48,436 bases of DNA from Clostridia bacterium. Its GTDB lineage: Bacteria > Bacillota > Clostridia > Oscillospirales > RGIG577. Location of the stretch: the NCBI GenBank assembly GCA_017513095.1, contig JAFWDJ010000003.1, positions 1 through 48,436 of the forward strand, in the 5' to 3' direction. The notes beneath the pieces were generated by a model, which saw only the letters and a program-made list of their open reading frames with translations, was not told where the DNA came from and searched no databases. This document shows positions 1 to 48,436 of this stretch, piece after piece. A program made the position numbers and the translations under genes. Numbering within the stretch: the first letter of the stretch is position 1; every line of letters begins with the position of its first letter.

Positions 1-121
1 CCGTCTCGGCCCTTCGCTTCCGGCATTCATTTCTCCGAATGTGCTGAATTATCTGGTTGAGAATTACAACATTGCCCCGATCAGCACGCCGGAAGAAGAC
101 CTGAAGAAGATCTTAGGATAA
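1..121 (+). CDS. hcp: C-terminal end of hybrid-cluster protein (hydroxylamine reductase), 5' part outside window
   Basis: Only the last 39 codons are visible, in the frame starting at base 2 and ending at TAA 119-121. The peptide contains [13 protein letters not shown] and ends [11 protein letters not shown]. This closely resembles the C-terminus of the Hcp/Prismane family, whose members bind a hybrid iron-sulfur cluster and act on nitric oxide or hydroxylamine. Anaerobic Ni-CO dehydrogenases share a related C-terminal fold, so CooS is the main alternative. A strong hairpin terminator follows directly. It is the only plus-strand gene here that looks like ordinary chromosome to the left of the mobile-element remains. 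Confidence 0.6.
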
Positions 122-143
122 AAACCCACTATAAACGCAGCAG

Positions 144-180
144 CGCCTCTGAACCACATCGGTTCGGAGGCGTTTTCTCT
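144..180 (+). terminator. Rho-independent terminator after the hcp-like gene
   Basis: A 12-bp stem with one mismatch (144-155 paired with 161-172, loop ACATC) is followed by TTTTCTCTT. It lies 22 bases after the stop codon. Confidence 0.85.
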
Positions 181-250
181 TGTTCTGTATGTTTCAGCTA
201 TGAAGAAGGCTCGAACGAGCCCTCCGAGCCCCAAAAACGAGCCCTCGCCA

Positions 251-886
251 TTATGCCGCCACTACCCGTATCAAAGACGTAGTGCAGCTTTCGCACACGA
301 TCTCGTCCGCCTTGGGCTCCATCAGGTCCACCATCATGCGGATGATGTGGCGGGGCGTGCGGAACTGGCCGTTGACGCCCGCTGTGGCGATCTTGGAGAG
401 CAGATACTCGTACACGTCGCCCCGGGTGTCGGCGGCCTTGAGCTGGGCCATCTGCTCATAGATACCGTCCATTGCTGTGACGATCTTGTCCAGCATCAGA
501 GGAGTGGGGATCTTGAAAATGGCATCGCCCATATATTTGGAATAGGCGCTTTCCTTGTCACCGTGGAGCTCCTTGATGAACGGGAAGACCCATTCCTGCA
601 CGGTGCTGTACATCTTCCCTGCGGGGAAGTCGTGGAATACGCTCCATTTCAGCTGGCTGCCGTCGATGGTGCGGTCACCAATCTGCACTTCTTTGGCAAA
701 TACACTCTCATAAGGCAGGCCGAGCATGGCTGCTTCCTTGGCTCTGATATTGTCGGAATCATCCAGGTCATGGATGAACATCAGATAAGTCATCTGCTCT
801 ACAACATCAAGCGGATTCGTGATACCACCTGTCCAGAAGATTTCCCAAAGGCTGTCGATTTTGCTTTTCATTTCGCCTGTTACCAT
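251..886 (-). pseudogene. hsdM: Truncated type I restriction-modification methylase (HsdM) N-terminal fragment
   Basis: The 211-residue product matches the N-terminal helical domain and linker of type I DNA methyltransferases, including the segment FRTPRHIIRMMVDLMEPK that normally precedes the AdoMet-binding motif. Family members run to roughly 500 residues and continue with a DPxxGTxGF-type motif. Here the frame instead reads CESCTTSLIRVVAA and stops, so the AdoMet site and the NPPF-type catalytic motif are absent and it should not methylate DNA. A good Shine-Dalgarno (GAAGGAGTG) precedes the ATG, and the start lies 4 bases after the Fic stop codon, so it was or is co-transcribed with fic. 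No hsdS or hsdR is visible. The break at about 295 looks like a recombination junction. Confidence 0.8.
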
Positions 887-890
887 GTTC

Positions 891-1949
891 TCACTCCTTC
901 TCCCAGTTCCATGTGTATGAGGTGTAGCGGCCTCCGCCGATCTTGATGATCTCGCCGTTGTCCATCAATTCTTTCAACGCCCGTTCTACGGTCTTCTGGC
1001 TGATATCCGGGCACTGCTTCATGATCTGCGTCTTTGTGATTTTCCCCGTTGTGCTGCGGATGATCTCCCGCACACGTTCCGGCTTTGAGAGCCCTCTTGT
1101 AATCAGGACGTCTACCTTGGAAACGAATTCCCGGTAGGCCGCGATGACGATACCAAGCATATACCGGACGAAGGGGAGGTAATCGTTTGTGCCTTCATGC
1201 CAGCCGGTCGAGCTATCCTGCAGAACCTCGTAATAGGTGGTCTTGCTGTCTGCGATCAGCTTTTCGATACTGATATACTTTCCGACGAAATACCCGGAAC
1301 GATACAACAGAAGAAGCGTCAGCAGGCGGCTCATGCGGCCGTTCCCATCGTTGAAGGGATGAATGCAAAGGAAGTCCAGAATGAACATCGGCATCAGCAG
1401 AAGGGGATCCATTTCCGGATCCGTCAATGCCTCCTGGAATGCATTGCACAGGGAATCCATCGCCTCCGATGACTCCCAAGCCGGGACCGGCTGGAACCGT
1501 ACTCTTTTGCTCCCATCCGCAAGCTCTTCGGCAATGATATTATCGGAGTTCTTGAAGCTGCCCCCGATGGCCGAATTGCTGAATTTATAAAGATCCCGAT
1601 GCAGCTGCAAAATCATACCCGGCCTGATGGGAATAAAGTCATAGTTTTCGTGAATCGTGTTCAGCACATCACGATAACCGGCGATCTCGCGTTCACTCCG
1701 GCCCTTCGGGGTCGTCTTGTTCATCACGATCTTTTTCAGCCGGTCGTCGGTAGTGATAATGCCCTCGATGCGGTTGGATGCCTCCGTGCTTTGGATCTTT
1801 GCGATTTCCAGCAGCTCGGACAGGGCATCTTCCTGCGCTTCTATGAAAAGATTCTGCTGACCTTTCTGCTCATGGATCTGTGCGAGGTATGACACGATCT
1901 CAGGGGACAGCAGTTTCTGATATTCGGTTTTGTAATTCAATGTTCTCAT
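891..1949 (-). CDS. Fic-family adenylyltransferase with N-terminal inhibitory helix and C-terminal winged helix
   Basis: This 352-residue protein carries the complete Fic motif HPFNDGNGRMSR at residues 197-208, including the catalytic histidine and the phosphate-binding GNGR loop. Fic proteins transfer AMP from ATP to hydroxyl side chains of target proteins. Residues 58-63 (SNRIEG) match the (S/T)xxxE(G/N) inhibitory helix, placed N-terminal as in class II Fic proteins, so activity is expected to be self-restrained. Residues ~280-352 look like a winged-helix DNA-binding domain. It is the first gene of a two-gene unit with the hsdM fragment; Fic genes commonly sit inside type I restriction loci. 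The target protein cannot be read from sequence. A promoter and palindromic operator candidate lie upstream. Confidence 0.92.
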   Translation of the reverse strand: MRTLNYKTEYQKLLSPEIVSYLAQIHEQKGQQNLFIEAQEDALSELLEIAKIQSTEASNRIEGIITTDDRLKKIVMNKTTPKGRSEREIAGYRDVLNTIHENYDFIPIRPGMILQLHRDLYKFSNSAIGGSFKNSDNIIAEELADGSKRVRFQPVPAWESSEAMDSLCNAFQEALTDPEMDPLLLMPMFILDFLCIHPFNDGNGRMSRLLTLLLLYRSGYFVGKYISIEKLIADSKTTYYEVLQDSSTGWHEGTNDYLPFVRYMLGIVIAAYREFVSKVDVLITRGLSKPERVREIIRSTTGKITKTQIMKQCPDISQKTVERALKELMDNGEIIKIGGGRYTSYTWNWEKE

Positions 1950-1976
1950 TCATTTTCCTCTTTTCAGAGTTTAACA

Positions 1977-1990
1977 TAGTCATTTGACTA
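1977..1990 (-). promoter_or_regulatory. Palindromic operator candidate for fic
   Basis: The perfect inverted repeat TAGTCA-TT-TGACTA lies 28-41 bases upstream of the fic ATG and just downstream of its -10 box, where a repressor would block transcription. The Fic protein has a C-terminal winged helix, so self-repression is possible; this is inference. Confidence 0.5.
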
Positions 1991-2007
1991 TAGTATGACA
2001 CAGTTGC

Positions 2008-2036
2008 ATCTTATCATATGAAACGTCAAAAGTCAA
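2008..2036 (-). promoter_or_regulatory. Promoter of fic-hsdM unit
   Basis: On the minus strand TTGACT (2036-2031) is followed by exactly 17 bases and TAAGAT (2013-2008), a good vegetative promoter about 60 bases upstream of the fic start. Confidence 0.65.
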
Positions 2037-2297
2037 GTCAATAAAGCCATATGTTTCAGAAATGACTATATTGATTTGCTCGATGACGATAATAGTCGCA
2101 CTTATATTTTGGGGAGACACATTCTCCCTTATGTACCTGCGCCGGTCGTTACTGAAGTTTCATTCCGGATAGGAAAGGACATTTCAGTATTGGTTATATC
2201 AGTATTATTAGGGTATGATTTTCATCCTTCATGAGGAATGAAATACAGACTTCAGGAGGTCTGGGAATCATTCTTCTTGAATCACGTTCCCACAGAC

Positions 2298-2306
2298 TTA
2301 TCCACA
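2298..2306 (+). other. DnaA box next to the repA fragment
   Basis: TTATCCACA is an exact match to the consensus DnaA-binding site. It lies 35 bases beyond the end of the truncated replication initiator gene, inside a 10-bp inverted repeat pair. A single box proves little, but the position fits a relic plasmid or conjugative-element origin. Confidence 0.4.
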
Positions 2307-2340
2307 CAGTCCCGGCGCAGTATACCCTAATTATGGGGAA

Positions 2341-2679
2341 TTAAAATGTCTTTACGTAGATTCTGTTCGGCTTTGTCAGCCCGATCCTCTCGCAGTCGAT
2401 CAGGCCGATCTCTTTCAGTTCCTTCAGGAGCTTCACTGATTTCTGCTTGCAGCAGCCCATCATGCTGATGATCTCTTCTGCGGTGTAGTAGATGAAAACC
2501 CGCACGAGATCATCATGCCGGTTGTTTCTCGTTGAGAGTCCCATCCGGTCCAGCATCATCGCATACAGGACTTTGCCTTCCATAGACAGATCGTGATATT
2601 CCGGATCTGTAATAAGAGCCCGGGGAACCATCAGAAATGAAAAGTTCTTAACGTCAGTGATGAATCCTTCTTCGTCCAT
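2341..2679 (-). pseudogene. Truncated plasmid/ICE replication initiator, RepA_N domain only
   Basis: The 112 residues cover a RepA_N domain: FLMVPRALITDPEYHDLS, then LYAMMLDRMGLS, VFIYYTAEEII and a KSVKLLKELKEIGLI recognition region, ending PNRIYVKTF. This family initiates replication of low-copy plasmids and integrative elements of Gram-positive bacteria. Full-length members are usually about 250-350 residues; this one stops at the end of the N-terminal winged-helix domain, so it is probably a fragment. A 40-codon small gene ends two bases upstream, suggesting one transcript. A short stand-alone RepA_N regulator is possible but less likely given the wreckage around it. Confidence 0.8.
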
Positions 2680-2681
2680 TC

Positions 2682-2804
2682 TTACACCTCGTCTTTCTTC
2701 ATCCCGCCCGGGATGGCTGTCATCATTCGTATTACATCCAGCACCTCATCATCGACCGCCTGACCCGCCTCGATCCGCTTCAGTTCCTCCAGGGTACTTG
2801 CCAT
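2682..2804 (-). CDS. Small protein of unknown function upstream of the repA fragment
   Basis: A 40-codon frame starts at ATG 2804 and ends TAA 2682-2684, two bases before the repA ATG. The product begins MASTLEELKRIEAG and is charged and helical by composition. The frame stays open upstream of the ATG with protein-like codons, so the start could be earlier or this may be the tail of a broken gene. The Shine-Dalgarno is weak (AGGGATC). No family is recognised. The tight spacing argues that it belonged to the same mobile-element operon. Confidence 0.35.
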   Translation of the reverse strand: MASTLEELKRIEAGQAVDDEVLDVIRMMTAIPGGMKKDEV

Positions 2805-2812
2805 CTGATCCC

Positions 2813-3050
2813 TCAGAGCCTTATACACTCTCGAAGAGCCGATGACCGTGACTTCTTCTCCAGCATTTCCTCCTGCATGGAAGGGAACAGGTGGGCATAA
2901 CGGTAAGTGATATCAATGCTCTCATGCCCAACGCGGTCCGCTATCGCCACCGCCGAGAATCCCATGTGTATCAGCAGACTGACATGGCTGTGCCGGAGAT
3001 CATGGATACGGATCCGTTTCACACCGGCTGCCGCAGCGCCCCGATCTCTT
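2813..3050 (-). pseudogene. C-terminal fragment of a tyrosine recombinase (integrase)
   Basis: The minus strand encodes RIRIHDLRHSHVSLLIHMGF, then ADRVGHESIDITYRYAHLFP and a short tail ending at the TGA 2813-2815. These are the catalytic HxLRH box, the GH box and the tyrosine nucleophile region of phage/ICE-type tyrosine recombinases. Everything N-terminal to about residue GVKRIRI is missing, including the first catalytic arginine. The frame runs on into the antisense of an unrelated regulator, so the apparent longer reading frame is an artefact of a recombination joint at about 3050. The fragment cannot be an active integrase. Confidence 0.85.
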
Positions 3051-3058
3051 CGACCAGA

Positions 3059-3388
3059 AAATCCGGCAGCAGGACGCCTAAAGAGGACGTAATTCAGGAA
3101 ATGGCAAAGGTGCTTAAGGTCAAGCCCAAGGCTATCGCCGATCCCGACTACAACACTTACATAGGGCTCATGTACATGTTCTTCGACCTGGAAGTAACGT
3201 ACGGGATCCATGTGGACGAGATCGATGGGGAGCTCTGTCTCCGCCTGGATCGTTCCCGCAAGGACTGTACCGAGCTCTTCGATATGCTGCTGAAATGGAA
3301 CGAGGCCAGAAAGAACGGTCAGACCGATTTCGAATCTTCTGCTGCTTATGAAGAGTGGAAGCTCCATTACCCGCCCTACGGCCGTTAA
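3059..3388 (+). pseudogene. C-terminal fragment of an XRE-family regulator
   Basis: From about 3070 the plus strand reads RTPKEDVIQEMAKVLKVKP, then IGLMYMFFDLEVTYGI and EIDGELCLRLD, ending YEEWKLHYPPYGR. This resembles the last helix of a Cro/C1-type HTH domain followed by the C-terminal region found in many clostridial mobile-element regulators. The DNA-recognition helices are absent because the frame joins integrase antisense at about 3050. It faces head-on into the integrase fragment, so the joint is a deletion or inversion. A strong terminator follows at 3408. Confidence 0.65.
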
Positions 3389-3407
3389 CTGCGGATAAAC
3401 AAAAAGA

Positions 3408-3450
3408 AAAAGGCTATCTGAATCCACCTTGGATCAGATAGCCTTTTGTT
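3408..3450 (+). terminator. Terminator after XRE fragment, near guaA 3' end
   Basis: A perfect 14-bp stem (3408-3421 with 3434-3447) with a 12-base loop and flanking A and T runs. It can act in both directions and may also stop guaA transcripts. Confidence 0.85.
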
Positions 3451-3540
3451 CTTGAGAATAATCAGATTTAGATTGCTGTTGTCATTTTGTTGTCACAGGC
3501 TAAACAAATATGCTTGCAGCCCGCATAAATACAGGGTTTC

Positions 3541-3580
3541 AGAGATCGTTGATTCTCACTCCCACTCCACGGTTCCGGGA
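3541..3580. other. Candidate attachment site at the 3' end of guaA
   Basis: The last codons and stop of guaA (minus strand GTGGAGTGGGAGTGA) directly abut the mobile-element remains. The guaA 3' end is a known hotspot for integrative elements, which reconstitute the stop codon on entry. No second copy of this core is visible to the left within the window, so the partner end is either lost or outside. The call rests on position. Confidence 0.45.
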
Positions 3581-5112
3581 GGCTTTGACGTAATGTCGTA
3601 CACGACTCTGTTCACGTGCTCGACCTCGTTCGTTATGCGGTTCGAGATGCGCGCGAGAACGTCGTAGGGGATGCGCGCCCAGTCGGCCGTCATGAAGTCG
3701 TCTGTCGTTACGGCCCGAATCGCGATAAGGTGGTCGTACGTTCTGTGGTCGCCCATGACGCCGACGGTCTTAACGTCGGGCAGCACGGCGAAGAACTGCC
3801 TGAGTTCGCTTTCGATGCCGCTCTTTCTTATCTCGTCGCGAAATACGGCGTCGGCCTCCTGAAGCACCTTTATCTTATCCTCCGTTATCTCGCCTATGAT
3901 GCGCACGCCGAGTCCCGGGCCGGGGAACGGCTGACGCCATACGAGCTCGCGCGGGATTCCGAGCCTTTCGCCAACGGCGCGCACCTCATCCTTAAAGAGG
4001 TCGCCCAGCGGCTCTATCGTGCCGTCGAATTTAATATCGGCGGGCTTTTCCACCATATTGTGATGCGTCTTTATAGTCGCGGTGCTGCCCTTTCCGGCCT
4101 CGTTGCCCTTGCCGCTCTCGATGCGGTCGGGGTATATCGTGCCCTGCGCGAAAAATCCGCCGTCGGCCTCCTCGCGCACCTTGTCCCAGAACACCTTGTA
4201 AAACTCGCGGCCTATTATCTTTCGCTTCTCCTCGGGGTCGGTCACGCCCTTTAGCTTCTCCAAAAACTGCTTTTGGCAGTTCACGCGCACGAATTTCATG
4301 TCGAACAGCTTCGTGAACGTTTTTTCAACGAAGTCGCCCTCGTCTTTCCGCATGAGGCCCTGATCGACGAATACGCACGTAAGCTGGCTGCCCACCGCGC
4401 GGCTCAAAAGTCCCGCCGCAACCGACGAATCGACGCCGCCCGAAAGGCCCAAAACGACCTTGCGGTCGCCTATCTGCTCGCGAAGCCGCGCTACGGTCGA
4501 CTCTATAAAGTCGTCCATCACCCAGTCGCCGCTGCATTCGCATACGTTGTAGAGGAAGTTTCGAAGTATCTCCTTTCCGTATTCGCTGTGCGTCACCTCG
4601 GGATGGAACTGCACGGAATAAAGCTTCTTTTCGGCGTTCTCGAACGCCGCCGTGGGGCAGTCCGCCGAATGTGCCGAAGCCTCAAAGCCCTCGGGCAGGC
4701 GGCTTACGTAATCGGTATGGCTCATCCATACGATGCTGTGCTGCGGAATATCCCGAAACAAGAGGCTTTCGCGATTGTCGATAGTCACGTCTATCTTTCC
4801 GTACTCGCTCTTTTCGCAGGCGGACGCCGCGCCGCCAAGCGTATACGCCATAAGCTGACAGCCGTAGCAGATGCCTAAGATCGGCACGCCAAGCTCAAAT
4901 ATCTCCTTCGAGATATGGGGCGAGGCGGGGTCGTAAACGCTGTTGGGGCCGCCCGTGAATATTATGCCCTTCGGAGAAAGCGCGCGTATCTCCTCAATGG
5001 GGGTCTTGTAGCTCTTTATCTCGCAGTAAACGCTGTTTTCCCTCACGCGGCGCGCAATAAGCTGATTGTACTGTCCGCCGAAATCGAGAACTATCACAAG
5101 CTCATGCTTCAT
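3556..5112 (-). CDS. guaA: GMP synthase (glutamine-hydrolysing)
   Basis: The 518-residue enzyme converts XMP to GMP using ATP and glutamine-derived ammonia. The class I amidotransferase domain has the nucleophile in GICYGCQLM (Cys82) and QFHPEVTHS; the ATP-pyrophosphatase domain has [12 protein letters not shown]; the C-terminal dimerisation domain ends PPGTVEWE. Length is normal. It is the third gene after hisH and hisF with a 21-base gap and a purine-rich ribosome site (AAGGGAGAG), so all three probably share the promoter at 6545-6573. Its 3' end abuts a decayed mobile element. guaB lies 24 kb away. Confidence 0.98.
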
Positions 5113-5133
5113 ATTTTTTCTCTCCCTTTCTCT

Positions 5134-5892
5134 TTAAATCCTTACGGGCACGCCCGCATCCTTCAAATAGCGTTTTAAGTCCATAATTTCCATCTCTTTA
5201 TAGTGAAAGAGCGATGCGGCAAGCGCCGCGTCGGCCTTTGCATCCGTCAGAGCCTCTTTAAAATGCTCCATCGTACCCGCGCCGCCCGAGGCGATGACGG
5301 GTATGCTCACCGCGTCGGCTATCGCGCGCGTAAGCTCAATGTCGTAGCCCGCCTTCGTGCCGTCGCAGTCCATGCTCGTGAGCAGTATCTCGCCCGCGCC
5401 GAGCTCGCACGCGCGCTTCGCCCACTTTACGGCGTCTATGCCCGTATTCGTGCGCCCGCCGTGGACGTAAACGTCCCAGCCGCCCGCGTCGCGCCGTTTC
5501 GCATCTATCGCAACGACGACGCACTGACTGCCGAAAATGCGCGCCGCGTCCGTTATGAGCCGGGGATTCTTCACGGCGGTGGAGTTTATCGAAATTTTAT
5601 CGGCGCCCTCTCTTAAAATGTCCCGAAAATCCTCGACCGTGCGTATGCCGCCGCCCACGGTGAACGGTATGAACACCGTTTCGGCCACGCGGCGCACCAT
5701 GTCGAGCACGATGGAGCGGTTGTCGCTCGACGCCGTAATATCGAGGAAGACAAGCTCGTCCGCGCCCGCCTTGTCGTAGGCCGCGCCGATGAGCACGGGG
5801 TCGCCCGCATCGGTGAGATTAACGAAATTCACGCCCTTGACGACGCGTCCCGCGTGTACGTCAAGGCACGGGATAATACGCTTCGCGTGCAT
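5134..5892 (-). CDS. hisF: Imidazole glycerol phosphate synthase cyclase subunit
   Basis: HisF closes the imidazole ring, using ammonia from HisH to turn PRFAR into imidazole-glycerol phosphate and AICAR. The product is a (beta/alpha)8 barrel of 252 residues starting [12 protein letters not shown]. The catalytic aspartates are in [13 protein letters not shown] and VAIDAKRRD, with phosphate-binding glycines in TVGGGIRT and IASGGAG. A longer in-frame start exists but lies inside hisH without its own ribosome site; ATG 5892 begins one base after the hisH stop, preceded by AGGGGGAA in the hisH end, indicating translational coupling. No other his genes are in the window. Confidence 0.96.
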
Positions 5893-5893
5893 C

Positions 5894-6511
5894 TTAAAAT
5901 TCCCCCTTTTTAAGTCCGGCAAAGTTCTTAAGCATCATAAGTCCCACGTCGGAGCTCTTCTCCGGGTGAAACTGCACCGCAAAGACGTTTTTTCGCCATG
6001 CGCCCACCTTCAGCGTATCGGTATACTGGGTGCGCGCGCATACGACGGCGTCGTCCGCATCGGGATAGTACGAATGGACGAAATATACGTAGGGCTCGCC
6101 CGAAAGTCCCGAAAAAAGCGGGCATTCGCTGTTTATTTCGATGGAATTCCAGCCCATGTGCGGGATTTTATAGCCCTCCTTCGGCGGAATTTTTACGACC
6201 TTGCCTCGAAAGACGCAAAGCCCCTTCTCGCCGGGCGACTCCTCGCTCTCCTCAAAAAGAAGCTGAAGCCCGAGGCATATCCCGAGGAAAGGCGTTCCCG
6301 CCTCTATCGCCTTATGTATCACGGGCACAAGGCCCGCCCCGTTTAATTTGTGCATGGCCTCTCCGAACGAGCCCACGCCCGGCAGCACCACGTGCGAGGC
6401 CGAAAGTATCGTCCCGGGATCGCTCGTAATTACCGACTCATGGCCCAAATATGAAAATGCCTTCTGTACGCTCTTTAAATTACCGGCGCCGTAATCTATT
6501 ATCGCTATCAT
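5894..6511 (-). CDS. hisH: Imidazole glycerol phosphate synthase glutamine amidotransferase subunit
   Basis: HisH releases ammonia from glutamine for HisF. It is a class I amidotransferase with [10 protein letters not shown], the nucleophile elbow [10 protein letters not shown], and the His/Glu pair in VQFHPEKSS. The ATG at 6511 ([11 protein letters not shown]) is preferred over one five codons upstream because GGAG lies seven bases before it, inside the longer candidate. It is first in the hisH-hisF-guaA unit and has a clear promoter. Presence of only hisHF, away from a full his operon, is slightly unusual. Confidence 0.96.
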
Positions 6512-6544
6512 ATGCTCTCCATTCAAATAAAAATTTTATATTAT

Positions 6545-6573
6545 ATTGTATCACAAATCGGCGGATTTTGCAA
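6545..6573 (-). promoter_or_regulatory. Promoter of hisH-hisF-guaA
   Basis: Minus-strand TTGCAA (6573-6568), 17 bases, TACAAT (6550-6545). The -35 hexamer is a palindrome, so it can also serve the divergent gene at 6626, where GATAAT (6593-6598) lies 19 bases away on the plus strand. Confidence 0.75.
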
Positions 6574-6625
6574 AATTCTCTTTTTGTGATAAGATAATAT
6601 TATGTTTGGAGGGAAAAAGCCGAAA

Positions 6626-7657
6626 ATGTCACAGGAAAACAACAAAAAGCATCTTTTATATCCGGATATACTGCGCGTCATCGCCATTCTCGCCGTGATA
6701 ATGCTCCACTGCGTGTCCGACCTCTTCGTCGAGCCCGCACTGTACGGCACACCGGCGTGGCACGCGGTCAATGTATTAAATACGCTCGCGCGTATGGGCG
6801 TGCCGCTCTTTTTCATGATAAGCGGATATCTTATCATCTCCGATGAGCGGCAAATGACGCTCGGGGCGTTCTTTTCGCGCCGCATAACGAAGATAGTGAT
6901 ACCGTTTCTCATCTGGAACGTCGTGTACTACCTATACTACGCGTACGAGGCGCAGTCCTGCGCGAGCGCGGTCGACTTTTTGTACGGCCTTGCCGCGATG
7001 GGCGTGTCGTATCACTTCTGGTTCGTGTATACGCTCATATTCATTTATCTGCTCGCGCCGATAATAAAGCCGTTTTTAGTGCGCGCGACCGACAGGCAGC
7101 TTATATACGCGCTTCTTGTCATAATGTTCCCCACGACCTTCTGCCCGCTCATAAATAAGTTCTCGGGCCTGTGGCTCTTTCGTTTTGACGCCGTAATCCT
7201 CGGATACGCGGGCTTTTTCGTGCTCGGCTATCTTCTGGGGCGCGCCCGTCTTACGCCGAAGATCCGCGCCGCGATATACGCGGGCGGCGTCGGCGGCGCC
7301 GTACTTGGGATTTGGGGCACGTACGCCTATTCCTCGACGCAGCTTATCGACACAACGTTCAACATCGGCTGTTCGCTTTCGGCGTATCTTATCGCCGCCG
7401 CAGTCTTTACGGCCGTAAGAACGCTGTCCGAAAAATCGTCGTCTCCGCGCACGGCGCGCGTGTTTTATACGCTCGGCTCGCTTACATACGGCGTGTATCT
7501 TATACACGTGCTCGTCATGCGCCTTATTTTCGCAAATTACACTTCGGAGCACGTAGGTGTCACGGTCGCGCTGGAGTTTTTAGCCACGGCCGCGGCAAGC
7601 TTTGCCGCCGCGTTTCTTATAAGCCGCGTAAAGATACTCAAAAAAATACTTATATAA
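6626..7657 (+). CDS. Acyltransferase 3 family membrane protein
   Basis: The product (343 residues from ATG 6626) is a multi-pass membrane protein of the acyltransferase-3/OafA type, which usually O-acetylates surface polysaccharide or peptidoglycan. The signature segment is near the N-terminus: YPDILRVIAILAVIMLH, with the conserved Arg and His about ten residues apart, followed by GVPLFFMISGYLI. About ten hydrophobic stretches follow, and there is no C-terminal SGNH domain, so it is the short integral-membrane form. An upstream in-frame ATG (6602) has no ribosome site; GGAGGG at 6608-6613 lies 12 bases before the chosen start. The sugar substrate is unknown. It stands alone, divergent from hisH. 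Confidence 0.85.
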   Translation: MSQENNKKHLLYPDILRVIAILAVIMLHCVSDLFVEPALYGTPAWHAVNVLNTLARMGVPLFFMISGYLIISDERQMTLGAFFSRRITKIVIPFLIWNVVYYLYYAYEAQSCASAVDFLYGLAAMGVSYHFWFVYTLIFIYLLAPIIKPFLVRATDRQLIYALLVIMFPTTFCPLINKFSGLWLFRFDAVILGYAGFFVLGYLLGRARLTPKIRAAIYAGGVGGAVLGIWGTYAYSSTQLIDTTFNIGCSLSAYLIAAAVFTAVRTLSEKSSSPRTARVFYTLGSLTYGVYLIHVLVMRLIFANYTSEHVGVTVALEFLATAAASFAAAFLISRVKILKKILI

Positions 7658-7666
7658 TGAGATTTC

Positions 7667-7695
7667 TTGCCAATACGCGCTCGTTTTGATATAAT
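7667..7695 (+). promoter_or_regulatory. Promoter of the copper-amine-oxidase-N gene
   Basis: TTGCCA (7667-7672), 17 bases, perfect TATAAT (7690-7695), then AGGAGG shortly before ATG 7740. Confidence 0.8.
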
Positions 7696-7739
7696 ACTTT
7701 TAAGGATTTATAAAACAAAACAAAGGAGGACACGATACC

Positions 7740-8480
7740 ATGAAAAAATCAAAGCTTCTGTTATGCGTTATTTCGGTTATTCTTGTGATTGCTTTAATTT
7801 TGCCTGCCTACGCCGCGGAGGGCGTTCCCGCCCTTACTGTTAAAGTGGACGGCACAGCCGTGCAGTGGACGGACGCCGTGCCGTTCATCAATTCGGACGG
7901 CCGCACGATGGTCCCGCTTCGCGCCGTGGGCGACGCGCTCGGCCTTGAGGTGAGCTGGAACGGCGAGGCGCGCGAGGCCGTATTCACCGACGGAAGCAAA
8001 ACGATATACTTCGTCATCGACAACAACGTCGCGCGCACGAGTACGGGCATAGACGTTGAAATGGACACCGCCGCGGTCATCTCTAATTCGAGGACTTACG
8101 CTCCCGTTCGCTATCTCGCCGAATTCTTCGGCTATAAGGTAAGCTGGAACGCATCCCTTCGCGCCGTTATCATCGAAAGCCCCGCCGAAGTGACCCCGCC
8201 CGACGAGGGCTCGTCCGGCGAGGATGCAAACGTAAGCGCCGGCCCGTATACGGACGAGCAGCTCTGCAAAATGGCCGGCGAGTATTATGAGGCGGCATAC
8301 GGCATAATGCCTCCCTTTATCGACGTAACAAGCGTTGAAGGCGATATTGTAACGCTGCACCTCTATGATATAGTCTACAATCACGCCGACACCTATGAAT
8401 GGTACACCATAGACCGCAACACCGGCAAGGGCCACAACTTCTTCGGTAAGGAAGTTGACCTTACAAATCCGGCGAAGTAA
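7740..8480 (+). CDS. Secreted protein with copper-amine-oxidase N-terminal-like domain
   Basis: The 246-residue product has a signal peptide (basic start, hydrophobic core, cleavage near AYAAEG at about residue 26). Residues ~34-148 form two copper amine oxidase N1-like units, seen as GRTMVPLRAVGDALG with VSWNG and SRTYAPVRYLAEFFG with VSWNA. In clostridia this domain is a common module of exported wall-associated proteins and does not imply amine oxidase activity. The C-terminal ~75 residues after a low-complexity linker are not recognised. Start is fixed by AGGAGG and a perfect promoter. A bidirectional terminator follows, inside the left copy of a 62-bp repeat. Confidence 0.85.
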   Translation: MKKSKLLLCVISVILVIALILPAYAAEGVPALTVKVDGTAVQWTDAVPFINSDGRTMVPLRAVGDALGLEVSWNGEAREAVFTDGSKTIYFVIDNNVARTSTGIDVEMDTAAVISNSRTYAPVRYLAEFFGYKVSWNASLRAVIIESPAEVTPPDEGSSGEDANVSAGPYTDEQLCKMAGEYYEAAYGIMPPFIDVTSVEGDIVTLHLYDIVYNHADTYEWYTIDRNTGKGHNFFGKEVDLTNPAK

Positions 8481-8484
8481 TATA

Positions 8485-8546
8485 AACGCGCATTAAAAAA
8501 GCGGGCTTTCGCCCGCTTTTTTAATATATCCTATTCCCCTATTTTC
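8485..8546. repeat. Left copy of 62-bp direct repeat framing the CoiA-like gene
   Basis: Matches 9997-10058 at 59 of 62 positions in the same orientation. The copy contains the bidirectional terminator and, at 8531-8546, the same bases as the last five codons and stop of the ThiY-like gene at the other copy, although no such gene is here. It is therefore a duplicate of the ThiY gene end. Confidence 0.95.
8492..8525. terminator. Bidirectional terminator (left copy)
   Basis: A 14-bp perfect stem ATTAAAAAAGCGGG / CCCGCTTTTTTAAT around a short loop, with A and T runs on both sides. It serves the gene ending at 8480 and the opposing CoiA-like gene ending at 8564. Confidence 0.95.
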
Positions 8547-8563
8547 AAAAAGCATCAAGCAGT

Positions 8564-9922
8564 CTATTTCCATTTTAAAACAGCCTCTAATTTGTTTTTT
8601 GGCAATCTGCGTAGAAGCTCCCTCTTTATTTTCCAATTTGGATCGGGAATGTACGGATCAATAGATTGTATGATTTCCTTCAATATAGACGCTGTTTCGC
8701 TGTCCGGCGCTTCCAAAGATTTAGGGCGCGTTGAAAGACCTTTACGCCCACACATTGAAACAAATCCGATAAACTCAAGGTAATCAAAATATCGTTTAAC
8801 TACATCATAAGGAAGACTTATTTCCTGTTCTATCCCATTTAAGTTTACGTGAATGTCGCATATCATCCGCTTATCAACATGCAGCTTCAAACGGTTCTCT
8901 GAGATGCTTTTTTGAATACTGTCGACGGTAAACGTAGTTGTTGGTTGCCCGAATCCATAATAAACATAGTCATCAAATAATTTTCCTTGCCATTTGCGAC
9001 GATCACACCCAAAAACAAATTCTCCCGTAATCGGTATATCTATATAAAACGGTTGCTCAAGCGTGTTTTTTGAAAAACGAAATTTTTTTAGCCAACACTC
9101 TGCTTGTCGGTCGCTGCGCAGTTTTTTTAAAGCATTCTTATAGTTCTCCGGAAGAAATGTTTGCCGCAATTCTATAATAGCCTGTTTGCTCTTTTCTCTG
9201 CTTTTTTGCAAATCTCTTTCTCTTTGTTTCTTGATTTTATCAAACTCCGTTTTCTTTTTTTCAAATTCTGCTTTCTTTTCTTTGAGTCGACGCATTCTTT
9301 TTGGATTATAAATCCATTCTCTGTTATCGTTGTCCCGCAAAACCGCTTCAGTAACGTCTCCTTTGGTATGCTTTTCTTTTACCAAACGGCTCAAGTCAAT
9401 TTCAATCATCGCAATATTGTGCTTTTCGGCTTTTTTCTTCTTTTCTTCATCCACAAAATTTGTCACGGCAATCTCAATTATGCATGGTTTGTTATCTATA
9501 TGAATAAACGCATCCGCAACGATTCCCTCCAACCTTTTTTCAATTTCAACAGTATCATATTTATATATCCCCTCAGGATAAGCAGGAAGTTCATTTTCAT
9601 CTTCTAATGCTATTATAGTGCCGCGTTCATCGCCCACAATCTCGTCTATACTGATAGACCATCCCGGTAAAGCTATCTCGTTGCTCTCCTTGATAATCTC
9701 TTTAGCTAACAAATGCAGTGCCGTTTGTTGTGCTTTTAAATCATTGCAAACATAATTAGCCTTATGTGCAAAATGATGCTGCCGCACTTCTCCAAGTTTT
9801 GCAACAAGCTCTTTATGACATACCGGACATATACAATTACACTTTTCCCCTCTGCTGTCCGCACCTATCTCATCAATGTGAACTATTTTTCCGTCCCTTA
9901 TCCCATATGACAGTTTAATCAT
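8564..9922 (-). CDS. CoiA-like predicted nuclease on a repeat-framed, A+T-rich insert
   Basis: The 452-residue protein has an N-terminal cysteine/histidine cluster (C28, C30, C32, C35, then HHFAH at 49-53 and C59) like the zinc-finger of CoiA-like proteins. A restriction-like core follows, with D137 in VADAFIHIDNKP and E150 in IIEIAVTNF. Residues ~208-255 form a Lys/Glu-rich coiled coil, and the ~190-residue C-terminal region is unrecognised. CoiA acts in competence, but CoiA-like proteins are widespread and mostly uncharacterised. No competence genes are near. Codon use is markedly A+T-rich against its neighbours, which with the 62-bp repeats indicates recent acquisition. A defence or DNA-processing role is inference only. 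Confidence 0.75.
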   Translation of the reverse strand: MIKLSYGIRDGKIVHIDEIGADSRGEKCNCICPVCHKELVAKLGEVRQHHFAHKANYVCNDLKAQQTALHLLAKEIIKESNEIALPGWSISIDEIVGDERGTIIALEDENELPAYPEGIYKYDTVEIEKRLEGIVADAFIHIDNKPCIIEIAVTNFVDEEKKKKAEKHNIAMIEIDLSRLVKEKHTKGDVTEAVLRDNDNREWIYNPKRMRRLKEKKAEFEKKKTEFDKIKKQRERDLQKSREKSKQAIIELRQTFLPENYKNALKKLRSDRQAECWLKKFRFSKNTLEQPFYIDIPITGEFVFGCDRRKWQGKLFDDYVYYGFGQPTTTFTVDSIQKSISENRLKLHVDKRMICDIHVNLNGIEQEISLPYDVVKRYFDYLEFIGFVSMCGRKGLSTRPKSLEAPDSETASILKEIIQSIDPYIPDPNWKIKRELLRRLPKNKLEAVLKWK

Positions 9923-9996
9923 TATGTCTCACCTCGAAACGTCGGCCCATAATATATAAGCATATCTAATTTATAGCACATTTAAAGTCCCTTCGC

Positions 9997-10058
9997 AACG
10001 CGCACTAAAAAAGCGGGCTTTCGCCCGCTTTTTTAATATGCCCTATTCCCCTATTTTC
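9997..10058. repeat. Right copy of 62-bp direct repeat, overlapping the ThiY-like gene end
   Basis: 59 of 62 bases equal 8485-8546. It overlaps the stop codon (10043-10045) and last codons of the ThiY-like gene, so this copy is the native one. Confidence 0.95.
10004..10037. terminator. Terminator of the thiamin-salvage operon (right copy)
   Basis: Same hairpin as at 8492-8525 apart from one substitution at the foot of the stem. On the minus strand it follows the ThiY-like stop codon. Confidence 0.95.
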
Positions 10059-11053
10059 GCAACAAGCGTGTCCATATCGACGTCGCCTTTTATTATGCCG
10101 ATCTCCTTTTCCCACTCGGCGAGGGCCTTCCAGCTTTCCTCGTTTATCTCAAGAAATCCGTGCTCGTCGGACGCCATGAGCGGAAGGAGTATATCCATGC
10201 TCATAGCCTCTACCGCGGCGTCGAGCGGATAATTCGCCTTATCCTGATTTGCGAGCAGTATAGAGAGCGCCTCCTCGGGATCGTTCTTCATATCCTCAAA
10301 GCCGCGCTTCGACGCGCGCATGAACCGCTCGAGCTTATCGCTCTCGTTTTTCACCTGCGACTCGCCCGTGATGAGCACGAGCTCCTCGTAATCGGGCACG
10401 CCCTCGTCCGTTATGTCGAAGTAAACGACGTCCATGCCCTCGTTTATAAGCTCGGGGTACTCGTGATTTATATACGCGCCTATGATGGCGTCAACGTTTC
10501 CCGTGATAAGCGAGGCGTTCACGTCGAAGCCCACGTCGATAAGGTTTATCTCATCCACAGAAAAGCCGTTCTTCTTCGCCATCGCCGCGAGATAATACTC
10601 GTTGTCGGTCGTGCCGGGGTAGCCCACGGTCTTGCCGCGAAGGTCCGCGGCGCCGTTTATGCCGCTCTCCCTCATCGAGATTACCACGTTAAGAGGATGC
10701 GCGACTACCGTGCCGAGTATCCTTATCGGTATATTCTGATTTACAGCCGTCTGGATTATATTCGGCTGATAATAAAGGCCCGCGTCGGCCTTGCCCGCCG
10801 CCGTCATCGTTATCGCGTCGTTCGTATTCGCGGGAAGCTGAACGTGAACGTTTAAGCCCTCCTCGGCGTAATAGCCCTTCTCTATTGCCACGTATATGAA
10901 CGAATGCACCGCGTTCGGGTACCAGTCAAGCACTATATCGAAATCCTCAAGCTCGCCCGAGTCCGACTCCCCGCCCGAGCCCGAGCTGCACGCCGCAAGC
11001 ATTACGGCCATACAGAGCGCGAGAGCGAGCGCGATTATCTTTTTTATTTTCAT
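10043..11053 (-). CDS. thiY: Thiamin-pyrimidine ABC transporter substrate-binding lipoprotein (ThiY/NMT1-like)
   Basis: The 336-residue product has a lipoprotein signal ending AVMLAACSS and an NMT1/THI5-type periplasmic-binding fold: DIVLDWYPNAVHSFIYVA, GYYAEEGLNV, GKADAGLYY and GKTVGYPGT. In Bacillus, ThiY binds formylaminopyrimidine, a breakdown product of thiamin, for import by ThiXZ. Here it is second in a two-gene unit under a TPP riboswitch, which supports that substrate over the sulfonates or other ligands bound by related proteins. The permease and ATPase partners are not in the window. The 3' end is part of the duplicated 62-bp repeat. Confidence 0.85.
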   Translation of the reverse strand: MKIKKIIALALALCMAVMLAACSSGSGGESDSGELEDFDIVLDWYPNAVHSFIYVAIEKGYYAEEGLNVHVQLPANTNDAITMTAAGKADAGLYYQPNIIQTAVNQNIPIRILGTVVAHPLNVVISMRESGINGAADLRGKTVGYPGTTDNEYYLAAMAKKNGFSVDEINLIDVGFDVNASLITGNVDAIIGAYINHEYPELINEGMDVVYFDITDEGVPDYEELVLITGESQVKNESDKLERFMRASKRGFEDMKNDPEEALSILLANQDKANYPLDAAVEAMSMDILLPLMASDEHGFLEINEESWKALAEWEKEIGIIKGDVDMDTLVAKIGE

Positions 11054-11071
11054 ATTTATCTTCCTTTCCTT

Positions 11072-12241
11072 TTAACCCTTCATCGTGCCGAGCACGGCGC
11101 AGAAAAGCGCCGTCATCTCGGAGATGCTCGGTATGTATACCTTCTCCTCCGTCGTGTGTATGCCCTGCTGCACCGCGCCGAACGCGTCGAGCGCGGGCAC
11201 GCCGTAATAGTAGAACCAGCACGCGTCGGTAGCCGTCGGGTCGGCCATGTCGGTTATCTCAAGGCCCAGCGCCTTGCCCGCCTTACCAACGAGCGCCACG
11301 GCCGCGCTGCCCGCGTCGTTTTTCTCAAGCGCGGGGAAAAGGATGTGATGCTCGACTGTCGTCGTGCAGTACGGGTCCTCGTTAGACGCGGCAAGGGATT
11401 CTATATTTGCCTCGGCCTCTTTAAAGGACTCATTCGTCGGAAGGCCCGCAACGCAGAACTCCATATGCGCGTCGCCCGCGACTATGCCGTTCGGCCTGCC
11501 GCCCGAGATGGGCGCGACGTTGTAATATATTTCGCGCTCGTAGTCGTTGAAGCTGTAATACTTTAAAATTTTGTGCGCAAGCTCCTTTACGGCGCTGTGT
11601 CCGTCCATATACGCGGCGCCCGCGTGCGCCTCCACGCCCTTTATATCGAGCGCGCCCAAAATAACGCCGTCGCGCTGCGATACCACGCCGTAGCCGCCGT
11701 CCGTCTTTACGGCGTACTCGAAAACGTAGGCGCATTCGGCGCCCGCCGCCTCCGCTTCAAAGACCTTGCAGCCCGTGGGCGAGCCTATCTCCTCGTCACA
11801 GCTGTATATAAACACCATCTCCTTATCGGGAAGAAGCCCCAATTCGGACGCCATCCTTACGGCGTAGGCCGAGATTACAACGCCGGCCTTGCAGTCGCCC
11901 GTGCCGAGGCCGTGAAGCCAGCCCTCGTCGTCTGTAAAAGGCGGATATTTTTCGGCGTATCCCGCGGGGAATACGGTGTCGAGGTGGGCGTTTAATACTA
12001 TTTTTCCGTTCTTGCTGCCCGCGTTCACCCTTGCGACAAGGTGAGTGCCGATGCCCTCGCAGAAAATCTCCTTCATCTCAATTCCGGGTATCATTTCAAG
12101 CATTTTTCGCGTAAGATCTACGGTCCTTCGGTTTCCCTCGATATACCCGCTCTCGCAGTCGATTTTTGCGTACTCGGTCAAAAGCCCTACCTGCTCGTCA
12201 AGATACTTTTCGGCAAGAGTGCGTATCGTTTTTTCGTCCAT
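11072..12241 (-). CDS. M20-family amidohydrolase, probable formylaminopyrimidine deformylase (YlmB-like)
   Basis: The 389-residue enzyme has the di-zinc M20 signature: LNAHLDTVFP, GLGTGDCKAG with the bridging Asp, SCDEEIGSPT with the catalytic Glu, and a dimerisation lid in the middle. Family members are deacylases or peptidases. Position decides the likely job: it is the first gene behind a TPP riboswitch and is followed by a ThiY-like binding protein. This matches the Bacillus salvage route in which YlmB removes the formyl group from formylaminopyrimidine. ATG 12241 is chosen because GAAAGGAG lies seven bases upstream; a longer frame start is inside that ribosome site. Substrate is inferred, not seen. 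Confidence 0.8.
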   Translation of the reverse strand: MDEKTIRTLAEKYLDEQVGLLTEYAKIDCESGYIEGNRRTVDLTRKMLEMIPGIEMKEIFCEGIGTHLVARVNAGSKNGKIVLNAHLDTVFPAGYAEKYPPFTDDEGWLHGLGTGDCKAGVVISAYAVRMASELGLLPDKEMVFIYSCDEEIGSPTGCKVFEAEAAGAECAYVFEYAVKTDGGYGVVSQRDGVILGALDIKGVEAHAGAAYMDGHSAVKELAHKILKYYSFNDYEREIYYNVAPISGGRPNGIVAGDAHMEFCVAGLPTNESFKEAEANIESLAASNEDPYCTTTVEHHILFPALEKNDAGSAAVALVGKAGKALGLEITDMADPTATDACWFYYYGVPALDAFGAVQQGIHTTEEKVYIPSISEMTALFCAVLGTMKG

Positions 12242-12268
12242 TTTTAGCTCCTTTCGCACAAATAAGAA

Positions 12269-12301
12269 CGGGCGGCTAACCCCTGTAAGGTCATCCGCCC
12301 G
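12269..12301 (-). terminator. Riboswitch expression-platform terminator
   Basis: On the minus strand CGGGCGG pairs with CCGCCCG and is followed by TTCTTATTT, between the TPP aptamer and the M20 gene. Ligand binding would favour this hairpin and stop transcription. Confidence 0.8.
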
Positions 12302-12304
12302 AAT

Positions 12305-12405
12305 ATCGCTTCGGTCTCATATTTCCCTACGTTGGCATTATCCAAATCAGGTAATGGGTACAGGCTTTAAGCCAAATCTCAGCCCGCTTTCGCAAGCTCC
12401 CCTCT
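12305..12405 (-). promoter_or_regulatory. TPP riboswitch (THI element)
   Basis: The minus strand carries the conserved thi-box parts in order: GGGCTGAGA, a variable helix, ACCC, ACCTGATTTGGATAATGCCA and CGTAGGGA. These are diagnostic of the thiamin-pyrophosphate aptamer. A terminator hairpin follows, so the two downstream genes should be repressed when TPP is plentiful. Aptamer edges are approximate. Confidence 0.96.
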
Positions 12406-12492
12406 TTTATTGTGATAATTTATTACCAATAATAACAATAATAATTATATTATCACATATCGTTTTTTGTCAATACGGATTACGGCCCAACT

Positions 12493-12996
12493 TTAATTGA
12501 ACGCGGCCTTGTATACGGCGTTTATCTCGTCCGCGTCAGACGATATGACCATGGATACGAAATTGCCGTTCTGCTCAACGCTTGCGGCCTCTATCTTTTC
12601 ATACTCCGCGGGGAAATAATTCTTCGTCTCGTTAAGCTTCGCCTTGTAGCGGTTCTCAAGCTTCTCCTTTACCGACTGCGCCGCGTCAGCGTTTGCGGCT
12701 TCAATAAAGACTATCTCGTCCGCCGAAACGCCCGACACGTTTATCTTCGCGGCGAACTGTGCGCATTCGCTCTCCTCGATGCCGTAGAACGATAAAAGCT
12801 CGTCGGCGGAAAGGTCTATCATATCCTCCCCCGACGTATACGCGCTCACGCTCTCCATCACCGCGCCCAAATCGACCGTGACGTCCGCTTCCTTTGTCTT
12901 ATCGCCGCTGCACGACGCCAAAAGAAAGACCGCGCACAACATGACCGCGAGCGAGATGCCTGCCTTAACTCTCTTAAAACCTATGCCGTGATCCAT
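12493..12996 (-). CDS. DUF4358-type lipoprotein
   Basis: The 167-residue product has a basic N-terminus, hydrophobic core and lipobox LLASCSGD (Cys29), so it should be a membrane-anchored lipoprotein. The mature part has the pattern of DUF4358: an early VMESVSAYTSGEDMIDLSAD, then a FYGIEESEC region and EIVFIEAANADAA followed by a helical VKEKLENRY. Function of this clostridial family is unknown. It lies between the thiamin operon and an ABC exporter, with no overlap to either, and seems to be its own transcript. Confidence 0.75.
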   Translation of the reverse strand: MDHGIGFKRVKAGISLAVMLCAVFLLASCSGDKTKEADVTVDLGAVMESVSAYTSGEDMIDLSADELLSFYGIEESECAQFAAKINVSGVSADEIVFIEAANADAAQSVKEKLENRYKAKLNETKNYFPAEYEKIEAASVEQNGNFVSMVISSDADEINAVYKAAFN

Positions 12997-13082
12997 TTCC
13001 CCTGCTCCTTAATATAATATTTTTTAATACGCAAATTTTTCGGCCGCCGATAAAGCGGCAAAAACAAAATATATAAAAGCGG

Positions 13083-16000
13083 TCATTCCATTGCCGACAG
13101 GCTGCCCGCCATGCTGATTCTTTTCAGTCTGAAATAAAGCGCGAAATTTACCAAAAGCGCAAAAAGGATTGTTAATGCCGCCGCCCAGACGAAGCACGAG
13201 GGCGCTATGTCCGGCGCGAACATGACTATCTCGACCTCCGCCGTGGTGACGACGAACCGCCCGAGGAAAATGCCCCCGACGAGCCCCAGCGCCACTCCGA
13301 TAAACGTCGAGACCATATTTTCGCGGTAGATATACTGCGCCGTCTCGCGGTCGGTAAAGCCGAGCACCTTTATTGTCGCGATCTCGCGTATGCGCTCGTT
13401 TACGTTTATGTTGGTAAGATTATACAGTACCACGAAGGCCAGAAGCCCCGCAGAGAATATTATAACATAAACTATGTAATTTAAGCTATCCATTATGCTT
13501 TTAAAATGATCTCTTGTTTCATAATTGTACGAAAGCCCCAAAACGCCGTCAAGCGCGAGCATATCGCGCGAAAGCTCGTCGCTTTTTGAAACGTCGGGCA
13601 TGTTTATAAGCACGGCGTTGTAGACCGTATCGCGGCCGCAAACGCGCTCGTAATCCTCGTGCGATATGAATACGTAATTATAGGCGTAATTCTCGCACAC
13701 GCCCGCTATGGTAAACTCACGCGCGTCGTCCTGTTCGCCCACGGTTATCGTATCTCCCGTGCCCACGCCGAGAAGCCTTGAAAGCTTTTCCGTTATCACC
13801 GCGCCGCGTGATAAATCGTACTCCTCACGCGTTACCCGGCCGTGAAGGTTTACGAATCGGCCGAAGCTCGACTCGTCCGACGGCACGAAAACGTATGTAT
13901 CGCGCCGCTCGTCTCCCGCCGAGGCTGTCGTTGACTTTTCCATGACGAAAAGGCTCTCGTCAATATACGGCGACGCGGCGAGCGCGTCTTCTATCTCAAG
14001 GCGCTCCCCGTCCGTCGCGCCGTCGTCTATAAGCATCGACGCGCTCTGTATGAACACCTCGTCGAACTGTTTATCAACTATCGCGGTTATCGAATAGCGC
14101 AGCATAAAGCCCGTAAGCATGAGCGCGCTGCAGCCGGCGATGCCCACGACTGTCATAATGACGCGCCCCTTATATCTGAAAATATTTCTCGCCGTTACTT
14201 TTTTCGTAAAGCTCATATGCTTCCAAAGCGGCGTATGCTCCAAAAACACGCGCTTTCCGCTTTTCGGCGGCTTCGGACGCAGCAGCGCCGCGGGCCTCTT
14301 ATTAAGCTCGCCCCCGCACGCGAAGAGCGCCGACAAAACGGTACATAAAAGCGCCACGCCTATGCATGAAAGGCCGAGCCCCCATTTAAACGGGGTAAGC
14401 GCGCCCGGTATGTTGTAGAGTATGCCGTAGGCGTTCATTATTACGGCGGGGAATATGCGAAAGCCCGCCGCAAGACCCAAAAATCCGCCCGCAACGCTTG
14501 CCGAGGCCGCGTATATCACGTACTGCGCCGCGATGCGCCCCGACGAAAAGCCAAGCGCCTTTAACACCCCCGTCTGCGTTCGCTGCTCCTCGACCATGCG
14601 CGTCATCGTCGTAAGGCATACTAAAAGCGCCACGGCTATGAACATCACGGGGAATACCGCCGCAATCGCGCCCACGCGGTCGGCGTCGGTGCCGTAGCCC
14701 TCGTAATCGACGTAGTCGCGCCTGTCGAAAATATACCACTTCGCGCCGCTTTTAAAATCCGCAAGCTTTTTCTCGCCGTCTTCTATGTCGCGCGCGGCGT
14801 CGGAAAGCTTTTTTTCGCCGTCGGCTATGTCGCGTTCGGCGGACGAAATCTTCTCCCGGGCCGCCGAAAGCTCGGCGCGCGCGTCAGAAAGCGCGGCTTC
14901 GCCCTCCTCTATGGCAAGACGGCTCTGTGAGAGCTCGCCCTCTGCATTTATAAGACTCTGCCTGCCCTCTTCAAGTTCCGCCCTTTTTCTTAAAATTTCT
15001 AAATTCGCGTCGGCGATCTCCGACGCGGCGTTGTCAAGCGCTGCTTTTTTTTCGTCAAGCTCCGCCTTCGCCGCGGAAAGCGCAGCTTCCGCCTCGTCAA
15101 GTCCCGGCACTTCAATCGGAAGCGATTTTGCCTCCTCAAATTCCCTTACTTTTCCCTCGTATTCGGCGTACGCCGCATTATATGCCGAAAGGCCGGCGTT
15201 ATATTCATCCTCGGCGCGCGCGATTTCGGCCTCCGCAGCCGTTAATTCCGCCTCCGCCGTCCGGGCCGCCTCGTCGTAGCGCGCCTTCGCATCTTCGTAC
15301 TCCGAAAGCGCGGATTCATACTCCGCCTTTCCGTCCGAAAGGCGCTTTTCCTCATCAGAAAGGCGCGCCTTCGCGTCGTCAAATTCGCGTTTCGAGTTCT
15401 CAAGCCGCGATCTCCCGTCCGCAAGGCCGCGTTCGGCGTCGGCGTAATCGGCGCGGGCGCGTTCAAGCTCGGCCTCCTCGTCGGCCGCGGCGCGGTCGGC
15501 GCGCGCGGGAATAAGCCTAAGAGACGCCGCGTCAATAATATCACCGTATTCGTCTAAAAGCGCGTAATACTCATCGGAAAACGCGCCTGTGTCTTCGTCC
15601 TTTGAAAGCGTTAAATATACGTCGGTATACGCCTTATACGAAAACGCCTCATCGGGTATAAGGCAGAATGCGTCGAGCGTACCGTTTCCTATCTTCGTAT
15701 TGCCGCGGTCGAACGAAATGTAGACGGGCGACTGTACAATGCCCACTATCGTGAACGTATCGCCTTTAAGATAATCGGAAAGGTCGCTCTCGTCGTCGCT
15801 TTGCGAAAGCTTGATTTCGTTTCCCACAGCGAAGAGCTCCGGTGTGCGGGTGTTTATTTCCACCGCGCATTCGTTTGCGTTCGCGGGAAGTCTGCCTTCG
15901 ATGACCACGGGAAGATTTGCCCGCGAGTCAGGCGAATACGACATCGCCTTTATCGTTATATCCCGGCCGTCCGGATTTTCGGCAAAGCAGTCAACGCAAT

Positions 16001-16265
16001 ACGAAGGCTGCACGTTGGAAACGCCCGAAACGTCATGAAGCGCGTCGATATCCTCACTGTCGAAGCCCACGTTCGAAATGATATGCATATCCGAAAGGCG
16101 GTATTCGTCAAAATACGCCTTCGCCGTATCCTTCATGTCGGGGCACGTCGAGCGAACGCCCGCAAAAAAGCCGCAGCCGAGCGCGATTATCGCAAGTATC
16201 GAGAAAAAACGATTCTTCGTGCGCCACAGACTTCTTAACGTATTTAAAAAAAGAATGTCCTTCAT
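13083..16265 (-). CDS. FtsX/MacB-type ABC exporter permease with extracellular coiled coil
   Basis: The 1060-residue protein has TM1 at ~20-37, a MacB-like extracellular domain to ~250, a long Ala/Glu/Ser-rich coiled coil at ~258-505, a first FtsX core at ~532-660 (VMFIAVALLVCLTTMTRMVE), a second extracellular domain, and a second FtsX core at the C-terminus. This layout belongs to large type VII ABC permeases of Gram-positive bacteria, whose partners hydrolyse ATP to move lipids or peptides or to transmit force to wall enzymes. The ATPase gene ends four bases upstream, giving a two-gene transporter. The substrate is unknown; the coiled coil may cross the wall layer. Confidence 0.9.
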   Translation of the reverse strand: MKDILFLNTLRSLWRTKNRFFSILAIIALGCGFFAGVRSTCPDMKDTAKAYFDEYRLSDMHIISNVGFDSEDIDALHDVSGVSNVQPSYCVDCFAENPDGRDITIKAMSYSPDSRANLPVVIEGRLPANANECAVEINTRTPELFAVGNEIKLSQSDDESDLSDYLKGDTFTIVGIVQSPVYISFDRGNTKIGNGTLDAFCLIPDEAFSYKAYTDVYLTLSKDEDTGAFSDEYYALLDEYGDIIDAASLRLIPARADRAAADEEAELERARADYADAERGLADGRSRLENSKREFDDAKARLSDEEKRLSDGKAEYESALSEYEDAKARYDEAARTAEAELTAAEAEIARAEDEYNAGLSAYNAAYAEYEGKVREFEEAKSLPIEVPGLDEAEAALSAAKAELDEKKAALDNAASEIADANLEILRKRAELEEGRQSLINAEGELSQSRLAIEEGEAALSDARAELSAAREKISSAERDIADGEKKLSDAARDIEDGEKKLADFKSGAKWYIFDRRDYVDYEGYGTDADRVGAIAAVFPVMFIAVALLVCLTTMTRMVEEQRTQTGVLKALGFSSGRIAAQYVIYAASASVAGGFLGLAAGFRIFPAVIMNAYGILYNIPGALTPFKWGLGLSCIGVALLCTVLSALFACGGELNKRPAALLRPKPPKSGKRVFLEHTPLWKHMSFTKKVTARNIFRYKGRVIMTVVGIAGCSALMLTGFMLRYSITAIVDKQFDEVFIQSASMLIDDGATDGERLEIEDALAASPYIDESLFVMEKSTTASAGDERRDTYVFVPSDESSFGRFVNLHGRVTREEYDLSRGAVITEKLSRLLGVGTGDTITVGEQDDAREFTIAGVCENYAYNYVFISHEDYERVCGRDTVYNAVLINMPDVSKSDELSRDMLALDGVLGLSYNYETRDHFKSIMDSLNYIVYVIIFSAGLLAFVVLYNLTNINVNERIREIATIKVLGFTDRETAQYIYRENMVSTFIGVALGLVGGIFLGRFVVTTAEVEIVMFAPDIAPSCFVWAAALTILFALLVNFALYFRLKRISMAGSLSAME

Positions 16266-16269
16266 ATTT

Positions 16270-16971
16270 CTACCATTCTATTGTGGACGGGTCGGCGGGA
16301 TTGTCGTTCTTCGTTATGCTGTTGACCCTGGCGCTTTTAAGCTCAATGACGCGGTCGGCCATCGGCGAGATCGCCTTGTTGTGGGTTATAACGACTACCG
16401 TCATGCCGCGGTTCTTGCACATATCGTATAAAAGCGCAAGTATCGCCTTGCCCGTATTGTAGTCGAGCGCACCCGTCGGCTCGTCGCATAAAAGAAGCTT
16501 CGGATTTTTCGCAAGCGCGCGCGCTATTGATACGCGCTGCTGCTCGCCGCCCGAAAGCTGCGCGGGAAAGTTGTCCTTGCGCTTTGAGAGCCCCACCGCG
16601 TCAAGCACCTCGTCGGGATCGAGCGAATTTTCGCATATCTGCGCGGCAAGCTCCACATTCTCGCGCGCCGTGAGATTGGGCACTAAATTGTAGAACTGAA
16701 ACACGAAGCCTATATCGCGGCGGCGGTAGCGGGTCAGCTCCTTTTTGCCGAATCGGGCGATGTCGCGTCCGTCTACGATTATCCGGCCGCCGTCGCAGGA
16801 GTCCATGCCGCCCAGCATATTAAGGACAGTCGTCTTGCCCGCGCCCGACGCGCCCACGATAACGCAGAACTCGCCCTTCTCTATCGAAAACGATACACCG
16901 TCGGAGGCCGTTATTGTGACCTCGCCCATCTTATAGCGTTTATACACTTCCTTAAGCTCAACAAAGCTCAT
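16270..16971 (-). CDS. ABC transporter ATP-binding protein (LolD/MacB type)
   Basis: The 233-residue ATPase shows Walker A GASGAGKT (40-47), Q-loop FVFQFYNL, signature LSGGEQQR (139-146), Walker B LLLCDEP (159-165), D-loop GALD and the switch histidine in VVVITHN. It is of the subclass that pairs with FtsX-like permeases, and its gene ends four bases before the 1060-residue permease. It follows trmB by 12 bases, so transcription may continue from there. Confidence 0.95.
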
Positions 16972-16983
16972 ATAAAGCTCTCC

Positions 16984-17631
16984 TTACGCGCGCTTCGCCG
17001 CGATAACCCGGTATATCGGCTGACCGAGAGATACGAACCTGTCCTCGTATTCCGTCGTGCAGTTTCCCTCGGCATATTTGGAGTTATGTAAATCAAGCGT
17101 AAGCTCTTTTAAAACAAAGCCGCATTTTGAAAACTCGCACAGCGAAAACTCAAAAAGGCGCGGATTGTCGGTCTTTAGTACTATCTCGCCGTCCGGCGCG
17201 AGTATCGTTTTATACTGCTTTAAGAAATTCTCGTGCGTAAGGCGGCGCTTCGCCTGACGGCTTTTGGGCCACGGGTCGGAGAAATTAAGGAAAATCCTTG
17301 CGACCTCGCCCTCCGAAAATATCTCCGAAAGCAGCGCCGCGTCCTCGGATATAAACAGCGCGTCCGCGATATTTTCGGCCTTTGCCTTCTCCATCGCCAT
17401 AATAAGCGCCTCGGGCACCTTTTCAAGCGCGATATAATTAAAATCCCTGTCCTCACGGGCGCACATTTTTCTCATGAACGCGCCCTTGCCCGCGCCTATC
17501 TCAAGATATAGCGGGGCGTTTCGCGAAAAAAGCTCGGAAAACCGCCCGCGGTATTCGCGCGGCTCAGCTATCAGCACGTCGGCGCAGCGTTCGAGGCGCG
17601 GGATCAGATTTTTCTTCTTTCTCATCCGCAT
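16984..17631 (-). CDS. trmB: tRNA (guanine-N7-)-methyltransferase
   Basis: The 215-residue enzyme methylates G46 of tRNA with AdoMet. Visible motifs are the AdoMet loop YLEIGAGKGAF at 42-52 and the family box FSDPWPKSRQAKRRL, where the usual KxxHxKRR form has Gln-Ala in the variable positions, followed by GEIVLKTDNPRLF and a C-terminal TEYEDRF segment. The ATG at 17631 has AAGGA ten bases upstream. It lies 61 bases after polC and may be read from that long transcript. Confidence 0.95.
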   Translation of the reverse strand: MRMRKKKNLIPRLERCADVLIAEPREYRGRFSELFSRNAPLYLEIGAGKGAFMRKMCAREDRDFNYIALEKVPEALIMAMEKAKAENIADALFISEDAALLSEIFSEGEVARIFLNFSDPWPKSRQAKRRLTHENFLKQYKTILAPDGEIVLKTDNPRLFEFSLCEFSKCGFVLKELTLDLHNSKYAEGNCTTEYEDRFVSLGQPIYRVIAAKRA

Positions 17632-17692
17632 TTTTCGTTCATCCTTCTTTCCGGATAAGACAATTATACATGTTTTTATGTAAATGTGTAAG

Positions 17693-20600
17693 CTACATTT
17701 TCAATAAATCAAAAATATCCGTCTGATTGCTCTCGGGTATGCCGCGAAGCATGCCGCGCTCGCGGAACATCTCTATAACGGTCTTAGAAACGCCCGTGCG
17801 TACGCGAAGGTCCTCGACCGTATCGAACGGACGCACCTCGCGCGCCTCCTTAATGCTTCGCGCCGCGTTCTCGCCGAGTCCCGAAAGCGCGCGGAAAGGC
17901 GGCAGTATCTTTCCGTTTACTATCTTAAAGCTCCTGCTGTCGGACTCGTATAAGTCTATCGGCAGAAACTCAAAGCCGCGGCGGTACATCTCGTAGCATA
18001 TTTCAAGGATTATATAAATGCTCTGATCCTTCTGCGAGGCGTTCGGATTCTTTTCTATCTCCTTCATGTGACGTCGGACAGTGTCGATGCCGTTCGCCAT
18101 CATGTCCGCGTCGAAGTCGTCGGCGGCCACGCTGAAATAAGCGCAGTAGAAGGCCAGCGGATAATGCACCTTGAAGTAGGCAATTCTAAACGACATAAGC
18201 ACATACGCAACGGCGTGCGCCTTGGGGAACATATACTTTATGCGGCGGCACGACTCTATGTACCATTCGGGCACGTCGAAGCTCTGCATAAGCTCCACCC
18301 ATTCGGGCTTTAAGCCCCTGCCCTTTCTTACGGACTCCATTATCGTAAACGACTCCTTTTTCGGCAGCCCCTTATGTATGAGGTACATCATTATGTCGTC
18401 GCGCGTCGATATTACGTTCTTGAGCGTCGTCGTACCGTCCAAAACAAGCTCCTGCGCGTTGTTGAGCCATACGTCGGTGCCGTGCGAAAGACCTGCGATG
18501 CGCACAAGCTCCGCAAACGTCGTGGGCTTCGTGTCAACGAGCATCTGACGCACGAACTTCGTGCCGAACTCGGGTATCGCTATCGTTCCGACGGAGTGTA
18601 TGACGTCGTCGGGCTCAAGGCCGAGCGCCTTGGGCGAGGTGAATATGCTCATCGTCTCCTCGTCGTCGAGGCGCACATCGTTTATATCAACGCCCGTAAG
18701 GTCGGTAAGCACGCGGATCATAGTCGGCGCGTCGTGGCCGAGAAGGTCGAGCTTCAAAAGATTTTCCTCTATCGAGTGATACTCAAAGTGCGTCGTTATG
18801 ATGTCGAGCTTCTGATTGTTCGCGGGCTTCTGTATGGGGCAGAAGTCGAATATCTCCTTATGCGACGGCACGACGATAAGGCCGCCGGGGTGCTGTCCCG
18901 TCGACTGGCGCGAGCCCGTGCAGCCCAGTATGAGCCTGTTTTCCTCGGCGCGGCCGACCTTCATGCCCGTCTCCTCAAGATAATGCTTTACGTAGCCGTA
19001 GGCCTTCTTTTCCTTTAATGTGCCGATGGTGCCGGCGCGGTAAACGTAGCCCGTGCCGAACATGACCTCTGTATTCTTATGAGCCGTCGCCTGATACTCG
19101 CTCGAGAAGTTGAGGTCAATATCGGGCGACTTGTCGCCGTCGAACCCTAAAAACGTCTCGAACGGTATGTCAAAGCCGTCCTTCTTCATCGGTATGCCGC
19201 AGTTCGGACAGTCCTTCGCGGGCATATCGGCGCCCGAGCCGTATTCGCCGTTTTCAAAAAATTCAACGTGCTTGCACTTCTCGCACAGATAATGCGGCGC
19301 AAGCGAATTTACCTCCGTTATGCCGTCTAAAAACGCAACGAACGACGAGCCTACGGAGCCTCGTGAGCCGACGAGGTATCCCGCCTCGTTCGACTGAAGC
19401 ACGAGCTTCTGCGCAATCGTATACATCGGCGCAAAGCCGTGCTTTATTATCGGCGTCATCTCGTGCTCTATGCGCTCGGAGACTATCGCGGGAAGGTCCT
19501 CGCCGTATATTTCCTTCGCGCGCGTCCAGACGATCTTCTCAAGGTCCTCGGCGGCGTTCGGCACATTAGGCGGGAAGCTGCCCTCCGCGATGGGGCGTAT
19601 CGGCTCCATCATGTCGGCGATGAGATTAGTATTCTCTATTACGACGCGGTGCGCGTCGCGCTCGCCGAGATACGAAAATTCGTCGAGCATTTCTTTTGTC
19701 GTGCGGTAGTAAAGCGGCGTCGACTCCTCGTCCTCAAAGCCGTGTCCGCTCATAAGGATGCGCCTGAATATTTCGTCCTCGGGATTTAAGAAGTGCACGT
19801 CGCCCGTGGCCGCCACGGGTATCGAAAGCTCGTCGCCGAGCGACAGTATGAGGCGGTTATGCGCCTTTAGCTCCTCTATGTCCTTCGCGCGCCCCTTGTC
19901 GATTAAAAAGCGGTTGTTGTCGAGCGGCTGAATCTCCAAAAAGTCGTAAAACTGCGCAATGTTTACGAGCCTGTCGTGATCCGCGCCGTCGAGTATTGCG
20001 CCGTAAAGCTCGCCCGCAACGCAGGCGCTTCCGATTATAAGACCCTCGCGGTGGGCGATGAGCTTGCTTTTAAGTATCCTCGGGCGCTTGTAAAAATCGT
20101 CGATATGCGCCCACGAAACGAGCTTGTATAAATTTTTAAGTCCCGTATAATTTTTCGCAAATATTATCTGATGATACGACTTTAAGCTCGTAGTTTTTAC
20201 CTGCGCGCCGTCCGAGAGCGCGTTTATCTGTCCCGTCGATGATATCTTATATTCGTCTTTAAGCTCGCGCGCCATTTTTACGAAGATGCCCGCAAGCACG
20301 GCGGCGTCGTCGCAGGCGCGGTGATGATTGAATTCGTCCATTTCAAGATGGCGCGCCAGCGTGTCGAGTTTGTGATTTTTAAGGTTTGGATAGAGTGTGC
20401 GCGAAAGCTCCACGGTATCAAGAGACGTCTGCGCCTTTATAATGCCGAGGCGCGCCTTCGCTTCGTTTAAAAAGCCCATATCGAATGAGGCGTTGTGCGC
20501 GACCATTACCGCGTCGCCCGAAAAGTCTAAAAACGCGCGCACGGCCTCTTCCTCGCCGGGCGCGTGTGCGACCATTTCGTCGGTTATGCCCGTAAGGTCG

Positions 20601-21769
20601 GTAATTCTTTCGGGGATATGCATACCGGGGTTTACGAACGTCGAGAACGTATCCTTTATCTCGCCGCCTTGCACCCTTACGGCGCCTATCTCCGTTATTC
20701 TGTCCTTCTTTTTTGAAAGGCCCGTCGTCTCGAAGTCGAATACGACATATTCGCCCGAAAGCGGTTCGTCGCGGCTGCCGTCGACTATCTTTTTCGTCGT
20801 GCCGTCGATGTCGTTGACGAAATAGGCCTCTACGCCGTAGAGTATCTTTATGCCGTGCTTCTTTGAGGCCTTCATCGCGTCGGGATACGCCTGAAGCACG
20901 CCGTGATCCGTCACGGCTATCGCCTTGTGTCCCATGATTTTTGCGGCCTCGCAGAAATCGTTTATCGAATTCGTCGCGTCGAGCGCCGACATCTGCGTAT
21001 GAAGATGAAGCTCCACGCGCTTTTCGGCGCACTCATCGAGGCGCACCGTCTTTTCGCATTCCTGAAGGTCTGTCATATCGAGCACGACGTCGCCCGTAAA
21101 GCTGTCCGTGCCCATAACGCCGCGCACGATGAAGCTTTTGCCCTTCTTTACGGTGGCGGTCACGTCGTCGACCTTCGATTTCGCCAAAAGCTTTTTTACG
21201 CGCACCGAGTTCGTCTTGTCCGTAACGTCGAATATGATTATCGTGCGCCCTTTCTTCGTCACCTTTACGTCGCAGAAGAAGACCTCGCCGCGAACGGCCA
21301 CGTCGCCTGAATCGGCGGTCACGTCGGCCATTTTCGTTATCGGTATATCTATGGCGCGTCCGAAGATCACGCTCTCGTCGTTTTTCGGCGCGGGAGCGTC
21401 TTCTTTTTCGTTGCTTTCGTCGGCTTTTTTCTCCTTCTCATTCTTCGGTGCGGGCGCGGGCGCTTCGGGGAGCTCGTTCGGCTCGTCGTCGGGGCTCTCG
21501 TCCCACGGGGGCGCATCGACCGCGCAGTCTTCGGGCGCGCGTTTTTCCATGGATATTTCCACCACGATATCCGAAAGGCGGTACGCCTTCTCAATGCGGT
21601 CGAAAATATCGGCTAAGGCCTTAGGGTCGTAATCGCCCGAAAAGCCGAGCTTTAAGCTTATTTCGCGCTTTTCGCGGTCCACCGCAAGCTTCTTTACGCT
21701 GCATATGCCGTCTATTTCATTTGCTCTGCCGTCAAACTTCACGAGCGTGAAGCGTTCGCTGAGTTTCAT
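17693..21769 (-). CDS. polC: DNA polymerase III alpha subunit, Gram-positive PolC type
   Basis: This 1358-residue replicative polymerase carries its own 3'-5' proofreading exonuclease. In order: an N-terminal domain with an acidic Pro/Lys-rich linker near 85-130, an OB domain, PHP domain (ELHLHTQMSALD, VTDHGVLQAYPD), DEDD exonuclease from about residue 345 (VVFDFETTGLS; HNASFDMGFL; HHRACDDAAVL), palm with DIDLNFSSEYQ, a zinc ribbon (CEKCKH and CPNCG), fingers and a C-terminal tandem HhH region. The PHP metal residues appear intact. PolC identifies the host as a low-GC Gram-positive lineage even though this DNA is GC-rich. It is the last gene of the pyrH-ispG-polC cluster. Confidence 0.98.
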   Translation of the reverse strand: MKLSERFTLVKFDGRANEIDGICSVKKLAVDREKREISLKLGFSGDYDPKALADIFDRIEKAYRLSDIVVEISMEKRAPEDCAVDAPPWDESPDDEPNELPEAPAPAPKNEKEKKADESNEKEDAPAPKNDESVIFGRAIDIPITKMADVTADSGDVAVRGEVFFCDVKVTKKGRTIIIFDVTDKTNSVRVKKLLAKSKVDDVTATVKKGKSFIVRGVMGTDSFTGDVVLDMTDLQECEKTVRLDECAEKRVELHLHTQMSALDATNSINDFCEAAKIMGHKAIAVTDHGVLQAYPDAMKASKKHGIKILYGVEAYFVNDIDGTTKKIVDGSRDEPLSGEYVVFDFETTGLSKKKDRITEIGAVRVQGGEIKDTFSTFVNPGMHIPERITDLTGITDEMVAHAPGEEEAVRAFLDFSGDAVMVAHNASFDMGFLNEAKARLGIIKAQTSLDTVELSRTLYPNLKNHKLDTLARHLEMDEFNHHRACDDAAVLAGIFVKMARELKDEYKISSTGQINALSDGAQVKTTSLKSYHQIIFAKNYTGLKNLYKLVSWAHIDDFYKRPRILKSKLIAHREGLIIGSACVAGELYGAILDGADHDRLVNIAQFYDFLEIQPLDNNRFLIDKGRAKDIEELKAHNRLILSLGDELSIPVAATGDVHFLNPEDEIFRRILMSGHGFEDEESTPLYYRTTKEMLDEFSYLGERDAHRVVIENTNLIADMMEPIRPIAEGSFPPNVPNAAEDLEKIVWTRAKEIYGEDLPAIVSERIEHEMTPIIKHGFAPMYTIAQKLVLQSNEAGYLVGSRGSVGSSFVAFLDGITEVNSLAPHYLCEKCKHVEFFENGEYGSGADMPAKDCPNCGIPMKKDGFDIPFETFLGFDGDKSPDIDLNFSSEYQATAHKNTEVMFGTGYVYRAGTIGTLKEKKAYGYVKHYLEETGMKVGRAEENRLILGCTGSRQSTGQHPGGLIVVPSHKEIFDFCPIQKPANNQKLDIITTHFEYHSIEENLLKLDLLGHDAPTMIRVLTDLTGVDINDVRLDDEETMSIFTSPKALGLEPDDVIHSVGTIAIPEFGTKFVRQMLVDTKPTTFAELVRIAGLSHGTDVWLNNAQELVLDGTTTLKNVISTRDDIMMYLIHKGLPKKESFTIMESVRKGRGLKPEWVELMQSFDVPEWYIESCRRIKYMFPKAHAVAYVLMSFRIAYFKVHYPLAFYCAYFSVAADDFDADMMANGIDTVRRHMKEIEKNPNASQKDQSIYIILEICYEMYRRGFEFLPIDLYESDSRSFKIVNGKILPPFRALSGLGENAARSIKEAREVRPFDTVEDLRVRTGVSKTVIEMFRERGMLRGIPESNQTDIFDLLKM

Positions 21770-21848
21770 TCGTTTACCTCGTTCGTTTCAAGTTTAATCG
21801 GCGCGCTGCAAAACACATCGTTTCACAGCGCGCTTGCGTTTTTTGATA

Positions 21849-22892
21849 TCAGACCATGGCTTTTATCTCTTTTAAAAGCTCCGTAAGGATTTCGCTCTCC
21901 GGTATTTTTCTTATTATCTCGCCGTGCTTGAAAAGCACCGCCGAGCCGCTTCCTCCCGCAACGCCCACGTCGGCCTCACGGGCCTCGCCCGGGCCGTTTA
22001 CGGCGCAGCCCATAACGGCCACCTTTATCGGCGCGTTTATGTCCTTTATCGCCTCGCTTACGGCCTTCGCAATGGGTATCATGTCAATCTGGCACCGTCC
22101 GCACGTCGGGCAGGAAATAAGCTGCGGCCTGTCGCGAAGCAGGCCTATGGCCCGAAGTATATTCTTGCCCGCGTATACCTCCTGCACGGGATCGTCGGTA
22201 AGCGACACCCTTATCGTGTCGCCGATGCCGTCGCAGAGAAGCGAGCCTATGCCCACGGCAGATTTAATAATGCCCGTCTCGTATGTACCGGCCTCTGTCA
22301 CGCCCAGATGAAGCGGATAGTCGCGCGTGCGGCTCATAAGGCGGTAGGCCTCTATCGTCGTTTTCACGTCGGACGATTTAAGCGACACCGCGATGTCGAA
22401 AAAGCCCTCGTCCTCAAGCATCGTTATATGCCCGAGCGCGCTTTCAACTATAGCCTCGGCGCAGACTCTGCCGTATTTTTTTAAGATGTCCTTTTCAAGC
22501 GAGCCGCCGTTTACGCCGATGCGTATCGGTATGCCGCGTTCGGCGCACGATTTTACCACGGCCCGCACACGCTCCCGCGAGCCGATGTTGCCGGGGTTTA
22601 TGCGTATCTTGTCCATACCGGCGTCGGCGGCGATGAGCGCAAGTTTGTAATCGAAATGAATGTCCGCGACGAGCGGCATATCGGTGCCGCGTCTTATCTC
22701 GTAAAGCGCGCGCGCCGCCGTCTCGTCGGGCACGGCAAGTCTTACGATATCGCAGCCCGCCGCCTCAAAGCGCGATATCTCTAAAAGCGTCTTTTTCACG
22801 TCGCGCGTATCCGTATTCGCCATCGTCTGAACCGATACGGGCGCACCGCCGCCTATCTCTATGTTTCTTACTTTAATTTTTCTTGAAGCCAT
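21849..22892 (-). CDS. ispG: 4-hydroxy-3-methylbut-2-enyl diphosphate synthase
   Basis: IspG (GcpE) reduces MEcPP to HMBPP in the MEP isoprenoid pathway. The 347-residue product has the TIM-barrel N-terminus ([20 protein letters not shown]) and the [4Fe-4S] ligands in [13 protein letters not shown] and [11 protein letters not shown]. Twelve bases separate it from rseP upstream. Dxr, another MEP enzyme, is two genes upstream, so isoprenoid synthesis and its use by UppS are clustered. Confidence 0.97.
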
Positions 22893-22904
22893 ATATACTC
22901 TCCT

Positions 22905-23972
22905 TTACGACGGCAAAAGCTTTAATATGTCCTGATATGCTATGAACACGGCGAGTAAAAGAAACGCCACAAGCCCCGCCAGATGGACAAGGTTCTCCTT
23001 TTCGGGCGGCACGGGACGCCGCGCGACAAGCTCAAATATCATAAAGACTATGCGTCCGCCGTCGAGCGCGGGCAGCGGCAAAAGATTTACTACCGCTAAG
23101 TTTATCGTTATGAACGCCACAAGCTGCCAGAACGTCTTCCATCCGACCTTTATCGCGCTTGTTATCGCGCTCCCCACACCTATGGGGCCCGAAAGCTCCG
23201 TCACGCCGACCTTGCCGCGCACAAGGTCGCCCAGGGTCACCCAAATGAGCTTCGCCGTAGCGAGCGACTTATAAAACGCGGCCCGAATCGTGCCGAAGAA
23301 CGTCGCCTTTTCGGTTGCGACGTAGAAATCCGTATACACGAGATGATACGGCTTGCCCTCGTCCTTCGGGCTTCCCGTTATCTCGGATTTGTCGTACGTT
23401 TCAAAGGGGAAATTTACGTCTTTTAAGACTATCGTCTCGCCGTCCCGCACAACGGTTATGTCTATCGGCTCGTCGCCGCGGCTCGTAAGATAATATACGA
23501 TGTCGTCGGATATATTCGTCACCGTGGAGTTGAGTCTAACTATCCTGTCGCCTACCATGAGGCCCGCCTCCTGCGTGGGGTAGCTTTCCATCCCCTCGCG
23601 GAAGCCCGAAACGACGGTAGTTCCGATAATGCCCGCCGAGCCTACCATTATTGCGAAAATCAAAAATCCGGCTATGAAATTCATAACGGAGCCCGCGATA
23701 ACGACAATAAAGCGCGTATAGAGCGGCTTTTTTGAAAACGAGCCCGCGGAATCGAGGCTTTCCTCCTCGCCCTCCATCTTGCAGTAGCCGCCTATCGGAA
23801 AAACGCGCAGCGAATACTGCGTACCCTTATACGTGCGTTTGAAGAACGCGGGGCCCATGCCCACGGCAAACTCCTCTACGTTTATGCCCGAGAGCTTCGC
23901 CGTGATGAAGTGGCCGAATTCATGGAACGTGATAAGGAACGAAAAAACGAGTATCGTGATTATTACGCCTAT
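22905..23972 (-). CDS. rseP: Site-2 intramembrane metalloprotease RseP with non-canonical start
   Basis: The protein has the zinc-protease motif HEFGH (residues 17-21), a PDZ domain (EAGLMVGDRIVRLN), and the second active-site box NLLPLPALDGGRI. RseP cleaves membrane-anchored anti-sigma factors and remnant signal peptides. No ATG, GTG, TTG or CTG lies between the dxr stop (TGA 23981-23979) and HEFGH. The reading frame is that of dxr, so only TCT-AAG separates the TGA from ATA at 23972-23970. AGAGG at 23986-23982 is nine bases before this ATA, the best start candidate (355 residues). The first ATG, at 23864, lies beyond the motif and would give a protein lacking TM1 and the zinc site. Confidence 0.93.
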   Translation of the reverse strand: MGVIITILVFSFLITFHEFGHFITAKLSGINVEEFAVGMGPAFFKRTYKGTQYSLRVFPIGGYCKMEGEEESLDSAGSFSKKPLYTRFIVVIAGSVMNFIAGFLIFAIMVGSAGIIGTTVVSGFREGMESYPTQEAGLMVGDRIVRLNSTVTNISDDIVYYLTSRGDEPIDITVVRDGETIVLKDVNFPFETYDKSEITGSPKDEGKPYHLVYTDFYVATEKATFFGTIRAAFYKSLATAKLIWVTLGDLVRGKVGVTELSGPIGVGSAITSAIKVGWKTFWQLVAFITINLAVVNLLPLPALDGGRIVFMIFELVARRPVPPEKENLVHLAGLVAFLLLAVFIAYQDILKLLPS

Positions 23973-23978
23973 CTTAGA

Positions 23979-25139
23979 TCACCTCTTAAGCTTCTCTGCC
24001 GCAGCATAAACGCGGCGTCTTGCCTTTTCGTCCGCGGCGAGTATTTCGTCAAGCGAAGGGGCCTTTATGTATTCATGCGCCGAAAGCGCGTCACAGACGA
24101 GCCTTGCGATATCGGTAAAGCCCGCTTTGTTGTTTAAAAACAGCTCGACCGCCGCTTCGTTTGCGCCGTTTAATACGACCGTGGCCGTGCCGAGCTTCTC
24201 TGCGCTCTCGCGCGCAAGCCCAAGGCACGGGAAGCGCTCGAAGTCGGGCTTATAAAACGTAAGCCTCCCCGCGTCCGAAAGGCTCAGCCTCTTTACGGGA
24301 AGCGCCGCGCGCCGCTCGTAATTTATGGCGTAGGCTATCGGAAGGCGCATATCGGGCGTGCCGAGCTCGGCTATCACCGCGCCGTCACAAAACTCCGCCG
24401 CCGAATGAATTATGCTTTCGGGATGTATTATTATCTCTATTTCGTCGGGCGAGACGGAAAACAGATGCATCGCCTCGATAAATTCAAGCCCCTTGTTCAT
24501 CATTGTAGCGGAGTCGATGGTGATTTTTGGTCCCATGCTCCAATTCGGGTGCTTTAACGCGTCGGAGACAGTCACGCGCTCCATCTGTTCCTTCGTAAAT
24601 TCCCGAAACGGGCCGCCCGAGGCCGTAAGTATAAGGCGCGAAAGCTCTCCGCGCGCGCCCGAGCGAAGCGACTGCCATATCGCGCTGTGCTCAGAATCAA
24701 TGGGCAGTATCTTTACGCCCCGCTTTTTCGCCGCGTCCATAACAAGCGTGCCGCCCGCGACGAGCGTCTCCTTATTTGCAAGCGCCACGTCGCAGCCCGC
24801 CTCTATCGCCGCAAGCGTGGGACAAAGGCCCACCATACCGCCGAGGGCGTTTAGCACGAGATCGGGCGCGGCATCCCTTATCATATCGCACATGCCCGAA
24901 ACTCCGGCGTATATCTTATGCGCGCCGCCGACGCGCGCGGCCATGTCCCGCGCCGCATCCGCGTTTCCGGCGCATGCCATCGGTATGGCGCGTTTCTCAA
25001 TCTCGCTTTCCAAAAAGCCGGTACTTTTGTTTACAGCAGCGCCGACTATCTCAAATTCGTCCGATTCGTCTATAACGTCGAGGGCCTGACGGCCTATCGA
25101 GCCTGAAAGCCCCAGTATTACTATCCTTTTTTTATCCAT
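23979..25139 (-). CDS. dxr: 1-deoxy-D-xylulose 5-phosphate reductoisomerase
   Basis: Dxr makes MEP from DXP with NADPH. The 386-residue product begins MDKKRIVILGLSGSIGRQ, the nucleotide-binding loop having Ser where Thr is common. It contains ALANKETLVAGG, LPIDSEHSAIWQ with the metal-binding Asp/Glu, ILTASGGPFR, and HPNWSMGPKITIDSATMMNKGLE (shown here as family pattern). ATG 25139 is preferred because GGAG lies eight bases upstream; a GTG three codons earlier overlaps that site. It ends TGA, with rseP continuing in the same frame. Confidence 0.97.
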   Translation of the reverse strand: MDKKRIVILGLSGSIGRQALDVIDESDEFEIVGAAVNKSTGFLESEIEKRAIPMACAGNADAARDMAARVGGAHKIYAGVSGMCDMIRDAAPDLVLNALGGMVGLCPTLAAIEAGCDVALANKETLVAGGTLVMDAAKKRGVKILPIDSEHSAIWQSLRSGARGELSRLILTASGGPFREFTKEQMERVTVSDALKHPNWSMGPKITIDSATMMNKGLEFIEAMHLFSVSPDEIEIIIHPESIIHSAAEFCDGAVIAELGTPDMRLPIAYAINYERRAALPVKRLSLSDAGRLTFYKPDFERFPCLGLARESAEKLGTATVVLNGANEAAVELFLNNKAGFTDIARLVCDALSAHEYIKAPSLDEILAADEKARRRVYAAAEKLKR

Positions 25140-25238
25140 GTATGACACTCCTGCCCCGCCCCCGATAAGACAACATTATATTATCGCCGAAACGGGCGCG
25201 TTTATTCGCAGATTCTTTATTTCACCGCAAAAATTACG

Positions 25239-25266
25239 GCGGACGGCGAAAAAACTTCCCGTCCGC
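25239..25266. terminator. Hairpin between cdsA and dxr
   Basis: GCGGACGG (25239-25246) pairs with CCGTCCGC (25259-25266). The T-run is better on the plus strand (TTTTTT at 25270), but TAATTTTT also follows on the minus strand. It may attenuate transcription between cdsA and dxr. Confidence 0.45.
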
Positions 25267-25276
25267 GCGTTTTTTA

Positions 25277-26086
25277 TCACATCAGCACAGTGAAATTATG
25301 TAAGAGCAGACTCATAAGCGGCGCCGTAAACAGCACGCTGTCAAATCTGTCAAGCACTCCGCCGTGCCCCGGCATTATATCGCCGTAATCCTTTATGCCG
25401 TACTGCCGCTTTATCACCGAGGCCGCAAGGTCGCCTATCTCGGCTATCACCGCGCCCAGCGCGCCGAAGAGCGCCAAAAGCGGGTAATTCACGGTAAAGC
25501 CGAACACATGCTGCATCACGAGCCCGAAAATAAGAAAGCTTGCAATACCTCCCGCAAAGCCTCCTATGGCTCCCTCGACCGTCTTTTTCGGGCTTACCCG
25601 CGGCGCGAATTTATGGCGTCCGAAGAAGCGCCCCACGAAAAACGCGCACGAGTCTGTTATAAAAGCCGCAAAAAAGACGAGATATATGAGATACTTGCCG
25701 TTGTCGAGCATTCTCACCTTGACTACCTGCGAAAAGAACACGGGCACGAACAGCGCTATCATGAACGTCATCGCGATATGCTCGAATTTTATCGTTTCTC
25801 CGCCGCCTATGATAACTATCAAAAACAGAGCCGTTATTGTAAGAAGTATCAGGCCGAAGAATGAGTTGATGCCCGCGAACTGGAAAAACATTATGACTAT
25901 GGCGCATATTGCTCCCACGATAACGAGCGGCTTATATTTAATTATTCCTATTGTGCGGTAAAGCTCATACATCGCAACGAGCGATATCACTATCATGCAG
26001 CCTTCCATCAGATAAAGATTGTTGGAAAACAGCACGACGAGCAGTATGGCAAGCCCCACCGCAGATGAAATCAGCCTTTTTCCCAT
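25277..26086 (-). CDS. cdsA: Phosphatidate cytidylyltransferase
   Basis: CdsA makes CDP-diacylglycerol from phosphatidate and CTP, the branch point of membrane phospholipid synthesis. The 269-residue product has about eight membrane segments and the C-terminal signature SVIKRQYGIKDYGDIMPGHG followed by GVLDRFDS. ATG 26086 (MGKRLISSAVG) has GGAGGGG four bases upstream; a longer frame start lies beyond this site and is unlikely. It lies between uppS and dxr in the conserved order. Confidence 0.95.
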   Translation of the reverse strand: MGKRLISSAVGLAILLVVLFSNNLYLMEGCMIVISLVAMYELYRTIGIIKYKPLVIVGAICAIVIMFFQFAGINSFFGLILLTITALFLIVIIGGGETIKFEHIAMTFMIALFVPVFFSQVVKVRMLDNGKYLIYLVFFAAFITDSCAFFVGRFFGRHKFAPRVSPKKTVEGAIGGFAGGIASFLIFGLVMQHVFGFTVNYPLLALFGALGAVIAEIGDLAASVIKRQYGIKDYGDIMPGHGGVLDRFDSVLFTAPLMSLLLHNFTVLM

Positions 26087-26165
26087 AAACCCCTCCCCAC
26101 GCGGGTATACAGGCGGCGAAATCATTGATTTCGCCGCTTATGATTTTTAATAGGGTGTAACTTCT

Positions 26166-26891
26166 TTAAATTCCGCCGAATCTTCTGTTGCGCTGCATAT
26201 AATCTATAAGCGCGCGGTCAAGATCGTCAGACGTAAAATCGGGCCACAGTATATCGGAGAACCAAAACTCCGAATACGCGCTCTGATAGAGAAGGAAGTT
26301 AGAAAGCCTAAGCTCCCCGCTCGGCCTTATGATAAGGTCGGGGTCGGGCGTATCCTTCGTATAAAGCTCGCGTCCGAACGACTCCTCGGTTATGTCGTCC
26401 TCGGTTATCTCGCCGTCCTTTACCTTTTTGGCAAGCACTTTTGCCGCGTGCACGATGTCCTGTCTGCCGCCGTAATTTATTGCGACGTTTATATGCAGGT
26501 CGTCAAACATGCCGGTGTCGCGCTCTATCATATTTATATCCTTCATTATCGCGGGCGAGAAGCGGCTCATATCGCCGATGAATTTAAGCGCCGCCCGGTC
26601 GCGGATAAGGCGCGCGCGCTCGTTCCATATGTATATATGAAGAAGCGCGAAAATTCCTTCTATCTCTTCCTCGGGACGCTTCCAGTTCTCAGTTGAAAAG
26701 GCGTACACCGTTAAATACTTTATGCCTATCTTCTGGCAGTATTCCGATATCTTTTTGAACGTCTTTGCGCCTTCCTTATGTCCCGCGCTGCGCGGCAGGC
26801 CTCTTTTCTTTGCCCAGCGGCCGTTGCCGTCCATAATTATCCCGATATGCTTGGGCATTGCGGGGTTGTTGGGTCCTATTGTAAGATCCAT
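26166..26891 (-). CDS. uppS: Isoprenyl transferase (undecaprenyl diphosphate synthase)
   Basis: UppS extends farnesyl-PP with isopentenyl-PP to make the C55 lipid carrier for cell-wall precursors. The 241-residue protein has the catalytic Asp21 in GIIMDGNGRWAKKRG, SAGHKEGAK, the YAFSTENWKRP box and the C-terminal DLIIRPSGELRLSNFLLYQS region (20 residues). Length is normal for the cis-prenyltransferase family. It follows frr by 33 bases. Confidence 0.97.
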   Translation of the reverse strand: MDLTIGPNNPAMPKHIGIIMDGNGRWAKKRGLPRSAGHKEGAKTFKKISEYCQKIGIKYLTVYAFSTENWKRPEEEIEGIFALLHIYIWNERARLIRDRAALKFIGDMSRFSPAIMKDINMIERDTGMFDDLHINVAINYGGRQDIVHAAKVLAKKVKDGEITEDDITEESFGRELYTKDTPDPDLIIRPSGELRLSNFLLYQSAYSEFWFSDILWPDFTSDDLDRALIDYMQRNRRFGGI

Positions 26892-26924
26892 AGCTTCAAA
26901 TCCTTTTTTCGTATTTTTTAAGGC

Positions 26925-27479
26925 CTAAACCTTCTTTATTTCCTTTTCCTTGTCCGCGCAGATCTTGTCTATTTCCTTGATATACTTATCGTGGATATCC
27001 TGAACGTCCTTCTCGCCGTCCTTTAAGTCGTCCTCGGTTATCTCGCTCTTCTTCTTCATCTTCTTGAATTTTTCGATGGTGTCGCGGCGGATGGAGCGGA
27101 CTGCCACCTTGGCCTCCTCGGCCTTCTTCGATACCTGCTTTGAAAGCTCTATACGGCGCTCCTCGGTAAGCGGCGGTATCGCGAGACGAAGACCCTTGCC
27201 GTCGCTCTGCGGATTTATGCCGAGATCGGACGCAAGTATCGCCTTTTCGATGCTCTTTAAAGCCTTGGGGTCGAACGGGGTGATATAAAGCGTGCGCGGA
27301 TCGGGCGTCGTTATCGTCGCAATATCCCTAAGCGGGGTGGGCTGACCGTAATACTCAACGCTGATTTTGCTAAGAAGCGATGCGTTCGCGCTTCCGGCGC
27401 GGATGGTGCCGTATTCGCTGACAAGAGACGCTATCGTTTTCTTCATTTTTTCTTCCGTAAGTTTAAGCTGATCTTTCAC
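26925..27479 (-). CDS. frr: Ribosome recycling factor
   Basis: RRF splits post-termination ribosomes together with EF-G. The 184-residue product has the family pattern YGTIRAGSANASLLSKI, then DPRTLYITPFDPKALKSIEKA, GLRLAIPPLTEERR and a helical KADKEKEI-type tail. The likely start is GTG 27479 because AAAGGAGG lies seven bases upstream; an ATG further up overlaps the end of pyrH and has no ribosome site. The gap to pyrH is 31 bases. Confidence 0.96.
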   Translation of the reverse strand: MKDQLKLTEEKMKKTIASLVSEYGTIRAGSANASLLSKISVEYYGQPTPLRDIATITTPDPRTLYITPFDPKALKSIEKAILASDLGINPQSDGKGLRLAIPPLTEERRIELSKQVSKKAEEAKVAVRSIRRDTIEKFKKMKKKSEITEDDLKDGEKDVQDIHDKYIKEIDKICADKEKEIKKV

Positions 27480-27510
27480 AACGATTCCTCCTTTATATTC
27501 CTTTGTTTTT

Positions 27511-28242
27511 TTACACATTCGTTACAAGAGTGCCTATTTTCTCTCCGCAAACGGCGCGGATTATATTTTCGGGGTCCGCCACGCCGAATACGTGTATCGG
27601 TATGTTGTTGTCCATGCAGAGCGAGGTGGCCGTGGAGTCCATTACCTCAAGCCCGCGGTTTAAAACGTCGATGTACGAAAGCTTGTCGTACTTAACGGCG
27701 TTCTTGTCCTTATTTGGATCGGCCGAATATACCGCGTCCACGTTCTTCGCAAGCAGTATTATCTGCGCGTCTATCTCAGCGGCCCGAAGCGCCGCCGCGG
27801 TATCGGTCGAAAAGTAGGGGTTGCCCGTGCCGCAGCCGAATATCACTACTCTGCCCTTCTGCAGATGGCGTATAGCCCTGCCCCTTATATACGGCTCGGC
27901 TATGGAACGCATCTCTATCGCCGTCTGTACCCGAGTCGTAACGCCGCGCTGCTCGAGCGCGTCGCAGAGCGCAAGCGAATTCATTACCGTGGCGAGCATT
28001 CCGATATGGTCGGCGCGCGTTCTGTCCATACCCTTGCCGCTTCTCGTGCCGCGCCAGAAGTTGCCGCCTCCGACTACTATGCCGAGCTCTACGCCCATCT
28101 CGGTAAGCTGCTTTATCTTTTCGGATATAGCGCCCAGCACGTCGGAGTTAAGTCCCGTTTTCTGCGCGCCGGCCAGCGCCTCTCCGCTTACCTTTAAAAG
28201 CACGCGCGTATACTTTGCCTTTCTGTTTTCCTGCGTTGCCAT
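27511..28242 (-). CDS. pyrH: UMP kinase
   Basis: PyrH phosphorylates UMP to UDP. The 243-residue protein of the amino-acid-kinase fold shows [37 protein letters not shown] and [19 protein letters not shown] 28242 is chosen because GGAGGG precedes it by ten bases. It is the first gene of the pyrH-frr-uppS-cdsA-dxr-rseP-ispG-polC order; rpsB and tsf, often upstream in Bacillota, are not here. Confidence 0.97.
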
Positions 28243-28287
28243 AAGTTTTCGCCCTCCGCTTCTCAGATTATGCGTTTCCACTCATAC

Positions 28288-28316
28288 ATTTTACCTTAAT
28301 ATGAGTCTTTTTGCAA
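28288..28316 (-). promoter_or_regulatory. Promoter of the pyrH cluster
   Basis: Minus-strand TTGCAA (28316-28311), 17 bases, TAAAAT (28293-28288), 45 bases upstream of the pyrH ATG. Confidence 0.75.
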
Positions 28317-28322
28317 TGCAAA

Positions 28323-28351
28323 TTGATTTATTTTTAGGATAATGATATATT
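28323..28351 (+). promoter_or_regulatory. Promoter of the DUF1294 gene
   Basis: TTGATT (28323-28328), 17 bases, TATATT (28346-28351), divergent from the pyrH promoter. Confidence 0.55.
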
Positions 28352-28377
28352 ATTACCGTGCGGAGGTGATTTTTTCT

Positions 28378-28689
28378 TTGAAAACGCTTATACTTTTCCT
28401 TTATCCCGGCTTATTTTACTATCTCGGCGCGGTAAATATACTCACGCTCATACTTATGATATACGATAAGCTCGCGAGCAAGACGGGCAACGTGAAGCTT
28501 CGCATTCCCGAGCGCACGCTGCTCATATTTACGGCCATCGGCGGAAGCCTCGGCTCGTTTATCGGCGTATTCTTGATACGCCATAAGAGCAAGCATATGA
28601 GCTTTAAGATAATCGTGCCGATATTTCTCATCGTCTGGCTCTTTATCGCGGGCGCTGTGCTGTTTTTATACCCCGGGATGATAGAATGA
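28378..28689 (+). CDS. DUF1294 small membrane protein
   Basis: The 103-residue product has the DUF1294 pattern: an N-terminal membrane helix with YYLGAVNILTLILMIYDK, then the conserved RIPERTLL, GGSLGSFIGVFLIRHKS and a C-terminal helix. The family is widespread and of unknown function. The start is taken as TTG 28378 because GGAGGTGAT ends just upstream; an in-frame ATG at 28342 lies before that ribosome site and on top of the promoter. A terminator follows within two bases of the stop. Confidence 0.85.
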   Translation: MKTLILFLYPGLFYYLGAVNILTLILMIYDKLASKTGNVKLRIPERTLLIFTAIGGSLGSFIGVFLIRHKSKHMSFKIIVPIFLIVWLFIAGAVLFLYPGMIE

Positions 28690-28690
28690 A

Positions 28691-28720
28691 AAAAGCCTTG
28701 TCATATGACAAGGCCTTTTT
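28691..28720. terminator. Terminator between DUF1294 gene and tRNA-Gly
   Basis: AAAAGCCTTGTCA pairs with TGACAAGG(C)CTTTT with a single bulged C. A and T runs on each side allow use from both directions. Confidence 0.9.
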
Positions 28721-28722
28721 TC

Positions 28723-28798
28723 TGGAGCGGATGACGAGGCTCGAACTCGCCACATCGACCTTGGGAAGGTCGCGCTCTGCCAGATGAGCTACATCCGC
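28723..28798 (-). tRNA. tRNA-Gly (anticodon CCC)
   Basis: A complete cloverleaf reads on the minus strand: acceptor arms GCGGATG/CATCCGC, D-arm GCTC/GAGC, anticodon arm CGACC-TTCCCAA-GGTCG with anticodon CCC, T-arm GCGAG-TTCGAGC-CTCGT, discriminator T and an encoded CCA. CCC reads GGG glycine codons. It is a single gene with a terminator immediately after it. Confidence 0.97.
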
Positions 28799-28933
28799 AT
28801 TTGTGCTTATTATACGCGGTTTCCGCCGCGGTGTCAAGATATAGAATAAGGAGCGGCGCGTGCGTCCTTATTGGCTCCCTCCCCGAGGGAGCTGTCGGCG
28901 CAGCGTTCTTCGGGATTGTCGTCCCCCGTCCTT

Positions 28934-29010
28934 CGTAGGGAGGCGTCCCCTGACGCCTCCGCGTGTCTCAGCCGTGTTTTCACGGAGGCATGAAGGCATG
29001 CCTCCCTACG
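28934..29010. repeat. Composite nested inverted repeat
   Basis: Outer arms CGTAGGGAGGC (28934-28944) and GCCTCCCTACG (29000-29010) are perfect complements. Inside are two further hairpins: GGAGGCGT/ACGCCTCC (28939-28946, 28953-28960) and GGAGGCATG/CATGCCTCC (28984-28992, 28997-29005). They share bases, so alternative folds compete. Confidence 0.85.
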
Positions 29011-29232
29011 GGCGCACGATTGATAACTCAATGCACAAAAATGCCTTATCGCAAAGTCTTTAACCCACCTCCCTCCTTACTTACGCCTTCCTGTCCTGCT
29101 TCAACATAATTCTTTTTCAGAACTTCGTTCTAAAGACTTTTGTCGCCTCCCGCGGGGGTACTTTTGGAAACAAAAGTACCAAAATCCGGGCCCCCGAAAA
29201 ATACGCTCGCGGATTTTTTGGGGTGGTATTGA

Positions 29233-29307
29233 GGGGGAAATCGGCTGAGGCTCGCGGGGATTGTGCTAAATGCAAGCTTACATCAGCGCTTAGCGCCGAT
29301 TTCCCCC
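29233..29307. repeat. 13-bp inverted repeat with 49-base spacer
   Basis: GGGGGAAATCGGC (29233-29245) is the exact complement of GCCGATTTCCCCC (29295-29307). Confidence 0.9.
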
Positions 29308-29472
29308 CGTCCCCCTTTGATTTTACGCCCTCGATATCATTCATCAACACAAGATGACGCCTTCTCAATCAGACGGGCGCACGATGCGCCCGACGCGGCG
29401 CAGCCGGCGGAGATAGCTTTAGGTTTACATAAAGTCTCCCGCGCAGGGGAAGGTATACCCCGCCCCCCAACA

Positions 29473-29502
29473 AAAAAATCCTGTCTTGCGACAGGATTTT
29501 TT
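29473..29502 (-). terminator. Terminator of guaB
   Basis: A perfect 13-bp stem AAAAAATCCTGTC / GACAGGATTTTTT with loop TTGC, 15 bases after the guaB stop. Confidence 0.95.
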
Positions 29503-29517
29503 ATATTATTCATTATC

Positions 29518-31008
<1,491 letters not shown>

Positions 31009-31017
31009 TTAAGTTTA

Positions 31018-31046
31018 ATTATACACGAATACGACGATTCTTTCAA
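31018..31046 (-). promoter_or_regulatory. Promoter of guaB
   Basis: Minus-strand TTGAAA (31046-31041), 17 bases, perfect TATAAT (31023-31018), then GGAAGGAG before the ATG. Confidence 0.85.
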
Positions 31047-31091
31047 TATGAAAAAGCCTTAAAATAATAGAAAATAGGCGGCCGCGCGCCC

Positions 31092-31302
31092 AAAAAACAG
31101 TAAGAATTATATATATAGAGTTACAGGGTGCCAAAAAAGAGGTTGGAATCGTCGATTGCCGAGAGTAGGCGTATTAAATACGGCAGCGAGGCAATCGGCA
31201 CATAGCCGAAAACGCCGTAACCCCAAAGGTTACGGCGCAAAAGCTGATTTGAAGCAGTAAGCCGAAATGAATATCCGGTTAATCGCTTGCACACTGTTTT
31301 TT
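31092..31302. repeat. 211-bp structured element with 10-bp terminal inverted repeats
   Basis: The ends AAAAAACAGT (31092-31101) and ACTGTTTTTT (31293-31302) are perfect inverted repeats. Inside are a 10-bp hairpin CGCCGTAACC/GGTTACGGCG (31213-31222, 31228-31237), an 8-bp pair CGATTGCC/GGCAATCG (31153-31160, 31190-31197) and a CGTAT/ATACG hairpin. It could be a MITE-like mobile repeat or a structured RNA. It matches no RNA family I can name. Confidence 0.6.
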
Positions 31303-31350
31303 AATTTTTGATTATCTTTTTTCGGCGGGCCTGCCCTTTTTTGACGGCCT

Positions 31351-31378
31351 GCGGCGGCGCGTTTTTGCGCGCCGCCGC
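31351..31378. terminator. Stable hairpin after the crotonase gene
   Basis: GCGGCGGCGCG pairs perfectly with CGCGCCGCCGC (loop TTTTTG). It lacks a T-run on the minus strand, so it is a weak intrinsic terminator or an RNA-stabilising hairpin. Confidence 0.5.
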
Positions 31379-31386
31379 ATATTATG

Positions 31387-32172
31387 TCATTTATTAAATT
31401 CGGGCTTTCTCTTTTCAACGAAGGCGGAAACGCCCTCCTTGAAGTTGTCGGTCCTCATGCAGTAAAGGAAGCCCTCTCTTTCGATCTTCATCGTATCCCA
31501 GAAGCCCTTCATCGTCATCTCGTTGACCATTTCCTTTATGTATCTTACGGAATCGACGGGCTTGTTCTTTAACTTCTTCGCAAGCTTGAACGCCTCCGCT
31601 TCAAGCTCCTCGCGCGGCACTATCTTATTGATAAGGCCGTATTCGAGCGCGGTCTCGGCGCTTATCGGCTCGCCAAGCATCGCAAGCTCAGTCGCGCGCT
31701 TGTAGCCCAGCGCCCGAACGAGCCAGAACATGCCGCCCGTGTCGGGAACGAGACCCACGTTCACGAACGCGATTATGAACTTTGCCTCGGGCGAAGCCAC
31801 AGTAAAGTCACCCGCGAACGCAAGGCTTGCGCCTGCGCCCGCAGCCGCGCCGTGAACGGCGGTGATTACGGGCTTATCCATCGTTCTCATGCATTCGGCA
31901 AGCTTCTCAACGTTTACAAGGTCCGCGTCGGTCGCGCCGAATTCGCCCTTCGTCTTTATGTCTCTGTACATCGCGCCCAGGTCTCCGCCCGCGCAGAAGC
32001 CCTTGCCCTCGGCCGCAAGTATTACAGCCTTGACCTCGGGGTCGTCGGCCGCCTTTTTCATAACGTCGATAAGCTCCTCGCGCAGCGCTCTGTCAAGCGC
32101 GTTCATATTCTTGGGGCTGTTCATTTTTATGATGAATATGCCTTCCCGCATTTCGGTGATTAAAAGACTCAT
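31387..32172 (-). CDS. Crotonase-family enzyme, PaaG-like enoyl-CoA isomerase (copy 2)
   Basis: The 261-residue protein has the crotonase fold, with FCAGGDL for the CoA-thioester oxyanion hole and VHGAAAGAGASLAFAGDF. The two glutamates that hydratases use are replaced: Ser at the GxxxELA position and Phe at the FGQPE position. It instead has NVGLVPDTGG, as in PaaG-type isomerases whose acid is the Asp of the VPD motif. Double-bond isomerisation of an acyl-CoA is therefore likelier than hydration. ATG 32172 has GGAG six bases upstream. It ends the unit formed with the lipoprotein and copy 1; the acyl-CoA substrate is unknown. Confidence 0.85.
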   Translation of the reverse strand: MSLLITEMREGIFIIKMNSPKNMNALDRALREELIDVMKKAADDPEVKAVILAAEGKGFCAGGDLGAMYRDIKTKGEFGATDADLVNVEKLAECMRTMDKPVITAVHGAAAGAGASLAFAGDFTVASPEAKFIIAFVNVGLVPDTGGMFWLVRALGYKRATELAMLGEPISAETALEYGLINKIVPREELEAEAFKLAKKLKNKPVDSVRYIKEMVNEMTMKGFWDTMKIEREGFLYCMRTDNFKEGVSAFVEKRKPEFNK

Positions 32173-32216
32173 TTTTGTCTCCTTTCTTTGTTGCAATACG
32201 TCGTTTTTCGGGGTTT

Positions 32217-32804
32217 TCACTTTGCTCCGAGCGGTATCGTCTCCGTGCGCTCGTCCGTGTCGTCAAGTATCGTGGCATTCACGGCGGAGCGGTCGTCCGT
32301 AAACGAAAGGTCATAGATTATCTCACGTTCGGAAAGCTCGAGAGAAGCTATTACGGTGCCGTCATAGACGCATATATCGTTTCTGTCGGCGTAAACGCCC
32401 GTCGTGAGATCGTCGTCATACCATATGAAGTTCGTGCCGTAAATAACGCTTTCGAACTCGCGCGTATCCCTGTTGAATATGGCGTATGTGCCCATCTGCG
32501 GATTTATATGACCCTCGACCACTATATATTTTCCCGCCTCGGTGCAGCTCATCACCGCGTTCGTGGGAGGCGCAATCTCGGTCATATCGTAATCCTCGCC
32601 GTCGAAAGTGAACACCGTGCCTTCAAAGCCGTAATCGGCGGAGGCCGCCTCCGCTTCGGACGGCACGCTCTCATCGGCGCCGTCTTCGGTCTGTGCGCTC
32701 TCAGCCGGAGAGGCTTCGGGCTCTTCGGACTTATCCTGCCCGCCGCACGCCGCAAGCGAAACAAGGAACAAAACCGCCAAAACAATCGCAATAATTCTTT
32801 TCAT
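32217..32804 (-). CDS. Lipoprotein of unknown function between two crotonase genes
   Basis: The 195-residue product has a lipoprotein signal with lipobox LVSLAACGG (Cys20), then a Ser/Glu/Ala-rich linker to ~55, typical of a tether. The C-terminal ~135 residues look beta-rich (TVFTFDGEDYDMTE; GTYAIFNRDTREFE; NDICVYDGTVIASLELSE), resembling a small propeller-like or meter-type domain, but no family is recognised. It follows crotonase copy 1 by 14 bases and precedes copy 2 by 44 bases, so it sits inside a metabolic operon, which is odd for a surface lipoprotein. Confidence 0.7.
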   Translation of the reverse strand: MKRIIAIVLAVLFLVSLAACGGQDKSEEPEASPAESAQTEDGADESVPSEAEAASADYGFEGTVFTFDGEDYDMTEIAPPTNAVMSCTEAGKYIVVEGHINPQMGTYAIFNRDTREFESVIYGTNFIWYDDDLTTGVYADRNDICVYDGTVIASLELSEREIIYDLSFTDDRSAVNATILDDTDERTETIPLGAK

Positions 32805-32818
32805 CGCGGCCGCGCCTC

Positions 32819-33610
32819 TTATTTATTGAACTCGGGCTTTCTCTTCTCCATGAAAGCGGAAACGCCTTCCTTGAAGTTGTCCGTCTCGATGCATGCGAGC
32901 ATGTTCTTCTCCTCGAGAGCGAGAGCGGACTTAACGTCCTTCATGATTATCTCGTTTACCATCTGCTTTATGAATCTTACGGAGTCAATAGGCTTGTTCT
33001 TTAACTTCTTCGCAAGCTTCATAGCCTCGTCCCACAGCTCCTCCTGGGGAACTATCTTATTGATAAGACCCATCTTCAGAGCCTCGTCTGCCGTAAACGG
33101 CGCGCCAAGCATTGCAAGCTCCGTTGCGCGCTTGTAGCCCAGAGCCTTTACCATCCAGAACATACCGCCCGTATCGGGAACGAGACCTACGTTTATGAAC
33201 GCCATGATGTACTTTGCCTCGGGCGTCGATATCGTAAAGTCGGAAACGAACGCAAGGCTTGCGCCCGCGCCTGCAGCCGCGCCGTGTACCACGGTGATAA
33301 CCGGCTTCGGCACCTCTCTCATGTAGCATGCAAGCTCAGCGAGGCGGTTCATGTTGGGCTTCGACTCAGCGGGGTCGAATTTGCCGCCGTTCTTAATCTT
33401 TTCGTACATATTTGCAAGGTTGCCGCCGCCGCAGAAGCCCTTGCCCTCACCCGCGAGGACAATAACTTTTACGTTATCGTCGGCTCCCGCTTCGGTAACC
33501 GCGTCATAAACAGCCTGCGTCATGTTCATGTCGAGACCGTTCATCGTTTTCGGGTTGTTCATCCTGATGATGGCAACGCCGTCTTTTACTTCCTTTAATA
33601 CAAGGCTCAT
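32819..33610 (-). CDS. Crotonase-family enzyme, PaaG-like enoyl-CoA isomerase (copy 1)
   Basis: The 263-residue protein is a close paralogue of the one ending at 31387, sharing GKGFCGGGNL, VHGAAAGAGASLAF, NVGLVPDTGGMFW, GYKRATELAMLG and the C-terminal TDNFKEGVSAFMEKRKPEFN. It also lacks both hydratase glutamates and has the VPD acid. ATG 33610 has GAAAGGAG eight bases upstream. A strong promoter precedes it, so it heads the crotonase-lipoprotein-crotonase unit. The pair arose by duplication with the lipoprotein gene between them. Confidence 0.85.
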   Translation of the reverse strand: MSLVLKEVKDGVAIIRMNNPKTMNGLDMNMTQAVYDAVTEAGADDNVKVIVLAGEGKGFCGGGNLANMYEKIKNGGKFDPAESKPNMNRLAELACYMREVPKPVITVVHGAAAGAGASLAFVSDFTISTPEAKYIMAFINVGLVPDTGGMFWMVKALGYKRATELAMLGAPFTADEALKMGLINKIVPQEELWDEAMKLAKKLKNKPIDSVRFIKQMVNEIIMKDVKSALALEEKNMLACIETDNFKEGVSAFMEKRKPEFNK

Positions 33611-33674
33611 TTTTTGTACTCCTTTCATAATGTATCATACTTGCGATTTTGATACTATAAAACCACGTATTTAG

Positions 33675-33703
33675 ATTATATATGAAACATTCATGCTTTT
33701 CAA
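33675..33703 (-). promoter_or_regulatory. Promoter of the crotonase unit
   Basis: Minus-strand TTGAAA (33703-33698), 17 bases, perfect TATAAT (33680-33675). Confidence 0.85.
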
Positions 33704-33740
33704 GTCTTTTTTAAGAAAAGCGCGCCTGTTTCGGGCAATA

Positions 33741-34976
33741 TTATCCGTATAAATACTTCTCCTGCTCGGGCGTGAGGCTGTCGATGGAAACGCCGCCCGA
33801 CGCAAGCTTGATTTCCGCGACGTACTCGTCTATCTCTGCCGGTACACGGTACACCGTCGGTTTAAGCTCTGATGCGTGGTCGAGTATATATTTCAGCGCC
33901 ATCGCCTGCACCGAAAAGCTCATGTCCATAATCTCCGCGGGGTGTCCGTCGCCCGCCGCGAGATTTACGAGCCTTCCCTCGGCCAGAAGATAGAGCGTGC
34001 GCCCATCGGGACGGCGAAAGCCCTCGATATTTTGTCGCGCCTCATACGAGGATACGCTCGACTCGCGCAATGAACTCACGTCAATTTCAACGTCGAAGTG
34101 TCCGGCGTTGCACATGACTGCGCCGTCCTTCATCGTGTCGAAGTGCTTCTTCGTTATAACGTCGCGGCAGCCCGTGAGCGTAATGAAAAGGTCGCCGCGG
34201 CCTGCGGCCTCGTCCATCGTCATGACCTCGAAGCCGTCCATAACGGCCTCAATTGCCTTTATCGGGTCTATCTCCGTTATCACGACGCGCGCGCCCATTC
34301 CCTTCGCGCGCATCGCCGCGCCTCTGCCGCACCAGCCGTAGCCCGCGATAACTACGCACTTGCCCGCCACGATAAGATTTGTCGTGCGGTTTATGCCGTC
34401 GAACACGGACTGCCCCGTGCCGTAGCGGTTGTCGAAAAGATGCTTCATCATCGCGTCGTTCGCAAGCATCATCGGTATTTCAAGCTCGCCGCGCTTCGAG
34501 CGCGAAAGAAGGCGCGCAACTCCCGTCGTCGTCTCCTCCGAGCCGCCCAAAATGCCCTCCATGAGGTCGCGCCGCTTCGTATGGAGCATGTGAACGAGGT
34601 CGCCGCCGTCGTCTATAAAGAGCTGCGGGCGCGTCATTAAGCCCTCCTCGAGGCACCTATAGTATAATTCGTCGTCCGCGCCGTGCACGGCGAACGTCTC
34701 AACGCCGTATTGGGCAAGCGCGGCGGCCACGTCGTCCTGCGTCGAGAGCGGATTGCAGGCCGCGACTGCTACGTTCGCGCCGCCGCTCTTTAAAACGAGC
34801 GCGAGATACGCCGTTTTCGCCTCAACGTGTACCGAAACGAGCACGTTCTTGCCCGAAAACGGCTTCGTTTTCAGAAAATCGCGTTCTATTTCGTTCAAAA
34901 CGGGCATATGCCGCTTCGCCCAGTCGATTTTTACGCGTCCCGACGGCGCAAGGCCGATATCTTTAATAATACTCAT
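33741..34976 (-). CDS. ahcY: Adenosylhomocysteinase, short form
   Basis: AhcY hydrolyses S-adenosylhomocysteine to adenosine and homocysteine with bound NAD. The 411-residue product has ETTTGVARL, MLANDAMMKHLFDNRYGTGQS and the NAD loop VIAGYGWCGRGAA, then NAGHFDVEID. It ends LTPEQEKYLYG, lacking the C-terminal dimerisation tail (KPDHYRY-like) and the insert of longer bacterial and eukaryotic enzymes, so it belongs to the short archaeal/Thermotoga-like type. Its ATG directly follows the TAG of the PNP gene, indicating coupling. Confidence 0.95.
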   Translation of the reverse strand: MSIIKDIGLAPSGRVKIDWAKRHMPVLNEIERDFLKTKPFSGKNVLVSVHVEAKTAYLALVLKSGGANVAVAACNPLSTQDDVAAALAQYGVETFAVHGADDELYYRCLEEGLMTRPQLFIDDGGDLVHMLHTKRRDLMEGILGGSEETTTGVARLLSRSKRGELEIPMMLANDAMMKHLFDNRYGTGQSVFDGINRTTNLIVAGKCVVIAGYGWCGRGAAMRAKGMGARVVITEIDPIKAIEAVMDGFEVMTMDEAAGRGDLFITLTGCRDVITKKHFDTMKDGAVMCNAGHFDVEIDVSSLRESSVSSYEARQNIEGFRRPDGRTLYLLAEGRLVNLAAGDGHPAEIMDMSFSVQAMALKYILDHASELKPTVYRVPAEIDEYVAEIKLASGGVSIDSLTPEQEKYLYG

Positions 34977-35792
34977 CTATATCTCCTTTATCACCGCGTC
35001 AAGAAGCGCGGTCAGATCCTTCTCTACAAGCTTCGCGGCCTCCATTACCTCGTCGTGGGACAGCGGCTGATCGAGAAGTCCCGCGGCGAGATTCGATATG
35101 CAGGAGAACGCCAGAAGCTCAAGCCCCGCGTGCGCCGCCGTTATCGCCTCCGCAACGGTCGACATGCCCACGGCGTCCGCGCCCAGGATTCCGAGCGCAC
35201 GTATCTCGGCGGGCGTTTCAAAGCTCGGCCCCGGCATGAAGGCGTACACGCCCTCCTTTAGGGGAATGCCGAGGCGCGCCGCCGTACCCTTGGAAAGCCA
35301 CCGCAGGCGCTTCGAGTAGACGTACGACATATCGTTGAATCTCGGGCCGAACTCCCCGATATTCGGGCCGCGCAAGGGGCTTTCGTCGAAGAATTTTATG
35401 TGGTCGGTTATCATCATTATCGTGCCGGCCGAAAACGTGCGGTTTATGCCGCCCGCGGCGTTCGTAAGTATCAGCGTGCGCGCGCCGAGAAGCTTAAAGA
35501 GCCGCACGGCGTAGGCCGACTGCTCGAAGCTGTTGCCCTCGTAATAGTGAAACCGCCCGCTCTGAATAAGCACGCGCTTGCCGTGAAGCGTGCCGCAGAC
35601 GAACTCGCCCGCGTGACCCATAACGGTCGAAGGCGGCAGATTCGGCACGTCCTCAAAGCGAAGTTTCACGGGATTCTCAAGCATTTCCGCGATCTTCCCG
35701 AGCCCCGAGCCGAGCACGAGCGCGATATCTATATCGCCCGTGATTTTTCGTATCGCGTCCGCGCTTTTTTTATAATCGTCAAACGTAAACAT
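34977..35792 (-). CDS. Purine nucleoside phosphorylase (trimeric class)
   Basis: The 271-residue enzyme phosphorolyses purine nucleosides. It has the phosphate loop LVLGSGLGKIAE, VMGHAGEFVCG, LILTNAAGGINRTF, the base-site FMPGPSFETPAEI and VGMSTVAEAITAAHAG. The Glu/Asn base-contacting residues of the family (classically favouring guanosine and inosine) are hard to confirm by eye. It is directly coupled to ahcY, so one role may be to pull SAH hydrolysis by consuming its nucleoside product, possibly after deamination to inosine. Confidence 0.93.
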   Translation of the reverse strand: MFTFDDYKKSADAIRKITGDIDIALVLGSGLGKIAEMLENPVKLRFEDVPNLPPSTVMGHAGEFVCGTLHGKRVLIQSGRFHYYEGNSFEQSAYAVRLFKLLGARTLILTNAAGGINRTFSAGTIMMITDHIKFFDESPLRGPNIGEFGPRFNDMSYVYSKRLRWLSKGTAARLGIPLKEGVYAFMPGPSFETPAEIRALGILGADAVGMSTVAEAITAAHAGLELLAFSCISNLAAGLLDQPLSHDEVMEAAKLVEKDLTALLDAVIKEI

Positions 35793-35814
35793 AGCCTTTT
35801 ACCTCGTTTTTTCG

Positions 35815-36603
35815 TCATCTCTGAATCGGCAGCCACTTTAATATCTTCTGTATATGCTCGTCCCAGTATTCCCACTTGTGCGCGCCCTCGCCCTCGACGT
35901 ATACCATGTCGAGCCTGCCCTCGAAAATATCGCGGAAGTGGCGGTTCACGGGCAGAAGATAATCCTGCTCGCCGCAGCAGACGTAGAACTTCGGTAAGGG
36001 CGTGCCCTCCTTTAAGCGCTTTTCAAGCATATACACATTGTCCATCTCGCTGCCGCGCATCTCCTCAAGCGTGCCGAACGTAAGATTTCTGTGCATCTTC
36101 GCCTTTTCGGTATGAATCTTCGCGTGCTCTATTACGTATATCATATCGACGGAGCCCGACATGCTCGCCGCCGCCGCGAATCGTTCGGGGTAGTTTGCCG
36201 CAAGCTTTATCGCGCCGTAGCCGCCCATCGAAACGCCCGCGACGAACGTGTCCTCGCGCTTGTCGGATATGTTGAAAAAGCGCTTCACCGTTACGGGCAG
36301 CTCCTTTGTAAAGAAGTCGAAGAACGGATAGCCTATCTTCTGATTTGTATACCAGCCGCGCTGCGTGGCGGGCATAACGATAACGAGACCCGTGCGCTGC
36401 GCGTACCGCTCGAGCGCGCAGAAGCGCGTCCAGTCGGTGTGATTCTGCGACGTGCCGTGAAGAAGATACAATACGGGATACGGCGGCTCGTATTTATTCG
36501 CGGGCAGCGCGCTGTAACCGTTTATCTGCTCGGGCAGTATCACGTTCATGTAATACTGCTGACGCAGGAATTCCGAAAAAAAGCTTACCTCTGCAAGTGC
36601 CAT
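35815..36603 (-). CDS. Alpha/beta-hydrolase esterase (esterase D/EstA type), copy 2
   Basis: The 262-residue protein has an N-terminal beta-strand start (MALAEVSFFS), the oxyanion region YPVLYLLHGT, the nucleophile elbow AGVSMGGYG with Ser125, the acid in CCGEQDYLLP and the His in GAHKWEYW. This group includes tributyrin esterases, feruloyl esterases and S-formylglutathione hydrolase relatives. No signal peptide is present, so it should be cytoplasmic. It starts four bases after the end of its paralogue and is about the same length, a tandem duplicate. The substrate is unknown. Confidence 0.88.
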   Translation of the reverse strand: MALAEVSFFSEFLRQQYYMNVILPEQINGYSALPANKYEPPYPVLYLLHGTSQNHTDWTRFCALERYAQRTGLVIVMPATQRGWYTNQKIGYPFFDFFTKELPVTVKRFFNISDKREDTFVAGVSMGGYGAIKLAANYPERFAAAASMSGSVDMIYVIEHAKIHTEKAKMHRNLTFGTLEEMRGSEMDNVYMLEKRLKEGTPLPKFYVCCGEQDYLLPVNRHFRDIFEGRLDMVYVEGEGAHKWEYWDEHIQKILKWLPIQR

Positions 36604-36606
36604 ATA

Positions 36607-37419
36607 TTATTTTCCCCTCTCATCGTTTTTATCGCCGTTTATGTCGAGCCATTTGAAAACATCCGCGATATTATTCTGCCAGAATCCCCACGTATGGCCG
36701 CCGTCGCGCTCGCAGAATTCCATGCCCAGCGCCTCGCCGTACGTCTCATAATAGCGGCGGTTCAGCGCGGCGAAGCCGTCGTCGCGCCCCACGGTAAGAT
36801 ATATGCGCGGCACGGGACGTCCCGACTCTAAAAGGCGGCGCGAAAGCTCGTATATGTCGTTTTTCGAGCCCATGAGATTCTTTTCGCCGCCGAACGAGGC
36901 GTCGAGTATCCGCGCCGTCGACTCGCGCGAGAATGGGTTCTTCGTCATCGAATACGATATATCGGGCGAGCCCGACATATTCGCGCAGGCGGCGTATTTT
37001 TCGGGATACGTAAGCGCCAGCTTGAGCGCGCCGTAGCCGCCCATTGAGATGCCCGCGGCAAAAGTGTCCTCCCTTGCCGTCGATACGCGGAAGAACTCCG
37101 ACACGATGCCCGGCAGCTCCTCGGCAAGGAACGTGATATACGGCGAGCCGTGAAGCTGGTCGGTGTAAAAGCTCTGGTGCGCGTCGGGCATGACTATAAC
37201 GACGCCGTAGATCTGGGCGTAAAGCTCCAGCTTCTGAAATCGGCGCATGACGCTGTGGTCGCCGCCGCGCCCGTGAAGAAAATATAGGACGGGAAAAGGC
37301 GCCTCTACGCCCTTCTTTATCGGTACGCCGTAGTCGTTGTTCTTCTGCGGCAATATAACGCCCATCGACGACTGCATATCGAGCGTCTTCGAGAAATACG
37401 ATACTTCCAATACTGCCAT
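36607..37419 (-). CDS. Alpha/beta-hydrolase esterase (esterase D/EstA type), copy 1
   Basis: The product of 270 residues begins MAVLEVSYFSKTLDM and has PVLYFLHGRGG, nucleophile elbow AGISMGGYG (Ser125), GRDDGFAAL and GGHTWGFW. ATG 37419 is chosen because alignment with copy 2 begins here. The frame stays open further upstream, but that part is the antisense of the neighbouring SLH gene end. It is first of the esterase pair, with a terminator upstream separating it from the SLH genes. Confidence 0.88.
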   Translation of the reverse strand: MAVLEVSYFSKTLDMQSSMGVILPQKNNDYGVPIKKGVEAPFPVLYFLHGRGGDHSVMRRFQKLELYAQIYGVVIVMPDAHQSFYTDQLHGSPYITFLAEELPGIVSEFFRVSTAREDTFAAGISMGGYGALKLALTYPEKYAACANMSGSPDISYSMTKNPFSRESTARILDASFGGEKNLMGSKNDIYELSRRLLESGRPVPRIYLTVGRDDGFAALNRRYYETYGEALGMEFCERDGGHTWGFWQNNIADVFKWLDINGDKNDERGK

Positions 37420-37483
37420 ACTCTCACCCGTTTTTTGTGAATTTTTATTCAGTATATCATATATGCGCCGTCGGGGCAATATA

Positions 37484-37510
37484 AAAAGAGCGGGGCAGTC
37501 CCGCTCTTTT
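37484..37510 (-). terminator. Terminator of the SLH protease genes
   Basis: A perfect 11-bp stem AAAAGAGCGGG / CCCGCTCTTTT with loop GCAGT, 13 bases after the SLH gene stop. Confidence 0.95.
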
Positions 37511-37523
37511 CTGTGATTGATTT

Positions 37524-40500
37524 TTACTCCGTGAACGCCCTGTATATGAATGTCACTATCTGTGCTCTCGTACACGGCGCGTCGGGCGAGAAGTGCGCCG
37601 CATCCGTGCCCGTCGTTATGCCGCGTGACGCGGCCCACGACGCCGCGTCGGCGTAATACGCGCCGTCCGGTACGTCCTCTAAGGCCGTGTCGCCTTCGAC
37701 AGGCGCTCCCTTCATGCGGTACAGAAGCGTTACGACCTGCGCGCGCGTGCATACATCGTCGGGCGAAAAATGCGTCTCGTCCGTGCCCGTCGTTATGCCG
37801 TTTGCGACCGCCCACAGAACGGCCTTTTCATAAAAGCTTCCCGCCGGAACGTCGCTGAACGCAGTATCCGTCTCCCCTGCCTCGGGAGAGCCCGCCGCGC
37901 GGTACAAAAACGTCACGACCTGCGCACGCGTGCACGCGGCGTCGGGCGAAAAGTGCGTCTCGTCGGTGCCCGTCGTTATGCCGTTTGCGACCGCCCACAT
38001 CACGGGCGTGTAGTAATAAGAGCTTTCGTCCGTGTCGACAAATACCGTCTTCATCATGCCGTCGCCGTCGAGCATGTAATCGTCCGCCGATACAAACTCC
38101 GGCGTTACGGTGACCTTCGTCGCGGGCATCGTGAACGTATACGTGCCGTCCGCGTTCGCGGTAACGGCAACGGCTTTGCCGTTTGCGTCCGTGACGGTCA
38201 CTCCCGCCGTTTTGAAGCCTTCTTTAGGCGTTACGGTCACGGTGACCTTCTCGCCGCTTTTCGCGCTGTTTGCGCTGAATGAAACGGAGCCGTTTTCGGA
38301 CACAGCCGCCGCGACCTCATTCTTCGCGGACTGAGATGCGGACGAGCCGCCGCCTCCGCCGCCGCCGCCTCCGCCGGACGAGGCCGAAGTCACCGTAAAC
38401 GACGCCTCCGCAGGGCCGCCGTCGTCAAATCTTGCCGAAAGCGTATGCGCCCCCTCCGAAAGCGTATCGAGATATTCCGGCGCAATCGTAAGAACGCCCG
38501 ACTCGCTCATCGTAAAGTCTCCGTCCGCGAGCGCGGCGCCGTCCACGGCCGCCCCGGTGAAGTGTTCGGGGAGCGTATCGCTGTTCTGCGAACGCGCGAA
38601 CGTAAACGAAGGGCCCGTGTTCGATTTCATCCTCCATACGGAGCCGCTGCCGCGCGTACACGTATATTCAAACTTTTCGCGCGGCACGGCGAACGCCTTT
38701 ATCGGGAAGTTGTCAAAAACGCATCCTTCCCTGTTTATCGAAACCAACTCTGCGGCAAATATTTCCGACTTCATGTGCTCTCCCCAATCAAACCATTCAC
38801 CTTCGTCATACCTGAAGCTTTCGCCCGGATTTACGACCGATACGTAATAAGAAGCATATCCCAGCTGTGCCGCCTTTTCCTTACCTACGCCCCCTCTTAT
38901 ATAGGCCGAGTATTCGCGGCTGCCGTCTTCGGTCATACTGTAAGCCGTGACAACGACGGAAAAGCGGTCGCCGCGGTCGAGCTCGGGCTCGGTCTCAAGG
39001 TCAATGCGGTGATATCCCGCATATTCAAACCACCTCGAAGTCCGCTCAAGAAGCGTTCCTTCCGTGGGCGTAAGCGCGCCGTCGTCAAGTCTGTATACGG
39101 CGACCGTCACGCGCATATTCCCAAAGTATGTCGAAAAGCCTGCCGAAACGAGCTTCACGTCATCCTCCGCGGTAAACACGTTTGCCGTACCGTGCACATC
39201 GTTCGAAGTATATAATAAAGGATAGCTCGTCGGAATATAGTCATACTGATACGTAAAGACCTCCTTATCCGTCGGGCTTTTCGCGAAGACCATGCTTTCA
39301 AGCGGTTCTTTTAACGAGGTGTCGTAATACGAAAGGTAAAAGCATCCGCTGCCGTCTATGCCCCAATCGTTTTTTCCTATGGCACGGCCGCTTTCGCTTT
39401 CGCCGCACCCCCCGCTTCGGCCCCAGCTGTTCTTAACTATCCATGCGCCGTCGCCGGGAGGAGTCCTGCAAAGACCCGTTTCTTCATCGACGCCCCCGTT
39501 AAAATTGTCGCGCGAATACGTATCGTCCCAGCCCACGATACATACGGCATGGCTCGAGGGGCTGCCGTCGAAAGTATAGTGAGCCCACGTGTCCTTGTTC
39601 ATATACCTCTCATCGTCGGTCACGCCGGGGTTCGGCATCGTTCCGCAGAACGCAACGGCAAGGCCGCGGCCGCATAACAGCTCCTTCTTTGCCGCCGTCA
39701 TGCCTTCTTCACTGAGACCCGCCCACGCGCCGTTTTCATCCAAAAGAGCGACCGGGGACAGAAAATTGCAGTCCGTAAGCGTGTATCCCGCCGTAAGGCT
39801 CCTGTTCGATCTGCCTAAGGAGTCGGTCTCGGGTATGCTCCAGTCGTCCGCCGCGCTGTAAAAATCGGCTCTTTCGCCGCTTTCGAGCTTCTCAAGTTCG
39901 TCTGCGTATGACCATTCAAGATACTCATACAAATACTCTTCCGTAATGTCGAAGGCTTTCAGAAGCTCGGGAAGGGTCATATTATATGCCGTAAGATATC
40001 TGTTCTTTTCATTCTCTATCCATTCGTCGTGATTGTCGCGCATATACTCGTATTCCGTAATGCCCTCACTCCCGCGATACGGAAAAAGCTCCTCCTCCGC
40101 GGGCCCCGCTCCAGAGGAAAATACCGCCTCCGCCCATCGAATTCTGCCGGCCACGTTAAAAACGGCGTTCGGATCGTTTTCCTCGTTAAAGCAATGTATT
40201 CCCTCGCCGGCCTGAGCGGGATCTGTAAGCTCGGTTATCGGATGACCGGTAAACCACGCAAGATGCTTCTCCGAAAGGTCTAAAGGCATTTCCTCATACG
40301 TCTTGCCGGCGGCCGAAAGTATGCTCGTCTCCGCCGCCGCTGTCACGGCAAACGAAACGCACGTGCCGAACGGAGACTGCTGTTTTGCGGGTGTTACGAC
40401 GCCCTCGTCGATAAGGCAAAAGCGCGACGGAAGCGCGCCCGAAAGCTCTGCCGTCTCTTTTTCGTCCTCGCCCGTGTCTATTGCCCATTCGGGCAGCGCG

Positions 40501-40628
40501 TCCTCATCGAACGCGGCGGCCGCGCTTTCAAGCTTTATTTCCGCAACGTCTGCCGCAAGGCCCGCCGCGGGCAGCATCGTAATCGCCAGTGCAATCGCCG
40601 CGATGAGACATAAAACCTTCTTTTTCAT
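37524..40628 (-). CDS. S-layer-anchored papain-family protease, copy 2 (altered active site)
   Basis: The 1034-residue protein has a signal peptide (cleavage near AAGLAAD), a papain-like C1 domain with Gln84, Cys90, His360 and Asn400 (KQQSPFGTCVSF; SPSSHAVCIVGWDD; WIVKNSWG), a beta-rich lectin-like domain to ~690, an Ig-like segment, a run of ten glycines, a bacterial-repeat (Flg_new-like) module and three SLH domains at ~862-1034 for wall anchoring. The Trp that normally follows the catalytic Cys is Val91 and the preceding loop is SPF instead of GGF, so activity may be altered. It lies 26 bases after its tandem paralogue. Confidence 0.88.
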   Translation of the reverse strand: MKKKVLCLIAAIALAITMLPAAGLAADVAEIKLESAAAAFDEDALPEWAIDTGEDEKETAELSGALPSRFCLIDEGVVTPAKQQSPFGTCVSFAVTAAAETSILSAAGKTYEEMPLDLSEKHLAWFTGHPITELTDPAQAGEGIHCFNEENDPNAVFNVAGRIRWAEAVFSSGAGPAEEELFPYRGSEGITEYEYMRDNHDEWIENEKNRYLTAYNMTLPELLKAFDITEEYLYEYLEWSYADELEKLESGERADFYSAADDWSIPETDSLGRSNRSLTAGYTLTDCNFLSPVALLDENGAWAGLSEEGMTAAKKELLCGRGLAVAFCGTMPNPGVTDDERYMNKDTWAHYTFDGSPSSHAVCIVGWDDTYSRDNFNGGVDEETGLCRTPPGDGAWIVKNSWGRSGGCGESESGRAIGKNDWGIDGSGCFYLSYYDTSLKEPLESMVFAKSPTDKEVFTYQYDYIPTSYPLLYTSNDVHGTANVFTAEDDVKLVSAGFSTYFGNMRVTVAVYRLDDGALTPTEGTLLERTSRWFEYAGYHRIDLETEPELDRGDRFSVVVTAYSMTEDGSREYSAYIRGGVGKEKAAQLGYASYYVSVVNPGESFRYDEGEWFDWGEHMKSEIFAAELVSINREGCVFDNFPIKAFAVPREKFEYTCTRGSGSVWRMKSNTGPSFTFARSQNSDTLPEHFTGAAVDGAALADGDFTMSESGVLTIAPEYLDTLSEGAHTLSARFDDGGPAEASFTVTSASSGGGGGGGGGGSSASQSAKNEVAAAVSENGSVSFSANSAKSGEKVTVTVTPKEGFKTAGVTVTDANGKAVAVTANADGTYTFTMPATKVTVTPEFVSADDYMLDGDGMMKTVFVDTDESSYYYTPVMWAVANGITTGTDETHFSPDAACTRAQVVTFLYRAAGSPEAGETDTAFSDVPAGSFYEKAVLWAVANGITTGTDETHFSPDDVCTRAQVVTLLYRMKGAPVEGDTALEDVPDGAYYADAASWAASRGITTGTDAAHFSPDAPCTRAQIVTFIYRAFTE

Positions 40629-40654
40629 ATGAACGACCGTCCTTTCCCCGGTTT

Positions 40655-43600
40655 TTACTCACAAAACGCCCTGTATATGAACGTCACTATCTGCGCGCGC
40701 GTGCACGGCGCGTCGGGCGAAAAGTGCGTCTCGTCCGTGCCCGTAGTTATGCCGCGCTCTGCGGCCCACGACGCCGCGTCGGCGTAATACGCGCCGTCCG
40801 GTACGTCCGCGAAGGGATTTTCTCCCCCTGCGGGCGAGCCCTTCATGCGGTAGAGAAGCGTTACGACCTGCGCGCGCGTGCACGGCGCGTCGGGCGAGAA
40901 ATGCGTGTCATCCGTGCCCGTCGTTATGCCGCTCTCGACCGCCCACATAACGGCTTTTTCATAAAAGCTGCCCGCCGGAACGTCGCTGAACGTACTGTTT
41001 GACTCCCCTGCCTCGGGCGAGCCCGCCGCGCGATACAGGAACGTCACGACCTGGGCGCGCGTACACGCGGCGTCGGGCGAAAGATGCGTCTCGTCCGTGC
41101 CGCGAACGATTCCGTTCGAGTACGCCCACGCCAAAGGCGTGTAATAATATGCGTTTTTATCTATATCATCAAATAATTCCTTCATCATGCCGTCGCCGTC
41201 GAGCATATTGTCATCTTTGAATACAAACTCCGGCGTTACGGTGACCTTCGACGCGGGCATCGTGAACGTATACGTGCCGTCCGCGTTCGCGGTCACGGCA
41301 ACGGCTTTGCCGTTTGCGTCCGTGACGGTCACGCCCGCCGTTTTGAAGCCTGCCTTCGGCGTTACGGTCACGGTGACCTTCTCGCCGCTCTTTGCGCTCT
41401 TTGTACTGAAGGAAACGGAGCCTCCTTCGGACTCAGCCGCCGCAATCGCGTTCTTCGCGGACTGAGATGCGGACGAGCCGCCGCCCCCGCCGCCGCCGGA
41501 CGCAGTCGAAGTCACCGTAAACGACGCCTCCGCGGGGCCGCCGTCGTCAAAGCTTACGGAAATCGTATGAGCCCCCTCCGAAAGCGTGTCGAGAAATTCC
41601 GCCTTAAGCGTAAGAACGCCCGATTCGCTCATCGTAAAGCAGCCGTCCGCGAGCGCGGCGCCGTCCACGTCCGCTCCGGTGAAATGCTCGGCAATCGTAT
41701 CGCTGTTCTGCGAACGCGAGAACGTAAACGAAAGGCCCACGTTCGATTTCGTCCTCCATACGGAGCCGCCGCCTCGCGTACACGTATATTCAAACGATTC
41801 GCGCGGCACTGCGAACGCCTTTATCGGAAGGTTGTCACAAACGCATCCGTTAAGATCTTTCGAATCCAAATAGGCGGCGAATTTCCCGGTTTGCACAAAC
41901 TCGCCCCAATCGTACCATTCACCTTCTTCATAAATGAAGCTTTCGCCCGGATTTACTACCGATTTGAAATAATAATCCTGTCCCAGCTCCGCGGCCTTAT
42001 CCTTGCCTTCACCCGTTTTGACCGAGGTCGAATATTCACAGCTGCCGTCGTCGGTCATGCTGTAAGCCGTGACAACAACGGAAAAACGGTCGCCCCGATC
42101 GAGCGAGGGCGCGCTCTCAAGGTCAACGCGGTGATATCCCTCATATTCAAGCGTTCTTGAGGTCCGCTCAAGAAGCGTTCCCTCCGTGGGCAAAAGCGCG
42201 CCGTCGTCAAGTCTGTATACGGCGACCGTCACGCGCGTATTTTCATCGGCCGCACAAACGCCTGTCGAAACGAGCTTCACGTCGTCCTCCGCGGTGAACA
42301 CTCCGGCCGTACCCAGCACACTGCCCGAAGAGTAATCCGAAACAGTATTGGGCGGCATATAGTCATACTGATACGTTACGACCTCCGTTTCCGTCGGGCT
42401 TTTCGAGAAAGCCATGCTTTCCATCGATTCCTTTAACGAGGTGTCGTAATACGAAAGGTAGAAGTATCCGCTGCCGTCTATGCCCCAATCGGTTTTTCCT
42501 ATAACGCGGCCGCTTTCGCTTACGCCGCAGCCTTCGCTTGTGCCCCAGCTGTTCTTAACTATCCATGCGCCGTCGCCGGGAGGGGTCCTACATAGACCCG
42601 TTTCTTCATCAATGCCCTGATTGAAATTGTCGCGCGAATACGTATCGTCCCAGCCCACGATACATACGGCATGGCTCGAGGGGCTGCTGTCGAACGTATA
42701 GTGAGCCCATGTGTCTTTGTTCATATACCGATCATCGTCGCTCACGCCGGGGTTCAGCATTGTTCCGCAGAAGCCAACGGCAAGACCGTGACCGCATAAC
42801 AGCTCCTTCTTCGCCGCCGTCATGCCTTCTTCATTGAGACCCGTCCACACGTCGTTTTCATCAAAAAGAGCGACGAGGGGCAGGACGTTGTAGTCCACAA
42901 GCGTGTATCCCGCCGTAAGTGTCCTGTTCGATCTTCCGAAGGAGTCGGTCTCGGGTATGGTCCAGTCGTCCATCCCGCTGTTGGCATCGCCTATTATGCC
43001 GCTTTCTAACCGCTCAATATCTCTTGCATAGGCCTGCTCAAGAAGCTCGTTGAACTCCTCTTCCGTCAGGTCACGGGCTTTTAGAAACTCGGAAAGAGTC
43101 ATATTATATGTCTCTAAAATTCCGGCTGCTACGGTCTCTATCCATTCGTCGTGTCTGTCGCGCATATACTCGTATACCGTAAAGCCCTCGCGCCCGCGAT
43201 ACGGGAAAAGCGCTTCCTCCGCGGGGCCCGCTCCCGAGGAAAAGGCCGCCTCCGACCATCGAAATATGCCGGCCGCGTTAAAAACGGCGTTCGGATCGTT
43301 TTCCTCCCTGAAAGCATATGCTCCCTCGCCGGCCTGAGCCGGATCGGTAAGCTCGGTTATCGGATGACCGGCAAACCACGCAAGATGCTTCTCCGAAAGG
43401 TCTAAAGGCGTTTCCTCGTACGTCGTGCCGGAGGCCGAAAGTATGCTCGTCTCCGCCGCCGCTATCGCGGCAAACGCCCAGCACGTGCCGAACCCGCCCT
43501 GATCCTTCACGGGTGTTACGACGCCCCCGTCGATAAGGCAAAAGCGCGACGGAAGCGCGGCGGAAAGCTCCGCCGCGTCTTTTTCGGCCTCGCCCGTATC

Positions 43601-43744
43601 AACAGCCCATTCGGGCAGCGCGCCCGCGTCGGGCGCGGCGGCAAAAGCCTGCGGCATCATTGCCGCCGTCATGAAAACGGCCGTGATTATCGAAATCGCG
43701 GCGCGTACTGCTCGCCGTTTTAATCCGTTCGCATTGTTTTTCAT
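40655..43744 (-). CDS. S-layer-anchored papain-family protease, copy 1
   Basis: The 1029-residue protein has the same layout as its neighbour: signal peptide ending PQAFAAAPD, C1 domain with intact VKDQGGFGTCWAF (Gln82, Cys88, Trp89), SSHAVCIVGWDD and VKNSWGTS, lectin-like region, Ig-like segment, a glycine run of six, a bacterial-repeat module and three SLH repeats with the form TGTDETHFSPDAPCTRAQ. Papain proteases of this type in gut clostridia probably cut extracellular proteins at the cell surface. It precedes copy 2 in the same direction with 26 bases between, so the two are likely co-transcribed. Confidence 0.9.
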   Translation of the reverse strand: MKNNANGLKRRAVRAAISIITAVFMTAAMMPQAFAAAPDAGALPEWAVDTGEAEKDAAELSAALPSRFCLIDGGVVTPVKDQGGFGTCWAFAAIAAAETSILSASGTTYEETPLDLSEKHLAWFAGHPITELTDPAQAGEGAYAFREENDPNAVFNAAGIFRWSEAAFSSGAGPAEEALFPYRGREGFTVYEYMRDRHDEWIETVAAGILETYNMTLSEFLKARDLTEEEFNELLEQAYARDIERLESGIIGDANSGMDDWTIPETDSFGRSNRTLTAGYTLVDYNVLPLVALFDENDVWTGLNEEGMTAAKKELLCGHGLAVGFCGTMLNPGVSDDDRYMNKDTWAHYTFDSSPSSHAVCIVGWDDTYSRDNFNQGIDEETGLCRTPPGDGAWIVKNSWGTSEGCGVSESGRVIGKTDWGIDGSGYFYLSYYDTSLKESMESMAFSKSPTETEVVTYQYDYMPPNTVSDYSSGSVLGTAGVFTAEDDVKLVSTGVCAADENTRVTVAVYRLDDGALLPTEGTLLERTSRTLEYEGYHRVDLESAPSLDRGDRFSVVVTAYSMTDDGSCEYSTSVKTGEGKDKAAELGQDYYFKSVVNPGESFIYEEGEWYDWGEFVQTGKFAAYLDSKDLNGCVCDNLPIKAFAVPRESFEYTCTRGGGSVWRTKSNVGLSFTFSRSQNSDTIAEHFTGADVDGAALADGCFTMSESGVLTLKAEFLDTLSEGAHTISVSFDDGGPAEASFTVTSTASGGGGGGGSSASQSAKNAIAAAESEGGSVSFSTKSAKSGEKVTVTVTPKAGFKTAGVTVTDANGKAVAVTANADGTYTFTMPASKVTVTPEFVFKDDNMLDGDGMMKELFDDIDKNAYYYTPLAWAYSNGIVRGTDETHLSPDAACTRAQVVTFLYRAAGSPEAGESNSTFSDVPAGSFYEKAVMWAVESGITTGTDDTHFSPDAPCTRAQVVTLLYRMKGSPAGGENPFADVPDGAYYADAASWAAERGITTGTDETHFSPDAPCTRAQIVTFIYRAFCE

Positions 43745-43884
43745 GTCTTTTCCCTCTCTTTTTTGCGTTTTTCATGACCGACGCGGCGGGTGCGCCGCGC
43801 GGCGTCCGTTTTTGAGGCTCCCATATATTATAATGATACCATGCGCAAAACCACGCCGCAACAAAACGCGCGCCGCACGGGCAT

Positions 43885-43916
43885 AAAAAAAGAGCCGCAC
43901 AAGGCAGCTCTTTTTT
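43885..43916. terminator. Terminator between the cupin and SLH genes
   Basis: AAAAAAGAGC (43885-43894) pairs with GCTCTTTTTT (43907-43916), eight bases past the cupin stop on the minus strand. Confidence 0.9.
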
Positions 43917-43923
43917 ATATTTG

Positions 43924-44286
43924 TTATTTCTTCGGCGTGTCGGCGAGGTTTATATCCAGCGAGAACGCGGGCTCGTTGAACGGGTTGCGCATGGCGTGTC
44001 TTTCTCCGGCGCGCACTATCATAACGTCGCCCGGGCCGACGAGCGACTCTACGCCGTTGTCGTTATATATAATGTATCCGGACAAAAGCACTGCTATTTC
44101 CATATCGATTTCATGGAGATGCAGCGGGATATCAAAGCCCGGAAGGAGCACCGTGCGCGCGAACTGTCTCACCGCGCCGCCCGTGTCGGCAGCCGTGGCA
44201 AGCACCTGCTGAACGCCGGCCTTATCCTCGGACGGATAGGGATATATGTTCTGCTTGAAAGGACTGTCCTTATATCTTCTTATCAT
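43924..44286 (-). CDS. Single-domain cupin protein
   Basis: The 120-residue product has the two cupin motifs: GFDIPLHLHEIDMEIAVLLSG (here G, HLH and E metal-ligand pattern) and PGDVMIVRAGERHAMRNP. The HxH, Glu and later His suggest a bound metal ion. Such small cupins are isomerases, dioxygenases or sugar-acid-binding proteins. It lies 31 bases after an SDR gene and downstream of three alcohol dehydrogenases, suggesting a shared catabolic role. The ribosome site AGGGGGAT fixes the start. Confidence 0.85.
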   Translation of the reverse strand: MIRRYKDSPFKQNIYPYPSEDKAGVQQVLATAADTGGAVRQFARTVLLPGFDIPLHLHEIDMEIAVLLSGYIIYNDNGVESLVGPGDVMIVRAGERHAMRNPFNEPAFSLDINLADTPKK

Positions 44287-44317
44287 ACTTTATCCCCCTC
44301 TGCACTTGCGCCTTCTC

Positions 44318-45130
44318 TTACATGCTTGCGCCGCCGTCTACGGAAAGCGTCTGAGCCGTGATGTTCTGTGCGTCGTCGGATGCGAAGAATATAACGGCGT
44401 TCGCTATGTCGCGCTCGGTCTGCGGACGGTTCATCGGGATGCGCTTCTTTATCTCGGCTGCGAATATCTCGTCGTCGGTCTTGTCGCCGTAGATATCGGG
44501 GAGCAGCTTTCTGAATACCTTAACGAGCGTCTGCCACATAACGGTGTAAACGATACCGGGGCAGACTGCGTTTACGGTTACGCCGTAGGGAGCGAATTCC
44601 ATAGCGTACGTCTTCGTAAGGCTGATAACTGCCGCCTTCTGAGCCGAGTATGCCGGAAGCTCGGGCTGAGGAGTACGTCCCGCCATCGACGAGATGTTGA
44701 TTATGCGGCCGCAGCCCTTCTCGATCATCATGTCGTGAACTGCCTTGATGCAAAGAAACGTGCTCTTCGTATTAAGCTTATACGTAGCGTCGAACGCCTC
44801 TTCCTTTACCGCGTGGAAGTTGGGGTATGCGAGACCGCCGCCGCCGCCCGCATTGTTTACGAGCACGTCTATGGTGCCCCACTTTTCAACGGTCGCAGCT
44901 ATAGCCGCATTTACCGATTCCGCATTGGTAACGTCTACCTTTACGAAGAATGCGTCGCCGCCCGCAGCCTTAACTGCCGCAACCGACTTTGCGCCGCGCT
45001 CCTCGTTCTGGCTCGCAACGGCTACCTTAGCGCCGTTCTCGCCGAACGCCTTGCATATCTCGCTGCCGAGGCCGCCCGCGCCGCCCGTAACGAATACGAC
45101 CTTATCCTTTAAATCAGCATATTTTCCCAT
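44318..45130 (-). CDS. Short-chain dehydrogenase/reductase
   Basis: The 270-residue SDR has the nucleotide loop VTGGAGGLGSE (14-24), NNAG at 92-95, catalytic Ser147/148 and YSAQK (Tyr161, Lys165), and a C-terminal LSVDGGASM, typical of the FabG-like classical family. The motif after strand beta2 (ASQNEERG) does not clearly tell NAD from NADP. The start has AAGGAGG. It lies between the cupin and the first zinc alcohol dehydrogenase, so oxidation or reduction of a hydroxylated substrate shared with them is likely; the substrate is unknown. Confidence 0.92.
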   Translation of the reverse strand: MGKYADLKDKVVFVTGGAGGLGSEICKAFGENGAKVAVASQNEERGAKSVAAVKAAGGDAFFVKVDVTNAESVNAAIAATVEKWGTIDVLVNNAGGGGGLAYPNFHAVKEEAFDATYKLNTKSTFLCIKAVHDMMIEKGCGRIINISSMAGRTPQPELPAYSAQKAAVISLTKTYAMEFAPYGVTVNAVCPGIVYTVMWQTLVKVFRKLLPDIYGDKTDDEIFAAEIKKRIPMNRPQTERDIANAVIFFASDDAQNITAQTLSVDGGASM

Positions 45131-45162
45131 TTTACTTCCTCCTTATTGTGAATTTATGTCTT

Positions 45163-46233
45163 TTATTTCGTCTTGCCGTCGCCTATCCGGATCATTATCT
45201 TAAGCTGGTCGTTCTTCGGATCGTGAAGCTCTTCAAAAGCCGCCTGAACTGCGTCGACCTCTAAGGGGATCTCCTTGGTAATAAGCTCCTCAAGCTTGAT
45301 TTTGCCCTCGGAAGCCGCCTTCATAACGGTGTCAAATCCGTTAAAAGGAGCCGACATAATGCCTACCATAGTAAGCTGGCGCAAAAGCACGACTACCGTC
45401 ATGATCGGAACGGGATTCCAGTTAACGCCGACAAGCGATACCTTTCCGGCCTTCTTCATGAGACTTACTCCGAAATTCAGCGCCGCGGGAGAACCGGAGC
45501 ACTCAAGGAACTTCGTAAAGCCGCCGCCCTTAGTGTAGCCGCCGTCTATTTTCTCGTTTATCTTATCGACAACGCCTTCCTCGGTGGGATCGAAAACGTC
45601 GTCTACGACGCCCAGCTCGAGCGCTCTTTTTGCGCGCGCGTGGTTTACCTCGGTCATGGCAACGTAGGAAGCGCCGAAGTACTTCGCGAACTGAGCCGAC
45701 ATAACGCCTATAATTCCGCCGCCGGCAACAAGGACCTTGTCGCCCTTTTCAACGTTTACGGACTGGCACGCTCTTAAGCCGATATTTGCCGGCTCAATAA
45801 GAGCCGCGGCCCTCAGCGTCATATTGTCGGGCAGCTTCTTTACATACGCCGACTTGCCGAGCTGCATGTAATCGGCCATAGCGCCGGGCACCTCTTTAAA
45901 GAACGTGCCGGGCGAATAGTAGTCCTGCGGGCACAGATCGTCGCGTCCCATTTTGCACCATTCGCATTCGCCGCAGGGCGTGATGGGCGAGCAGGTAACT
46001 CTGTCGCCGACCTTGAGCGTCGGGCTGTCGCCGGGGTCTACAACGATGCCGGAGTATTCATGGCCCATAACGAGACCCTTCGTTCTGTCGGCTATCTCCC
46101 AGCTGTGAACGTCGGAGCCGCAGATGCCGCAGTATTCGACCTTTACTATCGGTCTCTTGCCGTCCGGTTTGGGATCCGGGAAGTTCTTATCCTCATAAAG
46201 CTTAAAATTGCCTTCCTGAACTATCGCTTTCAT
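45163..46233 (-). CDS. Zinc-binding medium-chain alcohol dehydrogenase (paralogue 1)
   Basis: The 356-residue MDR enzyme has catalytic-zinc ligands in CGICGSD (Cys38) and MGHEY (His58-Glu59), the structural-zinc set CGECEWCKMGRDDLC (Cys87, 90, 93, 101), and a Rossmann loop AGGGIIG (170-176). It resembles sorbitol, threonine and butanediol dehydrogenases. An acidic residue at the end of beta2 (MTEVNHARAK) suggests NAD use. It shares VDDVFDPTEEGV and GGGFTKFLECSG with two neighbours, so the three are recent tandem duplicates. Start ATG has GGAGAGGAG upstream. Confidence 0.92.
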   Translation of the reverse strand: MKAIVQEGNFKLYEDKNFPDPKPDGKRPIVKVEYCGICGSDVHSWEIADRTKGLVMGHEYSGIVVDPGDSPTLKVGDRVTCSPITPCGECEWCKMGRDDLCPQDYYSPGTFFKEVPGAMADYMQLGKSAYVKKLPDNMTLRAAALIEPANIGLRACQSVNVEKGDKVLVAGGGIIGVMSAQFAKYFGASYVAMTEVNHARAKRALELGVVDDVFDPTEEGVVDKINEKIDGGYTKGGGFTKFLECSGSPAALNFGVSLMKKAGKVSLVGVNWNPVPIMTVVVLLRQLTMVGIMSAPFNGFDTVMKAASEGKIKLEELITKEIPLEVDAVQAAFEELHDPKNDQLKIMIRIGDGKTK

Positions 46234-46272
46234 ATATTATCTCCTCTCCTATGTGTTTTCTATATGTGCCTG

Positions 46273-47334
46273 TTATTCGCTGTCGCCGATTTTAACCATG
46301 ATCTTGAGCTGATCGTTCTTCGGGTCGTGAAGCTCCTCGTAAGCCGCCTGTATCTCGTCGAGATCGAAGTTAATCTGCTTCGTTCTGTAGCGCGCAAGGT
46401 CGAACCTGCCCTCGGATACGGCCTTTAAGATGTAGTCGAAGTTGTCGGTCGGAGAGCCCATAATGCCTACGAGCGTGAGCTGATGAAGAAGCGCGATTAT
46501 CGTCATGAGCGGAACGGGCTTCCAGTTTACGCCTACGAGCGATACCTTGCCGGCCTTCTTCGTTAAGTTCATGCCGAAGTTTATTGCGGCAGCCGCGCCG
46601 GTGCAGTCGATGAACTTCGTAAAGCCGCCGCCCGCTCTGTATCCGCCGTCGATCTTCGGATTGATCTTTTCCTCAACGCCCTCCTCGGTGGGGTCGAAAA
46701 CGTCGTCTACAACGCCCATCTCGAGCGCCTTCTTTGCGCGCGCCGCGTTAAGCTCGGTCATTGCAACGTAATCGGCGCCGAGAGTCTTTGCCCAGTTTGC
46801 GGCCATCGAGCCGATGATGCCGCCGCCCGCTACGAGCACCTTGTCGCCGGGGCCCACGTCTATTGCCTGGCAGGCCCGAAGTCCTATGCCGGAGGGCTCT
46901 ACCATAGCCGCAACGTACAGCGGTACGTTGTCCGGTATCTTCTTTATGTATTCGCTCTTTAACGGCTGGAAGTACTCGGCAAGCGCGCCGGGCTTGTCAA
47001 CGAAGAACGTGCCGGGAGCATAAAGGTTGTGGCCGCACATGAACGATCTGCCCGATTTGCACCATTCGCACTCGCCGCACGGCGTTATCGGAACGCAGGT
47101 AACCTTGTCGCCCACCTTAAGGTCGGCCCTGTCGCCGGGGTCTACTATCGTGCCCGAGAACTCATGGCCCAGAACGAGGCCCACAGGGTCGCATTTCTCC
47201 CAGCTGTGGATGTCCGAGCCGCAGATGCCGCAGTATTCGACCTTCATAATAGGTCTCTTGCCGTCCTTTACGGGATCCGGGAAATTCTCGTTCATGCCGA
47301 GCTTGTACTTTTCCGCCTGAACAATCGCTTTCAT
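46273..47334 (-). CDS. Zinc-binding medium-chain alcohol dehydrogenase (paralogue 2)
   Basis: The 353-residue protein has CGICGSDIHSWE, LGHEFSG, the structural-zinc set CGECEWCKSGRSFMC, AGGGIIGSMAA and TELNAARAK. It is closer to paralogue 3 than to paralogue 1: both read DKPGALAEYFQPLKSEYI and RTKQINFDLDEIQAAYEEL. ATG 47334 (MKAIVQAEKY) is used because GGGAGG lies eight bases upstream. A terminator separates it from paralogue 3, so each gene may have its own promoter and control. The polyol or alcohol substrate is not readable from sequence. Confidence 0.92.
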   Translation of the reverse strand: MKAIVQAEKYKLGMNENFPDPVKDGKRPIMKVEYCGICGSDIHSWEKCDPVGLVLGHEFSGTIVDPGDRADLKVGDKVTCVPITPCGECEWCKSGRSFMCGHNLYAPGTFFVDKPGALAEYFQPLKSEYIKKIPDNVPLYVAAMVEPSGIGLRACQAIDVGPGDKVLVAGGGIIGSMAANWAKTLGADYVAMTELNAARAKKALEMGVVDDVFDPTEEGVEEKINPKIDGGYRAGGGFTKFIDCTGAAAAINFGMNLTKKAGKVSLVGVNWKPVPLMTIIALLHQLTLVGIMGSPTDNFDYILKAVSEGRFDLARYRTKQINFDLDEIQAAYEELHDPKNDQLKIMVKIGDSE

Positions 47335-47382
47335 AAATATTCCTCCCATCTAAGATAAAATGTTTTGAATTTTAAAATAAAG

Positions 47383-47409
47383 CAAAGAGCGGCCTTGCGC
47401 CGCTCTTTG
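47383..47409 (-). terminator. Terminator between alcohol dehydrogenase paralogues 3 and 2
   Basis: A perfect 11-bp stem CAAAGAGCGGC / GCCGCTCTTTG with loop CTTGC. The minus-strand T-run is short (TTTGC then TTTATTTT). Confidence 0.75.
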
Positions 47410-47460
47410 TAAAATACTATCTTAATATTCCGGCGCGTTTATTCGCATGATCCGCGTATA

Positions 47461-48436
47461 TTATTCGCCTTCGCCGACCTGTACCATGATCTTAAGCTGC
47501 TTGTTCTTCGGATCGTGAAGCTCCTCGTAAGCTGCCTGGATCTCGTCAAGGTCGAAGTTTATCTGCTTCGTTCTGTACTGAGCCAGATTGAACTTGCCCT
47601 CGGATACCATCTTTAAGATGTAGTCGAAGTTCTCAGCCGGGGTGGACATGATGCCGACCAAAGTGAGCTGATGCAGAAGCGCTACTATCGTCATGAGCGG
47701 AACGGGCTTCCAGTTTACGCCTACGAGCGATACCTTGCCGGCCTTCTTCGTCAAGTTCATGCCGAAGTTTATAGCGGCAGCCGAACCGGTGCAGTCGATG
47801 AACTTCGTAAAGCCGCCGCCTGCTCTGTATCCGCCGTCGATCTTCGCGTTTATCTTCTCCTCAACGCCTTCCTCAGTGGGATCGAAAACGTCGTCAACAA
47901 CGCCCATCGCAAGAGCCTTAGCTGCGCGCTCCTTGTTGAGCTCGGTCATTGCTACGTAATCTGCGCCGAGGGTCTTTGCCCAGTTAGCGCACATCGAGCC
48001 GATGATGCCGCCGCCCGCTACGAGCACCTTGTCGCCGGGGCCTACGTCTATTGCCTGGCAGCCTCTTAAGCCTATTGCCGAAGGCTCTACCATAGCCGCA
48101 ACGTACAGCGGTACGTTGTCCGGAACCTTCTTTATGTATTCGCTCTTTAACGGCTGGAAGTACTCTGCAAGCGCACCGGGCTTATCCGGGAAGAATATGC
48201 CGGGGGAGTAAAGGTTGTGGCCGCACATGAACGATCTGCCGGATTTGCACCATTCGCATTCGCCGCACGGAGTGATGGGAATGCAGATTACTCTGTCGCC
48301 CACCTTTAAGTCCGCTCTGTCGCCGGGATCAACGATCTTGCCGGAGAACTCATGACCTAAAACGAGTCCCTTAATGAGCTGATCGCCCTCTTTCTCCCAG
48401 CTGTGGATGTCGGAGCCGCAGATGCCGCAGTATTCG
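47461..48436 (-). CDS. Zinc-binding medium-chain alcohol dehydrogenase (paralogue 3), 5' end outside window
   Basis: The frame is open to the right edge and begins there with EYCGICGSDIHSWE, so about 34 N-terminal residues are missing. The rest has VLGHEFSG, CGECEWCKSGRSFMC, AGGGIIGSMCA and TELNKERAA, nearly the same as paralogue 2. An internal ATG (48303) is not the start because the conserved zinc-ligand region lies upstream of it. It should continue across the window edge. Confidence 0.92.
   Translation of the reverse strand, partial: EYCGICGSDIHSWEKEGDQLIKGLVLGHEFSGKIVDPGDRADLKVGDRVICIPITPCGECEWCKSGRSFMCGHNLYSPGIFFPDKPGALAEYFQPLKSEYIKKVPDNVPLYVAAMVEPSAIGLRGCQAIDVGPGDKVLVAGGGIIGSMCANWAKTLGADYVAMTELNKERAAKALAMGVVDDVFDPTEEGVEEKINAKIDGGYRAGGGFTKFIDCTGSAAAINFGMNLTKKAGKVSLVGVNWKPVPLMTIVALLHQLTLVGIMSTPAENFDYILKMVSEGKFNLAQYRTKQINFDLDEIQAAYEELHDPKNKQLKIMVQVGEGE

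Follow-up and report, generated by a model that had tools for sequence, protein, structure and literature searches.

Tyrosine-integrase elements of Firmicutes characteristically leave direct repeats that contain the 3′ end of a gene, 12 to 54 bp long and in some cases reaching into the intergenic region (PMC4701971). Reported att repeats span 8 to 60 bp, cis-mobilizable elements (CIMEs) are those in which the integrase has been lost and attL and attR have been kept, and tandem accretion has been described (PMC5704250). CoiA has been assigned to the PD-(D/E)XK nucleases (PMC1189080), and functional anti-phage selection has yielded a CoiA-domain protein (PMC9519451). Here, we report an analysis of a CoiA-like gene framed by duplicated copies of a neighboring gene end in the window (the whole 48,436-nucleotide stretch of DNA analyzed); the cassette is most probably an eroded island of this known sort, integrated at a gene end.

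Results

Bases 8485 to 8546 and 9997 to 10058 match in direct orientation at 59 of 62 positions, ungapped and at an offset of 1,512 bp (BLAST of one flank against the other, E = 1.6e-23), which reproduces the match originally predicted. The copies differ at three positions, their longest exact run is 34 bp, and identity extends 2 bp beyond the left copy (AA at 8483 to 8484); the second-best 62-bp match to the repeat anywhere in the window reaches 34 of 62. The right repeat (9997 to 10058, minus strand) is, as had been proposed, the native 3′ end of a thiY-like gene, comprising its last five codons, stop codon, and hairpin terminator. The left, distal repeat (8485 to 8546, minus strand) has the same codons, stop, and terminator with no gene attached, also as proposed. 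The terminator-like site lies at 10026 to 10011 in the right repeat and at 8514 to 8499 in the left, where it serves both coiA and the convergent gene at 7740 to 8480. Along the coding strand, the order is thiY, tail and terminator, coiA, a second tail and terminator, and the convergent native gene. Occurrence of the repeat at many unrelated terminators had been named as evidence against an insertion; the hairpin core alone does recur at other terminators of the genome (C8 twice, C42, C40, C27, and C44), but the thiY-codon tail CCTATTCCCCTATTTTC is matched nowhere else in it, so the left copy is derived from thiY and is not merely a similar terminator.

The whole cassette between the repeats (8547 to 9996) is 1,450 bp long, with a GC content of about 0.38 and no terminal inverted repeats (terminal match, 8 of 21, below the shuffled mean of 9.0). 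Its cargo is one gene (8564 to 9922, minus strand; 452 amino acids), and the A+T-richness relative to neighbors that had been noted was borne out by measurement: GC is 0.378 and GC3 is 0.351, against 0.50 to 0.60 and 0.55 to 0.75 for the remaining window genes, none of which approaches these values.

CoiA_N (PF25164) was matched at residues 26 to 60 (E = 4.2e-10; 39.4 bits, cutoff 26.3), and C28, C30, C32, C35, H53, C59, D137, E150, and K161 are all invariant in ten homologues, in agreement with the predicted zinc cluster from C28 to C59. The predicted nuclease core fared less evenly: D137 and E150 are both among the invariant residues, but the 452-residue protein has no match to the CoiA_nuc Pfam domain. 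The active-site motif consists of D137 and E150-I-A152 with the invariant K161, where E-x-K/Q would be expected. Judged by these residues, the protein is likely a nuclease, an activity that is likely rather than proven because the nuclease-domain Pfam hit is missing and E150 is followed by I-A and not by x-K/Q. CoiA_N, the Cys/His cluster, and D137/E150/K161 are followed by a coiled coil and a C-terminal region (CDRR.WQ motif) common only to a few relatives, namely G102 and two Legionella MAGs; G102 is the sole relative in the order with this region (34% over residues 2 to 389). No solved structure was significantly similar in a profile search (best E = 0.076), and a structure prediction built from three sequences (mean pLDDT, 34) was not used.

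Within the order, CoiA-like genes occur sporadically, in 16 of 394 genomes; conjugative plasmids often carry them. No relatives of the protein were found among phage records or in viral contigs, and the thiY-end string occurs in no viral contig. The extra relatives from a class-wide profile search were all weak, the informative G504 among them. No tRNA or Rfam features were found. At G029:C39 (L125/L111), a CoiA-like N-terminal and nuclease part is fused to a UvrD/PcrA-like helicase, named by eye from its motifs, in a frame of 1,109 amino acids.

The thiY-like gene that is the source of the repeat (10043 to 11053, minus strand) encodes an NMT1/THI5 substrate-binding protein (PF09084, E = 3.9e-64) and is intact, with its full length of 336 amino acids and the NMT1 domain complete (1 to 216 of 216). 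The left edge of the cassette is bordered by the native convergent gene (7740 to 8480, plus strand), which encodes a copper amine oxidase N-terminal domain protein and has no orthologue at the corresponding place in the congeners. The CoiA-like gene has no hit in either of the two sequenced congeners, both of which carry thiY followed by the glt operon; in the source genome, the glt operon sits on another contig. Congener G001 is collinear with the window between 10044 and 28680, a stretch that stops exactly at the thiY end. Left of thiY, the guaA-hisF block and an acyltransferase gene correspond to other locations in the congeners, so that the thiY end marks both a rearrangement and an insertion. 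The check for an empty site in relatives, as originally suggested, gave a divided answer: because gene order left of thiY differs in both congeners, with synteny breaking at the thiY stop, a clean empty site at this locus cannot be shown and that comparison was rejected, whereas an empty site is present in a congener of an analogous locus (G261, below).

Other repeated sequences were also observed. An intergenic element of 250 to 600 bp (28854 to 29185 in the window, G000:C8:9695-10325, and over 50 other places genome-wide; 81 BLAST pieces, 70 to 98% identity) is often found as inverted pairs and at the ends of contigs, and similar-looking text sits after thiY in congener G002. Two large tandem paralogous genes (37524 to 43744; 1,034 and 1,029 amino acids) have long direct repeats in common that are about 85% identical.

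The original statement that transposases and integrases are absent is correct for the cassette, and no integrase lies directly beside it, but the window does contain a degenerate tyrosine-integrase remnant, the C-terminal catalytic part, at about 2830 to 3050 (minus strand), just past the guaA 3′ end and about 5 kb from the cassette. It belongs to a decayed integrative element that occupies positions 1 to 3550, at the guaA 3′ end, and also has a RepA_N gene (2341 to 2679) and a Fic gene (891 to 1949); the guaA-hisF match with the congeners begins at about 3550. This remnant suggests that gene-end integration has occurred in the source genome. As the mover of coiA it was rejected, since nothing in the neighborhood of the guaA end and the remnant resembles the 62-bp unit.

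The proposed search for other CoiA-like genes in duplicated frames covered 22 loci, the window included, and scored direct repeats across the gene with a length of 40 bp or more and an identity of 85% or more. Two further cases were found, so that three of the 22, in three families (window, G261, and G504), are framed by duplicated host gene ends and 19 are without such repeats. In G261, the CoiA-like gene lies between 381-bp duplicates (97.6% identity) that each span the tail of one gene and the beginning of cdaA; the insert also holds a sigma-70 region 4 open reading frame and an RNA-polymerase alpha-CTD-like one, and the spare cdaA copy carries a deletion at a CGTCGG microhomology. The empty site was verified in G243, a congener of G261, where the order is uninterrupted. 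The CoiA-like gene of G504 is paired with an XRE regulator; a 5′-truncated and an intact peptide-deformylase gene flank the pair, another truncated copy follows past the next module, and each of the three copies runs to the stop codon. PDC-S28 and a GmrSD-type gene are further members of this defense island. The deformylase copies, at L122 5584 to 5934, 8282 to 8692, and 13897 to 14158, mark a gene-end insertion hot spot amid defense-type modules. With two copies 5′ truncated, all of them ending exactly at the stop codon, and cargo modules between them, the arrangement resembles tandem accretion at a gene 3′ end. These two distant relatives, G261 and G504, strengthen the insertion reading of the window.

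Such repeats were present in 7 of 342 control segments, and a single pair of tandem paralogues accounts for 6 of these (Fisher P = 0.017 with all controls, P = 0.009 with the window and the paralogue hits both removed, and P = 0.09 with the window alone removed; the control set is rich in core genes, and the window itself was chosen for its repeat). The enrichment of duplicated gene ends at CoiA-like loci is suggestive, not firm, because the controls consist of core genes, and accessory genes of any kind may show the same pattern.

Discussion

The original description of a one-gene cassette whose arrival duplicated a long target stands insofar as the gene is foreign, absent from the congeners, and framed, but the layout fits an attL/attR pair equally well. 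The account that we regard as best placed, and hold with middling confidence, is that a foreign CoiA-like gene inserted behind thiY as an island at a gene 3′ end that was then stripped of its integrase (CIME-like). A compact island carrying the CoiA-like gene for a putative PD-(D/E)XK nuclease, probably of an anti-invader type, would have entered by recombining into the thiY 3′ end, and the 62-bp repeats would be att-type junctions (attL/attR), one copy having been brought in by the element. One copy would restore the thiY tail and terminator; the other would be the displaced tail, now a terminator for coiA. The integrase may have been lost from the island, or integration may have been supplied in trans, as in CIMEs. 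This CIME-like account is supported by the repeat and the composition of the gene, by its absence from both congeners, by the published features of tyrosine-integrase elements and CIMEs, by the likeness of G504 to tandem accretion, by the defense context of relatives, and by elements of the neighborhood that integrate at gene 3′ ends (the integrase remnant, RepA_N, and Fic beside guaA). It is weakened by the lack of an integrase in or beside the cassette, by the unlikeness of the guaA-linked remnant's site to the thiY repeat, by a repeat length (62 bp) at the upper end for att repeats, by the G261 duplication, which at 381 bp or more and reaching into the next gene is longer than any att core, and by the missing empty site at the same locus, where glt genes follow thiY in both congeners. 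We know of no element that uses the thiY end as its integration site.

Insertion-duplication by ordinary recombination, with no dedicated mobility enzyme, is the main alternative, and we entertain it tentatively. A short tandem duplication could have taken up foreign DNA at its junction, or a single crossover could have integrated a circle, or a transformed fragment, that contained the thiY end. G261 bears this out in duplicating at least 381 bp, from a gene end into cdaA, with the spare copy decaying by the CGTCGG deletion, and the 5′ borders of the duplicated stretches vary among loci (16 bp, about 40 bp, and 262 to 351 bp inside the gene). Duplications bordering a cassette do arise by transformation, though documented ones are 100 to 900 kb (PMC3784515). 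Against recombination, 62 bp is short for an efficient homologous crossover, and what is duplicated in the window and in G504 is a cleanly bounded gene end that includes the terminator or the stop codon. The window layout fits the CIME-like account best, and the longer duplication of G261 fits recombinational insertion-duplication better; both agree that a foreign putative nuclease gene has lodged behind an undamaged thiY, using a duplicated terminator.

That CoiA-type minimal cassettes install themselves behind host genes, duplicating the gene end with involvement of the nuclease and with no classical integrase or transposase, which would make the window, G261, and G504 independent cases, each at a target of its own, we think improbable. 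Homing-like movement, in which the nuclease would cut an empty gene-end site and repair would copy the cassette in, the duplicated end preserving the host gene, strikes us as quite improbable: nuclease genes are the cargo that the framed loci have in common, and framing was seen at 3 of 22 CoiA-like loci against 7 of 342 controls, but those controls are rich in core genes and the window was picked for its repeat, the targets (thiY, the gene upstream of cdaA, and deformylase) differ and therefore offer no common recognition site, most CoiA-like loci (19 of 22) have no repeats, and other G504 modules are framed likewise.

It is very unlikely that no insertion took place, that is, that the terminators became alike independently or by local duplication around an old resident coiA, or that the contig was misassembled. 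The hairpin core is indeed present at other terminators of the genome, but the thiY-codon tail is unique in it, the gene is missing in both congeners, and its GC3 is far out of range; had the contig been wrongly joined to DNA of another organism, the far side would lack thiY-derived sequence, and the two copies differ at three positions. These readings are largely refuted. Usual transposon target duplications run from a few to about 14 bp, and a transposon insertion with a long target-site duplication, although foreign DNA does have direct repeats at both ends, is the least credible reading, with 62 bp far exceeding that range and neither terminal inverted repeats nor a transposase in the cassette.

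By analogy with its relatives, the role favored for the CoiA-like protein is defense against invading DNA, given the defense-island context of those relatives and the CoiA-domain protein recovered by anti-phage selection. The G504 relative adjoins PDC-S28 and GmrSD, and a Legionella relative lies near PDC-M68B. No PADLOC model was matched; the only hit, DruB1, covers the CoiA_N stretch at E = 0.016. A competence role is neither supported nor excluded.

If the att reading is true, the cassette is among the smallest gene-end islands, and single defense-type genes can lodge without harm to neighbors or to transcription termination. Should the framing of CoiA-like genes by duplicated host ends hold in a wider survey, it would point to an undescribed route of defense-gene acquisition.

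The closest likeness is to CIMEs and decayed ICEs and IMEs in the 3′ ends of housekeeping genes of Firmicutes (guaA, rpsI, rplL, and lysS), in which the repeats contain the target 3′ end, the target gene is intact, the cargo is accessory, and the integration genes may be missing, as in the window. Unlike these, the window cassette is one gene of 1.45 kb with no recognizable integrase relic, its target is a thiY-like gene plus terminator, and its repeat slightly exceeds the published 12 to 54 bp. With the CoiA family (PF25164, CoiA_N; PF06054, CoiA_nuc), the window protein shares the Cys/His cluster and a putative D/E nuclease core, but it is 452 amino acids long, with a coiled coil, a rare C-terminal region, and no CoiA_nuc match. 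Transformation merodiploids of Streptococcus pneumoniae likewise hold a foreign cassette between duplicated host sequences (PMC3784515), but their duplications are of about 100 to 900 kb and depend on chromosomal repeats, whereas those seen here span tens to hundreds of base pairs.
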